Positions 1 through 46,657 of a stretch of 46,657 nt of DNA are shown piece after piece (positions within the stretch are counted from its first letter, which is position 1; each line of letters opens with the position of its first letter). The notes under the pieces are model-generated. The model worked only from the letters and a program-made list of their open reading frames with translations, ran no database searches and was not told the DNA's origin. The DNA is from Archangiaceae bacterium (GTDB lineage: Bacteria; Myxococcota; Myxococcia; Myxococcales; Myxococcaceae): positions 1-46,657 of the forward strand of contig JAACJQ010000089.1 of assembly GCA_016879935.1 (NCBI GenBank), given 5' to 3'. The position numbers and the translations under genes are program-made.

Positions 1-401
1 CGATGTCGGCTCATCGCATCCTGGGGCTGGAGCAGGTCCCAAGGGTTTGGCTGTTCGCCAATTAAAGCGGTACGCGAGCTGGGTTCAAAACGTCGTGAGA
101 CAGTTTGGTCCCTATCTTCCGTGGGCGTAGGAGGCTTGAGAGGCTCTGACCTTAGTACGAGAGGACCGGGTTGGACGCACCTCTGGTGTACCAGTTGTCA
201 CGCCAGTGGCATCGCTGGGTAGCCATGTGCGGATTGGATAACCGCTGAAAGCATCTAAGCGGGAAACCGACCTCAAGAATTGGCCTCCCGGGGGCAACCC
301 CCTGGAGACCCGATGGAGACTACGTCGTTGATAGGCCGGATGTGTAAGCGCGGTAACGCGTTCAGCTAACCGGTACTAATCGGTCGTGCGGCTTACATTA
401 C
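1..401 (+). rRNA. 23S ribosomal RNA, 3' end (partial)
   Basis: This is the last ~400 nt of a 23S rRNA, entering from the left edge of the window. The conserved sarcin-ricin loop region (AGTACGAGAGGACCGG, about 153-168) and the terminal GGTACTAATCGG segment near 372-383 are both visible. The mature 3' end is placed near 400 by analogy with the usual GGCTTA ending, so it is accurate to a few bases. About 145 nt of spacer separate it from the 5S gene, and I see no tRNA in that spacer. Confidence 0.95.
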
Positions 402-546
402 CTTTTTCTCGATGATGCGCTGGCTCTGAGTGGCCAACGCGATTCAAGGTCGAGGTCGAGGCCCCTGCAGTCACTGATTGCAGACTTTCGAGAGCGCTTC
501 GCTCGTTCAAAGTTCAATTCTGATCTTCGTATGCACTCCAAGTTTT

Positions 547-662
<116 letters not shown>

Positions 663-669
663 TCTTTTT

Positions 670-706
670 GCCCCTGCACCGGGAAACCGGTGCGGGGGCT
701 TTTTCT
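670..706 (+). terminator. rRNA operon intrinsic terminator
   Basis: A 13-bp stem (GCCCCTGCACCGG against CCGGTGCGGGGGC, one wobble pair) closes a GAAA tetraloop. It is followed directly by a T-rich run. It lies 8 nt after the 5S end and ends the rRNA transcript. Confidence 0.92.
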
Positions 707-865
707 TTTGGCCCGCGTTCTGGCTTTCCGGAACGGTTCCGCGCACTTGTGGCCTCTTTCGCCCTGTCGGATCATTGACGGCCCAGGCCACCACGTCTAT
801 CGTCGACGCCTCGAGGGTGCTCTGTCTGCACCCATTTCGCAGTCCTCCCGCGTTCAACGGTCCGG

Positions 866-3800
866 ATGAAGAAGCCCACGGTCTTCGGCAAGTACCTGCT
901 GCTCGAGCGCCTCAACGTCGGCGGCATGGCCGAGGTGTTCACCGCCAAAGCCTTCGGTGTCGAAGGCTTCGAGCGCATTCTGGCCATCAAGAAGATCCTC
1001 CCGACCATGGCGGAGGATGAAGAGTTCATCACGATGTTCATCGACGAGGCGCGAATCAGCGTTCAGCTGAATCACGCCAACGTGGTGCACATTCACGAGC
1101 TCGGCAAACACGACGACGCCTACTACATCGCGATGGAGTACGTGTCGGGCAAGGACCTGCGCGCGCGTCTCGAGCGGTTCCGGCGCAGGCGCGAGATCAT
1201 GCCGACGGCGATGGCCGTCTTCGTCGCCTCGAAGATGTGCGAAGGCCTCGACTACGCGCATCGCAAGAAGGACGCGCGGGGCCAAGAGCTCCACATCATT
1301 CACCGCGACGTCTCGCCCCAGAACATCCTCCTCTCGTACGAGGGAGAGGTGAAGATCATCGACTTCGGCATCGCGAAGGCCGCGAACCGGAGCCAGAAGA
1401 CCCAGGCCGGCATTCTCAAAGGCAAGTTCGGCTACATGAGCCCCGAGCAGGTTCGTGGCCAGCCAATCGATCGCCGCAGCGACATCTTCGCGGTCGGTGT
1501 GACCCTCTACGAGATGCTCACGGGCGAGAAGCTCTTCGTCGGCGAGTCAGACTTCTCCACGCTCGAGAAGGTTCGCAACGCTGAAGTTCCGCTGCCGCGC
1601 CAGTTCAACCCGAACATTCCGGCCGGCCTCGAGAAGGTTGTTCTCAAGTCGCTCGCGCGCGAAGTCGAAGATCGCTACCAGTGGTCGAGCGATCTGCAGG
1701 AAGACCTCATGCGGTTCCTGCTGGCGGGCGACGCCATCTATTCGGCCAAGCACCTCTCGGCGTACATGAAGGAGGCCTTCGCCGAAGATCTGTATCGCGA
1801 AGCCGAGAAGATGGAGCGCTACGCCTCGGTTTCGCGCCCCGAAGATCTCGAGTCGTCGGGAATCACGGCCGGGCCGAAGAAGAAGGCAGCAGCAGCTGCT
1901 GCCGCTCCACCTCCTCCGGCCGCGCCCCCTCCACGAAGTCGGCCTCAGTCTGTCGCGATGAGCGGAGGAAGTGGCGCTGTCGCCCTGGGCCCGCAGAACA
2001 CGGCGCTGAACATTCCCCCACCTTCGGCAGAAGAGCTCGCCGAGATGGATGGCTCTGCCGATCGCACCATCATCATGCCCGCCGGCAGCAAGGCCGAGGC
2101 TGATCTCAAGACGGCGATCGGGCTTCCTTCTCCCTTCAACAAGCCCCAGGACGAGAACGGACCCGCCAGCGGCCGACAGCAGCTTCGTCCAGCGACTGGT
2201 CGAGCGCCCTCCAACGCCGGAACGGCGACCACCCACGACAACCTCGCGAATGGAAACGGCGGGTCGACGCTCAATGCGCTCGCCGGCAACTCGCGCTCGG
2301 TTGACTCGACGGTTCCCCCGCGCGGTGCACCTCCTGGTCACGAAGACACGGGCAACGATCTCAAGCCCATCGAGATGACGGGCTTCCGCCCCGCCCTCGA
2401 CGTCGACGAGGACGGCAACGAGATTCCTCCGTCGGAGCAGATGGGGAACGAAACCCTCGCGCCTTCGCGGCCCAGCCGCCCCAAGGTCGTGATCGGCGAT
2501 GCTCCGGTCAATGGCGCGACGACGGTTGGTCCTTCGCCCCTCTCGGGCGGCGTGAACGAGACCATCGCGCCTTCGAGCACCCGTGCTTTCCAGACCGGTC
2601 ACGACGGCGACGAGCCGTCAGAGGAGCCCGTCGACGATCAGGACCCGCCGCCCGACGAGGAAGCGGAAGAGGTGGAGGCGCAGGGAGACAGCACCGCCGA
2701 ACGACCCGCGATGAAGCAGGATCGTCGCCGCGCGACGCCCGCGCCTCGCGCCGCTCCGAATCGCCGTCAACAGGCCCCCAAAGGCAGACAGGCCTCGTCG
2801 GGCAAGAAGCCCGGCGTGATGATTGCCATTGGCGCGCTGGCAGTCATTGCTGTGCTGGTCGTGGGAGCGGCCGTCGTCAAGCTCACGGCAGGCAACAAAG
2901 CCAGGCTCCTCGTGTTGGTGAAGCCGAAGGTTCCGTTCATGGCCGTCATCAACGGCAAGAACTACGACGGCTCCCAGGCGATCGAGCTCGACCCAGGCAA
3001 GTACACCGTGATGATCAAGCCGACGAAGAGCGGCTACGCACGCCAGCAATTCATCGTCGACGTGGTCGCCGGCAAGATCAACCAGGTCGATCGAACGCTC
3101 GAATCCGATGGGCCGCCGCCAGACAAGGGCACCGAACCAACCGGCACCGAGCCGAGCGGGACTGGAACCGACCCGAAAGGCACGGTCGCCGCGAACGACC
3201 CCAAGGGCACCGAGCCAAAAGGAACGGATCCGAAGGGTACCGAACCCAAGGGCACTGACCCCAAAGGCACGGAGCCCAAAGATCCACCCAAGCCCGCGAC
3301 CTGGTCGGCCACGATCTCGACCAGCGAGCCGGGCGTCGAGGTCTTCATCGACGGGAAGTCGCGCGGCACCACTCCCGATCTCACGCTCTCTGACCTCGCC
3401 CCCGGCAAGTCGTACAAGGGGTCGGCGAAGAAGACTGGCTACCTCACCGAGAGCTTCACGCTCGAGAACAAGGCCGCCGAGCCCTCGATCTCGCTCTCAC
3501 TCGTGATGAAGCCAGAGCCGGCTCAGGTGAAGAAGGACCCGGAGCCTGTCGCGAAGAAGGACCCGGAGCCTATCGCCAAGAAGGATCCCGAGCCGGTGGT
3601 GAAGAAAGATCCGCCGCCCAAGAAGGATCCTCCTCCGCGCAACGACCCGCCGCCCAAGAACGACCCGCCCCCTTCGAAGAACCTCGCCAAGGGCAAGCTC
3701 AAGATCGCTTCGAACCCCACCAAGGCAGCCGTCATCATCGACGGCAAGCCAACCGGTCGAGACACGCCCGTTCTTCCTGCCAGCCCGATCGAAGTGCCGG

Positions 3801-3910
3801 TCGGGAAGCACAAGATTCAGTTCAAGCTGAACGGCAAGATGTCGCAGGTCTACGAAGTGAACGTGGTCGAAGGCGACAACCCGGTCATCAAGGGCGAGAT
3901 CCCGCAGTAG
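866..3910 (+). CDS. PEGA-type transmembrane Ser/Thr protein kinase
   Basis: This 1014-residue protein is a Hanks-type Ser/Thr kinase. The kinase domain spans about residues 9-280, with a glycine-rich loop variant (NVGGMAEVF), the ATP-binding lysine at 42 (AIKK), the catalytic loop HRDVSPQN near 146-153 and the DFG motif near 166. A Pro/Ala-rich disordered juxtamembrane region (about 335-645) leads to one membrane helix near 649-671. The outer part has three PEGA-like beta domains (about 676-745, 811-885, 943-1014) joined by low-complexity linkers rich in KGTEP and KKDPEP units. The layout suggests an inner-membrane kinase with a cytoplasmic catalytic domain and a periplasmic sensor. It stands alone downstream of the rRNA operon. 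The ligand and substrates cannot be read from the sequence. Confidence 0.93.
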   Translation: MKKPTVFGKYLLLERLNVGGMAEVFTAKAFGVEGFERILAIKKILPTMAEDEEFITMFIDEARISVQLNHANVVHIHELGKHDDAYYIAMEYVSGKDLRARLERFRRRREIMPTAMAVFVASKMCEGLDYAHRKKDARGQELHIIHRDVSPQNILLSYEGEVKIIDFGIAKAANRSQKTQAGILKGKFGYMSPEQVRGQPIDRRSDIFAVGVTLYEMLTGEKLFVGESDFSTLEKVRNAEVPLPRQFNPNIPAGLEKVVLKSLAREVEDRYQWSSDLQEDLMRFLLAGDAIYSAKHLSAYMKEAFAEDLYREAEKMERYASVSRPEDLESSGITAGPKKKAAAAAAAPPPPAAPPPRSRPQSVAMSGGSGAVALGPQNTALNIPPPSAEELAEMDGSADRTIIMPAGSKAEADLKTAIGLPSPFNKPQDENGPASGRQQLRPATGRAPSNAGTATTHDNLANGNGGSTLNALAGNSRSVDSTVPPRGAPPGHEDTGNDLKPIEMTGFRPALDVDEDGNEIPPSEQMGNETLAPSRPSRPKVVIGDAPVNGATTVGPSPLSGGVNETIAPSSTRAFQTGHDGDEPSEEPVDDQDPPPDEEAEEVEAQGDSTAERPAMKQDRRRATPAPRAAPNRRQQAPKGRQASSGKKPGVMIAIGALAVIAVLVVGAAVVKLTAGNKARLLVLVKPKVPFMAVINGKNYDGSQAIELDPGKYTVMIKPTKSGYARQQFIVDVVAGKINQVDRTLESDGPPPDKGTEPTGTEPSGTGTDPKGTVAANDPKGTEPKGTDPKGTEPKGTDPKGTEPKDPPKPATWSATISTSEPGVEVFIDGKSRGTTPDLTLSDLAPGKSYKGSAKKTGYLTESFTLENKAAEPSISLSLVMKPEPAQVKKDPEPVAKKDPEPIAKKDPEPVVKKDPPPKKDPPPRNDPPPKNDPPPSKNLAKGKLKIASNPTKAAVIIDGKPTGRDTPVLPASPIEVPVGKHKIQFKLNGKMSQVYEVNVVEGDNPVIKGEIPQ
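3120..3285 (+). repeat. In-frame repeat coding for (D/E)PKGTx linker
   Basis: Tandem imperfect 15-18 nt units within the kinase gene encode a Lys/Gly/Thr/Pro linker (units such as PKGTEPKGTDPKG) between the first and second PEGA domains. The reading frame is kept and codons vary between units, so this is selected protein low complexity, not a separate genetic element. Confidence 0.8.
3526..3682 (+). repeat. In-frame repeat coding for KKDPEP/KKDPPP linker
   Basis: A second tandem repeat tract in the same kinase gene encodes KKDPEPVA-type units grading into KKDPPP units. It forms the charged, proline-rich linker between the second and third PEGA domains. Such linkers are thought to span the cell wall or periplasm. 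Confidence 0.8.
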
Positions 3911-3985
3911 GCCGATCGATCACTGACGCGATGCTCCGTGTGCCGCGGCTTCCCGTGAGGCCCCGCCTCATGGCATAGGCCGCAC

Positions 3986-5386
3986 ATGCAGACCGCGCCG
4001 ACTCCCGCCACCGCGTCGAACACCGCTCCGACCAGCGCTCAGCCGTTCAAGTACCCACTGGAGCGTCAGTTCGTCGAACCCGATTGGACCCGCATTCCCG
4101 GGTACAAGAGCATCACCAGGCAGGAGTGGGAGAGCGCCGTCTGGCAGCGGAAGAACTGCGTGAAGAACCTGAAGGAGCTTCGCGCCACGCTCGGCAATCT
4201 GCTTCCCGAGACGCTCGCGGCGTCGATCGAGCGTGACCAGCGGGAGCGCGCGACGATGTCGATTCTGCTCACGCCGCACATGATCAACACCATGAACATG
4301 GACGATCTGTGGGGCGACCCGCTGCGTCGGTACATGCTCCCGGCGTTCGACGATCGCCACCCGACCTACGCGAACCACCCGAAGGCCAGCCGAGACTCGC
4401 TCCACGAAGCCGAGATGTGGAAGGTCGAGGGCCTCACCCATCGCTACCCCACCAAGGTGCTCGCCGAGTTGCTCTCGACGTGCCCGCAGTACTGCGGTCA
4501 CTGCACCCGCATGGACCTCGTCGGAAACGACGTGCCGCAGGTCTCGAAGCTGAAGTTCACGGTCGCCCAACCGGAGCGCTGGCAGTTGATGCTCGAGTAC
4601 CTGCGCAAGACGCCAACGGTGCGTGACGTGGTCGTCTCAGGCGGTGACGTGGCGAACGTGCCGATCGCGCAGCTCGAGGCCTTCGTGAGCCAGCTGCTCG
4701 ACATTCCGAACATTCGCGACATTCGTCTGGCCTCGAAGGGCCTGATGGGCATTCCGCAGCACTACCTGCAGGACAACGTGATGTCGGCGCTGGAGCGCAT
4801 CGCGAAGAAGGCCTTCGAGCGCAACGTCGACCTCGCGCTCCACACCCACGTGAACAACGCGAACCAGGTGACGCCGCTGCTCGGCAAGGCCGCGCGCCGA
4901 CTGCTCGAGGTGGGCTTCCGCGACGTTCGCAACCAGGGAGTGCTGCTCCGAGGCGTGAACGCGACCTCGAAGGACCTGTTGGAGCTGTCCTTCATGCTCC
5001 TCGATCACGCGCGGATCCTCCCGTACTACTTCTACATGTGCGACATGATCCCCAACTCGGAGCACTGGCGAGTTGCGGTGTGGGAGGCGCAGAAGCTCCA
5101 GCACGACATCATGGGGTACATGCCTGGCTTCGCGACGCCGCGAATCGTGTGTGACGTGCCCTACGTGGGGAAGCGCTGGGTGCATCAGGTCGCCGAGTAC
5201 GATCGCGAGAAGGGCATCTCGTACTGGACGAAGAACTACCGAACCGGCATCGAGTGGCAGGACCCCGAGGCGCTCAACCGCAAGTACGAGTTCTTCGACC
5301 CGCTCTACACGGTGCCCGAGTCGGGCCAGCAGTGGTGGCGAGATCAGGCCAAGGCTGCCCTGCAGTCGCACCCCGTGCACGCCTGA
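3986..5386 (+). CDS. KamA-family radical SAM aminomutase, divergent paralogue
   Basis: This 466-residue protein belongs to the lysine 2,3-aminomutase family of PLP-dependent radical SAM enzymes. The iron-sulfur motif CxxxCxxC is at residues 166, 170 and 173 (CPQYCGHC). The presumed PLP lysine is K396 in PYVGKRW, and the Asp of the upstream CDMIP segment is kept. It differs from canonical KamA: the Gly-rich PGGGGK loop is replaced by PYVGKR, and it has a ~60-residue N-terminal extension and a different C-terminus. These changes around the substrate and PLP site make a substrate other than lysine plausible. The next gene, 65 bp downstream on the same strand, is a second, more canonical member of the family. 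Confidence 0.85.
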   Translation: MQTAPTPATASNTAPTSAQPFKYPLERQFVEPDWTRIPGYKSITRQEWESAVWQRKNCVKNLKELRATLGNLLPETLAASIERDQRERATMSILLTPHMINTMNMDDLWGDPLRRYMLPAFDDRHPTYANHPKASRDSLHEAEMWKVEGLTHRYPTKVLAELLSTCPQYCGHCTRMDLVGNDVPQVSKLKFTVAQPERWQLMLEYLRKTPTVRDVVVSGGDVANVPIAQLEAFVSQLLDIPNIRDIRLASKGLMGIPQHYLQDNVMSALERIAKKAFERNVDLALHTHVNNANQVTPLLGKAARRLLEVGFRDVRNQGVLLRGVNATSKDLLELSFMLLDHARILPYYFYMCDMIPNSEHWRVAVWEAQKLQHDIMGYMPGFATPRIVCDVPYVGKRWVHQVAEYDREKGISYWTKNYRTGIEWQDPEALNRKYEFFDPLYTVPESGQQWWRDQAKAALQSHPVHA

Positions 5387-5451
5387 CCGAGCAGGTCTTG
5401 CGACCGTGACCGGCTTCCTGTCGTGACCGTTGCTGGGTTAAGGCCGCGCGC

Positions 5452-6657
5452 GTGAGCTTCGACGAGCAGCAGACTCCCGCGACGGCAGACCTCACGCCCG
5501 TGTCGCGGCGGGCCGAGCTCTTTCCCGACGCCACAGACGACCAGTGGAACGACTGGCGTTGGCAGATGCGGAACTCGGTACGTGATGGCGCGCGACTGGC
5601 GCAGCTGCTGAAGCTCACCGACGACGAGCGGGCCGGAGTCGCCGAGACCGCGAAGATCTTCCGGCTCGGCATCTCGCCCTACTACCTGTCACTCATCGAC
5701 CCTGCCCACCCGTTCTGTCCGGTGCGCATGCAGGCTGTTCCGGTGAAGGCCGAGGCGCGCAAGCGGGCAGGGGAGTTGCGTGACCCGCTCGGGGAAGACC
5801 CGCGCCGGCCTGTCGAGGCGATCGTTCACAAATACCCCGATCGGGTGCTGTTTCTCGCGCTCGACACCTGCTCCGTCTACTGCCGTCACTGCACCCGACG
5901 ACGGATCACGAACGGTGGCGAGGCGGAGCTGAACAAGACCGAGCTCGAGAAGGGGCTCGAGTACGTACGAACGCACCCGCAGGTGCGCGACGTCTTGCTC
6001 TCGGGTGGAGACCCCTTTCTGCTCTCGGAAGAGCGCCTCGAGCAGATCCTCGCGCCGCTCCGGGCGATTCCACACGTCGAGATGATCCGCATCGGCACCC
6101 GTATTCCGGTGTGTCTCCCGATGCGGGTGACGGAGTCGCTGGCGAAGCTGCTCCGAAAGTACGCGCCGCTGTTCGTGGTGACGCACTTCAACCACCCCAA
6201 GGAGATCACCGTCGAGGCGAAGCGCGCCTGTGAGCTGCTGGTCGATCACGGCGTGCCGGTCGAGAACCAGGCCGTGCTGATGCGGAGACTCAACTCAGAC
6301 GCGCGGATCATCACCGAGCTGAGCCACGCGTGTCTCAAGATGCGGGTGCGGCCGTACTACCTGCACCAGATGGACGTGGCCGAAGGCCTCGAGCACCTGC
6401 GAACGCCGATCGAGGCAGGGGTGAAGATCATCGAGCAGATGCGCGGGTGGACGACCGGCCTGGCCGTGCCGCACCTGGCGGTCGATCTGCCGGGTGGTGG
6501 TGGGAAGGTGACGTTGCAGCCCGACTACGTGCTGGAGCGGAAGCCGAACGAGACGATCCTCCGGAACTATCGGGGCCAGCCCTACGCGTACCCCGAGCCT
6601 GAAGAGACGGATTGCTCATGCCCGTACGACGACGTCTGGCGTGCGCAGCGGCGTTGA
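5452..6657 (+). CDS. kamA: Lysine 2,3-aminomutase (KamA family)
   Basis: This 401-residue enzyme is close to the usual KamA length (~416). It is predicted to interconvert L-lysine and L-beta-lysine using SAM, a 4Fe-4S cluster and PLP. The cluster motif is at C140, C144 and C147 (CSVYCRHC, followed by TRRR). The PLP lysine is K352 in PGGGGK. The two acidic residues that bind the substrate in characterised KamA are present as D308 (HQMD) and D345 (AVDLP). The start is GTG. A role in EF-P modification or beta-lysine solute synthesis is possible, but no EpmA-like or acetyltransferase gene lies nearby. It probably shares a transcript with the upstream paralogue. Confidence 0.88.
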   Translation: MSFDEQQTPATADLTPVSRRAELFPDATDDQWNDWRWQMRNSVRDGARLAQLLKLTDDERAGVAETAKIFRLGISPYYLSLIDPAHPFCPVRMQAVPVKAEARKRAGELRDPLGEDPRRPVEAIVHKYPDRVLFLALDTCSVYCRHCTRRRITNGGEAELNKTELEKGLEYVRTHPQVRDVLLSGGDPFLLSEERLEQILAPLRAIPHVEMIRIGTRIPVCLPMRVTESLAKLLRKYAPLFVVTHFNHPKEITVEAKRACELLVDHGVPVENQAVLMRRLNSDARIITELSHACLKMRVRPYYLHQMDVAEGLEHLRTPIEAGVKIIEQMRGWTTGLAVPHLAVDLPGGGGKVTLQPDYVLERKPNETILRNYRGQPYAYPEPEETDCSCPYDDVWRAQRR

Positions 6658-6671
6658 TGGGCTCGAGCGGC

Positions 6672-7235
6672 TCAGCGTTTCCCTGATTTTCCCGTCGACT
6701 TGGTGGCCGGCGCATCGGCAGCCTTTTCGACTGCATCGGACTCGGTGGCAGCGTTCTGATCGTTCTCGAAGTCCTTCGGCAGGCCCTGCTCGACGACCGG
6801 CGTCGCGTTCTCGCTCTCTTCGAGGGTGACGGGGTTCTCTTCAGAGATGCCGCGCTGAATGACGATCTCCTTCGGGCCTCCAGCTTTCTCTGCAGCGGCC
6901 TTTTCGGCTGCGGCCTTCTCTTTCGCTTCGAGGGCTTTGTTGGCCTGCCGAACCTGGTCGGCCTGTTCACGCGACCGGTTCATCTGGGCGCGAGCCCACT
7001 CCTTCGAAGAGACGCCGTACTTGTCGAGCACCTTCTGTTCGGCGGCCGCTTGCTCCCGAATCATCTGGGCGCGTTCGTCGCGGGACAGCTCGGTGGACTT
7101 CTTGTTGCCGTACTTCGCAGTGACGGCAGCGGTCTCCTTCGCCTGCTCGCGTTCGATCGATGCCGCGCGCTCGGCGTCGAATTCCTCGGGGGCGAAGGTC
7201 AACGACAACGCGACGGCGAACGAGAGGGTGACCAT
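6672..7235 (-). CDS. Hypothetical exported coiled-coil protein
   Basis: I do not recognise this 187-residue protein. It has a short hydrophobic N-terminus (MVTLSFAVALSLTF) that may be a signal peptide. A long charged, Ala/Glu/Lys-rich helical stretch follows (about residues 20-120, with EKAAAEKAAAEKAG units) and is likely coiled coil. The tail is acidic and disordered. A GGAGG ribosome-binding site sits 4 nt before the ATG. It converges on kamA, with 14 bp between the two stop codons. Probably periplasmic; no function can be assigned. Confidence 0.75.
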   Translation of the reverse strand: MVTLSFAVALSLTFAPEEFDAERAASIEREQAKETAAVTAKYGNKKSTELSRDERAQMIREQAAAEQKVLDKYGVSSKEWARAQMNRSREQADQVRQANKALEAKEKAAAEKAAAEKAGGPKEIVIQRGISEENPVTLEESENATPVVEQGLPKDFENDQNAATESDAVEKAADAPATKSTGKSGKR

Positions 7236-7280
7236 GGAGCCTCCGGCAGGTGCGGCCGCTCGAGTGTAGCCACCTTCACG

Positions 7281-7607
7281 TCACTTGGGGCAGCTGGAGC
7301 ACGACTCGCCGAACTTCGCGCAGTCTTCCTGCGAGGTGACGCACTTCTTCTGGAAGTCGGCGCGGTCGGGAGCCTTGCCCGCGATGTCGCAGGTCTGCTT
7401 CGACAGGCCGCACGCCTTGTCCTTCACCTGGCAGAAGTCCTTGCAGGTGATGTCGCTGCGGGTGCGCAGCTCCTCGAGCTGTGCGGAGAGCTGATCGATC
7501 ATCTCGTCATCGGTGCCGGCGACGGTCGTGGTGGTGGGCTTCGGGCAGCCGGTCAGACCTGCGATCGAGAGGAGCAACGCGCAAGCGAGGAGGACGAGTC
7601 GGTTCAT
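7281..7607 (-). CDS. Small Cys-rich lipoprotein, hypothetical
   Basis: This is a 108-residue predicted lipoprotein. I chose the internal ATG at 7607 because it places a clean signal peptide (MNRLVLLACALLLSIAGL) directly before the lipobox cysteine (LTGC). An upstream ATG at 7652 would add 15 polar residues in front. The mature part begins with a Thr/Pro stretch and a short helix, then carries about nine cysteines in CKDFC, CGLSKQTC, KKC and CSSC contexts. It is probably a disulfide-bonded periplasmic or outer-membrane protein. It lies 45 bp upstream of the coiled-coil gene on the same strand, so the two may be co-transcribed. Function unknown. Confidence 0.72.
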   Translation of the reverse strand: MNRLVLLACALLLSIAGLTGCPKPTTTTVAGTDDEMIDQLSAQLEELRTRSDITCKDFCQVKDKACGLSKQTCDIAGKAPDRADFQKKCVTSQEDCAKFGESCSSCPK

Positions 7608-7665
7608 GCAGCGGTGTGTAAGCGCCCCGTCCGAACTCGACAAGAACTTCACCGGCTCCCGAATG

Positions 7666-8190
7666 TCACGGTCGGGTTCCGCCTGGCGCTTCGACGGTCT
7701 GCTGCCGCCACCAGCGCGTGAGATCGTCTTTCCAATAGAACCAGGCCGAGAGCGCGAGCACGATCACGATGGCGACGCGGCGAAGCCAGGTCTCCCGTGC
7801 GTAGGCGGGCGATTCGACCTCGGCGCGCTCGGCCTCCCGAATACGCTGACGGAGCGTCGGCGCGTTCGCGGTCAACGCGCGCAGGGCCGCGACGGTCGGG
7901 CTCGGCTCCACGCGCTCGAGGGCGTCATGGAGCGCCTCGGCCTGGCGAACTTCTTCACCGAAGGCCACGGGAGGTTCGGCAGGAACCCCCTGACGTGCCG
8001 CTTCGAACTCACGCACCGCCCTCCACAGCAACACCTTCGCCGAGGCCTCGGGTACTCCGTAGAAGGCCACGAACTCCCGGAAGGAGCGGCCATCTCCCGT
8101 GGGCGTCTTCGCGACGAAGCGCGCGACCAGCACCTGCGCATGGCGCGGGTGCAGCTGCGTCAACGCCCGATACGAGGTCTCTGCATCCAT
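7666..8190 (-). CDS. Sigma-region-4-like protein with C-terminal membrane helix
   Basis: This 174-residue protein has no clear family match by eye. The N-terminal 65 residues (MDAETSYRALTQLHPRH, then SFREFVAFYGVPEASAKVL) resemble the helix-turn-helix of sigma factor region 4: a helix, a 'GV.EASAK..L' recognition-helix pattern, and a trailing basic helix. The middle is helical and Glu-rich. One hydrophobic segment (about 139-155, RRVAIVIVLALSAWFYW) near the C-terminus anchors it to the membrane. There is no region 2, so it would not act as a complete sigma factor. It may be a membrane-tethered regulator or a degenerate sigma relative. It is in the same orientation as the two small envelope genes downstream. 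Confidence 0.6.
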   Translation of the reverse strand: MDAETSYRALTQLHPRHAQVLVARFVAKTPTGDGRSFREFVAFYGVPEASAKVLLWRAVREFEAARQGVPAEPPVAFGEEVRQAEALHDALERVEPSPTVAALRALTANAPTLRQRIREAERAEVESPAYARETWLRRVAIVIVLALSAWFYWKDDLTRWWRQQTVEAPGGTRP

Positions 8191-8265
8191 CAGTCGGGGT
8201 TTGCCAAGTTCGCGCCACCGATGCCACCCGGCTGAATTCTTGAGCGGCGATCGCCGCGCCGTACC

Positions 8266-9339
8266 ATGTGCGACATGCGTGTGGCACTGCTGCTGATGGT
8301 GGGGTTGGCAGTCGTGGCCGAAGCTGCCGAGACGATGCGCATCGCGGTTGGTCCCGAGACGGCTGCGGTGACCCTCAGTGGCGCTGGGCTCTCGTGCGGC
8401 GACGATCTCGACGACGCCGAGTTCGTCGCTCTCGGCAAGGACTCACTGGCGATTCGGAAGAAGGACGGAGCGCTCACGCTCGACGGGGCGGCGCTCCCCG
8501 GAGACGCGATTCGGTGCCGCTCCTCGGGGGCTGGCTCGCTCGAGGTGAACGGCGTTCACGTTCAGGGCGACGTCGTGGTGGTGCGAGGGAAGAGCCAGCT
8601 CGTCACGGTGAACGTGCTGCCGCTCGAGGCATATCTGCAGGGCGTGCTGGGCAGTGAGATGCCCAAGACCTTCCCGCTCGAGGCGCTCAAAGCGCAGGCC
8701 GTGGCGGCGCGCACGTATGCGCTGAACAAGAAGCTCGAGCAGTACGGGCAGCCGTTCTACCTGGGCAGCTCGGTCATCAGTCAGGTCTACAAGGGGCTCG
8801 AGTCGGACGACCCGCGCACGAGGCAGGCGATCGACGAGACGAAGGGGCTGGTGCTCACCTGGCAGTTGCAGCCGATCGAGGCGTACTTCCATGCCTCCTG
8901 TGGCGGGCACACAGAGTCGGGCCTCGACGCGCTGGGGAGAGACCTGCCGTACCTCAAGAGCGTCGCGTGCCCGTGCGCGAAGCTGCCGACCAGCCATTGG
9001 ACGCTCAAGGTGGCGCCGCGCGAGCTGGGAGCGAAGCCCGGTCAGTTTCAGGTGCAGGGCCGATCGCCGACGGGTCGAGCGCGCCGCGTGCAGGTTGGCG
9101 CCCGCTCCATCGACGCGGTGAGCTTCCGTGAGCGCATCGGGTACATGCGGCTCAAATCGCTCGACTTCGAGGTGACGGGCCAGGGGAAGGATGGCCTCGT
9201 CTTGAAGGGGAACGGCTTCGGCCACGGGGCGGGGATGTGCCAGTGGGGCGCGCGCCTGCTGGCGGACTCGGGAAAGGACTTCCGCGCGATTCTCGAGCAC
9301 TACTACCCGGGCACCGAGCTGCAGGTTCTCTACGACTGA
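8266..9339 (+). CDS. SpoIID/LytB domain peptidoglycan enzyme
   Basis: This 357-residue exported protein carries the SpoIID/LytB domain. SpoIID is a lytic transglycosylase acting on denuded glycan in Bacillus endospores, and relatives occur widely in Gram-negatives. Visible motifs are VNVLPLEAYLQGVLGSEMP with the presumed catalytic Glu at 131, LKAQAVAARTYAL, the HASCGG cysteine motif, and the C-terminal GFGHGAGMCQWGA signature. The first ~20 residues form a signal peptide. The ATG at 8275 (MRVALLLM) is an equally good start. It stands alone between divergent and unrelated genes. A role in peptidoglycan remodelling, perhaps during sporulation or septation, is inferred from the family. Confidence 0.88.
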   Translation: MCDMRVALLLMVGLAVVAEAAETMRIAVGPETAAVTLSGAGLSCGDDLDDAEFVALGKDSLAIRKKDGALTLDGAALPGDAIRCRSSGAGSLEVNGVHVQGDVVVVRGKSQLVTVNVLPLEAYLQGVLGSEMPKTFPLEALKAQAVAARTYALNKKLEQYGQPFYLGSSVISQVYKGLESDDPRTRQAIDETKGLVLTWQLQPIEAYFHASCGGHTESGLDALGRDLPYLKSVACPCAKLPTSHWTLKVAPRELGAKPGQFQVQGRSPTGRARRVQVGARSIDAVSFRERIGYMRLKSLDFEVTGQGKDGLVLKGNGFGHGAGMCQWGARLLADSGKDFRAILEHYYPGTELQVLYD

Positions 9340-9465
9340 CGCCAGGCGGCGCGAGGGCCGCAACGAGTGTCATCGAAGGGGCGGTTTCCGCGCTTGGTCC
9401 GACGCTCGTTGCGAAGCATGTCAGCCCTGGCTGCTAGAGCACTCTCCGGGAGGTTCGCGGGGGCG

Positions 9466-10383
9466 ATGCAAAGCTCGGAAAAGGCGGTGATGGCGCTCGC
9501 GGCCGCTCAGCACGGCGTGTTCAGCCTCGATCAGGCGCGCGCCCACGGAATGTCGATCGATCAGGTGAAACGACGCGTTCGCGCGGGCCGCTGGCGACGA
9601 GTGCACCCAGCGGTCTACGCCGTCGAAGGCTCCTTCGACTCGCTCACCCAACGGCGCGAAGCGGCGGCGCTCTGGTTCGGCCGGGGCTGCGTCTTTTCCC
9701 ATCGAACGGCGGCCGCGTTGTGGGGCCTTTCCCGGTTCGAGGAGGACGACAGTCTGGTGAGCATCGCCTCGACACGACACCAAGAACCCCCTGCAGGCAT
9801 ACGGATCTTCCGCATCGACGCGCTCCTCGCCCGCGAGCTGGGAACGGTGAATGGTCAGCGCGTGACCTCGGTCGAGAGAACGCTGCTCGATCTCGCTGCC
9901 ACCGAGCATTCAGCAGCGGTCGAGGCGGCGCTCGACGATGCCCTGCGCAGGAAGCTCACCACGGTCGACAAGCTGAACCACTTCATCGAGCGCACCGGCG
10001 GGACTCGCGGCATTCGACTGCTGCGCCGTCTCACGGCAAGGCGCGGTGGCGAAGGCGTCACCGAGAGTGAGCTCGAGGCGCGAGTGCTGGACGTGCTCCG
10101 TGACGCGGGCATGCCAATGCCTGAGCTGCAGAAGAAGGTGCAGGTGAAGGGCAAGCGGTATCGCCTCGACTTCCGCTTCCCCGGAACGCAGGTGGTGCTC
10201 GAAGCCGACGGCTATGCCTGGCACTCGACGGCGCACGCCTTCGAAGCCGACCGGCGGCGAATCAACGCGCTCACGGCGCGCGGCTTCCGGGTGCTGCAGT
10301 GGACGTGGGAGGCCATGAACGAACGACCCGACCGGCTGCTCGACGAGCTCGAGGTGTTGCTCCAGCAGCGCCGGGCCGCGTGA
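9466..10383 (+). CDS. AbiEi-like N-terminal / DUF559 C-terminal protein
   Basis: This 305-residue protein has two parts. The first ~75 residues (QHGVFSLDQARAHGMS, then VKRRVRAGRWRRVHPAVY) match the winged-helix domain of AbiEi-type antitoxins and related transcriptional regulators. The last ~110 residues contain a Vsr/DUF559-like nuclease-fold core: YRLDFRFPGTQVVLEADGYAWH, then RRRINALTARGFRVLQWTW, with the D/E-x-D and W residues kept. I start at the ATG at 9466, which has GGGAGG upstream; ATGs at 9418 and 9367 would add basic, low-quality sequence. No AbiEii-like toxin is adjacent, so this is the stand-alone form common in actinobacteria and myxobacteria. Its cellular role is unknown. Confidence 0.8.
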   Translation: MQSSEKAVMALAAAQHGVFSLDQARAHGMSIDQVKRRVRAGRWRRVHPAVYAVEGSFDSLTQRREAAALWFGRGCVFSHRTAAALWGLSRFEEDDSLVSIASTRHQEPPAGIRIFRIDALLARELGTVNGQRVTSVERTLLDLAATEHSAAVEAALDDALRRKLTTVDKLNHFIERTGGTRGIRLLRRLTARRGGEGVTESELEARVLDVLRDAGMPMPELQKKVQVKGKRYRLDFRFPGTQVVLEADGYAWHSTAHAFEADRRRINALTARGFRVLQWTWEAMNERPDRLLDELEVLLQQRRAA

Positions 10384-10425
10384 GCGCTTGTGCTGGAGCG
10401 ACGGCGTCGATAACCCGGCTCCGCG

Positions 10426-13142
<2,717 letters not shown>

Positions 13143-13174
13143 GGGCGCAGGGCCCTAGCACACCTTGCTGGACC

Positions 13175-13210
13175 CATGTGTGCCTGATAGACGCCCGCGT
13201 CTCACACATG
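13175..13210 (+). promoter_or_regulatory. Inverted repeat covering the yajC start
   Basis: CATGTGTG (13175-13182) and CACACATG (13203-13210) form a perfect 8-bp inverted repeat separated by 20 nt. The right arm contains the ATG at 13208, one possible yajC start codon. In RNA the repeat could hide that start in a stem; as DNA it could be an operator. It lies in the 65-bp gap between the divergent lipoprotein gene and yajC. A functional role is inference only. Confidence 0.4.
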
Positions 13211-13561
13211 ACGCCCGCAGCCATACCGATGATTTTCGCCGCCGACTCTGCCCTTGGCGGACCGATGGCTTTCTACCTGGTCGCCATGGCGGCCATCGTC
13301 TACTTCCTGATCATTCGCCCGCAGCGTCAGCAGCAGAAGGAGCACGACGGCGTGCTCACCTCGCTGAAGAAGGGCGATGACGTGGTGCTGCAGTCGGGCA
13401 TCCTGGGGAAGATCGCCGTGGTGACCGAGAAGACGGTGTCGCTCGAGGTCGCCAACGGCGTGAAGATTCGAGTGCTCAAGTCGAGCGTGCAGGCGAAGGT
13501 CACCGTGGTCGAAGAGGCCCCGAAGGCCGACGAAGCCGCCGCCAAGAAAGAGGAGAAGTGA
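13208..13561 (+). CDS. yajC: Sec translocase accessory subunit YajC
   Basis: YajC is a small single-span inner-membrane protein that joins SecDF in the holotranslocon. A short N-terminus (FAADSALGGPM) leads into one membrane helix (FYLVAMAAIVYFLIIRP). The family signature RPQRQQQKEH and the cytoplasmic motif LKKGDDVVLQSGILGKI follow. The start is uncertain: GTG 13178, ATG 13208 or ATG 13229 all stay in frame, and none has a strong Shine-Dalgarno. I use 13208; 13229 gives the most typical length. Its stop codon overlaps the secD start (TGATG), which implies translational coupling. Confidence 0.93.
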   Translation: MTPAAIPMIFAADSALGGPMAFYLVAMAAIVYFLIIRPQRQQQKEHDGVLTSLKKGDDVVLQSGILGKIAVVTEKTVSLEVANGVKIRVLKSSVQAKVTVVEEAPKADEAAAKKEEK

Positions 13562-15339
13562 TGGACCGCAACTGGTGGACCCGTTTCGGGTTGGTCGTGC
13601 TCGTCGCGGTGGGGAGCCTCTGGTTCCTGACCCCGACCTACTACTCGATGTTCGTGCTCGATCGCGCCGACCGCAATGACGTGTCGAAGCTCGAGAAGGT
13701 GCTGCCCGCGTGGTCGGCGCCCGCGAAGTACCGCCTGTCGCTGGGCCTCGACCTGCAGGGAGGCATTCACCTCGTCCTGCGCGTCGACACCAAGACGGCG
13801 CTCGGCAAGCGCGCGCAGCGCCTCGCCCAGCAGATGATCTCGTACATCGACGGCAAGAAGCTCGGGAAGCTCACCGAGACGACGAACACCGAGACGTACG
13901 AGGTGACGCTCACGGCCCAGGACCCGGCCACGATGGACGCCATCGAGAAAGAGCTCGTCACCACCTTCAAGGACTTCTCGAAGGTCTCGCGCAACGCGGG
14001 CGTGCTGGTGATGAAGCTCGACAGCGCCCAGGTCGACTACATGATGAGCGAGGCGGTCGATCAGGCCATGCTCGTGGTGCGCAAGCGCATCGACAAGTGG
14101 GGCGTCGCCGAAGTCGACGTGCGCAAGCTCGGCACCGACTCGATTCAGATCTCCCTGCCCGGTGAGAAGGACCCGGAGCGCGCGAAGGAGCTCATCGGCA
14201 CCACCGCGCAGCTCGAGTTCCGCATCGTCGAGGAGCACGGCGACCTCTTCAAGGACCTGTACACCAACACGCCTCCCGACCCGAACGCGGGGATCACGCT
14301 GGTGACGTCGCGTCAGGACAGCGAAGGCAACGAGCCGTCGCCGCCGTACCTGTCGGGCACCGACAAGAACAAGCTGCTCGCGTACGTCGACGGCAAGGGC
14401 GGCGAGGGCAAGCAGGTCATGCTCCACTGCGTCGAGGCCTCGGTCGGCAAGAGCTGCATCAAGTACTCGACCTACCTCGTGCAGGCGACGGGCCTCTCGG
14501 GTGAGAACCTGACCGGCGCCGATGCCCGCAAGGATCAGCAGACCAACGACATCGTCGTCGACTACCAGTTCAACGCGCAGGGCGGAAAGCTGAGCGAGGA
14601 GCTGACTGGCAAGAACGTGAACCGCCAGATGGGCATCGTGCTCGACGACAACCTGATCTCGGCTCCGGTCATTCGCGAGAAGATCGGCAACAACGGCCGC
14701 ATCACGCTGGGCAAGGGCCGCAGCGACGAGCGCCTGAAGGAAGCGCAGATGCTGTCGCTCGCGCTCAAGTCGGGTGCGCTTCCGGCGCCCGTGTCCATCG
14801 GTGAGACCCGCCTCGTCGGCGCCTCGCTCGGTGACGAACTGATCAAGAAGGGCACGACGGCGGCGCTGGTCGGCCTGCTGCTCGTCGTCATCTTCATGGC
14901 CATCTATTACAAGGTGTCGGGCCTCGTGGCCGACGTGGCGCTGATTCTCAACGGTCTGCTGATTCTGGCCGGCCTGGCGCTCTTCAAGGCGACGCTGACG
15001 CTGCCTGGCATCGCTGGCTTCGTGCTCACGCTCGGTATCGCCGTCGATGCCAACGTGCTCATCAACGAGCGCGTGCGTGAAGAGATCGCGGGCGGCAAGT
15101 CGGCGCGCAACGCGGTCGACGCCGGCTACGACCGCGCCTTCTGGACCATCTTCGACGCGCACGTCACGACGCTGATCGCCGGCTTCATCCTCCAGCAGAC
15201 GGGCACGGGCCCGGTGCAGGGCTTCGCGACCACGCTCATCATCGGCATCATCGCTTCGCTGTTCACGTCGATCGTCGTGACCCGCGTGCTGACCACCTAT
15301 CTCGTCCACGGACGGAACTCCGAGTCCGTCTCGGTCTGA
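13561..15339 (+). CDS. secD: Protein translocase subunit SecD
   Basis: SecD is a 592-residue RND-type inner-membrane protein that, with SecF, uses the proton motive force to help pull exported proteins across the membrane. An N-terminal helix (residues ~8-27) is followed by GLDLQGGIHLVLRVD, the large periplasmic P1 domain, and five clustered C-terminal helices with GIAVDANVLINERVREE, the RND motif carrying the conserved Asp. The ATG at 13561 overlaps the yajC TGA by one base; a GTG three bases earlier is less likely. secF follows after 10 bp, so yajC-secD-secF form one operon. Confidence 0.97.
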   Translation: MDRNWWTRFGLVVLVAVGSLWFLTPTYYSMFVLDRADRNDVSKLEKVLPAWSAPAKYRLSLGLDLQGGIHLVLRVDTKTALGKRAQRLAQQMISYIDGKKLGKLTETTNTETYEVTLTAQDPATMDAIEKELVTTFKDFSKVSRNAGVLVMKLDSAQVDYMMSEAVDQAMLVVRKRIDKWGVAEVDVRKLGTDSIQISLPGEKDPERAKELIGTTAQLEFRIVEEHGDLFKDLYTNTPPDPNAGITLVTSRQDSEGNEPSPPYLSGTDKNKLLAYVDGKGGEGKQVMLHCVEASVGKSCIKYSTYLVQATGLSGENLTGADARKDQQTNDIVVDYQFNAQGGKLSEELTGKNVNRQMGIVLDDNLISAPVIREKIGNNGRITLGKGRSDERLKEAQMLSLALKSGALPAPVSIGETRLVGASLGDELIKKGTTAALVGLLLVVIFMAIYYKVSGLVADVALILNGLLILAGLALFKATLTLPGIAGFVLTLGIAVDANVLINERVREEIAGGKSARNAVDAGYDRAFWTIFDAHVTTLIAGFILQQTGTGPVQGFATTLIIGIIASLFTSIVVTRVLTTYLVHGRNSESVSV

Positions 15340-15349
15340 GGGAAACGAC

Positions 15350-16519
15350 ATGCAGATCATCAAGGGCAAGACGAACATCGACTTCATCGGCAAACGCCGA
15401 ATCGCGATTCTGCTGTCGACGGCGGTGAACATCGCCATTCTCGTGGGCATCGCGGGCTTCGGCTTCAACTGGGGCGTCGACTTCGCAGGCGGCACCCTCG
15501 TCGAGGTGAAGTTCAGCGGCGTCGTGACGGCCGAGCAGGTTCGCGAAGGCGCGGTGAAGGGCGGCCTCCACGAGCCTCAGGTGCAGAGCATCGGCTCGGC
15601 GGAAGACAGCACGTTCATGCTCCGCATGGGCGGCGTGACGCAGCTGACCGCCGAGAGTGAGCAGGCGGCCGAGAAGGCGATTCGTGGGCTGCCCGGCATC
15701 GACATCACGGCCTTCAACAAGGACCTCGACAACGGCCTCATCACCTTCCGCACGAAGGGCGAGGTGAAGGTCGACGACATCAAGGCGGCGGTGGTGAGCA
15801 GCGGCACGGGCGTGGCGAACGTCGCGCTCCTGCCCGGCTCGAGTGCCGAGAGCGGCTTTCAGTACCAGGTCACGTCGGCCGGCATGTCGGACAAGGTGAA
15901 GGACGCGCTGGCCAAGGGCGTTCCCGATCACACGTTCGAGGTTCGTCGTACGGACTACGTCGGCCCGCAGGTCGGTGAGCAGCTGCGCAACAAGGGCCTC
16001 GCGGCGCTGCTGCTCGCGATGCTCAGCATTCTCATCTACGTGGCGTTCCGCTTCGACCTGAAGTTCGGCCCGGGCGCGCTGGTGGCGTCGGTGCACGACG
16101 TGATCATGGTCGCCGGCTACTACCTGGTGTCGCGCCGCGAGTTCAACCTGACCTCGATCGCCGTGCTGCTGACGATTCTCGGCTACTCCATCAACGACAC
16201 GATCGTCATCTACGACCGAATTCGTGAAGAGATGGTCAAGTACAAGGGCAAGCCGCTGCCCGAGATCATCAACATCGCGATCAACGACACGCTCTCGCGT
16301 ACGATCCTCACGTCTGGCGTGACGGCGCTCTCGCTGATCGGTCTGCTGATCTTCGGAGTCGGTGAGATCTTCGACTTCGCCGCCGCCATGCTCTGGGGCA
16401 TCGTCGTCGGCACGTACTCGTCGGTGTACATCGCGAGCCCGCTCACCATCTGGCTGGACGAGCGCGAGGCCCACAAGCAGGGTGGCAGCGCCGGAGCGAT
16501 GAAGCCGAAGACGGCCTGA
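15350..16519 (+). CDS. secF: Protein translocase subunit SecF
   Basis: SecF is a 389-residue partner of SecD. It shows the N-terminal helix (RRIAILLSTAVNIAIL), the GVDFAGGTLVEVKF segment, a periplasmic domain of about 180 residues, and five C-terminal helices including GYSINDTIVIYDRIREEM, the SecF signature. The periplasmic part is longer than in E. coli SecF (323 residues in total). It ends the yajC-secD-secF operon and converges on an uncharacterised reverse-strand gene 36 bp away. Confidence 0.97.
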   Translation: MQIIKGKTNIDFIGKRRIAILLSTAVNIAILVGIAGFGFNWGVDFAGGTLVEVKFSGVVTAEQVREGAVKGGLHEPQVQSIGSAEDSTFMLRMGGVTQLTAESEQAAEKAIRGLPGIDITAFNKDLDNGLITFRTKGEVKVDDIKAAVVSSGTGVANVALLPGSSAESGFQYQVTSAGMSDKVKDALAKGVPDHTFEVRRTDYVGPQVGEQLRNKGLAALLLAMLSILIYVAFRFDLKFGPGALVASVHDVIMVAGYYLVSRREFNLTSIAVLLTILGYSINDTIVIYDRIREEMVKYKGKPLPEIINIAINDTLSRTILTSGVTALSLIGLLIFGVGEIFDFAAAMLWGIVVGTYSSVYIASPLTIWLDEREAHKQGGSAGAMKPKTA

Positions 16520-16555
16520 GTCGGTCCTTGAGTTCGTGAAGTTCGGTGGCGGGGC

Positions 16556-17044
16556 TCAGCGATGGGCTCCGCCATCGACGTTTCTGGGCCTGTGCTCGAG
16601 CCAGTAGACCTGTTTGTGGCGGGGCTCGGCCTCGAGGGCTTCGAGCTGCATCTGCGCGTGGCCGCGGGTGAGGTGCCGGGTGACGAGGAAGGCGTTGCCG
16701 CTGTCATCGCGGCACCAGAGCTCCCACTCGCCGACGTCCGAGACCATCACGGGCAGCGGCTCGACGAGGCGAACCGAATAGGTCTGCTTGGGTTTCCCCG
16801 CGCCAAGGAACGACGCCACGCAGTCGGCTGATGCACGACGTGGGTAGCGGCCGATCACGAACTGTTGGCCGTTGTCGTCGAGCCGGGAGAGCTCCCAGCC
16901 AGACTTCAGCTCCGTGATGGCAGCCGAGTCAGAGCAGCGCGTTGATTGAAGGTGCATCAAGGCGTGATCGAGTTCGGAGCGGAACTGCACGTAGAGGTTG
17001 GTGAACTCCACGGTGTCGCCGGCCGCGGCTTGCTCCACCAACAA
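16556..17044 (-). CDS. Hypothetical protein with internal duplication
   Basis: I do not recognise this 162-residue soluble protein. Its main feature is an internal duplication of about 44 residues. Copy 1 (about 49-92) reads WELSRLDDNGQQFVIGR and ends KQTYSVR; copy 2 (about 106-150) reads WELWCRDDSGNAFLVTR and ends KQVYWLE. The shared pattern is WEL-x3-DD-x-G-x2-F-[VL]-x2-R and a later KQ-x-Y, suggesting two small beta-rich modules. The start is uncertain: TTG at 17044 is the furthest upstream, and GTG codons lie just inside. It has no signal peptide. It is in line with, but 186 bp after, the zinc-ribbon-like gene. Confidence 0.6.
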   Translation of the reverse strand: MLVEQAAAGDTVEFTNLYVQFRSELDHALMHLQSTRCSDSAAITELKSGWELSRLDDNGQQFVIGRYPRRASADCVASFLGAGKPKQTYSVRLVEPLPVMVSDVGEWELWCRDDSGNAFLVTRHLTRGHAQMQLEALEAEPRHKQVYWLEHRPRNVDGGAHR

Positions 17045-17229
17045 CTGGAGATCTCAAGGTGCTTCCAGGCGCCAGGCTCGATACCCAACGGTATGGTCCT
17101 GGTCGGCTGGGGCTCCCAGCGCGGACTGTGCTTCTTCACCCACTTCGATGCAGGCGACGCTGCTTCTCCAGTCCTTCGGAGTGTCAGCGCTCCATGGGGA
17201 CGAGCGGAAGAACGACGTCGGCCACAGCA

Positions 17230-17778
17230 CTACATCGCCTCGCAAGCGACCCACGGTGAGGTTTGAAGCGAGCAGCCGCGACAGACGAGCTCGAGTGAGA
17301 GCGACTCGAATCCTTCTGCCCATTGCGACGGCTTGAAGTCAGGACCTGCTTCCTCAACGAAGTCGGTTCGACCCTGTGATGTGACGGTGACGAGGCCGCG
17401 GTGCCTCTCCTCTCCGCATCGAAGGCAACGCCAGGGGGAGAGCGGAGCGCGAGGCAACGACGCCTGCGCCTCGTTGTGACAGACGAAGCCGTTCCAGCCG
17501 TGGAGATCCTGGTCGAACACAAGGTGCTCGCGTCCGCATCGCTCGCACTGGGCTCGAATCAGAAAGAAGTACGCGCCCCCTACCTTCGTGGTGACCGGAG
17601 TGAGCCTTCCCTGGAACTTGTGCGTTTTGCCGGGGAACAGCAGTCGAAAGGTCATACCGCTGCAGCCGCACCTGAGGCGCCCAACGAACTGATGGTCGGT
17701 CTTTGACCTCGCGAGAACGGGACGGACGAAGTGACGCAGGTGCTTCGGAAAGGGGAGCGTTCGAAGCGGTGGCGTCAT
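17230..17778 (-). CDS. Cys-rich zinc-ribbon-like hypothetical protein
   Basis: This 182-residue protein has several paired cysteines typical of zinc ribbons or knuckles: CGCSG near 37, CERCGREH near 78, CHNEA near 99, CLRCGEE near 118 and CRGCS near 166. Between them are FFLIRAQ and VFDQDLHGWNGFVC, which I associate with an uncharacterised family of small cytoplasmic proteins in diverse bacteria. There is no signal peptide or membrane helix. Its start lies 23 bp after the bufC stop on the same strand, so it may be the fourth gene of the bufferin operon. The DNA looks somewhat less GC-rich than the neighbouring bufC and bufB. Function unknown. Confidence 0.7.
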   Translation of the reverse strand: MTPPLRTLPFPKHLRHFVRPVLARSKTDHQFVGRLRCGCSGMTFRLLFPGKTHKFQGRLTPVTTKVGGAYFFLIRAQCERCGREHLVFDQDLHGWNGFVCHNEAQASLPRAPLSPWRCLRCGEERHRGLVTVTSQGRTDFVEEAGPDFKPSQWAEGFESLSLELVCRGCSLQTSPWVACEAM

Positions 17779-17801
17779 CGTGCGCGAGCGACCGCCAGCC
17801 G

Positions 17802-18572
17802 TCAGAGGTCGATACGCGAGACCATGCCTTCGTTCACCCAGCTGCCGATCGCCTGGAACGCGCGGGGTGCGGCCTCGTCTCCGAACTCGGCGAAGGCATC
17901 ACAGAGCTCTGGCAGCGTTGCACCGCTCATCGCGCGGGTCAGCGCTTCGGCTTCTGCGCTCGAGACCGCGTCGTGGAAGACCGTGAAGCCCTGACGGAAC
18001 ACGACGAGCGACGTGGGGCAGGGCGGCACCTCGACTTCGCGCCAGCTCGCTCCGTCAGCGATCGCGCGGAACAGGGGCCGAACGTCGAAGCCATGACGCA
18101 GCACGCGCACCGAGGGCGTCAGCGTGAAGCGAACCGTCGCGGCCGTCTCGGGCGTCACCACCGCGAGCGCTTCGGCCGACACGACCGGCGAATCGTCAGC
18201 GATGAACGCCTGACTGCGCGCCCACTCGAGCTCGGCGAGGTCGGCCAGAAACGGAGCTCCCTCGACCGGCTGCGCCCGCAGAAACGCCGGCAGGTGCTGC
18301 CCCAACCAGTTCAGCGAGAAGTGCGTCGACGGGTGCGCCTTCACGTACTTCGCGGCCAGCACGTCGAAGTCGTCATCACCGAGCACCGCACGCACGTGTT
18401 CGAACTCTCCGCGCAACACGTCGCGCAACCGCAGCCAGTACTGCTCGGCGTACACGTTGACGCGTTCGTCGGGGGACAGCGCTCCGGCCTTCACCATCAA
18501 CGCCGTGTCTCGAACCGCGGCGTCACCGACGATCCACTGCCACAGCTGCTCCTGCTGCGCGGCGAGGCTCAT
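17802..18572 (-). CDS. bufC: DUF2063 / HvfC-BufC family RiPP maturation partner
   Basis: This 256-residue protein matches the DUF2063 family, whose members pair with DUF692/MNIO enzymes and are thought to recognise the RiPP precursor. Supporting segments are LMVKAGALSPDERVNVYAEQYW, LRGEFEHVRAVLGDDDF, YVKAHPSTHFSLNWLG and LAELEWAR near the middle. The ATG at 18572 overlaps the TGA of a 24-codon frame upstream (ATGA), so translation is probably coupled. The gene order bufA-bufB-bufC is that of known bufferin operons. Cytoplasmic; no catalytic motif seen. Confidence 0.87.
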   Translation of the reverse strand: MSLAAQQEQLWQWIVGDAAVRDTALMVKAGALSPDERVNVYAEQYWLRLRDVLRGEFEHVRAVLGDDDFDVLAAKYVKAHPSTHFSLNWLGQHLPAFLRAQPVEGAPFLADLAELEWARSQAFIADDSPVVSAEALAVVTPETAATVRFTLTPSVRVLRHGFDVRPLFRAIADGASWREVEVPPCPTSLVVFRQGFTVFHDAVSSAEAEALTRAMSGATLPELCDAFAEFGDEAAPRAFQAIGSWVNEGMVSRIDL

Positions 18573-18643
18573 GGGTGCAGCTCCACCGGGGCAGGCGCGG
18601 CCCGCAGCACGTCGAGTTGCTCCTGCTTCGCGGCGAGGCTCAC
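18569..18643 (-). pseudogene. 24-codon partial duplicate of the bufC start
   Basis: Between bufB and bufC lies a 24-codon frame starting at GTG (18643), which overlaps the bufB stop (GTGA), and ending in a TGA that overlaps the bufC ATG (ATGA). Its first codons read VSLAAKQEQL, nearly identical to the bufC start MSLAAQQEQL, and the DNA is also nearly identical over about 30 bp. It then diverges (DVLRAAPAPVELHP). It looks like a short tandem duplication of the bufC 5' end, kept in a form that still couples translation from bufB to bufC. Confidence 0.65.
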
Positions 18644-19497
18644 GGGCGCACCTCGACGGACCGGACCCCGGCCGGAATCACCCGCAACGTCTCCTCCGCG
18701 ATCGCCTTCGCCTTCGCAGACTCGGCCAGCAGCACCTCGAGCTCGGGCACACCCTCGTCCCACTCGATGAGGCACGACACGTCACCGAACCGCTTCACCG
18801 AGTGCCGATACAGCTCCCACACCGCGTCGCAGACCTGCCCCTCGTGCGTGTCGATGACGAGGTGCCCACGATCTTGATGTCCCGCGAGGTGAAACTGACC
18901 GACCCGCTCCACGGGAATCGCGTCGAGGTACGTCTTCGCGTCGAAGCCATGGTTCCGCGCCGACACGTAGACGTTGTTCACGTCGAGCAGAATGCCGCAG
19001 TCGGCCCGACGCGCGACCTCGGCCAGAAACTCCCACTCGGTCAACTCGCTCGCGCGGAACTCGAGATAGCTCGACACGTTCTCGAGCAGAATTCTGCGCC
19101 CCAGCGCCTCCTGCACACGGCCGACACGCTCGACGACGTGGCGCAGACACTCCTCGGTGTACGGCACTGGCCACAGGTCATGGCTGTAGTGCCCATGCGC
19201 GCGGCCCCAGCACAGATGATCAGACACCAGCGCGGGCTGCACCTCGTCGATGAGCGCCCGCCACTGCTTCAGGTACGCCTCATCGAGCGGCTCCACACTG
19301 CCGATGCCCAGCGACACGCCATGCAACACCACCGGACGATCACGCCGCGTCTTCTCGAGCACCGCGCGGGGCCGTCCACCCAGGCCCATGAAGTTCTCGC
19401 TGATGGCCTCGACGAAATCGACGCGCGGCTGCTCCTCGAGGAACGCCGTGTAGTGCCGATTGCGAAGGCCGACGCCGTGACCGATGGAAGGGAACAT
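18640..19497 (-). CDS. bufB: MNIO (DUF692) family bufferin maturase
   Basis: This 285-residue protein belongs to DUF692, the multinuclear non-haem iron-dependent oxidative enzymes. In bufferin and related RiPP pathways they convert precursor cysteines into thiooxazole-type heterocycles. Family segments are GHGVGLRNRHY, VEAISENFMG, VLHGVSLGIGS, LVSDHLCWG, ILLENVSSYL, GILLDVNNVYVS, FHLAGH, VIDTHE and LIEWDEGVPE. These carry the His, Glu, Asn and Asp residues expected for the iron site. I start at the ATG at 19497 (MFPSIGHGVGLR), because the upstream extension to 19551 reads unlike the family. It lies 84 bp after the precursor gene. Confidence 0.92.
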   Translation of the reverse strand: MFPSIGHGVGLRNRHYTAFLEEQPRVDFVEAISENFMGLGGRPRAVLEKTRRDRPVVLHGVSLGIGSVEPLDEAYLKQWRALIDEVQPALVSDHLCWGRAHGHYSHDLWPVPYTEECLRHVVERVGRVQEALGRRILLENVSSYLEFRASELTEWEFLAEVARRADCGILLDVNNVYVSARNHGFDAKTYLDAIPVERVGQFHLAGHQDRGHLVIDTHEGQVCDAVWELYRHSVKRFGDVSCLIEWDEGVPELEVLLAESAKAKAIAEETLRVIPAGVRSVEVRP

Positions 19498-19581
19498 CAC
19501 GAGCACTCCCAGACAGGTGAAAGGCGGTGAGCCCACGAACGATGGACCCACCGCCTTCGAAACACGAACCAGAAACGGCGA

Positions 19582-19863
19582 TTACTTCTTCGCGTCGGCG
19601 ACGATGGTGCCGCCCTTGGCCTTGCAGTCCTTCTCGGCGAGCGTCACCCAGCCCTTGCCCTTGCACTCGTTCTGGCCGGCGCAGTCGTGGGTCGCGCCGC
19701 CACAGGCGCCCTTGCCCTTGCACTCGTTGACGCCGGTGCACTTCACCTGGGCAGCCGCGTCCTTCGCGTCCTTCTTGGGCATGTCCTTCGGGCCGGCAAA
19801 CGCGGCGGAGGCGAACATCGAGGCGACGGCGGCGGCAGCGACGAGGGCGTTGTTGGTCTTCAC
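19582..19863 (-). CDS. bufA: Bufferin-type Cys-rich RiPP metallophore precursor
   Basis: This 93-residue protein has a signal peptide ending in ASAAFA before GPKDMP, then a mature domain with six cysteines. Two units, CTGVNECKGKGACGG and CAGQNECKGKGW, share the pattern CxGxNECKGKG, and a last Cys lies in AEKDCKAKGG. This matches the BufA family of periplasmic copper-binding peptides, whose cysteines are modified by the MNIO enzyme before export. The start is GTG with CGGAGA about 10 nt upstream. It is first in the operon, before bufB and bufC. Copper buffering is inferred from characterised relatives. Confidence 0.87.
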   Translation of the reverse strand: MKTNNALVAAAAVASMFASAAFAGPKDMPKKDAKDAAAQVKCTGVNECKGKGACGGATHDCAGQNECKGKGWVTLAEKDCKAKGGTIVADAKK

Positions 19864-19936
19864 GTGAGGAATCTCCGGGGGTTTCAGGAAAGCTCGCGGC
19901 CGGAAATGGCGCGAGGTGCCCAGTGTACGTCGATGC

Positions 19937-19953
19937 CTGAAAACCGGTTTCAG
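19937..19953 (-). promoter_or_regulatory. Palindrome upstream of bufA
   Basis: CTGAAA and TTTCAG form a 6-bp inverted repeat around a 5-nt centre, 74-90 nt upstream of the bufA start. On the bufA strand, TGAAAC followed 17 nt later by CGTACA loosely fits an ECF-type promoter in the same place. It could be an operator or part of the buf promoter. Both readings are weak without comparative data. Confidence 0.35.
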
Positions 19954-19954
19954 C

Positions 19955-19998
19955 CGAAAACGACGAAACCCCGACGCGCCACGAAGGCACGCCGGGGT
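19955..19998 (-). terminator. Intrinsic terminator of yceI
   Basis: On the reverse strand a 13-bp stem (ACCCCGGCGTGCC against GGCGCGTCGGGGT, with two wobble pairs) and a short loop are followed by a T-rich run (TTTCGTCGTTTT). It lies about 25 nt after the yceI stop and separates yceI from the bufferin operon. Confidence 0.78.
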
Positions 19999-20023
19999 CT
20001 CGGTTCGAAGCTCGAGAGACGAA

Positions 20024-20647
20024 TTACTTCTTCGCCGGAGCGGCCTTCGGGGCCTCAGCGGCCGGAGCCTTCATGAGCTCGACCTCGAGGGCGACCTTGA
20101 TCTCCTTCGAGACGACCAGGCCGTTGTTCGCGAGCGGCATGTTCCACGTCAGGCCCCAGTCCTCACGGTTCAGCGTGAGCGACGCGGTGGCCGCGCGGGC
20201 CTTGGCGCCCTTGACCATCGGGTGATCGACCTCGGCCGAGAGCTCGGTCTCGAACGTGACGGGCTTGGTGACGCCGTGCATCGTCAGGTCGCCGGTGACC
20301 TTCAGCTTGTTGTCGGCCGAGCCCTTCTCGATCTTCGTCGACTTGAACTTCGCCTCGGCGAACTTGGCCACGTCGAAGAAGTCGGGGCTCTTCAGGTGGT
20401 CATCGCGCTTGGCCATGTTCGTGTTGATGCCCTTCACGTCGATGGTGGCCTCGATGGTCGACTTGGTGACGTCCTTCTCGTCGACGTTGAACTTGCCCGA
20501 GACGGTGCCGAGCGTGCCGTTCACGTTGGTGATGCCGAGGTGCTTCGCGGTGAAGCCGGCGGTGGTGTGGGCAGAGTCGATGTCCCACGTGGCGGCGGAG
20601 GCGAGGCCCGAGACGGCGAGAACGGCAGAGAGGATCATCTTCTTCAT
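20024..20647 (-). CDS. yceI: YceI-family periplasmic protein
   Basis: This 207-residue protein is a YceI-like lipocalin-fold protein that binds isoprenoid-type lipids in characterised relatives. A signal peptide (MKKMILSAVLAVSGLASA) is followed by TWDIDSAHTTAGFTAKHLGI, the signature start of the family. LKSPDFFDVAKFAEAKFKST, LTMHGVTKPVTFE and NREDWGLTWN complete it. A low-complexity Ala/Pro/Lys tail (APAAEAPKAAPAKK) is added at the C-terminus. AAGGACT sits about 10 nt before the ATG. It has its own terminator. It is upstream of the bufferin operon on the same strand but probably transcribed separately. Confidence 0.92.
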   Translation of the reverse strand: MKKMILSAVLAVSGLASAATWDIDSAHTTAGFTAKHLGITNVNGTLGTVSGKFNVDEKDVTKSTIEATIDVKGINTNMAKRDDHLKSPDFFDVAKFAEAKFKSTKIEKGSADNKLKVTGDLTMHGVTKPVTFETELSAEVDHPMVKGAKARAATASLTLNREDWGLTWNMPLANNGLVVSKEIKVALEVELMKAPAAEAPKAAPAKK

Positions 20648-20806
20648 GTTGGTTCAGTCCTTGGTTGAGGTGCTGCGGGGAGAAAACAGACGCGCTCTCA
20701 GCAACTGCGCGGCCACGAAGTAACCCCTCGTGATCGCAAACACACGTCCCATGTGTGCAACGGTGCGTCCAGTCGAGATGAGTGGGTGGCTCTCAAACTG
20801 AGAGCT

Positions 20807-23146
20807 TCACTTCTTTCGCTTCGACTTCTTCTCGGGAGCGACCGGGGGGCCGGAGGCGGGCAGCGGCTGATTGCCCTGCGCGAGCTTGAAGACGCCGAAG
20901 AGCACGCCGGCGATGACGATCCACACCTTCACGCCGAACGACGCGTCGCCGATGGGGGCGCCCCAGGTGAGCTGCACGGCCTCGTAGAGCACCCAGAACG
21001 ACATGATGGCGATGCCGCCGAGCACCCACCGGTTGTGCCACACGCCGGCATCGGGCTCGGGCTGCTGGGCGCCTTCTTCGCCCCACTTCGTGAAGCTCCA
21101 GAAGACGAAGACCATCGCGACGACCGACGCGGCCGACATCGCCGTGTACTGCTGATCGAGATCGTGTGACTGGAACTGGAGCCACCCGAAGTTGATGAAG
21201 AGCGTCACGGCCGACATGCCCGCCATGATCAGCCCGACCTCACGCTTCTCGGCGTAGAGCGCGGCCATGCAGAGCAGGAAGCAGTAGTAGTAGTTGGTGA
21301 GCTCGGCGCCGAGAATGATCATGCCGACGCCGAGACACGCGCCCAGGTACAGCCGCGGGCCCGAGTGGCGAATGGCGAGGTAGAGCAGGGCGATCGACGC
21401 CAGCACGAGGAGCGCGAACAGGGGCTTCATCTCGTTCCACAGCTCGATCTTCTTGTCCTTCCACGGCTTCCACGCGTCGATGAGCAGGCGGTCGGTCATC
21501 TGCGCGCCCACCGTCGAGGGCCGCCACGTGATCCACGTCTTCAGCCCCATCAGGTTGGTGAGCGGCGTGCTCGCGTGCTTCACGGTGTTCGCCGAGAAGC
21601 GCTTCCACATCGCGACACCCGAGCCATCGGAGTCGCGCTTCGCCTTCGTCTCGAACGCCTCTTTGATGCGCGCAGCGACGACGTCGGCGGTGTCTCCGAC
21701 CGCGAGGGGAACCGAGAGCGTCTCGTCTCCACCAATCTTCACCGAGAAGGTCGACGCTTCGGTCGTCGGGCTCTCGGCCTGGGCTGCGACACCACCGAGC
21801 ACGAAGCCCGAGACGCCGTCCAACGTCGTCGCGCCGAGCCCGGGCAGGCTGCTCGTGGGGAACAGGTTGGGCCCCTTGATCCACGTGGTCGGAGCGCCCG
21901 TCTTCGAGTCGACGCGGGTGATCAGCACCTTGGTGCCGCCCGAGTCAGCCGGCTGCAGCTCGACCTTCAGCGTGTTCGGCGGCGTGCTGGTGAGCAGCGC
22001 GAACGAGAGGCCCACGAGCACGACGGTGCCCACGGCTCCGCCGGCGAGGTACTTCAAGAACGCGGGCTCGAGCTTCTTGTTGCGACGGAAGTACTCGACG
22101 GCGGCGAGCGCAGGCCCGATCGCCGCGAGACCGGGGAACAAGCGCAGCAGCACCGTGTACGAGAACGACAACCCGCCGAGGAAGTGCTTCTCCTTCTTCA
22201 ACAGGCACACGCTGGCCACGAGATAGAAGAGCCAGTCGTGGCGGAGGAACGCGCCACCAGTCCAGTAGTACCGGTTGGGGAAGTTGCAGCCGAGCACGAT
22301 GCCGGCCATCGCGAAGCCGCGCGCGCCGAAGGCCCACCACACCATCAGCATCGTGAGGAAGATGTAGATCGGGTCGAGCAGGTTGACCTTGATGAGCCCG
22401 TCGCTCGTCGCGGGCACCAGGTTCGAGAAGAACTGGCCCGCGAGCGTCCACACGGGCGTGGCGTTGTACCCGTGGTCGACGTGGATCTCCTTCCACCGGT
22501 TCTCGTTCACCATCGCGCGGATGGAGTTGATGTCGTTCGTGTACTCGCGCCAGCGCTCGGGCGTGAAGTACTGCTTGCAGATCTGATCTGCGTTCGCGAT
22601 CACCTCATCGGTCTTGGTGATGAGGTTCGTGCGCAGGTCGGTGTGATTGCGGCGCTGCACTTCGGCGAGGCGGCCGTTCTCGGCGTCGACCACCGCGGCG
22701 CAGTCGTACATGCGCTCGTAGCCGACCTCGGGGAAGTACTTCGCGCCGATGTAGTAGTGGTACGTGTCCCAGACGTGGACGAAGCCGCCGAAGTGCAGGT
22801 GGCCGAAGTTGAAGTACGCGAACACGCCGGCCATGCCGAGCGTCACCATGGTGCGATCGCGCAGGCGCTGAAACGCGAGCGGCCGGCCTTCATCAGCGAG
22901 CCGCATGCCCCAGCCGATGATCACCATGGCGGCGATGGCGACACCGAACGCGACCGTCTGCACCGAGCCGTCGTTGTCGAGCCGGAAGGACTCCGACGCC
23001 CACTTCGACGCGACGAAGAACTTCGACAGCAGGCCGATGATGAGCAGCACGCCAGCGGGCGCGATCAGATCGTACGGACTCGTCGCTTCGGTGTGCTTCC
23101 TCATCGGGCCTGCCGGCTTCGCTGCCTTGTCGGGAGAGGTGCTCAT
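20807..23146 (-). CDS. Polytopic membrane protein, GT-C glycosyltransferase-like
   Basis: This 779-residue integral membrane protein has about ten hydrophobic segments split by a large soluble insert (about residues 390-560). After the first two helices comes a loop with HVWDTYHYYIGAKYFPEVGY. An acidic-aromatic motif in the first long loop is typical of GT-C fold enzymes, which use polyprenyl-phosphate sugars. The later helices include FALLVLASIALLYLAI and ILGAELTNYYYCFLL. The C-terminal tail is basic (PEKKSKRKK). The ATG at 23146 (MSTSPDKAAKP) avoids a poor upstream extension to 23242. A hairpin follows the stop. The glycosyltransferase role is inference; a conserved membrane protein of unknown function is the safe reading. 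Confidence 0.7.
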   Translation of the reverse strand: MSTSPDKAAKPAGPMRKHTEATSPYDLIAPAGVLLIIGLLSKFFVASKWASESFRLDNDGSVQTVAFGVAIAAMVIIGWGMRLADEGRPLAFQRLRDRTMVTLGMAGVFAYFNFGHLHFGGFVHVWDTYHYYIGAKYFPEVGYERMYDCAAVVDAENGRLAEVQRRNHTDLRTNLITKTDEVIANADQICKQYFTPERWREYTNDINSIRAMVNENRWKEIHVDHGYNATPVWTLAGQFFSNLVPATSDGLIKVNLLDPIYIFLTMLMVWWAFGARGFAMAGIVLGCNFPNRYYWTGGAFLRHDWLFYLVASVCLLKKEKHFLGGLSFSYTVLLRLFPGLAAIGPALAAVEYFRRNKKLEPAFLKYLAGGAVGTVVLVGLSFALLTSTPPNTLKVELQPADSGGTKVLITRVDSKTGAPTTWIKGPNLFPTSSLPGLGATTLDGVSGFVLGGVAAQAESPTTEASTFSVKIGGDETLSVPLAVGDTADVVAARIKEAFETKAKRDSDGSGVAMWKRFSANTVKHASTPLTNLMGLKTWITWRPSTVGAQMTDRLLIDAWKPWKDKKIELWNEMKPLFALLVLASIALLYLAIRHSGPRLYLGACLGVGMIILGAELTNYYYCFLLCMAALYAEKREVGLIMAGMSAVTLFINFGWLQFQSHDLDQQYTAMSAASVVAMVFVFWSFTKWGEEGAQQPEPDAGVWHNRWVLGGIAIMSFWVLYEAVQLTWGAPIGDASFGVKVWIVIAGVLFGVFKLAQGNQPLPASGPPVAPEKKSKRKK

Positions 23147-23257
23147 ACAGGCGCGCGACTTAGCACGTCGGGGGCGGACTCCACTGATTCCCGAGGAAAG
23201 TAAGGGACTTCCGCAGACCCTTAGATCCACAATGCCGCCCACACGTTCGGAGGGGAC

Positions 23258-25618
23258 ATGAAACGACTACTCGCAGTGGCCGCAGTGTTCGCCGCGTCGT
23301 CTGCGCTGGCGCAGGGCATGTTGATTCCGACCGACCAATCGCTCGGGCCGCTCGGCATCAAGTACCAGCGTGTCTCCGCCGAGATCATCGACGGCACCGC
23401 GGTGACGAAGGTCGAGCAGGTCTTCGTGAACTCCGCGCCGCGGCAGCTCGAGGCGCACTACGTGTTCCCGCTGCCGAAAGGCGCCGCGCTGCAGGACTTC
23501 TACCTGTGGATCAACGGCAAGAAGACCAAGGGCGAGGTGCTCGAGAAGCAGAAGGCGACCGAGATCTACGAAGGCATCGTGCGCCGCCTGCAGGACCCCG
23601 GCTTGCTCGAGTACATCGACACCGACGCGTTCCGCGCGCGCGTGTTTCCGGTGCCGGCGAACGGTGAGCAGAAGATCGAGCTGACCTTCAGCCAGGTGCT
23701 CGATTTCCAGTCGGGCATCTACCAGTACCACTACCCGCTCGGCGCATCGTCCCGCGGAGCTCCGGCGCTGACCGTGCGTCAGGACTTCGTCTTCTCGGCG
23801 CGCATCAGCTCGAAGACTCCGATTCGCAGCGTCTACTCGCCCACTCACAAGATGGGCGTGAACAAGAAGAACGACGCCGAGGCCATCGCCGGGTTCGAGA
23901 TGGGCGCGGGCGCCGACATCTCGAAGGATCTCGATCTCTTCTACACGGTCTCTGACAAGGCCATCGGCTTCAGCTTCCTGCCGTACCGGCCCAACCCGGA
24001 AGAGCCCGGCTTCTTCATGGCGCTGCTCTCGCCGAAGACCGAGCTCAAGGCCGACGAGGTGCAGCCCAAGCGCATCACCTTCGTGATGGACACGTCGGGC
24101 TCGATGATGGGCGAGCGCATCAAGCTGGCGCGTGACTCGCTGAAGTACGGCGTGCAGCGCCTCAACGCGAAGGACGAGTTCAACGTGGTGCGCTTCTCGA
24201 CCGACGTGGAGTCGCTCTTCGAGAAGCCGCAGCTCGCGAACGAAGCTAACGTGAAGAAGGCGCTCGACTTCATCGGCACCTTCGAAGCGGTCGGCGGCAC
24301 GGCGATCGACGAAGGCCTGCAGCGCGCGCTCAAAGACGCCGAGGGTCGCGGCGGCATGTCGCACATCGTGCTGTTCGTCACCGATGGTCACCCGACGGTC
24401 GGCGTCACCGAGGAGCCCGAGATCTCGAGCCGCGCCAAGGCCGGCAACAAGGGCAGCCGCGTGTTCACCTTCGGCGTCGGTGAAGATCTGAACGCCCGCC
24501 TGCTCGACCGCATCGCCGAAGACGGCCGCGGCACGTCGGACTTTGCGCGCGACGGCAAGGACTTCGAGGTGCGCGTCTCGGGCCTGTTCGACAAGGTGGC
24601 GAACCCGGTGCTGGCCGACCTCTCGCTCGATCTCGCGGCCTTCGGTGCCTACGACGTGTACCCGAAGAAGCTGCCCGATCTGTTCAAGGGCACGCAGCTG
24701 GTCGTCACCGGCCGCTACCGCACGCCGAAGGAGTCGACGGTGGTGCTGTCTGGCTCCATGAACGGCAAGAAGCAGGTCTACGAGTACCGCGCCGACGCCG
24801 CGAAGGAGTCGAAGACGTACGACTTCGTTCCGCGCCTGTGGGCCATTCGCAAGGTGGGGTACCTGCTCGACGAGATTCGGCTCAACGGTGAGAAGGCCGA
24901 GCTGAAGGACGAGATCGTCTCGCTCGGAAAGAAGTACGGCATCGTGACGCCGTACACCTCGTACCTGGTCGTCGAAGACACGCCGATGCCGGTGGCGAAC
25001 AACGTGCGCCCGCCGCCTCCGCCGCCGCGCCCGTGGCGTGAAGAGGAAGCCAAGCGCGATGTTCCGTGGAGCGCGCGTCAGCTCGGTGGGCTCGGCGGTG
25101 GCGCGAGCGCAGGCCCCGCTGCTTCCGCACCGGCAACGCCTGGCCGAAGGGGCGGAGAGGACGACTTCGACAACGTCTTCGGGGGCGCTGCCGACAAGGC
25201 TCCGGCCGAGAAGTCGAAGGGCAACTTCGCGATGAAGCCCGCGCCCGAGCCTGCCAAGGCGCTCGAGTCGGTCGATGGCACGACGGGCATCGCGGTCGCC
25301 AAGAAGGTTCGTTCGATGAAGGACGAGATGGTGGCCAACAAGGAGTCCGAGCCGGTGCGCGTCGCGTCGGGTCGCACGTTCCTCTTCCGCATGGGCGGGT
25401 GGATCGACTCCGAGGCGGTGAACGGCACGCCGAAGCAGCTCAAGGTGAAGTACCTGTCTGACGCCTACTTCGCGATTCTCAAGGCGAAGCCCGAGCTGAA
25501 GGCGGCGCTGTCGCTCGGCAATCGCGTCGTGATCGTCGTCGGCAAGGACAAGAGCCTGGTCATCGCTCCGGAAGATGGCGAGACGAAGGCCGACAAGGTC
25601 GCCGACTTCCTGAAGTGA
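23258..25618 (+). CDS. VIT and von Willebrand factor A domain protein
   Basis: This 786-residue exported protein has a signal peptide (MKRLLAVAAVFAASSALA), then a VIT domain (about 22-160; AEIIDGTAVTKVEQVFVN and HYVFPLPKGAALQDFYLWI). A vWA domain follows, with its metal site DTSGSMMGER starting at D278 and VTDGHPTVG later. The remainder holds a conserved C-terminal beta region, a proline-rich patch (PPPPPPRPW) and a Gly/Ala-rich linker. This is the bacterial inter-alpha-trypsin-inhibitor-like family, thought to be periplasmic or surface adhesion or scaffold proteins. GGAGG precedes the ATG by 6 nt. It stands alone, divergent from the GT-C-like gene. Confidence 0.9.
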   Translation: MKRLLAVAAVFAASSALAQGMLIPTDQSLGPLGIKYQRVSAEIIDGTAVTKVEQVFVNSAPRQLEAHYVFPLPKGAALQDFYLWINGKKTKGEVLEKQKATEIYEGIVRRLQDPGLLEYIDTDAFRARVFPVPANGEQKIELTFSQVLDFQSGIYQYHYPLGASSRGAPALTVRQDFVFSARISSKTPIRSVYSPTHKMGVNKKNDAEAIAGFEMGAGADISKDLDLFYTVSDKAIGFSFLPYRPNPEEPGFFMALLSPKTELKADEVQPKRITFVMDTSGSMMGERIKLARDSLKYGVQRLNAKDEFNVVRFSTDVESLFEKPQLANEANVKKALDFIGTFEAVGGTAIDEGLQRALKDAEGRGGMSHIVLFVTDGHPTVGVTEEPEISSRAKAGNKGSRVFTFGVGEDLNARLLDRIAEDGRGTSDFARDGKDFEVRVSGLFDKVANPVLADLSLDLAAFGAYDVYPKKLPDLFKGTQLVVTGRYRTPKESTVVLSGSMNGKKQVYEYRADAAKESKTYDFVPRLWAIRKVGYLLDEIRLNGEKAELKDEIVSLGKKYGIVTPYTSYLVVEDTPMPVANNVRPPPPPPRPWREEEAKRDVPWSARQLGGLGGGASAGPAASAPATPGRRGGEDDFDNVFGGAADKAPAEKSKGNFAMKPAPEPAKALESVDGTTGIAVAKKVRSMKDEMVANKESEPVRVASGRTFLFRMGGWIDSEAVNGTPKQLKVKYLSDAYFAILKAKPELKAALSLGNRVVIVVGKDKSLVIAPEDGETKADKVADFLK

Positions 25619-25641
25619 GCTGAGGCAGTGATGTGAACGAC

Positions 25642-25671
25642 GGCCCGGCCCTCCCCACGGAGCGCCGGGCC
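25642..25671. terminator. Hairpin between convergent genes
   Basis: GGCCCGGC and GCCGGGCC form a perfect 8-bp stem, extended past one mismatch by CTCC/GGAG around a CCAC loop. It sits between the convergent genes ending at 25618 and 25681, so it may end both transcripts. The T-tract on the forward side is weak. Confidence 0.5.
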
Positions 25672-25680
25672 TCGTCATGT

Positions 25681-26259
25681 TCAGACCCGACAGAGCACGA
25701 ACCAGTTGTCGAGACGGCGGGTGCCGCGCCACGCGCGACCGATGCTGACGTGGGTGGAGACGCCGCGGACGACGTCTTTCGTCTGGTTGTAGACGAAGCG
25801 GCTCAGACGGGAGCTGTTCGGCAATGGCCTGGGCGCGCCGGTCAACGGCTTCGGCGGAAGGCGCGTGTAATCGACGAGCACCTCGGGGCCTTGCTGAACT
25901 GCGACGAAGTAGCCGGGGCCGACGGTGGTCGTGACGAGCGCGGACGTTTCGTTGAAGCCCCAGCGCTCGCTCCTGACGAGTGATGGCTCGTCGGGAACGG
26001 CGAAGACCTTGGCGAAGCGGGTGAAGGCGTAGAGCGAGTTGCGGCCTTCATGGCGAACGCCAAGCAGGGGCGTCGTGGTGGCTGGCGCGAGATCATCGAG
26101 CGTGAAGTCGCGATGGCCTTCGGCGAGCTCGAACAGCGTGGCTTGTTGGCGGGCCGACAGTGCGAGCACCTGATGGAGTCGAGCCTGCGGAGCGAGCGCG
26201 TCGAGGTGACGGGCGATCTCAGTGGCGCTCGTCGAGAGCAGATCGGCAAGAGAAGGCAC
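25681..26259 (-). CDS. Hypothetical protein
   Basis: I do not recognise this 192-residue protein. It has no signal peptide or membrane helix. The first ~55 residues are helical (MPSLADLLSTSATEIARHLDAL, then LSARQQATLFELAEG). The remainder is beta-rich (NSLYAFTRFAKVFAVPDEP, GPGYFVAVQQGPEVLVDY) and the C-terminus contains THVSIGRAWRGTRRLDNWFVL. A family of similarly sized myxobacterial proteins seems likely. Its start is 22 bp from the divergent GT51-like gene, so the two share a promoter region. Confidence 0.68.
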   Translation of the reverse strand: MPSLADLLSTSATEIARHLDALAPQARLHQVLALSARQQATLFELAEGHRDFTLDDLAPATTTPLLGVRHEGRNSLYAFTRFAKVFAVPDEPSLVRSERWGFNETSALVTTTVGPGYFVAVQQGPEVLVDYTRLPPKPLTGAPRPLPNSSRLSRFVYNQTKDVVRGVSTHVSIGRAWRGTRRLDNWFVLCRV

Positions 26260-26281
26260 AGGGCCTGCAGTCTACCGGTCG

Positions 26282-26998
26282 ATGCGTCGGGGCCTGGCTT
26301 TCGTTGCGATCGGCGTGGTGCTTTCGCCGTTCATCGTCGTCGAGGGGCTGTATCGCTACGGGTTGTCGTTGGCTGGTGAGCCACACCTGGTGAGCGCGGG
26401 CCACATGGAGCGCGTGCATCGTGTGCTGTGGGCCACGTACGAGGCCGGGCCGATCGAACACGTCGAGGCCATCTGGCCGTGGCGGGTGACTCGTCTGGAC
26501 TACCGGAAGCCCAGCCCCGGGCGAACGATGGCGGGACTGATCGCAAGGCAGGTCAGGTTCGGCCATCAGGGGCACCGGATCGAATGGGCCATCGCTGAAG
26601 TCTCATCCATCATCTGGCTCACGCGAAACGCGACAGGCGAAGAGCTGACGAAGACTGCTGCCGATTCGCTGTACTTCGGTCGCGGGGCGCACGGCGTCGA
26701 GCGGGGTGCACAGGTCTGGTTCGGCAAGCCAGCCGCCGAGCTTTCGTGGGCGCAGGCCGCAATGCTCATCGGCCTCGAGCAGTCACCAAGGCTCAATGAT
26801 CCCGTCTGTCACCCAGAGCGAGCCATCAAGCGACGTCACTCCGTGCTCACCAGACTGCGTGCACGAAGCATCATCACGCAGCAGGAGTTCGACGAGGGAA
26901 ATGCCGAAGCGCTGCTGCCTGCCGGCGCGCTCTCATGCGCTCCGAACCCGCTCGATTCACCGCCCGACGGCGACCTGGAGATCTTCGCGGACGAGTGA
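26282..26998 (+). CDS. Degenerate GT51 transglycosylase-like membrane protein
   Basis: This 238-residue protein has one N-terminal membrane helix (RRGLAFVAIGVVLSPFIVV). It then resembles the C-terminal half of a GT51 peptidoglycan transglycosylase (penicillin-binding protein 1a family): SLYFGRGAHGVERGAQVWFG, LSWAQAAMLIGLEQSP and HPERAIKRRHSVLTRL are all close to family motifs. The N-terminal catalytic region is not canonical. The EDxxFxxHxG motif with the essential Glu is absent, and the GGSTITQQ motif is reduced to a weakly similar stretch (PGRTMAGLIARQV). It lacks a transpeptidase domain. It may be an inactive relative or regulator. ATG 26282 gives a proper signal anchor; 26222 overlaps the divergent gene. 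Confidence 0.7.
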   Translation: MRRGLAFVAIGVVLSPFIVVEGLYRYGLSLAGEPHLVSAGHMERVHRVLWATYEAGPIEHVEAIWPWRVTRLDYRKPSPGRTMAGLIARQVRFGHQGHRIEWAIAEVSSIIWLTRNATGEELTKTAADSLYFGRGAHGVERGAQVWFGKPAAELSWAQAAMLIGLEQSPRLNDPVCHPERAIKRRHSVLTRLRARSIITQQEFDEGNAEALLPAGALSCAPNPLDSPPDGDLEIFADE

Positions 26999-27373
26999 CG
27001 TCGAACTCCCGCGCTCGTGCGCGTGAAACGCCACCTTGCCCGTCTCGGAGACCTTCACCTTCACCTCGATCACCGGCACCGCCCGTGGCGCCGGGTGTTC
27101 GATCGGCACGACCAGCTCGAGCACCGTCCGCGCGCTCTTCGCCGAGACGCCGACACCACTGATGAAGCGCACCTTGAACGTCGACTGCTGATCGTCCTGC
27201 GTCGAGAAGGTGCTCTCGTACGAGGTCGGCAGGGCCGCGCCCGCCGGGAAGATGGTGGTGAACTCGTCACCAGCCGTCTCGATGCCGAACGTCTCGACGA
27301 GCCGGGGAACTTTCGGCTCGGGTTTGCAGCCAGCGAGGGCGAGGCAGAGCAGGGAGAGACGAAGCACCGCCAC
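26957..27373 (-). CDS. Lipoprotein consisting of an Hsp70 (DnaK) substrate-binding-like domain
   Basis: This 138-residue protein starts at GTG with a short signal peptide and lipobox LAGC (Cys 16). Almost the whole mature part aligns by eye with the beta-sandwich substrate-binding domain of DnaK. FGIETAGDEFTTIF parallels LGIET-GG--TTLI, LPTSYESTFSTQDDQQ parallels IPT---QVFSTAEDNQ, and HPAPRAVPVIEVKVKVSETG parallels NPAPRG-PQIEVTFDIDADG. The ATPase domain and helical lid are absent. It would therefore be an envelope lipoprotein with a peptide-binding fold and no ATP cycle. Its 3' end overlaps the convergent GT51-like gene by 42 bp. The domain match is strong; the function is unknown. Confidence 0.8.
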   Translation of the reverse strand: MAVLRLSLLCLALAGCKPEPKVPRLVETFGIETAGDEFTTIFPAGAALPTSYESTFSTQDDQQSTFKVRFISGVGVSAKSARTVLELVVPIEHPAPRAVPVIEVKVKVSETGKVAFHAHERGSSTSLVREDLQVAVGR

Positions 27374-27379
27374 ATCTTC

Positions 27380-28771
27380 TCACGGCATCAACTGACGGCG
27401 ATGACCGGAGTCTCCAACGGCCCAGCGATCGGTACCGTTCACCGAGAGGCCGCGCAGGTTCACCATCGAGCCCGCTCCATCGCACTGCTGCCAGCCGGTG
27501 CCGGTGTTCTTCAGCACCACGCCCTGATCGCCGACCGCCCACGCGCTGCCGTCTGCAGCGAGGCCGACCGCGTTCAGGCGAACGTTCGTGACAGCCGGGG
27601 TGACGAGCGTCCACGTGCCACCGGCGAGGCGAAGAATCGTGCCCGCCGTACCGACTGCCCAACCCGTGTTCGCGTCGGAGAGCACGATGCTCGTGAGCGT
27701 CGAGCTCGTCGGGCTCAGCACGGTGGTCCACGTGCCGCTGGCGAGTTTGCGAATCGCTCCACCTTCACCGACGGCCCAGCCCGTCTGCATGTCGATGACA
27801 TCGACCGCGTTGAGCGTCGTGCCATTGCCAGGCGTGCCCGGCGTGTAGCTGCCGCTCAGAATGCGCGCGTACTGCCCCGAGCGACCGACCGCCCAGCCGT
27901 TCTGCGCGTCGACGAGGTCGATCGCGTTGAGGCCCCAGGCGAGCGAGTTCTGCGAGATCGTCCACGTGCCGCCCGAGAGCTTGAGGCCCATGCCGTAGAC
28001 GTAGGTCGTTCCGCTCACGGCCACGTTCCACGAACCGATCGCCCAGCCGTTCTGCGCGTCGATCAGGTGCACGTCCTTCAAGTCGTACGCCTGGGTTCCC
28101 GAGGGCGTGGAGACACTGGTCCACGTTCCGTTGTCGAGCTTGAGCACCGTGCGGCCATCACCCACCGCGTACGCCGACGAACCAGCGGTCGCGATCGCGC
28201 GAAGGCTGCTGGTCACCGTCGGCAAGGACGTCTCGACGCGCGCTGCGGTGCAGGCGACGGTGATCGAACAGTCGGGATCGCAGGAGCACGTTCCGGTGCA
28301 CGACGAGTTCGTGTTGCACGAGCACGCGTTTCCGCCACCCGCGGAGCCTCCGGCCGCAACCGTTCCACCGCCTGCGTTACCTCCGCCGAGCACCGTGCCG
28401 CCTCCGGCCGAGCCGCCCGCAGCGACGACGCCGCCACCGCTTCCCCCACCGAGCACCGTGCCGCCCGCTGTGCCTCCGCCCATGCCGCCTGCGCTCGCCG
28501 TTCCGCCAGCGGCACTTCCGCCACCGAGCATCGCGTTGCCTCCACCGCTCGTGAACGACGCGCGGCAGACCTGCCCGTCACACGTCTCGTTCGAGCCGCA
28601 CGCGAAGCACTGTGCGCCGTTGCTTCCGCACGCGAGGGCTCCCGTTCCTGCGTGGCACTGACCAGCACCGTCGCAGCAGCCCGAACACGTTCGCGAGTCA
28701 CACGTCGCGGGAGCCGCAGTTCCGCAGCCGGCCAGAAACGACAACGCCACCATCAACACGAAGGTTTTCAT
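27380..28771 (-). CDS. Lipoprotein with Cys-rich head, Gly-rich stalk and YCF48-like propeller
   Basis: This 463-residue lipoprotein has a signal peptide with lipobox LAGC (Cys 16) and a Cys-rich head (about 20-72). A Gly-rich low-complexity stalk follows (about 74-148; units such as GGGTVLGGG and AGGSAGGG). A second Cys cluster (CSCNTNSSCTGTCSCDPDC) leads into a beta-propeller (about 180-460) with six NGWAVG/GWAIG-type blades, each with a TW or TWT strand. This resembles YCF48/BNR repeats. It is probably surface exposed. A GTCCC-N17-CGA promoter-like element lies directly upstream and leaves almost no leader. It ends 7 bp before the DnaK-like lipoprotein gene, so both may be on one transcript. 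Confidence 0.87.
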   Translation of the reverse strand: MKTFVLMVALSFLAGCGTAAPATCDSRTCSGCCDGAGQCHAGTGALACGSNGAQCFACGSNETCDGQVCRASFTSGGGNAMLGGGSAAGGTASAGGMGGGTAGGTVLGGGSGGGVVAAGGSAGGGTVLGGGNAGGGTVAAGGSAGGGNACSCNTNSSCTGTCSCDPDCSITVACTAARVETSLPTVTSSLRAIATAGSSAYAVGDGRTVLKLDNGTWTSVSTPSGTQAYDLKDVHLIDAQNGWAIGSWNVAVSGTTYVYGMGLKLSGGTWTISQNSLAWGLNAIDLVDAQNGWAVGRSGQYARILSGSYTPGTPGNGTTLNAVDVIDMQTGWAVGEGGAIRKLASGTWTTVLSPTSSTLTSIVLSDANTGWAVGTAGTILRLAGGTWTLVTPAVTNVRLNAVGLAADGSAWAVGDQGVVLKNTGTGWQQCDGAGSMVNLRGLSVNGTDRWAVGDSGHRRQLMP

Positions 28772-28781
28772 GCCCCGTGAT

Positions 28782-28806
28782 TCGTCCGGGTGCGTCTGGC
28801 GGGGAC
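28782..28806 (-). promoter_or_regulatory. GTCCC-N17-CGA promoter-like element of the 28771 lipoprotein gene
   Basis: On the reverse strand ATGTCCC is followed, after exactly 17 nt, by CGAATCA. The CGA begins 13 nt before the ATG at 28771, preceded by an A-rich stretch. The same element with the same spacing occurs at 32542-32566 and 37532-37556. The layout suits an ECF sigma promoter giving a nearly leaderless mRNA. Confidence 0.62.
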
Positions 28807-28833
28807 ATTTTCCTTCTTGTGGTACGAGCGGCC

Positions 28834-30210
28834 ATGCTGACGACGCAGGCGCCGACGCCGAAAGCCGTGCTGGTGGGTGTGCAAGTGCACGGAGTGACTG
28901 ATGTCGAGCACGCCGCCGACCTCGCCGAGCTGGGCCGCCTCGTTCACACGCTCGGGTTCGAAGTCGTCGCGACGGTCTCCCAGAAGCGGGAGCGCCTCGC
29001 GTCGGGTTCGGTGCTCGGGAAGGGCAAGTTGAAGGAGCTGGCGGCGATCACCGGCGGCACGGGAGAGATTCCGTCTGGCGCGAAGGAGCGCAGCTCGAAG
29101 GCGAAGGAGGCGTGGGAAGCCGAAGAAGCTGAAGAAGAAGAGGTCGAGGAGGAAGAAGAGGCGCCGGCAGAAGGTGAGGCCGCTCCGCCGCAGGTTCGCG
29201 CGACCGTGGTGGTCGTCGATCACGAGCTGTCACCCAGCCAGGCACGCAACCTCGAGAAGGCGACTGGCGCGCAGGTGCTCGATCGCACCGGCGTGATCGT
29301 CGACATCTTCCACCGTCACGCGAAGAGCCGCGAAGCGCGCATGCAGGTCGAGATCGCCCGGCTCGTGTACGTGGCTCCGCGGTTGCGTGAGGCGCCGGGT
29401 GGTACCGAACGTCAGCAGGGCCGCGGCGCCGGCGAGTCGTCGTTGGAACTCGATCGCCGCAAGATTCGAGATCGCATCGCCGAGCTCCGCGAGCAGCTCG
29501 CCACCATTCACGCCGATCAGGATCAGCGCCGCTTCGCCCGCCGCGATCAGCTGCGAGTGGCGCTCGTCGGATACACGAACGCGGGCAAGTCCTCGCTCAT
29601 GCGCGCGCTCACCGGGAGCGAAGTGCTCGTCGCCGATCGTCTCTTCGCCACGCTCGACACCACGGTGCGTGCGCTCCAGCCCGAGACGCGGCCGCGAATT
29701 CTGATCTCCGACACCGTCGGCTTCATCAAGAAGCTGCCGCACGATCTCGTGGCGTCGTTCAAGTCGACGCTCGACGAAGCGCTCGAGGCGTCGTTGCTGC
29801 TGCTCGTGGTCGATGCGTCGGACCCGACGTGGCGGGCCCAGCTCGAGGTCACGCGCGGCGTGCTGGAGGAGATCGGTGCCGGCTCGGTGCCGCACCAGCT
29901 GCTCTTCAACAAGGCCGATCGGCTCGACGCTGCGACCCGCGCGGCGCTCCTTCAAAGTCACCCAGACGCGGTCGTCCTGTCGGCGCACGCTCCTGAAGAC
30001 GTCACGGCGCTTCGGCAACGACTCATCGACTATTTCGAAGCCTCGATGACGGAAGCCTCACTGGTCATTCCATACGCGAAGCAGGCGATCGTCGCGCAGG
30101 TGTACGAGAACGCACGCGTCGTCTCGGAGTCGTTCGACGAGACCGGCCGCACGATGGTGGTGCGCGCGCTGCCCGGAGCGATGGCCCGTCTCACGCGACT
30201 GTTGGGTTAG
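28834..30210 (+). CDS. hflX: Ribosome-associated GTPase HflX
   Basis: This 458-residue protein is HflX, a GTPase that binds 50S subunits and splits stalled ribosomes. Family segments are LASGSVLGKGKLKEL, VVVVDHELSPSQARNLEK, VLDRTGVIVDIFHRHA and MQVEIARLVY. The G domain has GYTNAGKSSL (about 246), DTVGFIKKLPHDLV and NKAD. It carries an unusual highly acidic insert of ~45 residues (about 73-118, with EEAEEEEVEEEEEAP) between the two halves of the N-terminal domain. I chose the ATG at 28834, which gives a typical N-terminus; the open frame back to 28612 lies over the neighbouring lipoprotein gene. A small propeller-like gene follows after 9 bp. Confidence 0.93.
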   Translation: MLTTQAPTPKAVLVGVQVHGVTDVEHAADLAELGRLVHTLGFEVVATVSQKRERLASGSVLGKGKLKELAAITGGTGEIPSGAKERSSKAKEAWEAEEAEEEEVEEEEEAPAEGEAAPPQVRATVVVVDHELSPSQARNLEKATGAQVLDRTGVIVDIFHRHAKSREARMQVEIARLVYVAPRLREAPGGTERQQGRGAGESSLELDRRKIRDRIAELREQLATIHADQDQRRFARRDQLRVALVGYTNAGKSSLMRALTGSEVLVADRLFATLDTTVRALQPETRPRILISDTVGFIKKLPHDLVASFKSTLDEALEASLLLLVVDASDPTWRAQLEVTRGVLEEIGAGSVPHQLLFNKADRLDAATRAALLQSHPDAVVLSAHAPEDVTALRQRLIDYFEASMTEASLVIPYAKQAIVAQVYENARVVSESFDETGRTMVVRALPGAMARLTRLLG

Positions 30211-30219
30211 CGTCATGGC

Positions 30220-31116
30220 GTGCCCTTCACTCTCGAGCCCCGCTTCGTCGCAACGCCAGCTTCGTCGTACGCCGTCTTCGCGCATGGGGGCGGGGTGTTG
30301 CTCTTCCCCGGCATGTACGGCACCGAGCTGAGCGCGCTGGGCCCTGCGTACTGGTCCGAGACGGGTGAGACGTTCGTTCCCGCGCCGATCGACGGAAGCG
30401 CAGTGAACCTCGGCGCGACGCCCGTCGTTCGGCCGATGTTCAACGGCGTCGTGACCCCGAAGGGCTTCGCCTTCTGTGAGGCTTACGGGCACCACGCCGC
30501 GGCGCTCTCGATCGGGCCGACGGCTCGCCTCGCGCCCTCGGGCTTCGTGCCGCCGCCCGAGAGCCTGCGCATCAACGATCTCCTCATCGACGCGAAGGGC
30601 ACCTGGTGGCTCGCGGGCTACAACAACGGCGACGAAGCGAAGGGCCGCATCTATTCGAGTCCCGACGGCAAGACGTGGACGCTGGCGGTGCAGGGCAAAC
30701 ACTGGACGCTCGCGAGGCTGCTGGCGAACGGTGATCGACTCATCGGGTTGCAGTTCAAGCAGTTCAGCGAAGTGACGCCCGACGGCATCGTGAAGCTGGG
30801 GAGCGCGAAGGCGCATCTCGATGACGCCGTGTTCACCTCGAACGCCATCGTCGCGGTCGGTGAGGGGCTCGTCAGCGTGCTCGGCACTGGCGCGAAGAAG
30901 ACGAAGTACGCACCGTGCCCGATTCCGTCGAAGCCCATCAGCCTGCTCGCCACCGCCGATGGTGTGCTGATGGGCGGTCAGCAGGGGCTCTTCCACGCTG
31001 CTGACGGGCTCGAGTGGAAGCAGATCTCAGCTGCTCCCGTGATGGCGCTCGTCGACTCGAAGTCGGGCCCGCTCGTCGTGTTGCCGAAGTCCGAAGTGTT
31101 CGCGCTGCGTCACTGA
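30220..31116 (+). CDS. Hypothetical beta-propeller-like protein
   Basis: This 298-residue protein starts at GTG 9 bp after hflX. It has no signal peptide. Repeated short beta strands with Trp and Gly turns (GAYW-, TWWLAGYNNGDE, IYSSPDGKTWTLA, GLFHAADGLEWKQI) match the sialidase/BNR or photosystem-stability (YCF48) propeller style, with SPDGKTW close to the Asp-box. It is probably cytoplasmic unless exported by another route. The last 7 bp overlap the convergent lipoprotein gene. Operon membership with hflX is likely from spacing; a functional link is not evident. Confidence 0.75.
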   Translation: MPFTLEPRFVATPASSYAVFAHGGGVLLFPGMYGTELSALGPAYWSETGETFVPAPIDGSAVNLGATPVVRPMFNGVVTPKGFAFCEAYGHHAAALSIGPTARLAPSGFVPPPESLRINDLLIDAKGTWWLAGYNNGDEAKGRIYSSPDGKTWTLAVQGKHWTLARLLANGDRLIGLQFKQFSEVTPDGIVKLGSAKAHLDDAVFTSNAIVAVGEGLVSVLGTGAKKTKYAPCPIPSKPISLLATADGVLMGGQQGLFHAADGLEWKQISAAPVMALVDSKSGPLVVLPKSEVFALRH

Positions 31117-32531
31117 TTCGGAGCGACCGTTCGATACACCGTCGTACCGCTGATGAAGAGCCAGCCGTCTCCGCGCGAGATCAGGTGGCTCGGGCCAGCC
31201 TGCGACGTGCCGTGCAGGTCGGGCATCGTCAGCACCAGAGAGCGCTCGGCCGGGTTGGTGAGCGAGACCTTCCACAGGCCTTCCTCCAGGCCGACCTTCG
31301 CGATGGTGAAGACGTCGCTCGGCAGCAGCACCGTCGTCTCTCGCTGAATGCCCGAGCCCTTCAGCAAATCGATCGCGCTGGCCGAATCGAACGGTGCGCG
31401 GGCGAGCACGGCGTCGGCGTTGCGGTACTCGACGAAGTAGAACGCGTCGGTGTCGGCCATGACGAACTTGCTGTCGAGCGAGCCACCCGAGACCACGACT
31501 TGATCGTCGTTCGCCGTCGTGTCGTACGCGCCGATGTTCTTGAACGAGTACTGGTTGTCGGTCGTGCCGACGTAGAAGACGTACTGCCCGACCGCCGCGA
31601 AGTGCGGGTAGTTCAGGTATGAGCGCGCCCACGTCGCGGTGCCACCGGCGAGCGGCAGCTTCTTGATGCCGAGGCCCGAGAGCCCGTAGCGCGCGTCACC
31701 GCCGATGCCGCAGTAGATGAACTGGCCCGAGACGACGAGATCGGAGCACCCGTAGTCGAGGCCCGAGATCGTCGACGGCGTCGTCATGCCAGGGTCGAGG
31801 CGGCGCAGACCCATCGTCTCGCCCCAGAACACGGCTCCGTTCTTCACCGTCAGCGGTGAGAGCACCTTGCCGCTCGCGATCGTGCGCGTCTGCTTCGAGG
31901 TGAGATCGACCGCGACGAGATCGCGCGCCGCCTGGTTGAGCGACGCCGTCGTCGAGACGAAGAGCTGATCGCCCGCCACCACCGCCGAGTACACGTATTG
32001 CGTGTTCGGCAACGTCGCGACCGTCTCGACGCACAGGCGCTTCGTCGACGAACACACCGAGCCGCCAGGGCACGTGCCGCACGTCTGGCCATTCACCACG
32101 CCGCAGACCGCGTTCGCCTGCGTGCACGCGTCGGCCTGACACTGACCGGTCGACGGTTCGCAGCGCTGGCCTGCGCCACAGGTGACGCCGGTACACAGCG
32201 ACTCACAGGTGTTGCTCGCGTTGCAGCGCTGGCCGGCCGCGCAGGTCGCGCACTGGAGGGTTCCTCCGCACCCGTCTGGCATCGAGCCACACGCGCCGTT
32301 GCACGTCTTCGGCGTGCACGTGGGGCCGGGGCCGGTCGCCATGCAGACCTGCGCGTCGCGGCTGACGATGCCGGTCGCGCTGCAGCGATAGCCGTCGGTT
32401 CCCGCGCAGAGCGTTCCACCACACGCGAACTCGCGAACGCCGCCCGAGGTCATCACTTCGCAGCGGCAGTCGGGCTGAAGGGCGGGTCCACAACCAACGA
32501 CGAGGAGCAGAAGGGCGAGCCAGGTTTTCAT
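31110..32531 (-). CDS. Lipoprotein with Cys-rich repeats and beta-propeller
   Basis: This 473-residue lipoprotein has a signal peptide MKTWLALLLLVV with lipobox VGC (Cys 14). About 150 residues of Cys-rich repeats follow (CRCEVM, CGGTLCAGTDGYRC, CTGVTCGAGQRCEPSTGQC, CGTCPGGSVC), of the sort common in myxobacterial surface proteins. The rest (about 175-473) is a beta-propeller with strands such as LFVSTTASLNQAARDLVAVD and DAFYFVEYRNADA. Its opening codons ATGAAAACC are the same as in the 28771 lipoprotein. It has its own GTCCC-N17-CGA element although it lies only 45 bp after the NHL gene. It may therefore be both read through from that operon and transcribed separately. Confidence 0.87.
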   Translation of the reverse strand: MKTWLALLLLVVGCGPALQPDCRCEVMTSGGVREFACGGTLCAGTDGYRCSATGIVSRDAQVCMATGPGPTCTPKTCNGACGSMPDGCGGTLQCATCAAGQRCNASNTCESLCTGVTCGAGQRCEPSTGQCQADACTQANAVCGVVNGQTCGTCPGGSVCSSTKRLCVETVATLPNTQYVYSAVVAGDQLFVSTTASLNQAARDLVAVDLTSKQTRTIASGKVLSPLTVKNGAVFWGETMGLRRLDPGMTTPSTISGLDYGCSDLVVSGQFIYCGIGGDARYGLSGLGIKKLPLAGGTATWARSYLNYPHFAAVGQYVFYVGTTDNQYSFKNIGAYDTTANDDQVVVSGGSLDSKFVMADTDAFYFVEYRNADAVLARAPFDSASAIDLLKGSGIQRETTVLLPSDVFTIAKVGLEEGLWKVSLTNPAERSLVLTMPDLHGTSQAGPSHLISRGDGWLFISGTTVYRTVAPNQ

Positions 32532-32541
32532 GGCCCGTCAG

Positions 32542-32566
32542 TCGTCGGGCCGCGAAAAGGTGGGAC
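32542..32566 (-). promoter_or_regulatory. GTCCC-N17-CGA promoter-like element of the 32531 lipoprotein gene
   Basis: On the reverse strand TTGTCCC is followed after 17 nt by CGACTGA, 13 nt before the ATG at 32531. This is the same geometry as at 28782-28806. It lies in the short gap after the NHL gene that ends at 32577. Confidence 0.62.
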
Positions 32567-32576
32567 AAAAGAGTTT

Positions 32577-33722
32577 TCAGGGCGGCAGCAACACGCGAAT
32601 CCGGTTGTTTCCGGAGTCGACGACGAACACCCGGCCTGAGCCGTCGTTCGCGACCGCGATTCCCCACGGGGTCGCCAGGGTGCCTTTGCCGGGAAGCTCC
32701 TGCAGGCGATTGCTCATGGGCAGTGACGGGTCGATCAGCACCACACGCTGATTCAACGAGTCGCTGACGAACACCGTGTCGTTGGGGCCGGCGGCGAGGC
32801 CGAGCGGTTGGTTGAGCGAGGTCGCGAGTGGTGCGCCCGGCGTGCAGTTGGCTCCGAAGATCGTCGAGACGCGGCACTGCATGGCCGTTGGCGTCGCGAT
32901 TCGCCGAATGGCGCAGTTGTTCTTGTCGGCCACCAGCACGTCACCTGCTTCGTTCAACGCGACGGCGCTCGGCCCGCGGAAGAGGGCGGTGTTCTGGGCG
33001 CGGCAGTCGGGGATCGTGGAGTTGAACTGCGAGCCGCAGCAGTAGTTCTTGCCGCATGGGCCGTCGACGAAGCTGAAGGTGTCGGCGCGGCCAGCAAGCG
33101 TGCCGAGCAGACTCGAGCGCGTCGACGCGAAGCGCACGAGCTGATGCTCCATGTCGGCGATGTAGACGATGCCCGCGTCGGAGTCGGCCACCAGCCCCAT
33201 CGGCCCCGCGATGTCGCCCGGGCCCACCGTACCGGGCGAGCTGTCGTAGCAGCGCATGAAGCCCATCCGCCCCATGGCGCACGTTCCACTGAAGCTGCGC
33301 ACGCGGCCGGTCGTGTCGAGGCTCTTCACGCACTGCTCGCGGGTGTCGGAGACGTAGACGATGCCCCGCGAATCGACCGCGATGCCCTGCGGCTCGACGA
33401 ACACCGGCTGTGAGATCGTCGTGACTTCGCCGTTGAGATCGATCTTCCGAATCACGCGATTGCCCGTGTCGGCGACGAAGAGCTGACCTGCTTCATCGAT
33501 GGCGAGCGCGGTGGGCTGATTGAACTGTGCAACCGCAATCGGACCATCCATCAGCCCAGCCGTTCCGGTGCCCGCGAAGTCCACCAGCTTCCAACCCGGA
33601 GGTTGTCCTGCGTCGACTCCTGCATCGCTCGAGGCGCCAGCATCGACCGGCACCATCACGCCCGCATCGAACCCACCCACGGGAACGCACGCGACGAGCA
33701 GCACCAGCGGGAGCGCCCTCAT
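32577..33722 (-). CDS. NHL-repeat beta-propeller lipoprotein 2
   Basis: This 381-residue protein has a short signal peptide with the lipobox Cys at about 11 (LLVACVPVG). An Asp/Ala/Gly-rich linker with DAG units follows, then an NHL-type propeller. Blades include FNQPTALAIDEAGQLFVADTGN, VEPQGIAVDSRGIVYVSDT, GPSAVALNEAGDVLVADKNN, NQPLGLAAGPNDTVFVSDS and ATPWGIAVANDGSGRVFVVDSGNN. Blade loops contain paired cysteines that may form disulfides. The ATG overlaps the previous NHL gene's stop (ATGA). The open frame extends well upstream, but that part is a shadow of the neighbour. Location is probably outer membrane or surface. Confidence 0.87.
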   Translation of the reverse strand: MRALPLVLLVACVPVGGFDAGVMVPVDAGASSDAGVDAGQPPGWKLVDFAGTGTAGLMDGPIAVAQFNQPTALAIDEAGQLFVADTGNRVIRKIDLNGEVTTISQPVFVEPQGIAVDSRGIVYVSDTREQCVKSLDTTGRVRSFSGTCAMGRMGFMRCYDSSPGTVGPGDIAGPMGLVADSDAGIVYIADMEHQLVRFASTRSSLLGTLAGRADTFSFVDGPCGKNYCCGSQFNSTIPDCRAQNTALFRGPSAVALNEAGDVLVADKNNCAIRRIATPTAMQCRVSTIFGANCTPGAPLATSLNQPLGLAAGPNDTVFVSDSLNQRVVLIDPSLPMSNRLQELPGKGTLATPWGIAVANDGSGRVFVVDSGNNRIRVLLPP

Positions 33723-34936
33723 TTCGGCTCCACGAGTCTGATGCGGTGGTTCGAGCCGTCGGACACGAAGATGCGGCCGCTGCCATCGACTGCCACGCCA
33801 GCCGGGAATTGGAACTGCGCCTCGAGCGCTGGCCCGTCCATGAAGCCCTTCACGCGAGTGCCGGCGATCACGCCCAGCACGCCGTTCTCGTCGACGGTCG
33901 CGATGCGGTGGTTGCCCGTGTCGGCGACGACGGCCAGGCCTGCGAGCGGGCCACGGCCTGCCGCGACCCCCCACGCGTTGCGAATGATGCCGCTGGTGTC
34001 TTCCGAGACGAACATCGGGCAGCCGGCGCGCCCCAGCGTGGTGATGGCGCAGCCGGGCTGGAGCTGCATTCGGCGCAGCGCGCAGTTGTAGACGTCGGTG
34101 ACGTAGACGACGCCGGGCGACGCGACGGCGATGCCCGAGGGGCCGTTGAACTTCGCTCCCGTCGCGCTGCCGGAGCACTGGGTGGTGAAGCTGCAGGTGC
34201 CGTCGGTGATCGGCGCCGTGCCCGAGCCCTGACCCGCGAGGGTTCCCGCCGCGCCGCTGCGCAGGTCGATCCACCGAACGCGATTGCCGGAGATCTCGGT
34301 GACGAGCAGGTACGGGTCGGAGAACGCCACCGCCGAAGGCCGGGCGAAGCGTGACGGGTTCGGCGAGTTCAGACACTCGTTCGCCTGCTGCGTGCACGAG
34401 CCCCCGATGACCGACACGACGCCGGCAGGGGTGCGCTGCAGCACGCAGTTCTTGCCCGTGTTGGCGACGTAGACGTTGCCGGAGGGATCGACCGCGACGC
34501 CTTCGGGGCCGTCGAGCGCGGTGCCGCCGCAGGGCCAGTCGTTCGGCGCGAGCGTGCTCACGTTTCCATCAGGGTCGATGGTGCGAATGCAGTTGTTGCC
34601 GGTGTCGGCGACGTAGAGCAGGCCGTTGGAGTCGAGCGCGACCTGCGACGGCGACGCGAGCTGTGCGTCGGCGCCCTTCGCATCACGGAAGCCGCGCGTG
34701 GAGCCAGCGAAGGTCGACACCGTCCATGAGCGGGGGCCCGCATCAGAGGCCATCGTCCCGCCGTCCTGATTCATCGAGCCGGCGTCGTTGACGAGCGGGC
34801 CCACGGCCGTGCACCGATAGGCGATGCAGCAGTTGGCGCAGCCGCAGTTCTGATCGGACACGCACTCGACGCCGAACGGGCTCGAGATCGTGCACGCGCT
34901 CACGAAGGCGAGGAGCAGGGCGAGGCGCGTCACCAT
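33719..34936 (-). CDS. NHL-repeat beta-propeller lipoprotein 1
   Basis: This 405-residue predicted lipoprotein has the lipobox Cys at about 15 (AFVSAC) and a small Cys-rich segment (CVSDQNCGCANCC). A Asp/Gly-rich linker and an NHL propeller with six or more blades follow (ASPSQVALDSNGLLYVADTGN, GPEGVAVDPSGNVYVANTG, GPSGIAVASPGVVYVTD, FPAGVAVDGSGRIFVSDGSN). It is a clear paralogue of the next gene downstream. Its ATG overlaps the caspase-like gene's stop by 7 bp (ATGGTGA), and its own stop overlaps the next ATG. It is therefore tightly coupled within the sigma operon. The ligand is unknown. Confidence 0.87.
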   Translation of the reverse strand: MVTRLALLLAFVSACTISSPFGVECVSDQNCGCANCCIAYRCTAVGPLVNDAGSMNQDGGTMASDAGPRSWTVSTFAGSTRGFRDAKGADAQLASPSQVALDSNGLLYVADTGNNCIRTIDPDGNVSTLAPNDWPCGGTALDGPEGVAVDPSGNVYVANTGKNCVLQRTPAGVVSVIGGSCTQQANECLNSPNPSRFARPSAVAFSDPYLLVTEISGNRVRWIDLRSGAAGTLAGQGSGTAPITDGTCSFTTQCSGSATGAKFNGPSGIAVASPGVVYVTDVYNCALRRMQLQPGCAITTLGRAGCPMFVSEDTSGIIRNAWGVAAGRGPLAGLAVVADTGNHRIATVDENGVLGVIAGTRVKGFMDGPALEAQFQFPAGVAVDGSGRIFVSDGSNHRIRLVEPK

Positions 34937-36252
34937 GTGAACACCGCTCCGAGGCCGAGGGCTGCCGTGAGGCCCATCGAGATGTCCGAGGCGAGCGACC
35001 AGCCGGTGAGCGACCGCGACTCGTCGCCGGTGAGTGGTCGCGAGAGGGAGGCGTAGTCGTTTCGGAGGCTCAGCGAACGGCCTCCCGCGATGGCCCACGC
35101 GATGCCGGTGATGACGGCGGCCCCAGCGACGAACCAGAACGCGGGGCGTGGGTGAATCGGCAGCTCGAAGCCCTTCACGAAGCCGGCGCTGCGGGGCGCC
35201 GACACATACTTGAGCGTCGTGAGGTCGAGCTGCGCGCCCTCGGCCACCGTCACCGGAGCGACGTTCAACTTGTCGGGCAGCACCTGCTTCACGACGTACT
35301 TGCCGGGCACCACCGCCATCGCGAGCGCGTGCTCGGCGTCGGAGTTTCCTTCAGCCACCACGAGCCGCTCGGTCTCGTCGACGACGACGTAGCGTTGGCC
35401 TGCGCCCTTCGGCAGCACCAGCCGCGCGCTCGCCTTCGCGGGCCACGTCACGATCAGATCGCCTTGCCCCTTGAGCTCGTAGCGGAACGCCGGCTTCTGC
35501 GGCACGAGCGTCGCGGCGGTGTCGGCCTCGGTTCGTTGGTGCGCGTAGCGATACGACTCCGAGAGCGTGACCTGCCCGTCTTCGTCGCCATCGGCTGCGC
35601 CGCGCAGGCCCGAGACGAAGTGATGCGTGAAGACCGAGCCCTGCAGCGCGCGCTGCTCTTGCGAGAGCTCGTCAGCGCCGCTCGACGTGAGCACGGCCAG
35701 CCCGCGAACGGTGAGCTCGTCGACGACCTTCACGTCGAAAGGGGCGACCGGCGTTCCACCCTTCGTCGCAAGAATGGCGCCCGCGCGGCACGCATCGAAC
35801 ACGCCGACGCGCACGGTGGCCTGGGTGTCTCGGAGCCGCTGGTACAGCTCGTCGAAGCCGAGCGGCTCTCCGCGCAGGTGCAGCATCGTGCTGTCGGCGT
35901 GACCCGAGTAGTAGACGAAGACGAGTGACGGCCCGTTGCTGGTGCGCGCTGCCTGCCCAAGCGCGTCGAGCTTCTGCCGCACCATCGCCGTGTCGGGCTC
36001 GCGCAACACCGTGACGCGCTCTTTCGGAAACTGGCCGAGCTCGATCAACACGCCCGCGACGCGCTCGGCATCTGACTGCGCGTGGCGCAGCGGCTTGTCG
36101 AGCTCCCAGCCCGAGTTCGCGCCGATGATCAACGCGTAGCGCTCTTCCGCCGACGCGAGCGTCGAAGCCACCAGCACCACCGCGAAGAGCCACCGCACGC
36201 TCGTGCCGTACCACGCCAGAACGCAGCGCCGGAAGGTGGCCACCTGGCTCAC
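34930..36252 (-). CDS. Exported caspase-like (peptidase C14) protein with C-terminal membrane helices
   Basis: This 440-residue protein has a caspase-fold domain after a signal sequence (VRWLFAVVLVASTLASA). ERYALIIGANSGW opens the fold. The catalytic dyad is intact: H118 in VFVYYSGHAD and C155 in VFDACRAG. A DGDEDGQVTLSE loop near 221-232 looks like an EF-hand-type calcium site. A beta domain (about 270-345) follows, then two C-terminal hydrophobic segments (FWFVAGAAVITGIAWAIA and MGLTAALGLGAVF). The signal sequence points to a periplasmic catalytic domain. The GTG start overlaps the upstream anti-sigma gene's stop (GTGA), and the 3' end overlaps the NHL gene. Target proteins are unknown; activity is inferred from the dyad. 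Confidence 0.88.
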   Translation of the reverse strand: MSQVATFRRCVLAWYGTSVRWLFAVVLVASTLASAEERYALIIGANSGWELDKPLRHAQSDAERVAGVLIELGQFPKERVTVLREPDTAMVRQKLDALGQAARTSNGPSLVFVYYSGHADSTMLHLRGEPLGFDELYQRLRDTQATVRVGVFDACRAGAILATKGGTPVAPFDVKVVDELTVRGLAVLTSSGADELSQEQRALQGSVFTHHFVSGLRGAADGDEDGQVTLSESYRYAHQRTEADTAATLVPQKPAFRYELKGQGDLIVTWPAKASARLVLPKGAGQRYVVVDETERLVVAEGNSDAEHALAMAVVPGKYVVKQVLPDKLNVAPVTVAEGAQLDLTTLKYVSAPRSAGFVKGFELPIHPRPAFWFVAGAAVITGIAWAIAGGRSLSLRNDYASLSRPLTGDESRSLTGWSLASDISMGLTAALGLGAVFTW

Positions 36253-36929
36253 TTCACCCAGTCGAAGACGGCCGTCAGCCCCTGTGGTTCTTCGCCGCGC
36301 TCGATCTGTCGAAGCAGCGGGGCGAGCTCGAACGGCTTTTCACTGAACACGGCCCAGACGCGCTCCTTGCCGCGCACGTCGTCGAGGGCGATGGCGCTCT
36401 GCAGCAGCGGCTCCTTCGCCTTGTACGGCGCCGCCTGCTGGCTGCCGAACGGGTGATAGGTCGACACTTTTCCTGCGCCGTCGCGGGAGATCACCGCCAC
36501 GAAGCCATCGGCCGGAGCGGTGATCGAGAACCGCACGTGATCGCCAGGGCGCACCGTCGCGCCGTTCTCGAGGCGCTCGACCGGGTCGTCACCGCGCTGG
36601 CGGAACACGGTCAGCACGACGGAGCCCTTCACCGAATGCTCGGGCTCCACGGGCGGCTGAATGAAGAAGACGAGCATCGCCGCCGCAGCCGCTGCGAGTG
36701 GCAACCAGAGCAACCACCGGCGCTTCGGCTTCTCGAGCTTCGCCGCGAGCGGGCCGGGTGGGTGCCGAATGAGGAACGCTGCCGAGTCGGCGCGGAGCTC
36801 CTCGACCCGGGCGCGCTCTTTCGCAGACTCTGCGATCGCCCGCTCGACCTTCGCGAGGCTCTCACCCGTGAGATCGCCTGCGACGTAGCGCTCGAGCAAC
36901 GCGTCAGGCAGTGGCCGTGGCTCGCTCAT
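36249..36929 (-). CDS. Membrane anti-sigma-like protein with DUF4384-like domain
   Basis: This 226-residue protein has a helical N-terminus (about 1-65; LLERYVAGDLTGESLAKVERAI) like anti-sigma factors but lacking the zinc HxxxCxxC motif. One membrane helix (RWLLWLPLAAAAAAMLVFFI, 71-90) and an outer domain follow. The outer part (VRFSITAPADGFVAVISRDG, STYHPFG, VWAVFSEKPFEL) resembles DUF4384, a beta domain often fused to or encoded beside caspase-like proteins. Its ATG overlaps the sigma stop (ATGA) and its stop overlaps the caspase GTG (GTGA). The proposed role is to hold the sigma factor at the membrane until an envelope signal is sensed; this is inferred from gene order and topology. Confidence 0.78.
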   Translation of the reverse strand: MSEPRPLPDALLERYVAGDLTGESLAKVERAIAESAKERARVEELRADSAAFLIRHPPGPLAAKLEKPKRRWLLWLPLAAAAAAMLVFFIQPPVEPEHSVKGSVVLTVFRQRGDDPVERLENGATVRPGDHVRFSITAPADGFVAVISRDGAGKVSTYHPFGSQQAAPYKAKEPLLQSAIALDDVRGKERVWAVFSEKPFELAPLLRQIERGEEPQGLTAVFDWVK

Positions 36930-37522
36930 GCGGCTCCTTTCGGCGTGAAGCGCTCCGCCCGTTTGTTGGCGCGCTCAGCGAACGCGGCGAGGGCTCGGCC
37001 GACCGTCTTGCGCGAGATGTCGAGCGTCTCGGCGATCTCCGACGTGGTGTGGCCTTCGACGAAGTACAGCATCGCGCACGTCAGCGTCTGTTCGTCTTCG
37101 CCCTTCGTCAGCAACGCAAGATCGTGCGTCGCTTCGACCCGCACCGTTCCTCCGTCACTCGAGGGCAGCTGCACCGTCGGCGCTTCGGCGTCTTCCTCCG
37201 CAGTCAGCGAGCTCAAGCGCCCATGCCATCGCGCGCGCCGTCGCAGGCGGTCGACCGACTGGTACGTCGCCATCTGGTACAGCACCGTGAAGGGGCTCGC
37301 GGCTCCCGTGAGCTTCCCGTCGAGCTTGAAGTAGCCGAGGAACACGTCCTGCGTGACGTCGTGCGCTTCTGCTTCGTCTCCACCGAGCAGTGACTTCGCG
37401 CGCCGAAACACGGCGGGCGCAAACCGGCGGTACAGCTCGTTGAAGCGCTCGGTCGAGGCCGCCATTCGGGCGCAGCCTCGCGCACTCGGACTGAAGCCCC
37501 AAGCTTCTGCTGTCGACTCCAT
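36926..37522 (-). CDS. ECF-type RNA polymerase sigma factor
   Basis: This ~198-residue protein has the two ECF sigma domains. Region 2 is around FNELYRRFAPAVFRRAKSLL and AHDVTQDVFLGYFK. Region 4 is around LTCAMLYFVEGHTTSEIAET and LDISRKTVGRALAAF, a helix-turn-helix. Start choice: ATG 37522 lies 12 nt from the CGA of the upstream GTCCC-N17-CGA element, matching the 13 nt seen at two other genes. ATG 37528 and ATG 37465 (MAASTERF) are alternatives. The stop overlaps the anti-sigma ATG. It likely controls its own operon and the two propeller lipoproteins carrying the same element; this is inference from shared sites. Confidence 0.85.
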   Translation of the reverse strand: MESTAEAWGFSPSARGCARMAASTERFNELYRRFAPAVFRRAKSLLGGDEAEAHDVTQDVFLGYFKLDGKLTGAASPFTVLYQMATYQSVDRLRRRARWHGRLSSLTAEEDAEAPTVQLPSSDGGTVRVEATHDLALLTKGEDEQTLTCAMLYFVEGHTTSEIAETLDISRKTVGRALAAFAERANKRAERFTPKGAA

Positions 37523-37531
37523 GGCCATGTG

Positions 37532-37556
37532 TCGAACCAGCCGCACTCGAGGGGAC
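37532..37556 (-). promoter_or_regulatory. GTCCC-N17-CGA promoter-like element of the ECF sigma operon
   Basis: On the reverse strand ATGTCCC is followed after 17 nt by CGACACA, directly before the sigma gene. The CGA is 6 nt from ATG 37528 and 12 nt from ATG 37522. Its match to the elements at 28782 and 32542 suggests autoregulation by the encoded sigma factor. Confidence 0.62.
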
Positions 37557-37594
37557 ATCTTTTTCGACCAGTCGAGCTGCGCTACGACGACCGA

Positions 37595-37978
37595 ATGTTC
37601 CAACGCCTGCTGCCGGTGGTGCTCGTCCTGCTCGTGGGGTGCAAGCGCGAAGCGGTCGTGAAGGAGATCGCCGTAGCCGATGCGGCCGCCCAGTTCCTCG
37701 CGAAGACGGCGACGCCGGTCGACGCCAACACGCCCGAGTACCGCGAAGGCGCAGGGTGGATTCCGGGCGCCGTGCTGCTCGACGACTACCTCGAGTACCC
37801 GGTCTCGGTGCTGCCGGCCGATCACGATCGGCCGCTCGTCTTCTACTGCACGAGTCGAATGTGAACGGCCTCGCATGAAGCCGCCGGTCGGGCGGCGAAG
37901 AGCGGGTGGACGAACGTGTCGGTGATGTCCGAAGGCATGAAGGGCTGGAAGGCCGGCGGTCACGGGGTGAGCCACTGA
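37595..37978 (+). CDS. Rhodanese-like lipoprotein with in-frame TGA, candidate selenoprotein
   Basis: Read through one in-frame TGA (37862-37864, codon 90), this is a 127-residue protein. The N-terminus is a signal peptide with lipobox VGC (Cys 16). A small rhodanese domain follows, with WIPGAVLLDDYLEYPVSVLP and LVFYC, whose C85 is the catalytic-loop Cys. The TGA comes at C85+5, where I expect a second Cys in this subfamily (C-x4-C). The frame then continues as TASHEAAGRAAKSG, NVSVMSEGMKGWK and ends at 37978, exactly like a complete rhodanese. A hairpin with a GGTCG loop follows the TGA. Either UGA encodes selenocysteine, or a TGC-to-TGA change broke the gene. A plain annotation would stop at 37864. 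Divergent from the sigma operon. Confidence 0.7.
37862..37896 (+). other. Candidate bacterial SECIS element (UGA plus hairpin)
   Basis: Twenty-one nt after the TGA, GCCGCC (37880-37885) and GGCGGC (37891-37896) form a perfect 6-bp stem with the loop GGTCG. Bacterial SECIS hairpins lie just 3' of the UGA, inside the coding region, with a small loop containing G near its start. The E. coli fdhF element has a GGUC-type loop at a similar distance. The match is suggestive but short GC-rich hairpins are common here. Confidence 0.5.
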
Positions 37979-38050
37979 GGTTTCGGTCGAGGTTCTCCGC
38001 ACGCCCACCGCAACAGATCGGTTAACAAGCGGTACCTGCCCGGGGGAGTC

Positions 38051-38872
38051 ATGATCTCGATCGTCGTCGCTGTGGCACTGGCCGCTGCTCCATTCAAAGG
38101 CGCGAGCGCCGGCATTTCGCTCTCTGGCATTCCGCCCGAGCGCAGCGAGTTCTACAGCGAGTTCGTCGCGCAGCAGATGGCGGCGCAGGGCGTCTCGGTC
38201 GTCACGCCCAAACAGATCGCGACCCTGCTGGGGCTCGAGCGGCAGCGCCAGCTCCTCGGGTGCTCCGACGCGGCGACCAGCTGCATCGCCGAAATGGCGT
38301 CAGCGCTCGGTGTCGACGGCGTGGTGATGGGCGAGGCCGCGAAGCTCGAGTCGGGCGGTTTTCAGGTCTCGTTGAAGGTCGTCTGGAGCCGCGACGGTCG
38401 GCCGCTCATCGTCTTCACGGGCCGAGCGGCAGACGAGGGTGGTTTGCTCGACGTGATGGGCAAAGGCGCCCAGCTGATGGCCCGCGACCTCACCGAGGGC
38501 GACTGGGTTCGGCTGACGACGGCGCCGGCGTCGCACTCCATCACGCCCTCGTCGCCCACGAAGATCGCTGGCCTGACGCTGCTGGGCGTAGGCGCCGTCG
38601 TCACCGGAGTTGGTGTGCTCGGTTTCGTTCGGGGTGGCTCCATCGCCCAACAGCTCGGCACAGGCTCCTTCTTGAGTCGCGACGAGGCGGTCGCCGTGGC
38701 GAGCGAAGGCAAGCTGATGCAGACGATGGGCTTCGTCGGCCTCACCGTTGGCGCGGCCTGTCTGGTCTCGGGCGGGCTGCTGACGCTCCTGGGGTTCTCT
38801 GGTGACGTGCGGCCGGTCGCGTGGCTCTCGCCGCAGTCCGTGGGGCTGGGGTGGGCGGGGGTGCTGCCATGA
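38051..38872 (+). CDS. Hypothetical envelope protein, CsgG/TolB-N-like
   Basis: This 273-residue protein belongs to a type frequent in myxobacteria but of unknown role. After a signal-like start (MISIVVAVALAAAPFKG), the segment GIPPERSEFYSEFVAQQMAAQG, then VVTPKQIATLLG and CIAEMASALGVDGVVMGEAAK resembles the nucleotide-free TolB-N/CsgG-like alpha-beta domain that combines outer-membrane signals. Two hydrophobic helices follow (AGLTLLGVGAVVTGVGVLGF and FVGLTVGAACLVSGGLLTLL). GGGGGAG lies about 4 nt before the ATG. Its stop overlaps the start of the next lipoprotein gene (ATGA), so the two are translated together. Confidence 0.75.
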   Translation: MISIVVAVALAAAPFKGASAGISLSGIPPERSEFYSEFVAQQMAAQGVSVVTPKQIATLLGLERQRQLLGCSDAATSCIAEMASALGVDGVVMGEAAKLESGGFQVSLKVVWSRDGRPLIVFTGRAADEGGLLDVMGKGAQLMARDLTEGDWVRLTTAPASHSITPSSPTKIAGLTLLGVGAVVTGVGVLGFVRGGSIAQQLGTGSFLSRDEAVAVASEGKLMQTMGFVGLTVGAACLVSGGLLTLLGFSGDVRPVAWLSPQSVGLGWAGVLP

Positions 38873-41232
38873 TGCGATGGCTCGCTGCACTCGTCGTCGT
38901 GCTCGCCGGCTGCAACAACTTCGACGCGCTCGTCGAGCGGTGCGTGGCCGAAGGGCGGTGTGGCGCGGCCGCCATGCAGCAGGACGGTGGGCCGAACAAC
39001 GTGCTGGCGCCCGTCCTGACGGCCACGCCAGGTCAGCTCAGCTTCTCGCTGGTCGGCGGCGAGATGGCCCCGTCGAAACGGGTGACCCTCTCGAACCTCG
39101 ATGGCGGCGTCGCGAACTCGGTCACGGTCAACCTGGGTGGCACCAACGCTGGAGACTTCGCGTTGTCGACGGCCTGCGGTTCGACCCTGAGCCCCGGGCA
39201 GAGCTGCCCCATCGATCTCACCTTTCGCCCTGTCGATCAGTCGGTGTCGACGCGCAGCGGCGTGCTCGAGGTTCGCGCTGCGGGCGCGCCCGTGGTGCAG
39301 GTGCCGCTCTCGGCGACCATCACCCCGTCGCTCGAGGTGCCGACCCTCGTCGAGTTCGGAGACGTGCGCGTGGGCACCATGAAGAGCACCAGCCTCGTGG
39401 TGCGCAACCTCTCGACCCGGCCCGCCAACCTCGTTCCGACGGTGCTCTCGCCCTACAGCGTCGAGTCGAACGGCTGCGCGAGCGTGGCGGGCATGCAGGC
39501 CTGCATGATTCAGCTCAGCGTCGCGATCAGCCAGCCCGGCACCCGCGACGACACCATTCAGATCGCCGTCGGCGGCACGAGCTTGACCTTCACGGTGCCC
39601 GTTCGTGTTCGCGGCGTCACCGGCGGCGTCGTTCAGCTCGAGCCGCAGGATCTGTTCCCCACCTCGGAGGAGAGCGAGCTCGTGGGGCAGGCGCGAGATC
39701 GCACCTTCTCGCTCCGCAACACCGGCACTCAGACGATTGGCCCCATCTCGCTCTCATTGAGCGCTGATGGAGGGTTCTCGTTGCTCGACGCGGGCTGCGA
39801 CCTCCTCGACGCTGGGGCTTCGTGCTTCGGCGTGGTGCGGTTCGCGCCCACGAGCTTCGCGACGTTTGGCTTCACGCTCTCGGCAGACGCGGGCCCCGCT
39901 GGCGGCGATTCACTCTCGGACCAGGGCTACGCACGCCAGTCGTTCACGGTCACGCTCCAGGTCTCGCCACCGAACGCCGGCCCGCTCATCACCGTCGGCT
40001 CCAATCAATGCGCCAACACGTGCACGAACCAGGTGCTGGCCGACGTGCGCACCCCGCCCACGCTGGTTGCCACGACGAAGCGAACCGTGGCCTTCGACCT
40101 GGGCAACTGGGTCGGCGACTGCATGGGCTCCGCGACGACTGCGTGTTCGTTCGTGATGAACCAGGACCGCGCCGTGACGCTGAACACCGACATCGTGCCG
40201 GTCATGTTCGAGTCGGTCACGACGGTGTTGGGCAACTTCGGGGTCGACGGCGGAGCACTCTTGACGGCCGACGCCATCTGCAACGCCGACGCGCTCGATG
40301 GTGGCCTGCCGGGCACCTACCGCGCGTTTTTCGCGACGGCCGACGCCGGCATCTTCTCGCGGTTCCGCGTCGGTGACGGCTACGCCAGCGCCTCAGCCGA
40401 TCGGTTCCCCGTGGCGACTCTGCTGGCGCCCCTGAGCGCACAGCTCCTCACCTCGCGCGGCCAGATCTCGACCTCGACGGGCTTCTGGACCGGCATCGAG
40501 ATCGACGGAGGGACGTCGAGCCTGAACTGCCAGAACTGGACGAACTCGGTGGGCGGCGGCAACCCTCCGTACGGCCGCCTGGGCCAGAACTCGGCAGGCG
40601 CGTGGTGGTCGGTCGCCGGCAACGAGAGCTGCGGGTACTCGCACCCGCTGCTGTGTCTGGGTACGGGCACGGGTCGACCCGCGACGGCCAACGATCGGGT
40701 CTCGGTCGACGGAGGCGCGGTGATGTTCGTGATGCAGCGGCCCCCGGCTGACGCGGGCCTTCCAGACGGGGGCTGGTCGAGCCCGACTCGAAGCGAACTC
40801 GATGGAGCGTGCCGCATGGCGGCTTCGTCGCTCGGTCGCACGCAGGCCTTTGCCTATGTCGGCTTGATGACCCCGGCCGTTTCGCTTGGCTCGTTCGACG
40901 CCGGCGCTGGGACTCCGCTCGTCAGGCTCGACGGGAAGCCGCTCGCGCCCTCCGCCGACACCTTGCGGACGAACTGGGTCCCCCTGGTCCCGATCGCCTT
41001 CGCGCTCTCGTTGGATGGTGGCGTGTCATTCGCGAGGCGCGGTGTGCTCGCCGGGAATGATTGGGGCTCCGGTCGCTCTCAGGTCAGCGACTCCTTCACC
41101 GTGAACTGCGGTGGCTCGCTCTACCTCGGTGACCCGTCGTCGACGGCCGATTGGTGGGGCCCCGCGTCGTCGACGTCGTCCACGGGCGTCACCTGCAACG
41201 ACCTCTGGTTCTATTGCGTCACGCCGCCCTGA
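38869..41232 (+). CDS. Large lipoprotein with ASH-like Ig domains and DUF1554-like modules
   Basis: This 787-residue lipoprotein has a lipobox Cys at about 15 (VLAGCNNF). Residues ~40-370 form three beta-sandwich units of the choice-of-anchor-D/ASH type (KRVTLSNLDGG, FALSTACGSTLSPGQSCPI, STSLVVRNLSTRPANL, FSLRNTGTQTIGPISLSL). Residues ~460-610 match the DUF1554/endostatin-like module (ADAICNADALDGGLPGTYRA, RFRVGDGYASA, GFWTGIEIDGG, CQNWTNS, CGYSHPLLCLG). A second, diverged copy fills the C-terminus (ELDGACRMAASSLGRTQAF, CNDLWFYC). This module is known from leptospiral lipoproteins. Surface adhesion or carbohydrate binding is a guess from the folds. The start overlaps the upstream stop. Confidence 0.82.
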   Translation: MMRWLAALVVVLAGCNNFDALVERCVAEGRCGAAAMQQDGGPNNVLAPVLTATPGQLSFSLVGGEMAPSKRVTLSNLDGGVANSVTVNLGGTNAGDFALSTACGSTLSPGQSCPIDLTFRPVDQSVSTRSGVLEVRAAGAPVVQVPLSATITPSLEVPTLVEFGDVRVGTMKSTSLVVRNLSTRPANLVPTVLSPYSVESNGCASVAGMQACMIQLSVAISQPGTRDDTIQIAVGGTSLTFTVPVRVRGVTGGVVQLEPQDLFPTSEESELVGQARDRTFSLRNTGTQTIGPISLSLSADGGFSLLDAGCDLLDAGASCFGVVRFAPTSFATFGFTLSADAGPAGGDSLSDQGYARQSFTVTLQVSPPNAGPLITVGSNQCANTCTNQVLADVRTPPTLVATTKRTVAFDLGNWVGDCMGSATTACSFVMNQDRAVTLNTDIVPVMFESVTTVLGNFGVDGGALLTADAICNADALDGGLPGTYRAFFATADAGIFSRFRVGDGYASASADRFPVATLLAPLSAQLLTSRGQISTSTGFWTGIEIDGGTSSLNCQNWTNSVGGGNPPYGRLGQNSAGAWWSVAGNESCGYSHPLLCLGTGTGRPATANDRVSVDGGAVMFVMQRPPADAGLPDGGWSSPTRSELDGACRMAASSLGRTQAFAYVGLMTPAVSLGSFDAGAGTPLVRLDGKPLAPSADTLRTNWVPLVPIAFALSLDGGVSFARRGVLAGNDWGSGRSQVSDSFTVNCGGSLYLGDPSSTADWWGPASSTSSTGVTCNDLWFYCVTPP

Positions 41233-41260
41233 CCCGCATCACGGCCCGAACCGGAGCACA

Positions 41261-41288
41261 GGAACCTTCGGTTCGCGCCGGTGTCTGA
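41261..41288 (+). promoter_or_regulatory. RpoE-like promoter upstream of the vWA lipoprotein gene
   Basis: GGAACCTT at 41261-41268 and GTCTGA at 41283-41288 are separated as in the classical extracytoplasmic-stress promoter (GGAAC, 16-17 nt, then TCTGA). The ATG of the next gene is about 50 nt downstream. The element differs from the GTCCC-N17-CGA set, so a different ECF factor would read it. Confidence 0.5.
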
Positions 41289-41339
41289 CGAGCCGCGCCC
41301 GCTGTTGCACAGGCGCCTCACTCACACCTTGGAGTCGTC

Positions 41340-43226
41340 ATGCGTCTGTCCGCGCTCGCGGTGGCGTCGTTGTGTGCCTGCACCAGCTCGTCTCGGCCCG
41401 AACCGGTCGCGAGCCCTGCGACCCAGAAGCTGAAGGAGGCGAAGGTGGAGAAGAGGGCCGAGCAGCCGCCCCAGAAGAGGGTCGAGTCGATCGCCGATGC
41501 ACTCGCCGCGGTTCAGACCGCGCCGCCGCGCCAGGCCGCAGAAGCTGAAGGCACCGCGCAGAGCGAGGAGCGCCGCCTGCTGGTCGTCGCGACCGCAGAG
41601 AAGGGGCTCAGCGACCCCGTCGGCACTTCCGGAGTCGGGAGCACCGCAGACGTCGGGCTTGGAAGTCGCGCCGTGGGCACGAGGGGCATCACCCATGGGC
41701 TGATTGGGGGCTCGGGGGTCGGGTACGCGATGGGCAAGGGGCTGGGCGGGCTGGGCACGGTCGGCGGAGGTCGTGGGGGCGGCGGCTCGTATGCGCTTGG
41801 CGCGAAGGGCGGCAGCAGCGCGCGCTTCGGCATCGTGCTGGCTGCTCCCGGCGACGGGGTCGACGCCACCGAGTCGTACGGCGACTACGGCGTGAACGGG
41901 TGGACTGTCGCGGAGAAGGATCACCTCTCGACCTTCGCCGCCGACGTCGACACGGCCTCGTACACGGTGGCGCGCCGCAAGATCCTCTCTGGCTCGCTGC
42001 CGCCGACCGAATCGGTGCGTGTCGAAGAGTTCGTGAACTACTTCCGCTACGCGTACCCGCAACCCACCGACGGCGCGCTCGGCGTCACGATGGAGGCCGC
42101 GCCGTCTCCTTTCTCTCCCGGCAAACACCTGCTGCGCGTCGGCGTGCAGGGCAAGCGGCTGACCATGTCGGAGCGCAAACCCGCGCACCTCACCTTCCTC
42201 GTCGACGTCTCTGGCTCGATGCAGTCGGCCGACAAGCTGCCACTGGCTCAGCGCGCGCTCCGCATGCTGGTCGATTCGCTGCACGATGGAGACACGGTCG
42301 CGCTCGTCACCTACGCAGGCGCCGTTCGCCTGGTGCTGCCGCACACCGGCATGGAGAAGAAGGCGCAGATTCACGAGGCGATCGCGTCGCTCACCGCGGG
42401 CGGCTCGACGGCGATGGCGAGCGGCATCGAGCTCGCGTACCAGCAGGCGACGAAGGTGCTCGACGGGCAGTCGCTCTCGCGCGTGGTGATTCTGAGTGAC
42501 GGCGACGCGAACGTCGGCCCGACGGGCCCGCAGGAGATCCTCAAGCTCATCGCCGGCCACGTGAAGGAGGGCGTCACCGTGACGACCGTCGGCTTCGGCA
42601 TGGGCAACTACAAAGACGACGTGATGGAGCAGTTCGCCAACAAGGGCAACGGCAACCACTACTACGTGGACTCGTTGTTCGAGGCGAAGCGCATCTTCCA
42701 GACCGAGCTGGGCGGCACGCTCGAGGTGATCGCCCAGGACGTGAAGCTGCAGGTCGACTTCGATCCCGCGCAGGTGAAGCGCTACCGCCTCATCGGCTAC
42801 GAGAACCGCGACATCGCCGACCGCGACTTCCGCAACGACAAGGTCGACGCCGGCGAGATCGGCGCGGGCCACACGGTGACCGCGATGTACGAGGTCGAGC
42901 TGCAGCCCGGCGCTGGCGATGCGCTGTGTACGGTGCGGGTGCGCGCGAAGAAGCCACGTGGCACCGAGGCCTCGGAGGCGGCCTTCCCCTTCAAGGCCTC
43001 GATGCTCACGAGCCGCTTCGATGGTGCGTCTGACGACTTCCGGTTCACGACGTCGGTGGTGGGCGCGGCCGAGCTCTTCCGTCAGAGCGAACACGCGCGC
43101 GGGTGGAACCTCGACGCCATGCTCGAGATCGCGCGCAGCGCCCGTGGCACCGCAGCCGACCGCGCCGAGTTCGTGTCGCTGCTCGAGCGGGCGCGCCCGG
43201 TGCTCAAGGCCGTCGCGGTTCGGTGA
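41340..43226 (+). CDS. YfbK-family von Willebrand factor A lipoprotein
   Basis: This 628-residue protein has a short lipoprotein signal (lipobox CAC region, Cys ~12-14). A charged helical segment and a Gly-rich linker (about 90-160; GLGGLGTVGGGRGGGG) follow. Then come the conserved YfbK N-terminal domain (STFAADVDTASYTVARR, VRVEEFVNYFRYAY), a vWA domain with metal site DVSGSM starting at D289, and the DUF3520-type C-terminus (LGGTLEVIAQDVKLQVDFD, YRLIGYENR). The family is thought to bind divalent metal and partner proteins at the envelope. An RpoE-like promoter precedes it. Its 3' end overlaps the convergent LysR gene by 23 bp. Confidence 0.92.
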   Translation: MRLSALAVASLCACTSSSRPEPVASPATQKLKEAKVEKRAEQPPQKRVESIADALAAVQTAPPRQAAEAEGTAQSEERRLLVVATAEKGLSDPVGTSGVGSTADVGLGSRAVGTRGITHGLIGGSGVGYAMGKGLGGLGTVGGGRGGGGSYALGAKGGSSARFGIVLAAPGDGVDATESYGDYGVNGWTVAEKDHLSTFAADVDTASYTVARRKILSGSLPPTESVRVEEFVNYFRYAYPQPTDGALGVTMEAAPSPFSPGKHLLRVGVQGKRLTMSERKPAHLTFLVDVSGSMQSADKLPLAQRALRMLVDSLHDGDTVALVTYAGAVRLVLPHTGMEKKAQIHEAIASLTAGGSTAMASGIELAYQQATKVLDGQSLSRVVILSDGDANVGPTGPQEILKLIAGHVKEGVTVTTVGFGMGNYKDDVMEQFANKGNGNHYYVDSLFEAKRIFQTELGGTLEVIAQDVKLQVDFDPAQVKRYRLIGYENRDIADRDFRNDKVDAGEIGAGHTVTAMYEVELQPGAGDALCTVRVRAKKPRGTEASEAAFPFKASMLTSRFDGASDDFRFTTSVVGAAELFRQSEHARGWNLDAMLEIARSARGTAADRAEFVSLLERARPVLKAVAVR

Positions 43227-44073
43227 GGGCGACCATCGCGTCGATGAACAGCCGCACCTTCGGAGGCAGGTTCGAGCGGCTCGGGTAGATGAGCGAGATG
43301 GGGCGCACCATGGCGGGCTTCGGGCCGAAGAGGATCTTCAGCTTGCCGCTGCGCACCGCGTCTGCGCAGACGAGCGAGGGCACCCGCGCCACCCCCACGC
43401 CTTCGATCGCCGCGTCGCACGCCACCTCGTAGTCGTTCACCATCAGCACCGGCTCGAGGCGCGCCTTCACGGTGCCCACCTGCCACACCTCGAACGGGCT
43501 CAAGCCGATGCAGCGGGTCTTCTCGAGCTCGGTCGCCTTCGGTTTGCCGTGCTTCGCGAGGAACCCCGGGCTCGCGACGAAGAACATCGGGCCTTCGCCG
43601 AGCGAGCGTGACACCAACGACGAGTCGTCGAGGGGCCCCAGGTGAACGGCGACGTCGATGCCCTCTTCGATGAGGTCGATGCGCCGGTTCGCGAGCACCA
43701 GCTCGATGCGCACGAGCGGGTGGCGCGAGAGGAACTTCGAGATGACCGGCGCGAGGTAGCGGCGGCCGTAGAGCGTCGGCGACGAGATGCGCAGCAGCCC
43801 GGCCGGCTCTGCCTGTTGTTGCTGCACCTCGTGGTTCGCCTCGTCGATCTCGGTGGCGATGGTGGAGCAGCGGTCGAAGTAGGTGGCGCCGATCTGCGTC
43901 ACCCGCAACCGCCGCGTGGTTCGCTCGAGGAGCCGCACGCCGAGCTGCGTCTCGAGGTTCTTGATGCGCTCGCTCGCGGTCTGCTTCGTGATGCCCTGCC
44001 GCCGCGCAGCCTCGCTGAAGCTGCCTTCACGAACGACGGCGGCGAACAGCACCATGTCGGCGGGTGAGATCAT
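43204..44073 (-). CDS. LysR-family transcriptional regulator
   Basis: This 289-residue protein is a complete LysR-type regulator. The N-terminal winged helix-turn-helix (about 5-62) includes LFAAVVREGSFSEAARRQGI, TKQTASERIKNLETQLGVRL and LLERTTRRLRVT. The remainder is the periplasmic-binding-protein-like effector domain (GLLRISSPTLYGRRYLAPVI, LSRHPLVRIELVLANRRIDL, DVAVHLGPLDDSSLVSR). It is divergent from a GST-like gene, the usual arrangement of a LysR regulator and its target. A palindromic site lies between the two, adjacent to the lysR start. The effector molecule is unknown. Confidence 0.95.
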   Translation of the reverse strand: MISPADMVLFAAVVREGSFSEAARRQGITKQTASERIKNLETQLGVRLLERTTRRLRVTQIGATYFDRCSTIATEIDEANHEVQQQQAEPAGLLRISSPTLYGRRYLAPVISKFLSRHPLVRIELVLANRRIDLIEEGIDVAVHLGPLDDSSLVSRSLGEGPMFFVASPGFLAKHGKPKATELEKTRCIGLSPFEVWQVGTVKARLEPVLMVNDYEVACDAAIEGVGVARVPSLVCADAVRSGKLKILFGPKPAMVRPISLIYPSRSNLPPKVRLFIDAMVALTEPRRP

Positions 44074-44075
44074 GC

Positions 44076-44122
44076 GTCAGGAATAACCTGACAAAGAGTT
44101 CGAGGGCCACCGCATTGTCAGG
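44076..44122. promoter_or_regulatory. Putative LysR operator between lysR and GST-like gene
   Basis: GTCAGG-AATAA-CCTGAC (44076-44092) is a perfect 6-bp inverted repeat two bases upstream of the lysR start codon. A third half-site GTCAGG is at 44117-44122, about 28 nt before the GST ATG. A strong palindromic recognition site plus a second half-site toward the target promoter is the usual LysR arrangement. Autorepression fits the site touching the lysR start. Confidence 0.6.
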
Positions 44123-44149
44123 TCGACTTCGCAGCCTCAAGGTGGGCCC

Positions 44150-44689
44150 ATGAAACTCCATGCAGCGCCCCGCACCCGCGCCGTTCGCCCCCGGTGGATT
44201 CTGGAGGAGCTCGAAGTTCCCTACGAGCTCGTGAAGACCGACGGGCCAAACCCACTGCACCCACTCGGCGAGGTGCCCGTGCTCGTCGATGGCGACGTCA
44301 CCCTCTTCGAGTCACCGGCCATGTGCCTGTACCTGGCCGATCGATTCCCCGAGAAGAAGCTGGCGCCGGCGATCGATTCACCTGATCGCGGGCCGTACCT
44401 GCAATGGCTCCTCTTCGCAGAGACCCACCTCGAGTCGTTGGTGCTCGACGTCTACCGCGGCGCGCAGGTCGATCACGCGCGTCTGAAGCTGGTGCTCGAC
44501 GTGATCGAAGCGCGCGTTCGTGCACGCAGCTTCGTGGTTGGCGACGCCTTCACCGCGGCCGACGTGGTGCTCGCGTCGATTCTGCACCTGGCGAACACGC
44601 TGAAGCTGCTGGAGGACCGGCCCGGCCTGCTGCCGTACCTGCGCCGCCAGGTGGAGCGCCCCGCCATCAGGCGCGCCGTCACGTACTGA
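44150..44689 (+). CDS. Glutathione S-transferase-like protein
   Basis: This 179-residue protein has a GST N-terminal thioredoxin-like fold (MKLHAAPRTRAVRPRWILEE, HPLGEVPVLVDGD with the cis-Pro, FESPAMCLYLADRFP). A short helical C-terminal domain follows (FVVGDAFTAADVVLASIL). It is about 20 residues shorter than typical GSTs. The position where a catalytic Ser, Cys or Tyr usually occurs reads RTRAVRP, so activity is uncertain. It is divergent from a LysR gene, which probably controls it. Its stop abuts the convergent ccmI stop with no gap (TGATCA). Confidence 0.85.
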   Translation: MKLHAAPRTRAVRPRWILEELEVPYELVKTDGPNPLHPLGEVPVLVDGDVTLFESPAMCLYLADRFPEKKLAPAIDSPDRGPYLQWLLFAETHLESLVLDVYRGAQVDHARLKLVLDVIEARVRARSFVVGDAFTAADVVLASILHLANTLKLLEDRPGLLPYLRRQVERPAIRRAVTY

Positions 44690-45655
44690 TCACTGCTGGG
44701 GCTGCGGCGGCATGCCCGACGTGAGCTGCTGTTTGATCTGCGCAATCGCGCCCCGCATCATCGGCGGCACTTCATCGGGCGGTGCCGTACCGACGTACGC
44801 CTCGAAGTTGCGAACGGCGCGGCCAGGGTCGTTCTGATCCATCGACAGCATGCCGGCGTACAGGTTGCCCGCGTACGCGTCGGGGTAGAGCGCGGCGAGC
44901 CGCTCGAGCTCACCCAGCGAGCCCGTCACGTCGCCATCGACGGCGAGCATGATGGCCCGGCACACGCGGGTCTTCACGTGAAACGGGTCGAGCATCGAGG
45001 CGCGCTGAATGAACGGGCGTGCCTCCTGAAAGCCCTGCTTGCTGATGAGGTACAGGCCCGCCTCGGCGAGCGCGTCGATGTCGTCGGGCGACTTCTGCAC
45101 TGCGGCGAGCAGCGACTCGAGGCGCATGTCCTGCTGGGGCTCCTGGGGCTCCTGCGGCGGCATCTGCTGGCCCCCCGCCATCATGCCGGTGGCCTCCATG
45201 CCGTCGGCGCGTGGCTTGGTCGCCTCGTTGAGCGAGATCCACAGCACGGCGAAGAAGAGCACCACCGCGCCACCGAGCAACGCGCCCTTGAGCTGGGGGT
45301 TCGTCGCCAGCAACCCCGTCTCTTTCGCGACGGCCTGGGCCTTGCGCTCGGCGCGCGCCTCGGCCTTGAGCGCCTCGTGTTTGTGACTGTCGCGCTGCTT
45401 GAGCAACGAGACCGCCAGCGCCTCGAGCCGCTTCTTCTCGGCCTCCCACGAGTCGGCGGGGAGCAGGTGCTTGTTCGCCGTGTGTTCCTTCAGCTCGCCG
45501 ATCACCGTCTGGTAGCGCGCGTTCAAGTCATCGGGCGGCGCGGCGTCCTTCGCGGGAGCCCCACGCTTGGCGAGGACCAGGAACGCGAGCGAGCCGACGA
45601 CACCCGCAGCGGTCACCAGAATGCCAGGCAGCCAATTCGTCTCGCCAGCAGCCAT
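44690..45655 (-). CDS. Cytochrome c maturation CcmI-like TPR membrane protein
   Basis: This 321-residue protein is the third gene of a cytochrome c maturation operon. It has an N-terminal membrane helix (LPGILVTAAGVVGSLAFLVL), a coiled-coil charged loop (about 45-115) and a second helix (GALLGGAVVLFFAVLWISL). A periplasmic C-terminal region with TPR-like repeats (DIDALAEAGLYLISKQGFQEA, DAYAGNLYAGMLSMDQNDPG) follows. This is the layout of CcmI, which presents apocytochrome c to the haem ligation complex. I start at ATG 45655, overlapping the ccmH stop by one base (TGATG); a GTG lies one codon earlier. The tail is Pro/Gln-rich. Confidence 0.82.
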   Translation of the reverse strand: MAAGETNWLPGILVTAAGVVGSLAFLVLAKRGAPAKDAAPPDDLNARYQTVIGELKEHTANKHLLPADSWEAEKKRLEALAVSLLKQRDSHKHEALKAEARAERKAQAVAKETGLLATNPQLKGALLGGAVVLFFAVLWISLNEATKPRADGMEATGMMAGGQQMPPQEPQEPQQDMRLESLLAAVQKSPDDIDALAEAGLYLISKQGFQEARPFIQRASMLDPFHVKTRVCRAIMLAVDGDVTGSLGELERLAALYPDAYAGNLYAGMLSMDQNDPGRAVRNFEAYVGTAPPDEVPPMMRGAIAQIKQQLTSGMPPQPQQ

Positions 45656-46146
45656 CACTTCTCCAGGTCAGCGCGCACCTGCGCGAGCAGGGCGTCTTCG
45701 GTCGAGGGAGCAGGCGCCGCAGCGCCGTCGGAAACGGGCGCGCTCGCAGCGTCGGGAGCCACGGCGCGTTTCTTCTTCGACTGCATCACGATGACGATGA
45801 GCCCGATGCCGAGCAACGCGACAGGCCCCAGCCACAACACCGAGTTGAGCCCGCCCGTCGTCGGCTGCAGCAGCACCCACTCGCCGTAGCGCTCGATGAA
45901 GTAGTCGTAGATCTCCTGGTCGCTCTTTCCCTCCGAGACGAGCTCGCGCACCTTGTCGAGCTGCGCGCGGGCCATCGAAGCGGGAGAGTCGGCGATCGAC
46001 ACGCCCTGACACACGGCGCAGCGCAGCTGTTTGCCCAGCCGCATCACGCGCGCTTCTTTTTCAGCCTCGAGCGGGTCGAGCCCCTGTCGCTGCGGCGCGT
46101 AGCCCTGGCCCAGCGCCAACGAGAGTGCGAGTGCGAGCGCCGTCAC
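45655..46146 (-). CDS. ccmH: Cytochrome c maturation protein CcmH
   Basis: This 163-residue protein is CcmH, a membrane-anchored thiol-disulfide protein that reduces the CxxCH motif of apocytochrome c. The signal-like start is followed by the family motif LRCAVCQ with C43 and C46, then SIADSPASMA, LVSEGKSDQEIYDYFIERYG and a membrane helix (VLWLGPVALLGIGLIVIVM). The GTG start overlaps the stop of the thioredoxin-like gene (GTGA), and its own stop overlaps ccmI. This tight coupling is typical of ccm operons. Confidence 0.95.
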   Translation of the reverse strand: MTALALALSLALGQGYAPQRQGLDPLEAEKEARVMRLGKQLRCAVCQGVSIADSPASMARAQLDKVRELVSEGKSDQEIYDYFIERYGEWVLLQPTTGGLNSVLWLGPVALLGIGLIVIVMQSKKKRAVAPDAASAPVSDGAAAPAPSTEDALLAQVRADLEK

Positions 46147-46657
46147 TTGAGAATCCCCCGCATGCGCATGTCGATCTGCATCGGGTCGGTGAAGGGCGCA
46201 GCGACCTTGCCCTGAATGACCCCGTCACGCGTGATGAAGTACGTCTCGGGCACGCCCGACACGCCGAAGTCGACCGCGACCGTCGACTTGGGGTCGAACA
46301 GCTGCGGAAAGGTGTAGCCGTTGTCGACGAGGAACTTCTTCGTGTTCGCCTCGGTGTCTTCGAAGACGATGCCGAGGAACACGGCGTCTTTCTCGTACTT
46401 GCGCCACGCGTACTCGAGCACCGGGTGCTCCATCTTGCAGGGGCCACACCACGTCGCCCAGAAGTTGAGCACGATGGGGCGGCCCTTGAACTGCTCGAGG
46501 GTGACCTCCTGATCGGTGTCGAGCCGCTTGATCTTGAAGTTCGGCGCCTTCTTGCCCGAGAGCAGAAACGGCACCTCGTGCGGGTCGGTGCCGAAGGCCT
46601 TGAAGAGCACGAAGATGAGCAGGCCGATGACGGCCAGCGCGATGACGGGGCCGGCCC
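46143..46657 (-). CDS. ccmG: CcmG/TlpA-type thioredoxin-like protein (5' end outside the window)
   Basis: This frame runs off the right edge, so the N-terminus is missing. The visible part begins inside a membrane helix (AGPVIALAVIGLLIFVLFKA). It continues into a thioredoxin fold with LNFWATWCGPCKMEHPVLE, the CxxC active site, and VPETYFITRDG with the cis-Pro. This fits CcmG/DsbE, which passes electrons to CcmH for apocytochrome c reduction. It overlaps ccmH (GTGA), and the order G-H-I matches cytochrome c maturation operons. A GTG at 46610 is not the true start, since the helix continues upstream of it. Confidence 0.9.
   Translation of the reverse strand, partial: AGPVIALAVIGLLIFVLFKAFGTDPHEVPFLLSGKKAPNFKIKRLDTDQEVTLEQFKGRPIVLNFWATWCGPCKMEHPVLEYAWRKYEKDAVFLGIVFEDTEANTKKFLVDNGYTFPQLFDPKSTVAVDFGVSGVPETYFITRDGVIQGKVAAPFTDPMQIDMRMRGILK

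Follow-up and report, generated by a model that had tools for sequence, protein, structure and literature searches.

Described rhodanese selenoproteins and the locus in the window

Five forms of rhodanese selenoprotein are listed in a 2026 review (PMC13188914), with the motifs UxxS (form 1), UxxG, CxU (form 3), UxxG and, in TsoB, UxxxxU. No rhodanese appears in the 2006 selenoprotein list for Anaeromyxobacter dehalogenans (PMC1794560), and the word rhodanese is absent from the deep-Sep paper (PMC12013277). Here we analyzed a stretch of 46,657 nucleotides from an Archangiaceae bacterium (contig JAACJQ010000089.1, hereafter the window), in which the initial annotation had proposed a new selenoprotein, a rhodanese lipoprotein with an in-frame TGA at a cysteine position.

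Among the named families, TsoB (NF045694, a rhodanese/DsbD fusion-like protein) is the closest to the protein encoded in the window. The second selenocysteine (Sec) of TsoB falls in the column of residue 90 of the window protein (U90), at position +5 of the loop (locus L203, FYUAGLTUVRSDSAA). However, TsoB also carries Sec at the position of the catalytic Cys and has a DsbD part of approximately 400 aa, whereas the window protein has one Sec and 127 aa; its match to the TsoB model, restricted to residues 72-125, reaches 31.6 bits against a cut-off of 805, which leaves it outside the family. LYCAU (NF041203, form 3) is, like the window protein, a small rhodanese with Sec in the active-site loop, but its Sec is located two residues past the Cys instead of five; with Sec at +5 and 21.9 bits against a cut-off of 115, the window protein does not belong to this family either. 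Form 1 (WP_010941598.1, from Geobacter sulfurreducens), attributed in the same review to Zhang and Gladyshev (2005), has one Sec in a rhodanese domain, and the U90-TAS segment fits its UxxS motif; judging from this comparison by motif only, form 1 may use the same site as U90. Finally, the C-x4-C homologues, such as BH2092 (PDB 3NHV/3O3W) and a paralogue in the same genome (contig C332), share the fold and the loop spacing but have Cys in place of Sec, and the genes of those examined have neither the UGA nor the hairpin described below.

The window protein scored below every cut-off of NCBIfam 20.0, and when ten related Sec-rhodaneses were compared with the same collection only TsoB itself passed a cut-off, its own. 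The group of predicted lipoproteins with the C-x4-U loop is thus absent from the curated and published lists that were checked, although one old entry, form 1, may be of that kind. Since the site is known from TsoB, and is possibly the same in form 1, we assigned the protein to an already known kind. The proposal of a new selenoprotein therefore holds for the subfamily, but not for Sec-containing rhodaneses as a class, which had already been described.

The interrupted frame encodes a complete rhodanese domain

The features of the locus are summarized in Table 1. The frame contains a single internal TGA, at codon 90, in the loop sequence FYC85-TSRM-TGA90-TASHEAAGRAA. Its product begins with a hydrophobic signal, whose terminal Cys (C16) is kept in the relatives from the same genus, followed by the rhodanese domain. 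When the TGA was translated as Cys, the Pfam Rhodanese family matched residues 40-120 (E = 6.6e-11), and the score of 43 bits against PF00581, with a curated cut-off of 22.2, identifies a rhodanese domain that extends past the TGA.

Table 1. Coordinates of the features of the Sec-rhodanese locus, numbered along the window.
Feature	Position	Strand	Remarks
Predicted Sec-rhodanese lipoprotein gene	37595..37978	+	127 aa including U90; natural stop TGA at 37976-37978
Putative lipoprotein signal peptide, ending in the lipobox-like L-V-G-C16	37595..37642	+	Assigned by eye from the translation
Catalytic-loop Cys85 (TGC)	37847..37849	+	Invariant in alignments
Predicted Sec codon TGA, residue 90	37862..37864	+	5 residues past Cys85; same codon in 17/17 extracted relatives with a TGA, the others have Cys
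Post-Sec coding part: helix 92-102, strand 108-111, helix 114-120	37865..37975	+	pN/pS 0.29; elements from the AlphaFold2 model
Bacterial SECIS-type apical hairpin, GCCGCC-GGTCG-GGCGGC	37880..37896	+	Starts 15 nt after the TGA
VWA/YfbK_C protein gene	41340..43226	+	Homologue directly downstream of the rhodanese in 3 genus relatives (G006, G003, G001)

An AlphaFold2 model built with a 57-row alignment of the family had a mean pLDDT of 93.8, compared with 46.6 when folding was carried out without the alignment. In this model, the helix, strand and helix encoded after the TGA complete the rhodanese fold. The top PDB matches of the model were rhodanese domains, and the matches listed include the polysulfide-sulfur transferase of Wolinella (1qxn). 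These results agree with the first reading of the sequence, according to which the frame continues through the TGA into the rest of a rhodanese fold and the TGA lies five residues after the catalytic-loop Cys.

The TGA codon and the sequence beyond it are conserved

An in-frame stop within an otherwise normal coding sequence resembles a recent nonsense mutation in one genome, and the initial annotation had named a change from TGC to TGA as the alternative to a selenoprotein; according to this explanation, the remainder of the frame would be a relic. A protein search of the genomes of 60 relatives contradicted it. Homologues with 67-74% protein identity, each with one TGA, were found in five other species of the genus, so that the TGA form is present in six species of the genus, including the one studied here, and in 19 verified genomes of the order. 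Among the loci extracted from the relatives, the TGA is at the identical codon in all 17 that bear one, and 13 others have Cys, the residue that had been anticipated for homologues at codon 90. The single internal stops in this column are always TGA and never TAA or TAG. In the alignments residue 90 is always Cys or Sec, and Cys85 is invariant. A second TGA-bearing match in the genome studied (contig C120) was discarded, since its TGA is the natural stop of that gene, and no close relative was found on plasmids.

Comparison of the genus members yielded a pooled pN/pS of 0.44 before the TGA and of 0.29 after it; judged by these ratios, the post-TGA sequence is under purifying selection. Because the codon is conserved and the sequence that follows it is under selection, both a nonsense mutation and a read error are excluded as explanations, and we regard the pseudogene as extremely improbable. 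An error at position 37864 could be suspected from the fragmented assembly (9.5 Mb in 445 contigs), but the TGA is found at the equal codon in independent assemblies, including those of Anaeromyxobacter isolates, which makes this explanation more improbable still.

To look beyond the relatives, the DNA pattern FYC-x4-TGA-xx-S/C-H/R was scanned over 84,980 species genomes and 90 stretches were recovered. The 80 matches listed comprise 12 chance matches and 68 clear homologues, which include two tandem doubles and read FYCx4-TGA-xx[SC]H or a close variant of it. The TGA loci among the matches listed belong to Myxococcota, Acidobacteriota, Planctomycetota, Nitrospirota and Thermodesulfobacteriota, with further ones in bins labelled Deltaproteobacteria, Binataceae or Proteobacteria; the homologues that carry a name are mostly from Myxococcaceae and other Myxococcota, which indicates the phylum of the window. 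This presence in several phyla, at the equal codon, also argues against a mutation confined to one lineage.

In addition, two loci in Desulfarculaceae/Desulfobacterales bins (L054 and L090) contain tandem rhodaneses with one Sec codon per domain, the TGA domains being 315 bp apart. Many C-x4-U rhodaneses with an in-frame TGA were also observed in the phylum of the Pseudodesulfovibrio bin (L163, L165, L174, L177, L189, L192, L195, L198 and L206); they comprise single-domain proteins and multi-domain proteins of 400-450 aa, and those scanned scored below the NCBIfam cut-offs.

A SECIS-type hairpin is specific to the TGA forms

The hairpin located downstream of the TGA, a 6-bp stem with the loop GGTCG, is present in the window as first reported, and its position just downstream of the codon and its G/U-bearing apical loop are those of a SECIS-type stem-loop. 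A predicted ΔG of -10 kcal/mol or lower was obtained for 63 of 73 TGA forms, versus 1 of 28 Cys forms. When the apical energy of each gene was compared with permutations of its synonymous codons, the mean z was -1.51 for the TGA forms and +0.26 for the Cys forms (Mann-Whitney p = 4e-11). The silent third-position pairs of the stem are formed in 81% and 74% of the same 73 TGA forms, versus 46% and 36% of the 28 Cys forms, and a compensated silent change was identified within the genus (GCC..GCG to GCT..GCA).

By itself, the hairpin of the window (apical 24 nt) is not stronger than those of its synonymous permutations (p = 0.12), and its significance comes from the family and not from the window sequence alone. 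The rows of this comparison are related by descent; a tree-aware contrast between the Sec and Cys forms gave three well-supported independent comparisons, 2.4 in the same direction and 0.0 in the opposite one, which agree with the difference between the forms but are too few for significance. The conservation of the hairpin, with compensatory silent changes and in the TGA forms specifically, bears out its interpretation as part of a selenoprotein signature.

The genome encodes the machinery for selenocysteine insertion

The genes proposed for inspection, selA, selB, selC and selD, were all identified in the genome: selA (571 bits), selD (386 bits), a tRNA-Sec with the anticodon tca (UCA), and selB, which is complete over contigs C27 and C58, whose ends overlap in the correct orientation by 87 identical bases. 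The genome also contains the gene of a SelW-like selenoprotein, with an in-frame TGA in a CTAU (CxxU) motif (G000:C290:31108-31314, L248).

Within the order, a selA gene was detected in all 19 genomes whose TGA form was verified. Six genomes have a homologue but no selA above the cut-off, and their homologues are all Cys forms. Given that selA is common in the relatives (49/60), this co-occurrence is a weak test (one-sided hypergeometric, approximately 0.01). In the distant groups, selA was present in 8 of 8 TGA-form genomes.

The presence of tRNA-Sec, SelA, SelB and SelD bears on a further explanation, that UGA is read here as Trp or Cys by near-cognate suppression or through another genetic code. 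However, UGA is a usual stop in this genome, as at the end of the gene itself (position 37976), the SECIS-like hairpin is specific to the TGA forms, and a second and known selenoprotein family, SelW-like, is encoded in the same genome. We therefore consider this explanation to be as improbable as the pseudogene.

Taken together, the Cys found in the column of codon 90, the conserved TGA, the hairpin and the Sec machinery support the selenoprotein reading proposed at the outset. The gene product qualifies as a selenoprotein by each computational criterion applied. From these sequence data, we conclude with very high confidence that UGA90 specifies Sec and that the product is a selenoprotein, and we infer that this insertion takes place in the cell.

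Gene neighbourhood and distribution of the Sec and Cys forms

In the window, two genes separate the rhodanese gene from the VWA/YfbK_C gene. Upstream there are divergent genes for an ECF-type sigma factor, a DUF4384 protein and a caspase-domain protein (34930-37519, minus strand).

In a tree of 101 domains, a minimum of seven changes between the labels Sec and Cys is required on the best tree, and a minimum of three when supported branches are considered. The genome studied has both a Sec copy (contig C439) and a Cys copy (C332), which are placed in separate groups of the tree. At another locus (L109, positions 4868 and 5448) Sec and Cys paralogues adjoin each other, and L059 and L075 show the same arrangement, with the two copies approximately 580-600 bp apart.

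Proposed function of the Sec-rhodanese

The active-site loop of rhodaneses cradles the catalytic sulfur. In the window protein, Cys85 is the first residue of this loop and Sec90 the sixth. We propose that the protein is a periplasmic, lipid-anchored, single-domain rhodanese, whose UGA90 would be decoded by SelB and tRNA-Sec as directed by the hairpin. Most likely, Cys85 and Sec90 would pair a thiol with a selenol and form a selenenylsulfide that they then resolve, which would make the domain a fast redox or sulfane-sulfur relay serving thiol peroxidases or partners of the DsbD type, and not a plain thiosulfate:cyanide sulfurtransferase. We infer this location, chemistry and substrate from the features of the protein and of its relatives.

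The evidence for this role is found in fusion proteins. At four Planctomycetota loci (L065, L096, L105 and L119) a C-x4-U Sec-rhodanese is encoded in one frame with a C-terminal glutathione peroxidase; the peroxidase part has its usual peroxidatic Cys motif intact, and a family match was obtained for L119 (L119:2909-3982, minus strand). Together with the fusion of a UxxxxU rhodanese to DsbD in TsoB, these proteins suggest a periplasmic thiol/selenol redox role. Since glutathione peroxidase and DsbD are thiol-redox proteins, a redox relay is favoured over plain sulfur transfer; redox-relay chemistry in the periplasm, which rests on fusions of relatives and not on the window protein, seems to us slightly more probable than its contrary.

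The main activity of the protein could instead be the transfer of sulfur (or selenium), in the role of a periplasmic carrier of polysulfide or thiosulfate; it would still be a selenoprotein, in which Sec90 would speed up the transfer from a persulfide on Cys85. The rhodanese fold itself, the polysulfide-sulfur transferase among the structural matches and the invariance of Cys85 are in line with this role. On the other hand, the fusion partners found are both thiol-redox proteins, and Pfam searches of the genes adjoining the rhodanese gene did not identify sulfur-oxidation or polysulfide genes; we consider this role rather unlikely, although by no means negligible.

Returning to the redox relay, we tentatively propose, with somewhat less than even confidence, that these proteins represent an undescribed selenoprotein subfamily that extends to at least five phyla and is ancient within Myxococcota. 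Through the Sec at the end of its rhodanese loop (C-x4-U), a sulfurtransferase fold would here become a selenol redox relay in the periplasm for peroxidases and DsbD-type donors, with Sec and Cys copies coexisting in a genome, sometimes adjacent to each other.

Implications

With the C-x4-U rhodaneses, the bacterial selenoproteome gains a widespread group. Annotation pipelines that lack a model for this group would stop the gene at the UGA and report an apparently truncated rhodanese. The occurrence of Sec and Cys forms within one genus, and even within one genome, makes the advantage of selenium versus sulfur in a rhodanese loop directly testable. A thiol-redox role of periplasmic rhodaneses, suggested by the fusions with glutathione peroxidase and DsbD, is likewise open to testing.
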